DNA from: an uncultured Phascolarctobacterium sp. | GTDB lineage: Bacteria > Bacillota > Negativicutes > Acidaminococcales > Acidaminococcaceae | Direction of reading: 5' to 3' | Assembly: GCA_949287345.1 (NCBI GenBank) | Contig: CASEGD010000019.1 | Coordinates: 1-19,804 of the forward strand | Length of the DNA stretch: 19,804 nucleotides | Part shown: positions 1-19,804 of the stretch, piece after piece | How positions within the stretch are numbered: the first letter of the stretch is position 1 | Layout of the letters: each line of letters opens with the position of its first letter | Notes under the pieces: generated by a model | Told to the model about the DNA's origin: nothing | Seen by the model: the letters and a program-made list of their open reading frames with translations, nothing else | Databases searched by the model: none | Made by a program: the position numbers and the translations under genes

Positions 1-2501
1 TCTTTAAGGTCGCGGAATTTATCAAGTGTTATGCCACATTCAAAGCCTGCCACAACTTCTTTAACATCGTCTTTAAATCTGCGCAGGGAGTCGATTTCGC
101 CTTCGTGTACTACAATGCCATCGCGTACTACGCGCACTTTGGAGGAGTTGGTAACTTTGCCTTCAAGCACATAGCAGCCTGCGATGAGCAGTTTGGAAAT
201 AGTAATCAGCTGGCGTACTTCCACACGCCCTGTGATAACTTCTTTAAATTTAGGAGCAAGCATGCCTTTGATAGCAGCTTCAACGTCGTTGATAGCATCA
301 TAAATAACCCTGTAAGTACGCACGTCAACCTTTTCGGTTTCGGCAGCCTTACGCGCGTTGGCGTCCGGGCGGACGTTAAAGCCGATAATCAGCGCGTTGG
401 CGGCGGATGCCAGCATTACGTCGGATTCTGTAATGGAGCCTACGCCGGAATGAACAACGACAACCTTAACTTCGTCGTTTTTAATATTGGAAAGCGAAGA
501 TTTCAGCGCTTCGATAGTGCCCTGAACGTCAGCCTTAACAACAATGTTCAGTTCTTTCAGCTCGCCTTCCTGAATACGCTGGAAGATATCGTCCAAAGAT
601 ACTTTGGCGTTCTGCTGCATTTCTTCGCTGCGGCGTTTTGCAAGACGTTTTTCGGCAACGCTGCGGGCAGTTTTTTCGTCCGTGCTGTCCAAAATATCGC
701 CTGCCATAGGCACTTCGTTCAAACCAAGCACTTCGACAGGTGTGGACGGCAGCGCTTTTTTAACTTTTTCGCCGCGGTCGTTAACCATAGCGCGCACTTT
801 GCCGTAAGCAGTGCCTGCAATAATGGTATCGCCGATGCTTAAAGTACCGCGCTGTACCAGAACGGTGGCAACAGGTCCGCGGCCTTTATCAAGTTGCGCT
901 TCGATGATAGTACCGTGTGCCGGCAGGTTCGGGTTGGCTTTCAGTTCCTGCATTTCGGCAACCAGCAAAATCATTTCCAAAAGTTCTGGGATACCGGTTT
1001 TCTGATGTGCGGAAACGGGAACCATAATGGTATCGCCGCCCCAGTCTTCAGGAATCAGCTCATGTTCAGCCAGCTGCTGTTTAACATGGTCGGGGTTTGC
1101 GCCCGGGCGGTCCATTTTGTTGATGGCAACAATAATAGGCACCTTAGCAGCTTTGGCATGGTTAATTGCTTCAATAGTCTGCGGCATAACGCCGTCGTCA
1201 GCGGCAACTACAAGGATGGCAACGTCGGTTACCTGTGCGCCGCGGGCACGCATGGCGGTAAACGCTTCATGGCCCGGGGTATCAAGGAAAACAATCTTTT
1301 TGCCCTGATAGTTAACCATATATGCACCGATGTGCTGGGTAATGCCGCCTGCTTCGCGGCTGGTTACGTTGGATTTGCGGATAGCGTCCAACAGCGATGT
1401 TTTGCCGTGGTCAACATGGCCCATAACGGTAATTACAGGCGGGCGCGGCAAACGCTTGGACGGGTCATCTTCAACCTCCGGAATTTCGGTCGGGTCTTCT
1501 TCCGGCGGCAGCGGCACTACTTCAACGTCAAATTCAGTACCGACAAGCTCTGCGGTTTCAAAATCAATATCCTGGTTAATGGTTACCATTACGCCCAGCA
1601 TAAACAGGGCTTTGATAACTTCGTTAACCTCGCGTTTGATAAGGTTGGCAAACTCTTTTACATTGATGCTTTCGCCAATTTCAACACGGCTGGGGCGTAC
1701 AACCTGAACCGGCTGCGCAGGCTGCTGCGGTTTGCTGCTGCCAGGGCGTTTTTTCATCATATGGTCGCGGCTGTGCATGTTGCGGCTGTCACGGCTGGCG
1801 TACTGGCCTTTAATCTGCGGTTTTTCATTTCGTTTTTTGTTAAACTGCTGATTGCCTTTGCCCTGCTGCTGTCCGCCGCGGTTCTGATTGTCAAAACGGC
1901 TCTGGTTCTGCTGCGCATTAGCGCCGCGGTTCGGCTGGGCTGCCTGCTGTTTGTCACGCGGTCCGATAAAAATTCCTCCCTGCGGGCGCTGGGGGCGGTT
2001 AGGTTTGTTGTTTTTGTTATGCTGCCCCTGCGGATTGCCCTTGCCCTGCTGCTGCATGGGCTGGTTATTTTTCTTCTGGTTCTGGTTTTGATTCTGGTTG
2101 TTGTTTCTGTTCTGATTCTGGCTGCGCTGGTCGTTATGCGCATTGGCAGGTTTATTGTTAGGCTGGTTTTTAGGCCTGTTATCCTGCTGCGGCTTGTTAG
2201 GCACAGCAGCTTTGGGCTGGTTCTGCACCTGCGGTTTATCATGCTTCTGCACATTGGCTTTATTATCGTTGTTAGCCGGTGCAGCTTTAGGCGCATTGTT
2301 CTGCGGCTTGGGCTGCGGCGCAGGTTTCTTCTCCGGCTGAACCGGCTTTTTGGTGAATGCGCGCACTACCAAATCTTTGGCAGAATCGTCAACCGTACTC
2401 AAACTTTTTACCTGAATGTTATTTTTGGCCAAAACATCAATTACTTCCTGATTGGTTTTGCCAATTTCCTTAGCTATTTCATATACTCTATGCTTACCCA
2501 T
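1..2501 (-). CDS. infB: Translation initiation factor IF-2, C-terminal end outside window
   Basis: GTPase that delivers initiator fMet-tRNA to the 30S subunit and promotes subunit joining. The first 833 codons are present; the gene runs off the left edge. The start ATG at 2501 ([14 protein letters not shown]) follows GGAGG at 2509-2513 with 7-nt spacing. Domains: an IF2_N module at residues 1 to about 50; a long Asn/Gln/Pro/Lys-rich linker at about 50-262; a second IF2_N module ([16 protein letters not shown]...) at about 265-325; then the G domain with G1 GHVDHGKT (about 359-366), G3 DTPGHEAF (about 406) and G4 NKMD (about 461), followed by domain II and the IF2 domain III region. It is the last visible gene of the rimP-nusA-ylxR-ylxQ-infB operon, 16 nt after ylxQ. 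The linker is unusually Q/N-rich. Identity is certain; only the 3' end is missing. Confidence 0.98.
1983..2147 (-). other. Asn/Gln-rich low-complexity segment inside IF-2
   Basis: Codons 119-173 of infB encode the densest part of a roughly 210-residue disordered linker. Asn and Gln dominate, with stretches such as [10 protein letters not shown] and QPMQQQGKG and interspersed Lys, Arg and Pro. On DNA it appears as an A/C-rich coding strand (CAG, AAC, AAT, AAA). The composition is prion-like, and no folded domain is recognisable. On the opposite strand the same bases read as a hydrophobic Leu/Val-rich ORF, which is an artefact. Confidence 0.85.
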
Positions 2502-2517
2502 TCATCCACCTCCAAAC

Positions 2518-2823
2518 TTAGTCGTGGCACTTGTTATATATCATAACTGCAAAATTATTATCCGTAATTATAACCGCCGTCCGCGGCGATTTACCTATTG
2601 CCGAGCCGATTTCCGCACGGGCGGGGCCTGTTACCGTTTTTACGTCTGCCGTTTCGGCAAGGTATTCCAGTTCCTTGCGCGATGCTTCCGCAGCGTCGCA
2701 GGCAATCAGCATCAACTTGGCCTTTCCGCCGTTTAACGCGCTGCGTACCGCAAAATCGCCGCTGGCAACCTTACCGGCTTTCTGCGCCAGCCCCAGTGCA
2801 AATGCTATCTGTTTACTGTCCAT
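2518..2823 (-). CDS. ylxQ: L7Ae/L30e-family RNA-binding protein YlxQ
   Basis: A 101-aa member of the ribosomal L7Ae/L30e/S12e/Gadd45 family, known as YlxQ in Bacillus. It is a small kink-turn-type RNA-binding fold, presumed to be ribosome-associated. The N-terminal LGLAQKAGKVASGDF stretch, a lysine-containing beta strand (AKLMLIACDAAE) and the late TAVIITDNNFA segment match the family. The ATG overlaps the end of ylxR by 11 nt, with GGAGG 9 nt upstream inside ylxR, so translational coupling is likely. infB follows 16 nt downstream. The position between ylxR and infB is the standard Firmicutes arrangement and supports the assignment. The exact cellular role is not established. Confidence 0.92.
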   Translation of the reverse strand: MDSKQIAFALGLAQKAGKVASGDFAVRSALNGGKAKLMLIACDAAEASRKELEYLAETADVKTVTGPARAEIGSAIGKSPRTAVIITDNNFAVMIYNKCHD

Positions 2824-3091
2824 CCGGCAAATCCTCCAGCAGCTTGGCGTAAACTTCTTCGCTCACCGGCTTTTCCAAAGCACGTTCAAGGCGTTTTTCC
2901 TTCACCGCTTTGGTAATGCAGTCCTTACTGCGGCAAACATACGCGCCGCGCCCGGATTTTTTACCGGTCAAATCTAGCGCAATTTCGCCTTCCGGCGAAC
3001 GCACAATGCGCAGCAGCGCTTTTTTATCCTTCATTTCGCCGCAGCCGACGCATTTGCGCTGCGGGATTTTTTTAATCTTCTGCTGCTTCAC
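2813..3091 (-). CDS. ylxR: YlxR family nucleic-acid-binding protein
   Basis: A 92-aa YlxR (DUF448) protein. I place the start at GTG 3091 because GGAGGTGA sits just upstream with normal spacing and the protein then begins at the usual family N-terminus ([18 protein letters not shown]). A longer frame reading upstream would lie inside nusA. The gene therefore overlaps nusA by 20 nt and ylxQ by 11 nt. Visible motifs: the paired cysteines C14-x2-C17, then GRGAYVC (C53) and C58, with several basic residues, consistent with a small RNA- or DNA-contacting protein. Family members lie almost invariably between nusA and ylxQ/infB. Some work links YlxR to transcription regulation, but its function here can only be inferred from position. 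Confidence 0.93.
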
Positions 3092-4157
3092 CGGATTCAC
3101 CTCCGATGGGTTCAAAAGGTTCTTCCTTGCTCTGGGTTTCGCTCTTGATGTCAATTTTCCAACCGGTCAGCTTGGCTGCAAGGCGTGCGTTCTGCCCTTC
3201 CTTGCCAATAGCAAGTGAAAGCTGGTAATCAGGCACAACCACGCGGCAGATTTTTTCGTTTTCCAGCACTTCGGTGCTGATAACCTTAGCCGGAGAAAGT
3301 GCGTTGGCAACATATTGCGCCGGGTCTTCACTGTATTTAACAATGTCGATTTTTTCGCCGCGCAGCTCGTTGACGATTGCCTGTACTCGCATGCCCTTCT
3401 GGCCCACGCAGGCGCCTACCGGGTCGATGTTTTCATCTTTGGTATACACTGCGATTTTGGAGCGCATGCCCGGTTCACGCGCAACGGATTTGATTTCCAC
3501 CAAACCGTCATGGATTTCCGGAACTTCCAGCTCAAACAGGCGTTTCAGCAGCCCCGGATGTGTCCTGGAAACCATAATCTGCGGCCCTTTGCTGGTTTTA
3601 CGCACTTCCAGAATGTAGGTTTTCATTCTGTCATGGTATTCGTAAATTTCGCCCGGAATCTGCTCGCCGACAGTTAAAACTGCTTCGGCTTTACCAAGGT
3701 CAATATATACGTTTCTGTTTTCCATGCGCTGAATAACGCCGGTTACAATATCGTTCTCACGGTTGTAGTATTTTTCAAACACCATGCCGCGTTCTGCCTC
3801 GCGGATGCGCTGCACAACAACCTGTTTAGCATTCTGCGCTGCAATGCGGCCAAAGTTTTTCGGCGTCACTTCCTGCTCAACAATGTCGTCAAGTTCATAA
3901 CGCGGGTCAATCTTGCGCGCATCTTGCAGCGAAAGCTCGTTAGCGTCGTCCTCAACATTTTCCACAACATGCTTCTGCGCATATACATGCAGCTCGCCGG
4001 TTGTTCTGTTTAAATCAACGCGCACGTTCTGGTTGCTGCCAAAATTCTTTTTGTAAGCAGTTACCAGCGCTTCCTCAACAGCTTCAAACAGCACGGAAGG
4101 CTCAATGCCTTTTTCCTTGCCCAATTCCTGTACTGCCATAATAAAATCTGCGTTCAC
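3072..4157 (-). CDS. nusA: Transcription termination/antitermination protein NusA
   Basis: NusA (361 aa) binds RNA polymerase and modulates pausing and intrinsic termination. Domains: an N-terminal RNAP-binding domain at residues 1 to about 125; an S1 domain at about 135-199; KH1 with the GACVGQKG loop at 248-255; KH2 with [19 protein letters not shown] starting at about 317; then a short acidic tail (residues 340-361). It lacks the extra C-terminal acidic repeats of proteobacterial NusA, as is usual in Firmicutes. The start is GTG at 4157, eight nt after GGGGGAG. It lies 21 nt after rimP, and its last 20 nt overlap ylxR. The promoter and leader hairpin upstream of rimP probably also control this gene. 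Confidence 0.98.
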
Positions 4158-4178
4158 TTTTTTTACTCCCCCTAAAAC

Positions 4179-4655
4179 TTAAAAATCTATATGCGGTCTA
4201 ATCATAGCAATCTGTTTTCTGTCAAATACAACAGGGTTCTTGCTTTCGCGGCCCTTAATAATGGGCTTTGCGCTGACGGTTGCCTCATCGTGCGCTACCA
4301 GCACAGCAACAATCTCCTTGTTTTTCTCCCACGGCGCAAAAAATTTAATATCTACCTTTTTGCCGTAAGCGCTTTCAAAATCCTTGTCCTTTTTCAGCGG
4401 GCGGTCGATACCCGGTGAAGAAACCTCAAGATAATACTTATCTCTGATGGGGTCGCGCTCGTCCAGAACCTCCGTCAGCTTTTCGCTGACCATCTGGCAG
4501 TCGTCAATTTCAATGCCGCCGGGCTTATCAATGTAAATTCTCAGATACCAGTCCTTTTCGCGTACATACTCAACGTCCACCAGCGAAATTTCCGTTCCTT
4601 CCAAAATCTGCTCCGCCAGGGCGCTTACCAGTTTTTCAATTTCCGCACTCTGCAT
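4179..4655 (-). CDS. rimP: Ribosome maturation factor RimP
   Basis: RimP (158 aa; YlxS in Bacillus) assists assembly of the 30S subunit. The N-terminal alpha/beta domain contains LVDVEYVREKDWYLRIYIDKPGGI and DCQMVSEKLTEVLDERD. The conserved YYLEVSSPGIDRPLKK motif joins it to the C-terminal SH3-like barrel. The start is ATG 4655, because GGAGGTG at 4661-4667 lies five nt upstream. A longer in-frame extension to 4721 would begin inside the leader hairpin and adds a hydrophobic stretch not typical of the family. It is the first gene of the nusA-infB operon, behind a consensus promoter. Confidence 0.96.
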   Translation of the reverse strand: MQSAEIEKLVSALAEQILEGTEISLVDVEYVREKDWYLRIYIDKPGGIEIDDCQMVSEKLTEVLDERDPIRDKYYLEVSSPGIDRPLKKDKDFESAYGKKVDIKFFAPWEKNKEIVAVLVAHDEATVSAKPIIKGRESKNPVVFDRKQIAMIRPHIDF

Positions 4656-4695
4656 ATATTCACCTCCGCTTTTTCCTGCCCCTATAAGAGGAAAG

Positions 4696-4718
4696 AGCGG
4701 GTAAAATACCCACTCTCT
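4696..4718 (-). promoter_or_regulatory. Hairpin in the rimP-nusA leader, candidate attenuator
   Basis: The transcribed strand can form a 10-bp stem, AGAGUGGGUA / UACCCGCUCU, with a UUU loop and one G-U pair. It is followed by a pyrimidine tract UUCCUCUUAU. It starts about 22 nt after the predicted transcription start and lies about 40 nt before the rimP start. The U-tract is interrupted by cytosines, so as an intrinsic terminator it would be weak. That fits either an attenuator or simply a leader stem. No other terminator is visible after bcp. Confidence 0.6.
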
Positions 4719-4746
4719 CAAAAGAAGTCATAATTTTTCTTAATAT

Positions 4747-4775
4747 ATTATACCATTATACTTGTTTGCTGACAA
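4747..4775 (-). promoter_or_regulatory. Sigma-A-type promoter of the rimP-nusA-infB operon
   Basis: On the minus strand, TTGTCA (4775-4770) and TATAAT (4752-4747) are separated by exactly 17 nt, with AT-rich surroundings. The predicted start is near 4740, giving a leader of about 85 nt before rimP. A second TATAAT-like hexamer (4760-4755) lies 2 nt upstream of the chosen -10, but no -35 matches it. The -35 hexamer overlaps a short inverted repeat (CTTGT...ACAAG), which may be chance or an operator. Confidence 0.85.
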
Positions 4776-4799
4776 GTTTTTTGTATTAAAATTAACAAA

Positions 4800-5258
4800 T
4801 CAGCCTTTTAAGTGCGCCAGAATTTCTTCGGCGTTGGTATCCGGTTTGGCTTTTGGGTAAACCTTTTCAATTACGCCGCTCTCGTCGATGATGAAAGTAC
4901 TGCGCACAACGCCCATGCTCACCTTGCCGTACATTTTCTTTTCCTGCCAAACGCCAAAGGCTTCAATGGCTTTGCGTTCGGGGTCGCTTAACAAAATAAA
5001 CGGCAGCTCCTGCTTGGCGGCAAAATTGCTGTGCGATTTTACGCTGTCCTTGCTGATGCCGATAACCTCTACGCCAAGCTGTTTATATTCGCCGTAATTA
5101 TTGCGGAAGGCACAGGCCTGACGGGTACAGCCCGGCGTTGAATCCTTCGGGTAAAAATACACAACCACTTTTTTACCGGCAAAATCATGCAGTGATACTT
5201 CGTTTCCATCCTTATCCTGCAACGTAAAATCCGGCGCTTTCATTCCTGCTTCTAACAT
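4800..5258 (-). CDS. bcp: Thiol peroxidase of the Bcp/PrxQ class
   Basis: A 152-aa AhpC/TSA-fold peroxiredoxin that reduces peroxides with a thiol donor such as thioredoxin. The peroxidatic cysteine is C44 in the STPGCTRQAC motif. A second cysteine, C49, five residues later, is the resolving Cys of the atypical 2-Cys PrxQ/Bcp subgroup. Conserved PxF(T)LxDxDG near the N-terminus, VVVYFYPKDSTPGCT and VVRSTFIID complete the fold. The start ATG 5258 follows AAAGGAGG with 6-nt spacing. It lies only 12 nt after polC, so it is probably co-transcribed with it. It is cytoplasmic, with no signal peptide. Placement next to replication and translation genes looks opportunistic. Confidence 0.95.
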   Translation of the reverse strand: MLEAGMKAPDFTLQDKDGNEVSLHDFAGKKVVVYFYPKDSTPGCTRQACAFRNNYGEYKQLGVEVIGISKDSVKSHSNFAAKQELPFILLSDPERKAIEAFGVWQEKKMYGKVSMGVVRSTFIIDESGVIEKVYPKAKPDTNAEEILAHLKG

Positions 5259-5270
5259 AATGGGCCTCCT

Positions 5271-8200
5271 TTAAAACAAATCTATCTGGTCATTTTCCGG
5301 CAGGTCTTTTAAGGTGCCGTACTCTGCCAGCTTGTCTATTACAGATTTTGATACTTTTGAGCGCACACGTAAATCCTCCTGAGAGATGAACGGTACGCCC
5401 GTTTTACGTGCTTCGTCGATGCTTAACGCTGCCGCCGTACCGATGCCGCTTAACGCACCGAGCGGTATGCGCACGCCCTTTTCCGTCGGCAAAAAGCGTG
5501 TTGCATGCGATTTATATAAATCAATCGGCTCAAATTCAAAGCCGCGCTCCATCATCTCAACCGCAAGTTCCAGATACGTTACGGTATCCTTATCCCTGTT
5601 GTTTGCCTTGCCGCCCTGCGCATACACATCCTTAATAAAACGCTTCATGTATTCCTTGCCCTTGGCGATATAGGTCGCGTCAAATTCCGGCGCACGCACG
5701 CTGAAATATGCGGCGTAAAATTCTTTGGGGTAATGCACCTTACAGTAAGCAATCCGGTAAGCCATCAAAACATAAGCAATGGCGTGTGCTTTTGGGAACA
5801 GGTATTTAACCGTTTCGCACGATTTTTTAAACCATTCCGGAACGCCCGCTTCTTTCATAGCTTCCAGCATTTTCGGCTCTAATCCGTTTTTGGCGGCCTT
5901 GCCCTTACGCACATATTCCATCGTTTTAAACGCCAGGCTCGGCTCGACGCCCATGGCAATAAGGTTATTCATAACGTCGTCGCGCGTGGCGATAGTATCT
6001 TCAGGCGGCTTGCCTTCCTTAATCAAATCCTGCGCATTGTTCAGCCATACGTCCGTACCGTGCGAATAACCTGATACGCGCACTATCTGGCCGAAGTTTT
6101 TCGGCTGTACGTCCTCAACCATCTGGCGTACAAAGCGTGTACCGAATTCCGGTATGCCGTATGTGCCGACGCTGCTGTTAATCTGGTCAGGCGTTACGCC
6201 AAGCGCTTTCGTATTGCGGAAGATAGACATTGTAGCTTCGTCGCCGATAGGGATTTTGGTCGGCTTGATATGCGTAAATTCTTCCAGCAGCTTAATAACC
6301 GTCGGGTCATCGTGGCCGAGTATATCAAGCTTAACCAGCCTGTCGTTGATAGAATGGTAATCGAAGTGTGTCGTTACCGTCGGGCTGTCCTTTTCATCGG
6401 CAGGATGGTTCATCGGCGTAATGTAATGAATATCCATATTGCGCGGCACAACCATAATGCCGCCCGGATGCTGGCCCGTTGTGCGTTTCAGCCCGGCAAT
6501 TCCTTCAACAAGCCCCGCCATAAATGCCGGGTGCTTGGTCAGTCCTTTTTCCTCATAATATTTGCGCACGTAACCATAGGCGGTTTTGCTCGCCACCGTC
6601 GATATCGTACCGGCGCGGCAAACATTATCGCGCCCGAACAGTTCTTCGGTGTATTTATGAGCCACCGGCTGATATTCGCCGGAGAAGTTAAGGTCGATAT
6701 CTGGAACCTTGTCGCCGTGGAAGCCGAGAAATACGGCAAACGGAATATTGTGTCCGTCGCGCCACATCGGCGTTCCGCAATGCGGACAGTTTTTCTCCGG
6801 CAGGTCGAAGCCGGAAGCATATTCGTTATTGGTAAAAAATTCGCTGTAACGGCATTTTGGGCAGCGGTAATGCGGCGCCAGCGGATTAACTTCGGTAATG
6901 TCAATCAACGTAGCAACCAGCGATGAACCTACCGAACCCCTGGAACCAACCAGATAACCGTCGTCCAGTGATTTGCGCACCAGCTTGTGCGCAATATAGT
7001 ACAAAATCGCAAAGCCGTTGCTGATAATAGAATGAAGCTCGGTTTTGATTCGTTCTTCTACAATCTCCGGCAGCTCGTCGCCGTACCATTCATGCGCCTT
7101 GTCGTAAACCATTTGCGGCAGCGCTTCTACCGCGCCCGGTATCGAAGGCGAATAAAGCTGGTCGCGGTCCGGCACCGGCTTAATTTTATCTACCATATCG
7201 GCAACTTTGTTCGGGTTGGTTACACAAATTTCGTAAGCAACGTCTTTGCCGAGGTATTCAAATTCCGCCAGCATTTCTTCCGTGGTGCGATAATACAGCG
7301 GCGGCTGTTCGTCAGCGTCGCGGTAATGCTGCACGCCCTGCAAAATTGTGCGGAACTTGCTGTCTTCCGGATTTAAGAAATGCACGTCGCAGGTAGCAAC
7401 GGTCATTTTGCCCATCTGTTTGCCAAGTTCGTAAATTTTGCGGTTGTAAGCCTTCAAATCGTCAATGGTGCATTTATTTTCGCGCACCAGGTACATATTG
7501 TTGCCCAGCGGCTGAATTTCCAGATAATCATAGAACGAAGCGATTTTAATCAGTTCTTCGTCACTCTTGCCTGCCCTTACGGCGCGGTAAAGTTCACCTG
7601 CTTCGCAGGCAGAACCCAAAATCAAACCGTCGCGGTGCTCCTGAATAATGGCACGCGGCAACGCGGGGCGGTTGTTGTAATATTTTAAATGGCTAAGCGT
7701 AACAAGTTTGTACAAATTACGCAGGCCGGTTTCATTTTTAGCCAGTATGATGATATGGTCAAGCGGCGTTTTTTTGCCGCGTTTGGGCTTCAGGCTGTCC
7801 GTCGGTTCAATATCGGCTCCTTCAACACCGCTGTCGCTGATGAGATAGCCTTCCATGCCGAAAATCAGCTTCAAATCGCTGCCTTCGGCGGCATCATAAC
7901 AGAACGGAAAGGCCTGCACTACGCCGTGGTCTGTAATCGCCAGTGCCTTATGCCCCCATTTGATTGCCTTTTTAACCAAATCTTCCATCGGCGTCAGGGC
8001 GTCCAGCTTGCTCATTTTTGTATGGCAATGCAATTCTACCCTTTTAACCTCGGCATTATCCATGCGTTCTTCTTTTTCAATACGCATAATGCCCTTCGGC
8101 TCGATCGCCATCTCCTCAAAGGCATAACGGTCGCGTCTTGCATCGCCCATAATGCGCAGGTAAACGCCCGGCTTGATGCTGCCCTTAAACTTATGGCATT

Positions 8201-8885
8201 CCTCCAGTGTATCAAAGTACATATTAACGTAAATGCCGTTGGTATCGTCGCTTAAATTAAAGGTCAGCTTAACGCGGCCGGTGCGCAGCTCGCGCTCGTT
8301 AAATGAAGTCAGCACGCCGTCCTTATCAAAGCATTTTACAAACTGGCCTTCCACAACGACATTGTTTTCGTCTTCGGTAATATCATCCAACGGGCGCGGC
8401 TTGCCTTTAATGCGCTTGCCCCACAGCAGATTATCATCCTTTTTGCCGTTGCCGTACAAAAGTTCGTATGCTTTGGCAAATTCGGCATCAGCCTCACTGC
8501 CGCAGCTGCCCTGCTCGTCATAGGTATAACCTTCCAAATCGTTCTGCGGCGGTTCTTCCGGCAGAGGTATTTCCTCCGGCACGGGCTGACCACTGCAATC
8601 GGTTACAACAAATTCAGTTTCTTCCTGCGGTTCGGGCGGCAGCGGCACTTCGTCTGTCTTTGCCTTTCCGTTAACTGCCGTTTTGGCATTTACCTCCGCA
8701 TTGCAGCAGGTAAATTTAACACCGCCGTGCAAAGAAAAAGCAGCGGCAAGTTTTTCTGCCACTGCCAAAGTAAGCCTTTCTTCAACCGGAGCAGCAGCCT
8801 TATACTCAATTTCCCATTCCGACAATCCGGCTAAAAATTCAAAAAACTTGGCTGTATCGGGGATAATGCAATATTTAGCCTTCAT
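5271..8885 (-). CDS. polC: DNA polymerase III alpha subunit, PolC type, lacking the exonuclease domain
   Basis: The replicative polymerase of low-GC Gram-positives, 1204 aa; Bacillus PolC is about 1437. Order: short N-terminal domain (1-62), acidic Pro-rich linker (63-130), OB-fold (about 150-270), PHP domain (about 280-505), then polymerase. PHP ligands visible are H286, H288, D295, H320, E345, H377, C427, D500 and H502. In Bacillus PolC a roughly 190-residue DEDD exonuclease is inserted in the PHP after the YLxxD strand. Here that place (350-375) holds only a short Lys/Asp-rich linker, and no DxE, HNxxFD or HxxxxD exonuclease motifs appear anywhere. Polymerase features: zinc finger C675/C678/C700/C703, catalytic PDIDLNFSGE (D729, D731) and KLDILGHDDPT (D854). 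The C-terminus is QIDLF (1200-1204), a beta-clamp-binding motif. Start ATG 8885, GGAAGG six nt upstream. It lies 18 nt after the mgtC-like gene. Confidence 0.97.
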   Translation of the reverse strand: MKAKYCIIPDTAKFFEFLAGLSEWEIEYKAAAPVEERLTLAVAEKLAAAFSLHGGVKFTCCNAEVNAKTAVNGKAKTDEVPLPPEPQEETEFVVTDCSGQPVPEEIPLPEEPPQNDLEGYTYDEQGSCGSEADAEFAKAYELLYGNGKKDDNLLWGKRIKGKPRPLDDITEDENNVVVEGQFVKCFDKDGVLTSFNERELRTGRVKLTFNLSDDTNGIYVNMYFDTLEECHKFKGSIKPGVYLRIMGDARRDRYAFEEMAIEPKGIMRIEKEERMDNAEVKRVELHCHTKMSKLDALTPMEDLVKKAIKWGHKALAITDHGVVQAFPFCYDAAEGSDLKLIFGMEGYLISDSGVEGADIEPTDSLKPKRGKKTPLDHIIILAKNETGLRNLYKLVTLSHLKYYNNRPALPRAIIQEHRDGLILGSACEAGELYRAVRAGKSDEELIKIASFYDYLEIQPLGNNMYLVRENKCTIDDLKAYNRKIYELGKQMGKMTVATCDVHFLNPEDSKFRTILQGVQHYRDADEQPPLYYRTTEEMLAEFEYLGKDVAYEICVTNPNKVADMVDKIKPVPDRDQLYSPSIPGAVEALPQMVYDKAHEWYGDELPEIVEERIKTELHSIISNGFAILYYIAHKLVRKSLDDGYLVGSRGSVGSSLVATLIDITEVNPLAPHYRCPKCRYSEFFTNNEYASGFDLPEKNCPHCGTPMWRDGHNIPFAVFLGFHGDKVPDIDLNFSGEYQPVAHKYTEELFGRDNVCRAGTISTVASKTAYGYVRKYYEEKGLTKHPAFMAGLVEGIAGLKRTTGQHPGGIMVVPRNMDIHYITPMNHPADEKDSPTVTTHFDYHSINDRLVKLDILGHDDPTVIKLLEEFTHIKPTKIPIGDEATMSIFRNTKALGVTPDQINSSVGTYGIPEFGTRFVRQMVEDVQPKNFGQIVRVSGYSHGTDVWLNNAQDLIKEGKPPEDTIATRDDVMNNLIAMGVEPSLAFKTMEYVRKGKAAKNGLEPKMLEAMKEAGVPEWFKKSCETVKYLFPKAHAIAYVLMAYRIAYCKVHYPKEFYAAYFSVRAPEFDATYIAKGKEYMKRFIKDVYAQGGKANNRDKDTVTYLELAVEMMERGFEFEPIDLYKSHATRFLPTEKGVRIPLGALSGIGTAAALSIDEARKTGVPFISQEDLRVRSKVSKSVIDKLAEYGTLKDLPENDQIDLF

Positions 8886-8903
8886 ACCTTACCTTCCATA
8901 AAA

Positions 8904-9614
8904 TTAACTTATATTTTCAATCGTAATAATGCCGCTGATGCTTTGCAGCCCGCGGGCAACTCCGTCTTTATCTGTGTTCTTGCCGATTTTTAAATAAAGC
9001 TCAAGCACAACCTCGTTTTTCTGCGCGTTGTTTTTAACATTCAGGGTTTTAACCTTAATATCATTTTCCGCCAGATACGAAGTAATATTCGTTATAATTC
9101 CCGGCTCATTGTTCGCCACAATGCGGATATAACGTCGTCCGTTGCTGGCAGCCACACCGAAGCGTTTTTCCCATTTGCGGAACGATACCAGCGTTATCAG
9201 CATAATTGCAGTCGATACGAAACTGAGTACATACATACCCGCACCGGCCGCAAGGCCGATAGCAGATACCATCCACAGGCTCGCCGCCGTCGTCAGGCCG
9301 CGCACCGTTACGCCTTCGTGCATGATAGTGCCCGCACCCAAAAAGCCGATGCCGCTGACAACCTGCGCCGCAATACGCGCCGAGTCCCTGTTGTTGGCAT
9401 TGCTGATACCGCTGACATAAGTATCATCAAAGCCGTACATGGATACCAGCATAATCAGCGCCGAACCTACACAAACCAGTATATGCGTCCTGAAGCCTGC
9501 CGGGCGGTCGCCGCTGCCGCGTTCGATTCCGACAGCGCCGCCTAAAACCGTGGCTACAAGCAGGCGCAAAATCATGTCCCAGTTATGGACATTAAAGGCA
9601 AAGTGCTCCATCAT
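8904..9614 (-). CDS. MgtC/SapB-family membrane protein with C-terminal ACT-like domain
   Basis: A 236-aa inner-membrane protein. The start is ATG 9614, eight nt after GGAGG; an upstream TTG in frame would overlap the ribosome binding site. The MgtC hallmark motifs are present: GGAVGIERGSGDRPAGFRTH (26-44), GSALIM, and DSARIAAQVVSGIGFLGAGTI (77-97). About four or five hydrophobic segments fill residues 12-145. The soluble tail (about 160-236) looks like an ACT/MgtC C-terminal regulatory domain: YIRIVANNEPGIITNITSYL then a second beta strand set. Family members affect Mg2+ or acid-stress physiology, and some inhibit F-ATPase or act in virulence; the substrate is unknown. It sits between proS and polC with 20- and 18-nt gaps. 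The similarity to virulence MgtC is at family level only. Confidence 0.9.
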   Translation of the reverse strand: MMEHFAFNVHNWDMILRLLVATVLGGAVGIERGSGDRPAGFRTHILVCVGSALIMLVSMYGFDDTYVSGISNANNRDSARIAAQVVSGIGFLGAGTIMHEGVTVRGLTTAASLWMVSAIGLAAGAGMYVLSFVSTAIMLITLVSFRKWEKRFGVAASNGRRYIRIVANNEPGIITNITSYLAENDIKVKTLNVKNNAQKNEVVLELYLKIGKNTDKDGVARGLQSISGIITIENIS

Positions 9615-9634
9615 ACGAAACACCTCCAAGAAAA

Positions 9635-11362
9635 TTAAGCGTTAACAGCCAGCTCCGCCAGAATATTTTTGATACCGGCTACATAATCGCCGTCCAACGG
9701 CAGATATTTAATTTCGCCGTTTTTGCGGATTTTAACTTCCAGCTGGCCGTTTGCCAGAGTTTTCGGGCCAACTACAACCCTTACCGGATAACCGATTAAG
9801 TCGGCATCCTTAAATTTAACGCCCGGGCGTTCGTTGCGGTCGTCGATAACGGTTTCCACACCGGCAGCTTTAAGCTCCTCGTAAATGGCTTCCGCCTTAT
9901 CCCAGGATTCTTTATCTTTAGCGTTCATCGGCACAACCAGCACTTCATACGGTGCAATGGTTACCGGCCAGATGATGCCGTTTTCGTCGTGGTTCTGTTC
10001 AATGGCGGCAGCCATGGTACGGCTTACGCCGATGCCGTAGCAGCCCATAACCATCGGGCATTCCTTGCCTTCTTCGTCAAGGAAGGTTGCGTGCAGCGCT
10101 TCGCTATATTTGGTAAACAATTTAAATACCTGGCCTACTTCAATGCCGCGGGCCTTAACAACCGGCGCGCCGCAGTGCGGGCAGGGGTCGCCTTCCTGAA
10201 TCATGCGGATATCGGCAACGTAGGTTACGTTAAAGTCGCGTTTCGGGTCAACATTCACAAAGTGGTAGCCCGCTTCGTTAGCGCCGCAGCAGATGTTGTG
10301 CATGTTCATAACAGTGCTGTCAACAACAACGGTTGCTTTGGTAAGGTCAATACCGACAGGGCCCATGTAGCCGCCGACGGTGCCTGCTGCAGTAAGCTGT
10401 TCTTCGCTTGCCATTTCCAGGCTGTCTTCCAGCACGCCGCAGGTATTGACGATTTTAATTTCGTTAACTTCATGGTCACCGCGTACAAAGCACAAAATCA
10501 AACCTTTATTGCTGTTATAGGCAACAGCTTTAACGGAATGGTCAACAGGCAGTTTCAGATATTCGCAAACAGCTGCAATGGTTTTGCATTCCGGAGTAAC
10601 AACCTTTTCCATCGGCTTAACTTCTTCGTCGGCCGCTGCAATCGGTTTCAGTTCCGCTTTTTCAACATTGGCTGCATAATCGCATTTGCTGCAGAAAACA
10701 ATTTCGTTTTCGCCGCTGCCCGCAATAACGGTAAACTCGTGCGAGCCGCTGCCGCCAATCGCGCCGGAATCCGCTTCAACCGGGCGGAAGTTCAAACCGC
10801 AGCGCGTAAACACCTTGCTGTAAGCGTCATACATTTTCTGGTAGGAAACATCCAAACCTTCAACATTTTTATCAAAGGAATAAGCATCCTTCATAATAAA
10901 TTCGCGCCCGCGCAGAAGGCCGAAACGCGGTCTTTTTTCGTCGCGGTATTTGTTCTGAATCTGGTAAACACATAAAGGAAGCTGCCTGTAAGAGCGCACG
11001 TCCTGACGGATAAGGGTTGTTACCATTTCTTCGTGCGTCGGGCCAAGGCTGAACGGCCTTTCATGGCGGTCCATCAATTTAAACATTTCCTGCCCGTAAA
11101 CATCCCAGCGGCCGCTTTCCTGCCAGATTTCCGCAGGCTGCACAATCGGCATCAAAAGCTCCTGCGCGCCGGTAGCGTCCATTTCCTCACGCACAATGTT
11201 TTCTATTTTTTTCAGCACGCGCCATGCCAAAGGCAGATAGCTGTAAATACCTCCGGCTGCTTTGCGTATAAAACCTGCGCGCAGCATCAGCTGATGGCTG
11301 ATAACCTCCGCTTCGGCGGGAACTTCCCTTAAAGTAGGAGCGTACATTTGGGATACTCTCAT
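9635..11362 (-). CDS. proS: Prolyl-tRNA synthetase, bacterial type with editing domain
   Basis: Class II aminoacyl-tRNA synthetase (575 aa) that charges tRNA-Pro. Motif 1 lies near residues 45-75, motif 2 is [16 protein letters not shown] (140-155), and motif 3 contains [13 protein letters not shown] (440-452). An inserted YbaK-like editing domain that clears Ala-tRNA-Pro spans about 240-385 (SVKAVAYN with K278). The anticodon-binding domain runs from about 467 to the end. Two CxxC pairs, C224/C227 and C394/C397, flank the editing insertion. From memory the E. coli enzyme has Ser/Asp at these places, so a metal site is possible. The ATG overlaps the ispG stop by one nt (TAATG), so translational coupling is likely. 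Confidence 0.98.
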
Positions 11363-12432
11363 TATTTATTCTTCCTTTCCGTCAAAATTTTGTCTATTTC
11401 TTTAAATAATTCATCAACTATTTCATCTTCGCGCACCTTGCGCAAAATTTCGCCCTTGCGGAACAAAAGCCCTTCGCCGATGCCGCCCGCAATGCCAACG
11501 TCGGCTTCACGCGCTTCGCCCGGCCCGTTAACCACACAGCCCATAACGGCAACTGTTATCGGTTCGGTAATGTCTGCCAGCTTCTTTTCCACCGTCAGTG
11601 CCAGCTTTTCAAGGTTAATCCTCGTCCTGCCGCAGGTCGGGCACGAAATTAAAGTCGGCCCATATTCACGCAGCCCCAACGCTTTTAAAATGGCAAAGCC
11701 GGTTTTAACTTCTTCCACCGGGTTGCCTGTCAGCGATACGCGTATGGTGTCGCCGATTCCTTCGGCCAGCAGCGTGCCAATGCCCACCGCCGATTTAATA
11801 ATCCCCGAATTAACCGTACCAGCCTCGGTAATGCCAACATGCAGCGGATAATCGCACTGCGAAGCCAGTAAACGGTAAGCGGCAACCGTTAAAGGCACAT
11901 CATGCGCTTTAAGAGATATTTTAATGTTGCGGTAATCCATGCTTTCCAAAATACGGATGTGACGCCACGCTGCTTCAACAAGTACTTCCGGCGTGGGATG
12001 CCCGTATTTTTCCAGCAAATCTTTAGGCAGCGAACCGGCATTTACGCCGATGCGTATTGGTATGTTCAGCGGCTTAACCGCTTCTACTACCGCACGCACC
12101 TTATCGTCGCCGCCGATGTTGCCCGGGTTCAGGCGCAGGCCGCTTATGCCTGCCTCCACCGCTGCCAGTGCCAGCTTATAATCAAAATGGATATCGGCAA
12201 TTACCGGTATCGGGCTGTTTTTACAAATCTCTTTCAGCGCTTCCGCCGCTGCCATATCAGGTACGGCGCAGCGCACAATGTCACAGCCTGCCGCCGCCAG
12301 CTCGTTAATCTGCACCAGCGTTGCCGCCGCGTCATCCGTTCTGGTGTTGGTCATGGACTGCACGGCAACGGGCGCACCGCCGCCGATTTTTACATTGCCC
12401 AACTGTATTTGCCTTGTTTTCCTGCGTTCCAT
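11362..12432 (-). CDS. ispG: 4-hydroxy-3-methylbut-2-en-1-yl diphosphate synthase (flavodoxin/ferredoxin)
   Basis: IspG (GcpE, 356 aa) converts MEcPP to HMBPP in the MEP isoprenoid pathway, using a [4Fe-4S] cluster and an external electron donor. The N-terminal TIM barrel includes [11 protein letters not shown] and RLNPGNIG. The C-terminal cluster domain has C264 and C267 (SCPTCGR), C299 ([10 protein letters not shown]) and the cluster-ligating E306. The length is typical of the short bacterial form without the plant insertion. Start ATG 12432 follows GAGGTGG, 12 nt after rseP. With dxr in the same operon it supplies precursors for UppS. The small ferredoxin encoded upstream could be its reductant, but that is only inference. 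Confidence 0.98.
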
Positions 12433-12444
12433 CAGGCCACCTCT

Positions 12445-13461
12445 TTATCTGGATATATCACTGAAAATTGCCCACACGGTTAAAGTCAGAATCAGCCCGA
12501 CGCCGATACTCTGAATCATCGTCGCCGCTCTTTCGCCCAACGGTTTGCCGCGCAGCGCTTCCAAAATCAAAAGCACAAAATGCCCGCCGTCCAGTGCCGG
12601 CAGCGGCAGCAAATTGATAATGCCAAGGTTGATGCTTAAAAGCCCGACAAGGTTCAGCAGCGGCATCCAGCCGCTTTCCGCAGCCTCGCCCGCTATTTTG
12701 GCAATGCCGATAGGGCCTGTAACATCTGCCGGGGCAGCGCCCGTAACGATTTTATACAAACCGTCCAGCATCATCACCATAATGTAGTACGTATATTTAA
12801 AGCCCATTTGCAGGGATTCAAAAATGCCGAAGTCCTTATGCTCAACCTGCGGCGAAATGCCCACCAGCGCTTTGCCGTAATTTTTATCAAATTCCGGTTT
12901 TAAGGTGTAATCCTTCGTCACGCCGTTGCGTTCAGCCGTCAGCGTTACTTCGTTTTCGCCGTAGGTATTCAGCTCCGTAACCATTTCGGTCCACGTAGCG
13001 ACAGGCTTGCCGCCAACTGCCAAAATTTTGTCGCCCGCCTGCAACCCTGCTTCAACGGCAGCTTTGCCCGGCATTACATAGCCAAGCACCGGTTTATCGA
13101 CAGGTACTTCCAGCCCGTTGGCTGCAAAAATGCCCGTAAACAAAAACACCGGCAAAATAAAATTCATCAAAACGCCCGCCATTATAACCAGCATACGCGC
13201 CGGTATCGGCTTGGACTTGAACGCTCCCTCATCGGCAGGCTCATCCGGCTCCATGCCGGCAATTTTATTATACCCGCCCAGCGGGATAATCCTTAAACTG
13301 TACAGCGTTTCGCCATATTTCTTCTGAAAAATGTTCGGACCGAAGCCGATGGCAAATTCATCGACGCGCATGCCCGTCATTTTTGCGGTAATAAAGTGCC
13401 CGAATTCGTGTACCGTTACCAGTACGCCGAACACAAAAAGGGCCGCAAGCAAAGTTGTCAC
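12445..13461 (-). CDS. rseP: Site-2 protease RseP/RasP-type intramembrane metalloprotease
   Basis: M50-family zinc protease (338 aa) that cleaves transmembrane anti-sigma factors and signal-peptide remnants within the membrane. The zinc motif HEFGH is at 18-22 in the first membrane helix, and the third ligand lies in NLLPLPALDGGH (D291). One PDZ domain (about 122-190) follows the second membrane segment. Further hydrophobic helices are at about 88-115, 268-290 and 315-335. It has a single PDZ, as in Bacillus RasP, rather than the two of E. coli. The start is GTG 13461, six nt after AGGAGG, and 15 nt after dxr. The cdsA-dxr-rseP-ispG grouping is common in Firmicutes. Confidence 0.96.
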   Translation of the reverse strand: MTTLLAALFVFGVLVTVHEFGHFITAKMTGMRVDEFAIGFGPNIFQKKYGETLYSLRIIPLGGYNKIAGMEPDEPADEGAFKSKPIPARMLVIMAGVLMNFILPVFLFTGIFAANGLEVPVDKPVLGYVMPGKAAVEAGLQAGDKILAVGGKPVATWTEMVTELNTYGENEVTLTAERNGVTKDYTLKPEFDKNYGKALVGISPQVEHKDFGIFESLQMGFKYTYYIMVMMLDGLYKIVTGAAPADVTGPIGIAKIAGEAAESGWMPLLNLVGLLSINLGIINLLPLPALDGGHFVLLILEALRGKPLGERAATMIQSIGVGLILTLTVWAIFSDISR

Positions 13462-13476
13462 TAACTTCCTCCTGTA

Positions 13477-14628
13477 TTACAAGCTGCTCAAAAATCCGCG
13501 CGCTGCTTCGCGTGCAGCGGCGTCTGTATTTTCAATGTCGCTCAGCTCGGGCTGCAAAATATTTTTGTGCCCGGCAACGACATGTTCTATTGTCTTAATT
13601 ATATCAAGATATTTAATTTTGCCGTCCAAAAAGGCGTAAACCGTTTCTTCGTTGGCGGCGTTAAAGGCACACGGCAGCGTGCCGCCCTGCCTGCCGCATT
13701 CAACTGCAATTTTAAGCGCGGGGAAGGCTTCCGTATCCGGCGCTAAAAAGGTCAGCGTGCCGGCTTTTACAAAATCAAGCTGCCCAAAAGCATTGTCGTA
13801 ACGCTGCGGATAGGAAAACGCATACTGTATCGGCAGGCGCATATCCGGCAAACCCATCTGCGCAATGACAGAGCCGTCGTTAAACTCTACCATGCTGTGC
13901 ACAATGCTTTGCGGATGCACGACAACATCTATTTTATCATAAGGCATGTCAAACAGCCAGTGTGCTTCAATAACTTCCAGTCCTTTATTGGCAAGCGTGG
14001 AAGAATCAACCGTAATCTTTTTCCCCATGCTCCAGTTGGGGTGCTTTAAGCACTGCGCCAAAGTCACATCAGCCAGTTCTTCTTTGGTTTTGCCCAAAAA
14101 CGGACCCCCGCTGGCAGTAATAATCAGGCGTTTAACTTCATCTTTTTTGCCGCCCTGCAGCGATTGAAAAATAGCGCTGTGCTCGCTGTCGACAGGTGTC
14201 AGCGAAACGCCGTGTTTTTTTACGGCTTCCATCACGATGCTGCCTGCGGCAACCAGCGTTTCCTTGTTGGCAAGGGCAATATCCTTGCCGTGCTTAATTG
14301 CTTCCAGCGTCGGCAAAAGCCCTGCGTAACCAACCATGGAAGCCAGCACCGTATCGACGCCGTCGTAAGTAACTGCTTCAAGTAAGCCTTCCCTGCCCGC
14401 CAGTATTCTGGTTTTGCCGCTGTAACGCTCTTTTAAACGCTGCGCCGCCTTTTCATCGGTCAGCACTGCCATATCGGGGGCAAATTGTTCAATCTGCTCC
14501 TCCATCAGCACGTCGTTTACATGCGCCGCCAGCACTTTTATTTTCAGCTTATCGGGGTTGGCAGCCGCCACTTCCAGCGTCTGTTTGCCAATCGAACCCG
14601 TACTGCCAAGAACAGCTACGTTTTTCAT
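13477..14628 (-). CDS. dxr: 1-deoxy-D-xylulose 5-phosphate reductoisomerase
   Basis: Dxr (383 aa) carries out the NADPH-dependent conversion of DXP to MEP, the first committed step of the MEP pathway and the fosmidomycin target. Seen: nucleotide-binding GSTGSIG (8-14), ANKETLVAAG (120-129), metal ligands D147 and E149 in PVDSEHSAIFQ, TASGGPF (171-177), and NKGLEVIEAHWLF with E218. The ATG at 14634 would leave only one nt after GGAGG (14636-14640). The next ATG at 14628 has seven nt of spacing and gives the canonical N-terminus (MKNVAVLGSTG), so I use it. It lies 19 nt after cdsA. Confidence 0.98.
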   Translation of the reverse strand: MKNVAVLGSTGSIGKQTLEVAAANPDKLKIKVLAAHVNDVLMEEQIEQFAPDMAVLTDEKAAQRLKERYSGKTRILAGREGLLEAVTYDGVDTVLASMVGYAGLLPTLEAIKHGKDIALANKETLVAAGSIVMEAVKKHGVSLTPVDSEHSAIFQSLQGGKKDEVKRLIITASGGPFLGKTKEELADVTLAQCLKHPNWSMGKKITVDSSTLANKGLEVIEAHWLFDMPYDKIDVVVHPQSIVHSMVEFNDGSVIAQMGLPDMRLPIQYAFSYPQRYDNAFGQLDFVKAGTLTFLAPDTEAFPALKIAVECGRQGGTLPCAFNAANEETVYAFLDGKIKYLDIIKTIEHVVAGHKNILQPELSDIENTDAAAREAARGFLSSL

Positions 14629-14647
14629 CGCCATACCTCCAAGGGGA

Positions 14648-15541
14648 TTACATAAAAAAGCTGTTAACCATAACGCTCAACAAAAATACATAATAGCCGA
14701 CCGGAATTGCGAACAGCAAACTGTCGCAGCGGTCCAGCACGCCGCCATGCCCCGGGAAGATTCTACCGGAATCCTTAACGCCGAAGTTGCGTTTTAAAAT
14801 GGATTCCACCAAGTCGCCCAGCGGCGCAACAATTGCCACGCCAACGCCCAGCAGCACCGCCAGAAGCGTAGACCCCTGGAACACATTGGCAGCATTAAGA
14901 TAATGCAAACCGCCCATAATTACGGCCACGCTGCCGATAAAACCGGCAACAGCGCCTTCTACCGATTTATTGGGGCTGATGGTCGGGCACAGCTTATGTT
15001 TGCCAAAAGCGGAACCTGCAAAATATGCAAAGGTATCACTCGCCCAAACGCCAAGCATAATAACCCAGAACAAAATCTCGCCGCGGTCAATCGGCAAGCC
15101 CCACAGGCTTACCTGCAAATCAGCCGACGTAAAATACAAAGCATCGCGCAGCAGGATAAAATGCGCAAAGCCAAAGCCGATGTACACCACAGCCATTACG
15201 GAAAGCGCCGTATTATACGCCCACTTGCCGTCCGCATGGTGGCGCGCCATGCCTTCAAGCATTACCAGTATCACGCCCAGCATTAAAATAGCCGGGAACA
15301 GCAAAAACGAATACACGCTGATGTAACGGAACACAGCCGCCGCATAAATCAGGCAAATCATCGTCATGCCGGTCGAAAGCCAGTACACATCCTGCCCATT
15401 GGCACGCGCCATATTCCTGAACTCAAACAAACCCACCGTTGCCAGCGCAAACACTGCGGCATCAAACAAATATCCACCCTGGTGGATTAAAAATATAACT
15501 ACCGGCAAAGCAACAATGCCGGTTATAATTCTTTTTAACAT
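14648..15541 (-). CDS. cdsA: Phosphatidate cytidylyltransferase (CDP-diglyceride synthase)
   Basis: A polytopic membrane enzyme of 297 aa that makes CDP-diacylglycerol from phosphatidate and CTP, the branch point for phospholipid synthesis. About eight hydrophobic helices are visible. The conserved elements are ASDTFAYFAGSAFGKHKL (D169), SPNKSVEG (189-196) and the C-terminal signature around GDLVESILKRNFGVKDSG...PGHGGVLDRCDS (242-274). The start ATG 15541 has GGCGG seven nt upstream; GTG 15547 would be only one nt away from it. It lies 14 nt after uppS, and this uppS-cdsA-dxr order is typical across bacteria. Confidence 0.97.
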   Translation of the reverse strand: MLKRIITGIVALPVVIFLIHQGGYLFDAAVFALATVGLFEFRNMARANGQDVYWLSTGMTMICLIYAAAVFRYISVYSFLLFPAILMLGVILVMLEGMARHHADGKWAYNTALSVMAVVYIGFGFAHFILLRDALYFTSADLQVSLWGLPIDRGEILFWVIMLGVWASDTFAYFAGSAFGKHKLCPTISPNKSVEGAVAGFIGSVAVIMGGLHYLNAANVFQGSTLLAVLLGVGVAIVAPLGDLVESILKRNFGVKDSGRIFPGHGGVLDRCDSLLFAIPVGYYVFLLSVMVNSFFM

Positions 15542-15555
15542 TACCACACCGCCAA

Positions 15556-16335
15556 CTATTTAGTAATCAAACCGCCGTAACGGCGTTCGCGCCCACCGTA
15601 AGCCTTTACCGCCTCCAAAAACATTTCGGGCGTAAAAGCAGGCCAGTAAACCTCTGTCGTCCAAATCTCGGCGTAAGCAATCTGCCACAGCATAAAATTG
15701 CTAATGCGCAAATCACCGCCCGGGCGGATTAACAAATCCGGCGCAGGCAGCCCTTTGGTATACAGATAGTTTTCAAAATGCGCAGCGTTTATATCTTCAA
15801 CCTTCAGCGAACCGCCCTGCACATCAGTAACAATGTTCTGCACCGCATGCAGAATTTCAGCCTGTCCGCCGTAGTTTATAGCCAAATTTAAAATAATGCC
15901 GGTATTTTCTGCCGTTACCTTTTCGGCGTGCTCCATTTTCTGGCGCACAACTTCAGGCAGTCCTTCGCGGCTGCCCATAAAACGCACCTGCACGTTGTTT
16001 TTGTGGAACTCGTCAATCTCGCTGGTCAAATAGCGGCTTAACAGTTCCATAATAAAATTAACTTCCGTCACCGGGCGTTTCCAGTTTTCGGTAGAAAAAG
16101 CGTAAGCGCTGATAATTTTAACGCCAATCTTATCGGCAGTTTTAACAATATTTTTTAAGGTTTCCGCCCCTGCCTGATGCCCAAAGGTGCGCGGTTTGCC
16201 CTGCGCCTTGGCCCAGCGCCCGTTGCCGTCCATGATGATGGCAATATGCTGCGGAACTTTTTCCGGGTCGATGCCGGTTGTATCTACACTAATATCTTTA
16301 TTGCCGGTTTTAAATTTAAATAAAGTATTAAACAC
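15556..16335 (-). CDS. uppS: Isoprenyl transferase (undecaprenyl diphosphate synthase)
   Basis: A cis-prenyltransferase (259 aa) that elongates farnesyl diphosphate with isopentenyl diphosphate to the C55 carrier lipid for cell wall synthesis. Seen: the catalytic P-loop-like IMDGNGRWA with D36, FGHQAGAE, AYAFSTENWKRP (77-88), NYGGQAEI, and the substrate/Mg region RPGGDLRISNFMLWQIAYAE. The last motif has Asp208 where the E. coli enzyme has Glu213. The start is GTG 16335 with AAAGGTGA a few nt upstream. A terminator-like hairpin separates it from the ferredoxin gene; no clear own promoter is seen, so expression may depend on readthrough. Confidence 0.97.
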   Translation of the reverse strand: MFNTLFKFKTGNKDISVDTTGIDPEKVPQHIAIIMDGNGRWAKAQGKPRTFGHQAGAETLKNIVKTADKIGVKIISAYAFSTENWKRPVTEVNFIMELLSRYLTSEIDEFHKNNVQVRFMGSREGLPEVVRQKMEHAEKVTAENTGIILNLAINYGGQAEILHAVQNIVTDVQGGSLKVEDINAAHFENYLYTKGLPAPDLLIRPGGDLRISNFMLWQIAYAEIWTTEVYWPAFTPEMFLEAVKAYGGRERRYGGLITK

Positions 16336-16360
16336 AGTATCACCTTTCCGTTAAAGGCAA

Positions 16361-16404
16361 TAAAACTGAGGTACCTCCCCTGAAAAGAGGAGGCTACTTC
16401 AGTT
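16361..16404 (-). terminator. Terminator-like hairpin after the ferredoxin gene
   Basis: The transcript can form a long imperfect stem. The arm at 16404-16389 (AACTGAAGTAGCCTCC) pairs with the arm at 16378-16364 (GGAGGTACCTCAGTT), with one bulge and one mismatch, and the stem is followed by TTTTATT. It lies 13 nt beyond the ferredoxin stop and about 26 nt before uppS. The short U-run suggests partial termination, which would let some transcription continue into uppS. Confidence 0.75.
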
Positions 16405-16416
16405 CTACGCAATAAA

Positions 16417-16587
16417 TCAGGGTTGTGAAATTGCACCAACCGGGCAAGCGCCTGCGCAAGCGCCGCATTCAACGCATTCTTCGCCGATTTCATATTTGCC
16501 GTCGACTTCTTTGATTGCGCCAACCGGGCAGGTAGCAGCGCAAGTGCCGCAGCCTACACATTCATCTTTATTGATTTTCAGAGCCAT
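16417..16587 (-). CDS. Small 2[4Fe-4S] ferredoxin
   Basis: A 56-aa clostridial-type ferredoxin. Two cluster motifs are seen: C10-x2-C13-x2-C16-x3-C20-P and C38-x2-C41-x2-C44-x3-C48-P. They are near-perfect internal repeats, each ending in CPVGAI. It is a low-potential electron carrier in the cytoplasm. The start ATG 16587 has AAAGGAGG upstream, and the gene overlaps the PASTA-like gene by 20 nt. The redox partners are unknown. Pyruvate:ferredoxin oxidoreductase is the usual one in anaerobes, and IspG in the same cluster is another possible client. Confidence 0.95.
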   Translation of the reverse strand: MALKINKDECVGCGTCAATCPVGAIKEVDGKYEIGEECVECGACAGACPVGAISQP

Positions 16588-16807
16588 CCTGTACGCCTCC
16601 TTTCCTGTATCTTCTTACAGTAATGATTTCTGCTTTATTGTTATCCAGCTCGCGCTGTCTAACCACATATTCGGTAATGCTGCCCTCCTGCGGCACGCCT
16701 TTGGATTTCGGCGGCTCGGTGGCAGTAACTTCGCAGGTATAGCCTGCCTGCTTTAAAATGCGCAGCGCCTCGCTAATCTCCAGCGCCAGAACGTCAGGAA
16801 ACCCCAT
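16568..16807 (-). CDS. Small PASTA-like protein of unknown function
   Basis: A 79-aa protein. Residues 3-25 (FPDVLALEISEALRILKQAGY) resemble the start of a PASTA repeat: PDV, then a helix with xxxAxxxLxxAGY. The next part has beta-like VTATEPPKSKG... and AEIITVRRYR strands. PASTA repeats normally occur in penicillin-binding proteins and Ser/Thr kinases outside the cell. This protein is a single unit with no signal peptide or membrane segment, so it is probably cytoplasmic. Its ATG shares one base with the frr stop (TGATG), indicating coupled translation, and its end overlaps the ferredoxin. I recognise no assigned function; the domain match is by eye only. Confidence 0.8.
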   Translation of the reverse strand: MGFPDVLALEISEALRILKQAGYTCEVTATEPPKSKGVPQEGSITEYVVRQRELDNNKAEIITVRRYRKGGVQDGSENQ

Positions 16808-17370
16808 CAGATTTCCATAACCTCTTTTTCCTTGTGTTCCATAACGGTATCCACTTCTTTAATGAACTTATCGGTCATTTTCTGGATATCGTCATTAGCT
16901 TTTTTAGCCTCGTCTTCCGTAATTTCTTTAGCTTTTTCGGCTTTCTTTACGGCATCGTTGGCATCGCGGCGCAGGTTTCTTACGCTTACGCGTGCGTCTT
17001 CTGCTTTTTTATGTACGGTTTTAACCAGTTCTTTACGTCTTTCTTCCGTCAGCTGCGGCAGGTTCAAACGGATTACGCTGCCATCGCTGTTCGGGTTCAG
17101 GCCCAAATCGGATTTCATAATAGCGCGTTCAATGTCTTTCAGCAGGTTCTTTTCCCATGGCTGAATGATAATCATGCGCGGTTCGGGCACGGTTACGCTG
17201 GCAACCTGGTTAACAGGCGTCGGCGTGCCGTAATATTCAACCATTACCTTGTCCAGCAGCGAAACGCTGGCGCGGCCTGCGCGCACGGAAGCAAGGTCAA
17301 CGCGCAAAACGTCAACGGTTTTGTGCATCTTCGTCTGTGTTGTTTCCAAAATCTCCTTAATTTCTGTCAT
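16807..17370 (-). CDS. frr: Ribosome recycling factor
   Basis: RRF (187 aa) splits post-termination ribosomes together with EF-G. The conserved helix I with LRVDLASVRAGRAS, the domain II segment VEYYGTPTPVNQVASVTVPEPR, and the long C-terminal coiled-coil region (RDANDAVKKAEKAKEITEDE...) are all present. The start is ATG 17370, just one nt after the pyrH stop; GGAGG is supplied by the last codons of pyrH. A longer reading frame into pyrH is not a real extension. pyrH-frr is a near-universal pair. Confidence 0.98.
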   Translation of the reverse strand: MTEIKEILETTQTKMHKTVDVLRVDLASVRAGRASVSLLDKVMVEYYGTPTPVNQVASVTVPEPRMIIIQPWEKNLLKDIERAIMKSDLGLNPNSDGSVIRLNLPQLTEERRKELVKTVHKKAEDARVSVRNLRRDANDAVKKAEKAKEITEDEAKKANDDIQKMTDKFIKEVDTVMEHKEKEVMEI

Positions 17371-17371
17371 C

Positions 17372-18216
<845 letters not shown>

Positions 18217-18252
18217 AAAAAATAAAGAGAGTACCTAAGCACTCTCTTTATT
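18217..18252 (-). terminator. Rho-independent terminator after tsf
   Basis: A perfect 12-bp inverted repeat (AATAAAGAGAGT / ACTCTCTTTATT) with an 8-nt loop (GCTTAGGT) begins 9 nt after the tsf stop. On the minus strand it is followed by a run of six T (18222-18217). A-run symmetry could also allow termination from the other strand, but no plus-strand gene needs it. Confidence 0.93.
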
Positions 18253-18261
18253 CAACAAGTA

Positions 18262-18912
18262 TTATTTTACAAAAGACATAACTTCTGCTGCAAAATCTTC
18301 CTGTTTCTTTTCAATGCCTTCGCCCAGCTGATAACGGGTAAAGCGGCGGATGGAAATGTTTTCGCCGATTTTGGCAATGGATTCGGTAATCAGGTCGCTA
18401 ATGGTTTTGTCCGGGTCTTTAACAAAGGGCTGCTCTAACAGGCAAACTTCTTTGTAGTATTTTTCAATACGGCCGGAAACCATTTTTTCAATGATTTTTT
18501 CCGGTTTGCCTTCGTTGCGGGCCTGTTCGGAAAGAACCATTTTTTCATGTTCGAGTTCTGCGGTCGGAACTTCTTCACGGCGCAGGTAGCTCGGGTTTGC
18601 AGCAGCAATGTGCATTGCGATATCTCTAACGAGGTTTTTGAAATCGTCGGTTTTGGCAACGAAGTCAGTTTCGCAGTTAACTTCAACCAGAACGCCGATA
18701 CGGCCGCCGCCATGGATGTAGGATTCTACCAAACCTTCGGCAGCAATGCGGCCGGCTTTTTTAGCTGCGGCAGCAAGGCCTTTTTCACGCAGGAAGTCAA
18801 TTGCTTTATCCATATCGCCTTCGGTAGCGGCAAGGGCTTTTTTGCAGTCCATCATGCCGGCGCCGGTGCGTTCACGTAATTCTTTTACTAATGCAGCGGT
18901 AATTTCAGCCAT
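18262..18912 (-). CDS. tsf: Elongation factor Ts
   Basis: EF-Ts (216 aa) is the nucleotide exchange factor for EF-Tu. The N-terminal UBA-like domain has [20 protein letters not shown] (9-28), and the core carries [14 protein letters not shown] (78-91) with the TDF residues that act on the EF-Tu Mg site. It is shorter than the roughly 290-aa Bacillus or E. coli proteins: a compact form closer to the Thermus type, with a reduced second half of the core domain. The start ATG 18912 follows AGGAGG, 27 nt after rpsB, forming the standard rpsB-tsf operon with a terminator right after. Confidence 0.98.
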
Positions 18913-18939
18913 TTATTTTTCCTCCTGAAATCTTAAAAA

Positions 18940-19686
18940 TTATTCTGCGTCTTCAGCAACAGCAGTTTCTTCAGCCGGAACTTCGGCAGCTTCTTCGGTC
19001 TGCATGCCCTGACGGCCTTCCAGAACTGCGTCAGCCATTTTAGCGGTCAGCAGTTTAACAGCGCGGATAGCGTCGTCGTTTGCCGGGATTACATGGTCGA
19101 TAACATCCGGGTCGCAGTTGGTGTCAACGGTTGCAACGATAGGAATGTTCAGTTTGCGAGCTTCCATAACGGCAATGTTTTCTTTACGCGGGTCGATGAT
19201 GAACAGAGCACCCGGCAGTTTTTTCATATCTTTAATACCACCAAGGTATTTGGTCAGTTTTTCCATTTCATGGCGCAGGCCGATAACTTCTTTTTTCGGC
19301 AGTACGTCAAAAGTGCCGTCAGCTTCCATAGCTTCAAGGGTGCGCAGGCGTTTGATTCGGCCCTGGATGGTTTTGAAGTTAGTCATCATGCCGCCCAGCC
19401 AACGTTCGTTTACATAGAACATGTTGCAGCGCAGAGCTTCTTCACGGATAGCTTCCTGAGCCTGTTTTTTGGTACCAACGAACAGAATGCTTTCGCCGCT
19501 TGCAGCAACGTCACGCATAAAGTTGTAAGCTTCTTCTACCTTTTTAACGGTTTTCTGCAGGTCGATGATATAGATGCCGTTTCTTTCGGTGAAGATGTAC
19601 GGAGCCATTTTCGGGTTCCAGCGGCGGGTCTGATGACCGAAGTGTACGCCGGCTTCGAGTAATTGTTTCATAGAGATGATTGCCAT
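18940..19686 (-). CDS. rpsB: Small ribosomal subunit protein S2
   Basis: Ribosomal protein uS2, 248 aa. Seen: [21 protein letters not shown] near the N-terminus, [58 protein letters not shown] and [11 protein letters not shown]. The last 20 or so residues are a Glu/Ala-rich acidic tail ([18 protein letters not shown]), common in S2 of this phylum. The start ATG 19686 follows AGGAGG. It is the first gene of the rpsB-tsf transcript. Confidence 0.99.
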
Positions 19687-19782
19687 TTTTTATTCCTCCT
19701 GTTTTTTCCTCCGCCTGTTTCTTCTCTGCCCTAACCAAATCGGACAGCGGGCAAATCCGCAGGCGTGTGTATTTTTACACGC
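19687..19782 (-). promoter_or_regulatory. Structured 5' leader of rpsB-tsf
   Basis: The roughly 95-nt leader starts with a hairpin at 19782-19763 (GCGUGU...ACACGC, 6 bp, or a shorter stem with an AAAA loop), placed almost at the predicted +1. It is followed by a small GCGG/CCGC stem (19760-19747) and a possible UGUCC/GGGCA stem, with GATTTG repeated in both loops. S2 represses its own operon through the leader in E. coli; whether that happens here is unknown. Confidence 0.4.
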
Positions 19783-19787
19783 GTAAT

Positions 19788-19796
19788 ATTATATCA
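19788..19796 (-). promoter_or_regulatory. Extended -10 element of the rpsB promoter
   Basis: TGATATAAT on the minus strand is a perfect extended -10 (TGnTATAAT). The matching -35 would lie beyond the right edge of the window. The predicted transcription start is near 19781, about 95 nt upstream of rpsB. Confidence 0.75.
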
Positions 19797-19804
19797 CAAG
19801 CCTT

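Follow-up and report, generated by a model that had tools for sequence, protein, structure and literature searches.

The polC locus

The window analyzed here is a stretch of 19,804 nucleotides from a Phascolarctobacterium-type MAG. Its minus-strand frame 8885..5271, open throughout as the earlier note had claimed, encodes a PolC of 1204 amino acids. In low-GC Gram-positive bacteria, the textbook replicase is a PolC that carries its own DEDDh exonuclease. The features of the locus are as follows.

5271..8885, minus strand: polC, PolC-type DNA polymerase III alpha subunit without an exonuclease domain (1204 aa plus stop)
8040..8885, minus strand: N-terminal and OB regions (residues 1-282; PHP boundary from Pfam, OB assigned by position with no Pfam OB match)
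7851..8039, minus strand: PHP part 1 (residues 283-345), ligands H286, H288, D295, H320 and E345
7758..7850, minus strand: 31-residue junction (346-376), the site of the DEDDh exonuclease in other PolCs (pLDDT <50 at residues 355-370)
7251..7757, minus strand: PHP part 2 (residues 377 to ~545, end approximate), ligands H377, C427, D500 and H502
7386..7388, minus strand: D500, PHP ligand 8, which is Asn in G. kaustophilus PolC
6777..6863, minus strand: four-cysteine finger (C675, C678, C700, C703), in invariant alignment columns
6693..6701, minus strand: D729/D731 in PDIDLNF, a motif present in the sequence
5274..5288, minus strand: QIDLF, putative C-terminal clamp-binding-like motif
3072..4157, minus strand: nusA, in the polC neighbourhood
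4179..4721, minus strand: rimP, in the polC neighbourhood
9635..11362, minus strand: proS, in the polC neighbourhood
11362..14634, minus strand: ispG, rseP and dxr, lying upstream in the polC locus

On one side polC is flanked by mgtC, proS, ispG, rseP and dxr, and on the other by a peroxiredoxin gene, rimP and nusA, an order that we take to be that of the usual Firmicutes polC locus. A DnaE-family search of the MAG found no second PolC. Given this locus and the single copy, the gene is an ordinary polC.

Pfam matched PHP, DNA_pol3_alpha, a finger domain and HHH_6 in the protein, which scored above the curated cut-offs for PolC (TIGR01405 / NF001688: 1308.7 bits vs 1043.45; 1405 vs 873). Both NCBIfam PolC models matched in two stretches each, the best of which starts past the exonuclease, at model position 608 of 1445 (PRK00448) / 369 of 1211 (TIGR01405). 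The phmmer alignment to 3F2B begins at residue 164, ahead of PHP at 283, in line with an OB region there. The polymerase, finger and clamp motifs, described as intact in the earlier note, were all in place: PDIDLNF, whose D729 and D731 are presumably the catalytic residues of the polymerase, the four-cysteine finger and the C-terminal QIDLF. About 24 N-terminal residues that are present in L002, P0002 and P0110 are missing, in frame, at residues 22/23 (about 8819), reflecting either a strain difference or an assembly slip.

The junction at the exonuclease site

The spacing from E345 to H377 is 31 residues in this PolC, compared with 208-217 residues in 48 exonuclease-bearing PolCs, and the DEDDh insertion in the PHP domain that marks a typical PolC is lacking. 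No Pfam match to RNase_T (DEDDh/DnaQ) was found in the protein, and no D-x-E-T/A motif in the 31-residue junction. An AlphaFold2 model of residues 270-1204, built from 34 natural sequences (pLDDT 87.4, pTM 0.80), had a floppy linker at residues 355-370 (pLDDT <50) and no extra domain at the junction; its best PDB match was G. kaustophilus PolC 3F2B (TM 0.91 over the query, 2.3 A). The PolC of the window has no DEDDh exonuclease insert, as claimed beforehand, and the clean junction had been placed, at 7750-7840, correctly to within a few codons.

The earlier note had named an assembly error as a possible cause of the gap. The MAG is in 207 contigs and its dnaE is frameshifted, so an assembly or binning artefact might have taken out an in-frame segment. 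However, the identical 31-residue junction is present in five other assemblies (L002-L006), one of which, the RefSeq record ET69, has no MAG label and is apparently from an isolate. Likewise, the junction is 30-33 residues long in 116 of the best 120 of 7961 homologous proteins (query included), the other four not fitting the junction pattern; PF00929 was absent from all 120, two of which are named as P. faecium PolC. Because the junction is common to independent assemblies and matched in the listed homologues, we excluded an assembly error at this site, and the chance of an artefact is negligible.

The closest relatives with structures are the Bacillus-type PolCs of G. kaustophilus (3F2B) and E. 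faecium (9QPC), which share the fold and the order PHP, palm, fingers and HhH. The native Bacillus-type enzyme has a DEDDh exonuclease in its PHP domain and Asn at PHP ligand 8, whereas the PolC of the window has no exonuclease and Asp at that position. In 9QPC the alignment is split by the exonuclease. In 3F2B the exonuclease had been removed for crystallisation (PMC12592400), and the chain has there a short GSGSG-containing linker that resembles the natural junction described here.

PolCs of this kind are in print. Exo-less PolCs were reported in 2013 in Clostridia and Negativicutes, at 6% of PolCs and with about 2000 genomes (Timinskas 2013, PMC3919608); as described there, they likewise consist of PHP, Pol3 and HhH without the exonuclease, and their hosts also encode DnaE1. 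We can name no domain-level difference between them and the PolC of the window, in which the insertion is absent and whose genome also has a DnaE1, frameshifted in the MAG itself and intact in five congeners. The protein thus joins the known exo-less PolCs, and the doubt in the earlier note as to whether this class had been described is settled: in outline, the finding has been in print since 2013 (PMC3919608). Passages of its main text give the 6% frequency and a question on the role of PolC, and contain no mechanism, loss count or dead forms (PMC3919608). Added here are prevalence, repeated changes, dead exonucleases and genomes without a PF00929 match, points for which a literature search covering titles, abstract openings and some full text (most subscription papers and all supplements lay outside it) found no prior report.

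In the MAG, dnaE lies in three pieces in its PHP region (G000:C56:1380-4323; L048, L050, L051), and it is intact in the five congeners searched; the breakage is probably an assembly error.

Distribution and history of the exonuclease in Bacillota

A PolC model was matched in 299 of 300 genomes of the class, over its cut-off in 282, and among the best matches, which are those listed, all begin at model position 369-382, just past the exonuclease. Thirty loci of the class had 12-13 residues at the junction, L032 being truncated further upstream. Among the PolCs seen, the exo-less state is general in the class.

We then classified a phylum sample of 199 genomes, of which 59 had an exo-bearing PolC, 82 an exo-less one (including one with a dead exonuclease), and 53 no PolC-level match (five of these 53 are <90% complete); five with a cut-off PolC were classed as undetermined. 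Besides the 30 loci, 60 PolCs chosen for family spread were fetched (48 exo-less or dead, 12 exo-bearing), and the other states rest on model coordinates and open-frame length, with three of the 59 exo-bearing calls made on fragments. The exo-less form is the commoner one in this sample, accounting for 82 of the 141 classifiable PolCs. We think that the difference from the 6% of 2013 is one of sampling. Since the exo-less form prevails in the sample, fidelity and inhibitor work on the PolCs of Bacillus, Staphylococcus and Enterococcus may not transfer to many Bacillota, including gut Negativicutes. In one PolC (L134:1-4601), the exonuclease site is occupied by 84 residues of Ala/Pro/acidic low-complexity sequence.

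In genus g187, loss of the exonuclease is seen in progress. The PolC of G434 (L154) carries a 198-residue insert, open in frame. Compared with the family-mate L167, whose exonuclease is intact, the insert shows 32% identity and the core 71%. The catalytic motifs of the insert are gone: DIETTG reads ALATTG, and neither HNAHFD nor HHRATDD survives. P0121 is almost identical to L154, and two protein clusters, P0122 and P0123, with cores ~92% identical to L154, have dead inserts too (72% and 65% identical over the searched region). In the PolC of G400 (L153), from the same genus, the core is 92% identical and a 39-residue stub is all that is left. The PHP nonet is perfect in the g187 PolCs. As read from these sequences, the exonuclease of g187 was inactivated in place, drifted and, in one member, was all but removed. 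Neither the G400 nor the G434 genome has a PF00929 match, indicating that no protein of that family replaced the exonuclease there. The description of the gap as clean loss and not decay therefore fits the protein of the window, and does not hold for g187, where the domain decays in place.

In a PolC tree of 102 cores with the junction columns left out, exo-bearing and exo-less proteins were interleaved and nine changes were needed, at least four of them forced by branches with SH-aLRT >=95, although this quick method can overstate support. The tree holds 102 of 137 rows (the other 35 are L011 and near relatives of kept rows), with L154 counted as exo-less. In a DnaE1 tree of 98 genomes (98 of 118 rows, with 20 of the 28 relatives' DnaE1 rows left out), the exo-bearing state needed 11 changes, at least seven of them forced, and the exo-less state also 11, at least nine of them forced. 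Counting states on this tree gave 20 changes among three states; like the counts above, this one does not distinguish gain from loss. These results show that the exonuclease state changed several times in the phylum.

The direction of change is a separate matter. It might be that the exo-less form is ancestral, with the exonuclease a later insertion that gene transfer then disseminated. When the DnaE1 tree was rooted at its midpoint and given an exo-bearing ancestor, a model allowing regain fitted 4.3 log units better than one of loss alone. In addition, the exo-bearing PolC of G351 lies far from the exo-less PolC of its family-mate G389, and the DnaE1s of the two are sisters; we read this disagreement between trees (L169 / L257) as horizontal transfer, which suggests that polC of G351 was exchanged. 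Against an exo-less ancestor, the dead exonucleases of g187 show loss directly, the insert site and family are identical in the inserts read, and PolC outside Firmicutes is reported to have the exonuclease, except for one extra Thermotogae copy (PMC3919608). We regard such an ancestor as highly improbable, and infer that the insert was lost, not never gained, in the PolC of the window. We also rejected exonuclease loss as a first step to loss of PolC: a model requiring that order fits worse by 5 log units, and the fitted PolC-loss rates are near equal (0.45 for exo-less and 0.53 for exo-bearing lineages; midpoint root, exo-bearing ancestor assumed).

Candidate proofreaders

The earlier note had proposed a stand-alone DnaQ-like protein or the PHP domain as the replacement proofreader. 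The genome of the window (90% complete) has one PF00929 protein, which is KapD-like but under the cut-off of that model, and, with the threshold relaxed to E<=10, still no match to TIGR00573. The congener G041, which is 100% complete, presents the same picture, and each of six genomes of the genus has one KapD-like exonuclease. This protein is far from the PolC exonuclease (40 bits). At E<=10, TIGR00573 was matched in two of eight genomes tried, and not in that of the window.

Across the class, a PF00929 protein is present in 188 of 196 genomes (that of the window and others >=97% complete), and no match was found in the remaining eight, all >=97% complete. In the phylum sample, genomes without a PF00929 match at E<=0.001 numbered 27 among the 82 exo-less and 23 among the 53 PolC-less ones. 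There were none among the 59 exo-bearing genomes, which is unsurprising because exo-bearing PolCs carry PF00929 themselves. Some PF00929 protein is thus present in 55 of the 82 exo-less genomes. Twenty-four of the 27 lacking a match are >=90% complete, five are single-contig (G314, G320, G397, G430, G476), and the 16 PolCs read from these 27 all have an intact nonet. Of 14 control genomes, the same search detected the family in 10; some DEDD families fall outside PF00929. Of the 51 genomes without a match, 20 are named, and the other 31 were deduced because they are missing from the 148 that have a match.

Ten stand-alone exonucleases of relatives share one type, the commonest among those read, which is PRK06195-like: two of the ten were scanned, and in both the best model was PRK06195 (NCBI name: epsilon), at 215 and 221 bits, under the cut-off of 373. 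These ten score 75-95 bits against PolC exonucleases and 163-327 bits against their own kind, indicating that they are not liberated PolC exonucleases; fission of the PolC exonuclease into a separate gene is thereby ruled out for them. L085 and L086 are nearer to the PolC exonuclease (136 and 128 bits), and for L085 the DEDD model PRK07883 gave 172.8 bits, more than either PolC model (146, 139). L085 also has SLSLF near its N-terminus.

We next considered the PHP metal site. The nonet of the window's PolC reads HHDHEHCDH (286, 288, 295, 320, 345, 377, 427, 500, 502), which agrees with the pattern HHDHEH[C/H]DH, so the earlier proposal of the PHP domain as a candidate proofreader finds its nine metal ligands complete. 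The nonet is intact in 86 of 86 exo-less PolCs covering the site; the sequence of an 87th, L032, begins only at ligand 5, and all ligands from that point on are present. Among exo-bearing PolCs it is intact in 38 of 48, the ten exceptions being four with HHDHEHCNH, five from Erysipelotrichaceae and one from Tissierellia. These counts use 136 of 137 rows, L011 (truncated, no PHP) having been dropped. With kinship ignored, intact PHP is associated with the missing exonuclease (Fisher p 1.7e-5). By independent pairs on the tree, the same association gives p 1, because PHP disruption changed only twice. We therefore dropped this correlation as proof, and the nonet is not diagnostic, since 38 of 48 exo-bearing PolCs keep it. 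In DnaE1, the PHP nonet is intact in 116 of 118 sequences, and the other two are truncated.

In G. kaustophilus PolC, Asn at ligand 8 is the only ligand change of the PHP domain, and exonuclease activity was not detected (PMC3666897, PMC5636811); in the view of the authors of one report, robust exonuclease activity also requires residues beyond the ligands (PMC3666897). In M. tuberculosis DnaE1, the PHP substitution D226N abolishes the exonuclease (PMC5636811). From the order of the ligands, we read D226 as ligand 8. A 29-residue loop lines the PHP groove of that enzyme, and in PolC the corresponding loop carries the exonuclease (PMC5636811). M. tuberculosis DnaE1 and the PolC of the window thus both have a complete nine-ligand PHP and a loop at the same place, 29 vs 31 residues, but the former is a DnaE-type enzyme with demonstrated PHP activity (PMC5636811), whereas PHP activity of the latter is predicted. 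The question whether a PolC PHP domain is capable of proofreading is best put to natural exo-less PolCs whose PHP site is complete, the G. kaustophilus PHP that was tested being both inactive and altered at one ligand. In methanol-adapted Sporomusa ovata, a Glu-to-Lys change at 587 was placed in the PHP domain of a protein labelled 'PolC1', which the authors suggested may raise mutation frequency (PMC4632017).

On this basis, we propose, with a probability of about 0.55, that the PHP domain of PolC, with that of DnaE1 as a second site, proofreads in place of the lost DEDDh exonuclease. The domain retains its nine metal ligands, including Asp at position 8, where the inactive G. kaustophilus PHP has Asn. 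If PolC does proofread, it would move the primer 3' end into the PHP metal site, by analogy with M. tuberculosis DnaE1, and the 31-residue junction would stand in for the PHP loop bordering the primer path of that enzyme. The co-resident DnaE1, whose PHP site is intact in the relatives read, could act as the second proofreader. The PHP sites of both polymerases are thus predicted to be active exonucleases. In favour of this proposal are the nonet counts for exo-less PolC and for DnaE1, the Asn at ligand 8 of the inactive G. kaustophilus PHP, the effect of D226N and the similar loop in M. tuberculosis DnaE1, the 27 exo-less genomes without PF00929, and the lack of a PF00929 match in G400 and G434. 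The independent-pairs result, the nonets of exo-bearing PolCs, the prevalence of PF00929 in the class, the published view that residues beyond the ligands also count, DEDD proteins that PF00929 may miss and the better fit of the regain model speak against it.

The main rival, which we consider unlikely, is that PolC needs no proofreader of its own: DnaE1, with its intact PHP, would do the bulk of synthesis or correct PolC in trans, and PolC, as an accessory enzyme, would have shed an unneeded exonuclease. This was raised in the 2013 paper (PMC3919608), and B. subtilis offers a precedent for proofreading in trans, by PolC for DnaE3 (PMC12926913). A DnaE-type match over cut-off was found in 196 of the 199 phylum genomes, and 53 of the 199 have no PolC-level match, indicating that DnaE1 can suffice; polC of G106 is broken by frameshifts, though these may be sequencing errors. 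Yet PolC exceeds the family cut-off in 282 of 300 class genomes, polC of the window sits at the usual locus and encodes the catalytic, finger and clamp motifs, the fitted rate of PolC loss is not higher in exo-less lineages, and no PHP ligand is altered in the exo-less PolCs read. A stand-alone DEDDh exonuclease serving as an epsilon subunit, PRK06195-like in many Negativicutes and KapD-like in Phascolarctobacterium, is less probable still, and we doubt it. PF00929 proteins are widespread in the class, those of ten relatives are of one type with PRK06195 as the best model (below cut-off) for two, and the PRK06195-like exonucleases L088 and L092, from the family of the window, end in QVSLF, a tail resembling a clamp motif. 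Against this, the genus of the window has only the KapD-like protein, distant from the PolC exonuclease and without a TIGR00573 match; the eight class genomes and the 27 exo-less phylum genomes have no PF00929 match at all; and five genomes with exo-bearing PolCs (G310, G451, G402, G321, G367) are also among the stronger PRK06195 matches. The DnaQ proposal of the earlier note accordingly gains little here, and a helper exonuclease in trans is possible in genomes other than that of the window.

Returning to PHP proofreading, a wider statement can be made tentatively, at somewhat less than even odds: PolC of Bacillota may have shed its DEDDh proofreader many times, through a dead stage still visible in one genus, and a large share of these bacteria may be two-replicase organisms with no DnaQ-type proofreader in the cell and only the PHP exonucleases of PolC and DnaE1.

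Two other polymerase genes were unusual. In G106, a 96%-complete genome of the same family, polC (L296:538-3781) lies in five pieces in several frames, with 55-68% identity to the PolC of the window, owing to either recent decay or sequencing error. In family f43, the open frame containing DnaE1 extends over ~1700 aa, well beyond the usual length (G307:C1:378941-382153, G391:C1:2216872-2220147), which reflects either a fused domain or an intein.
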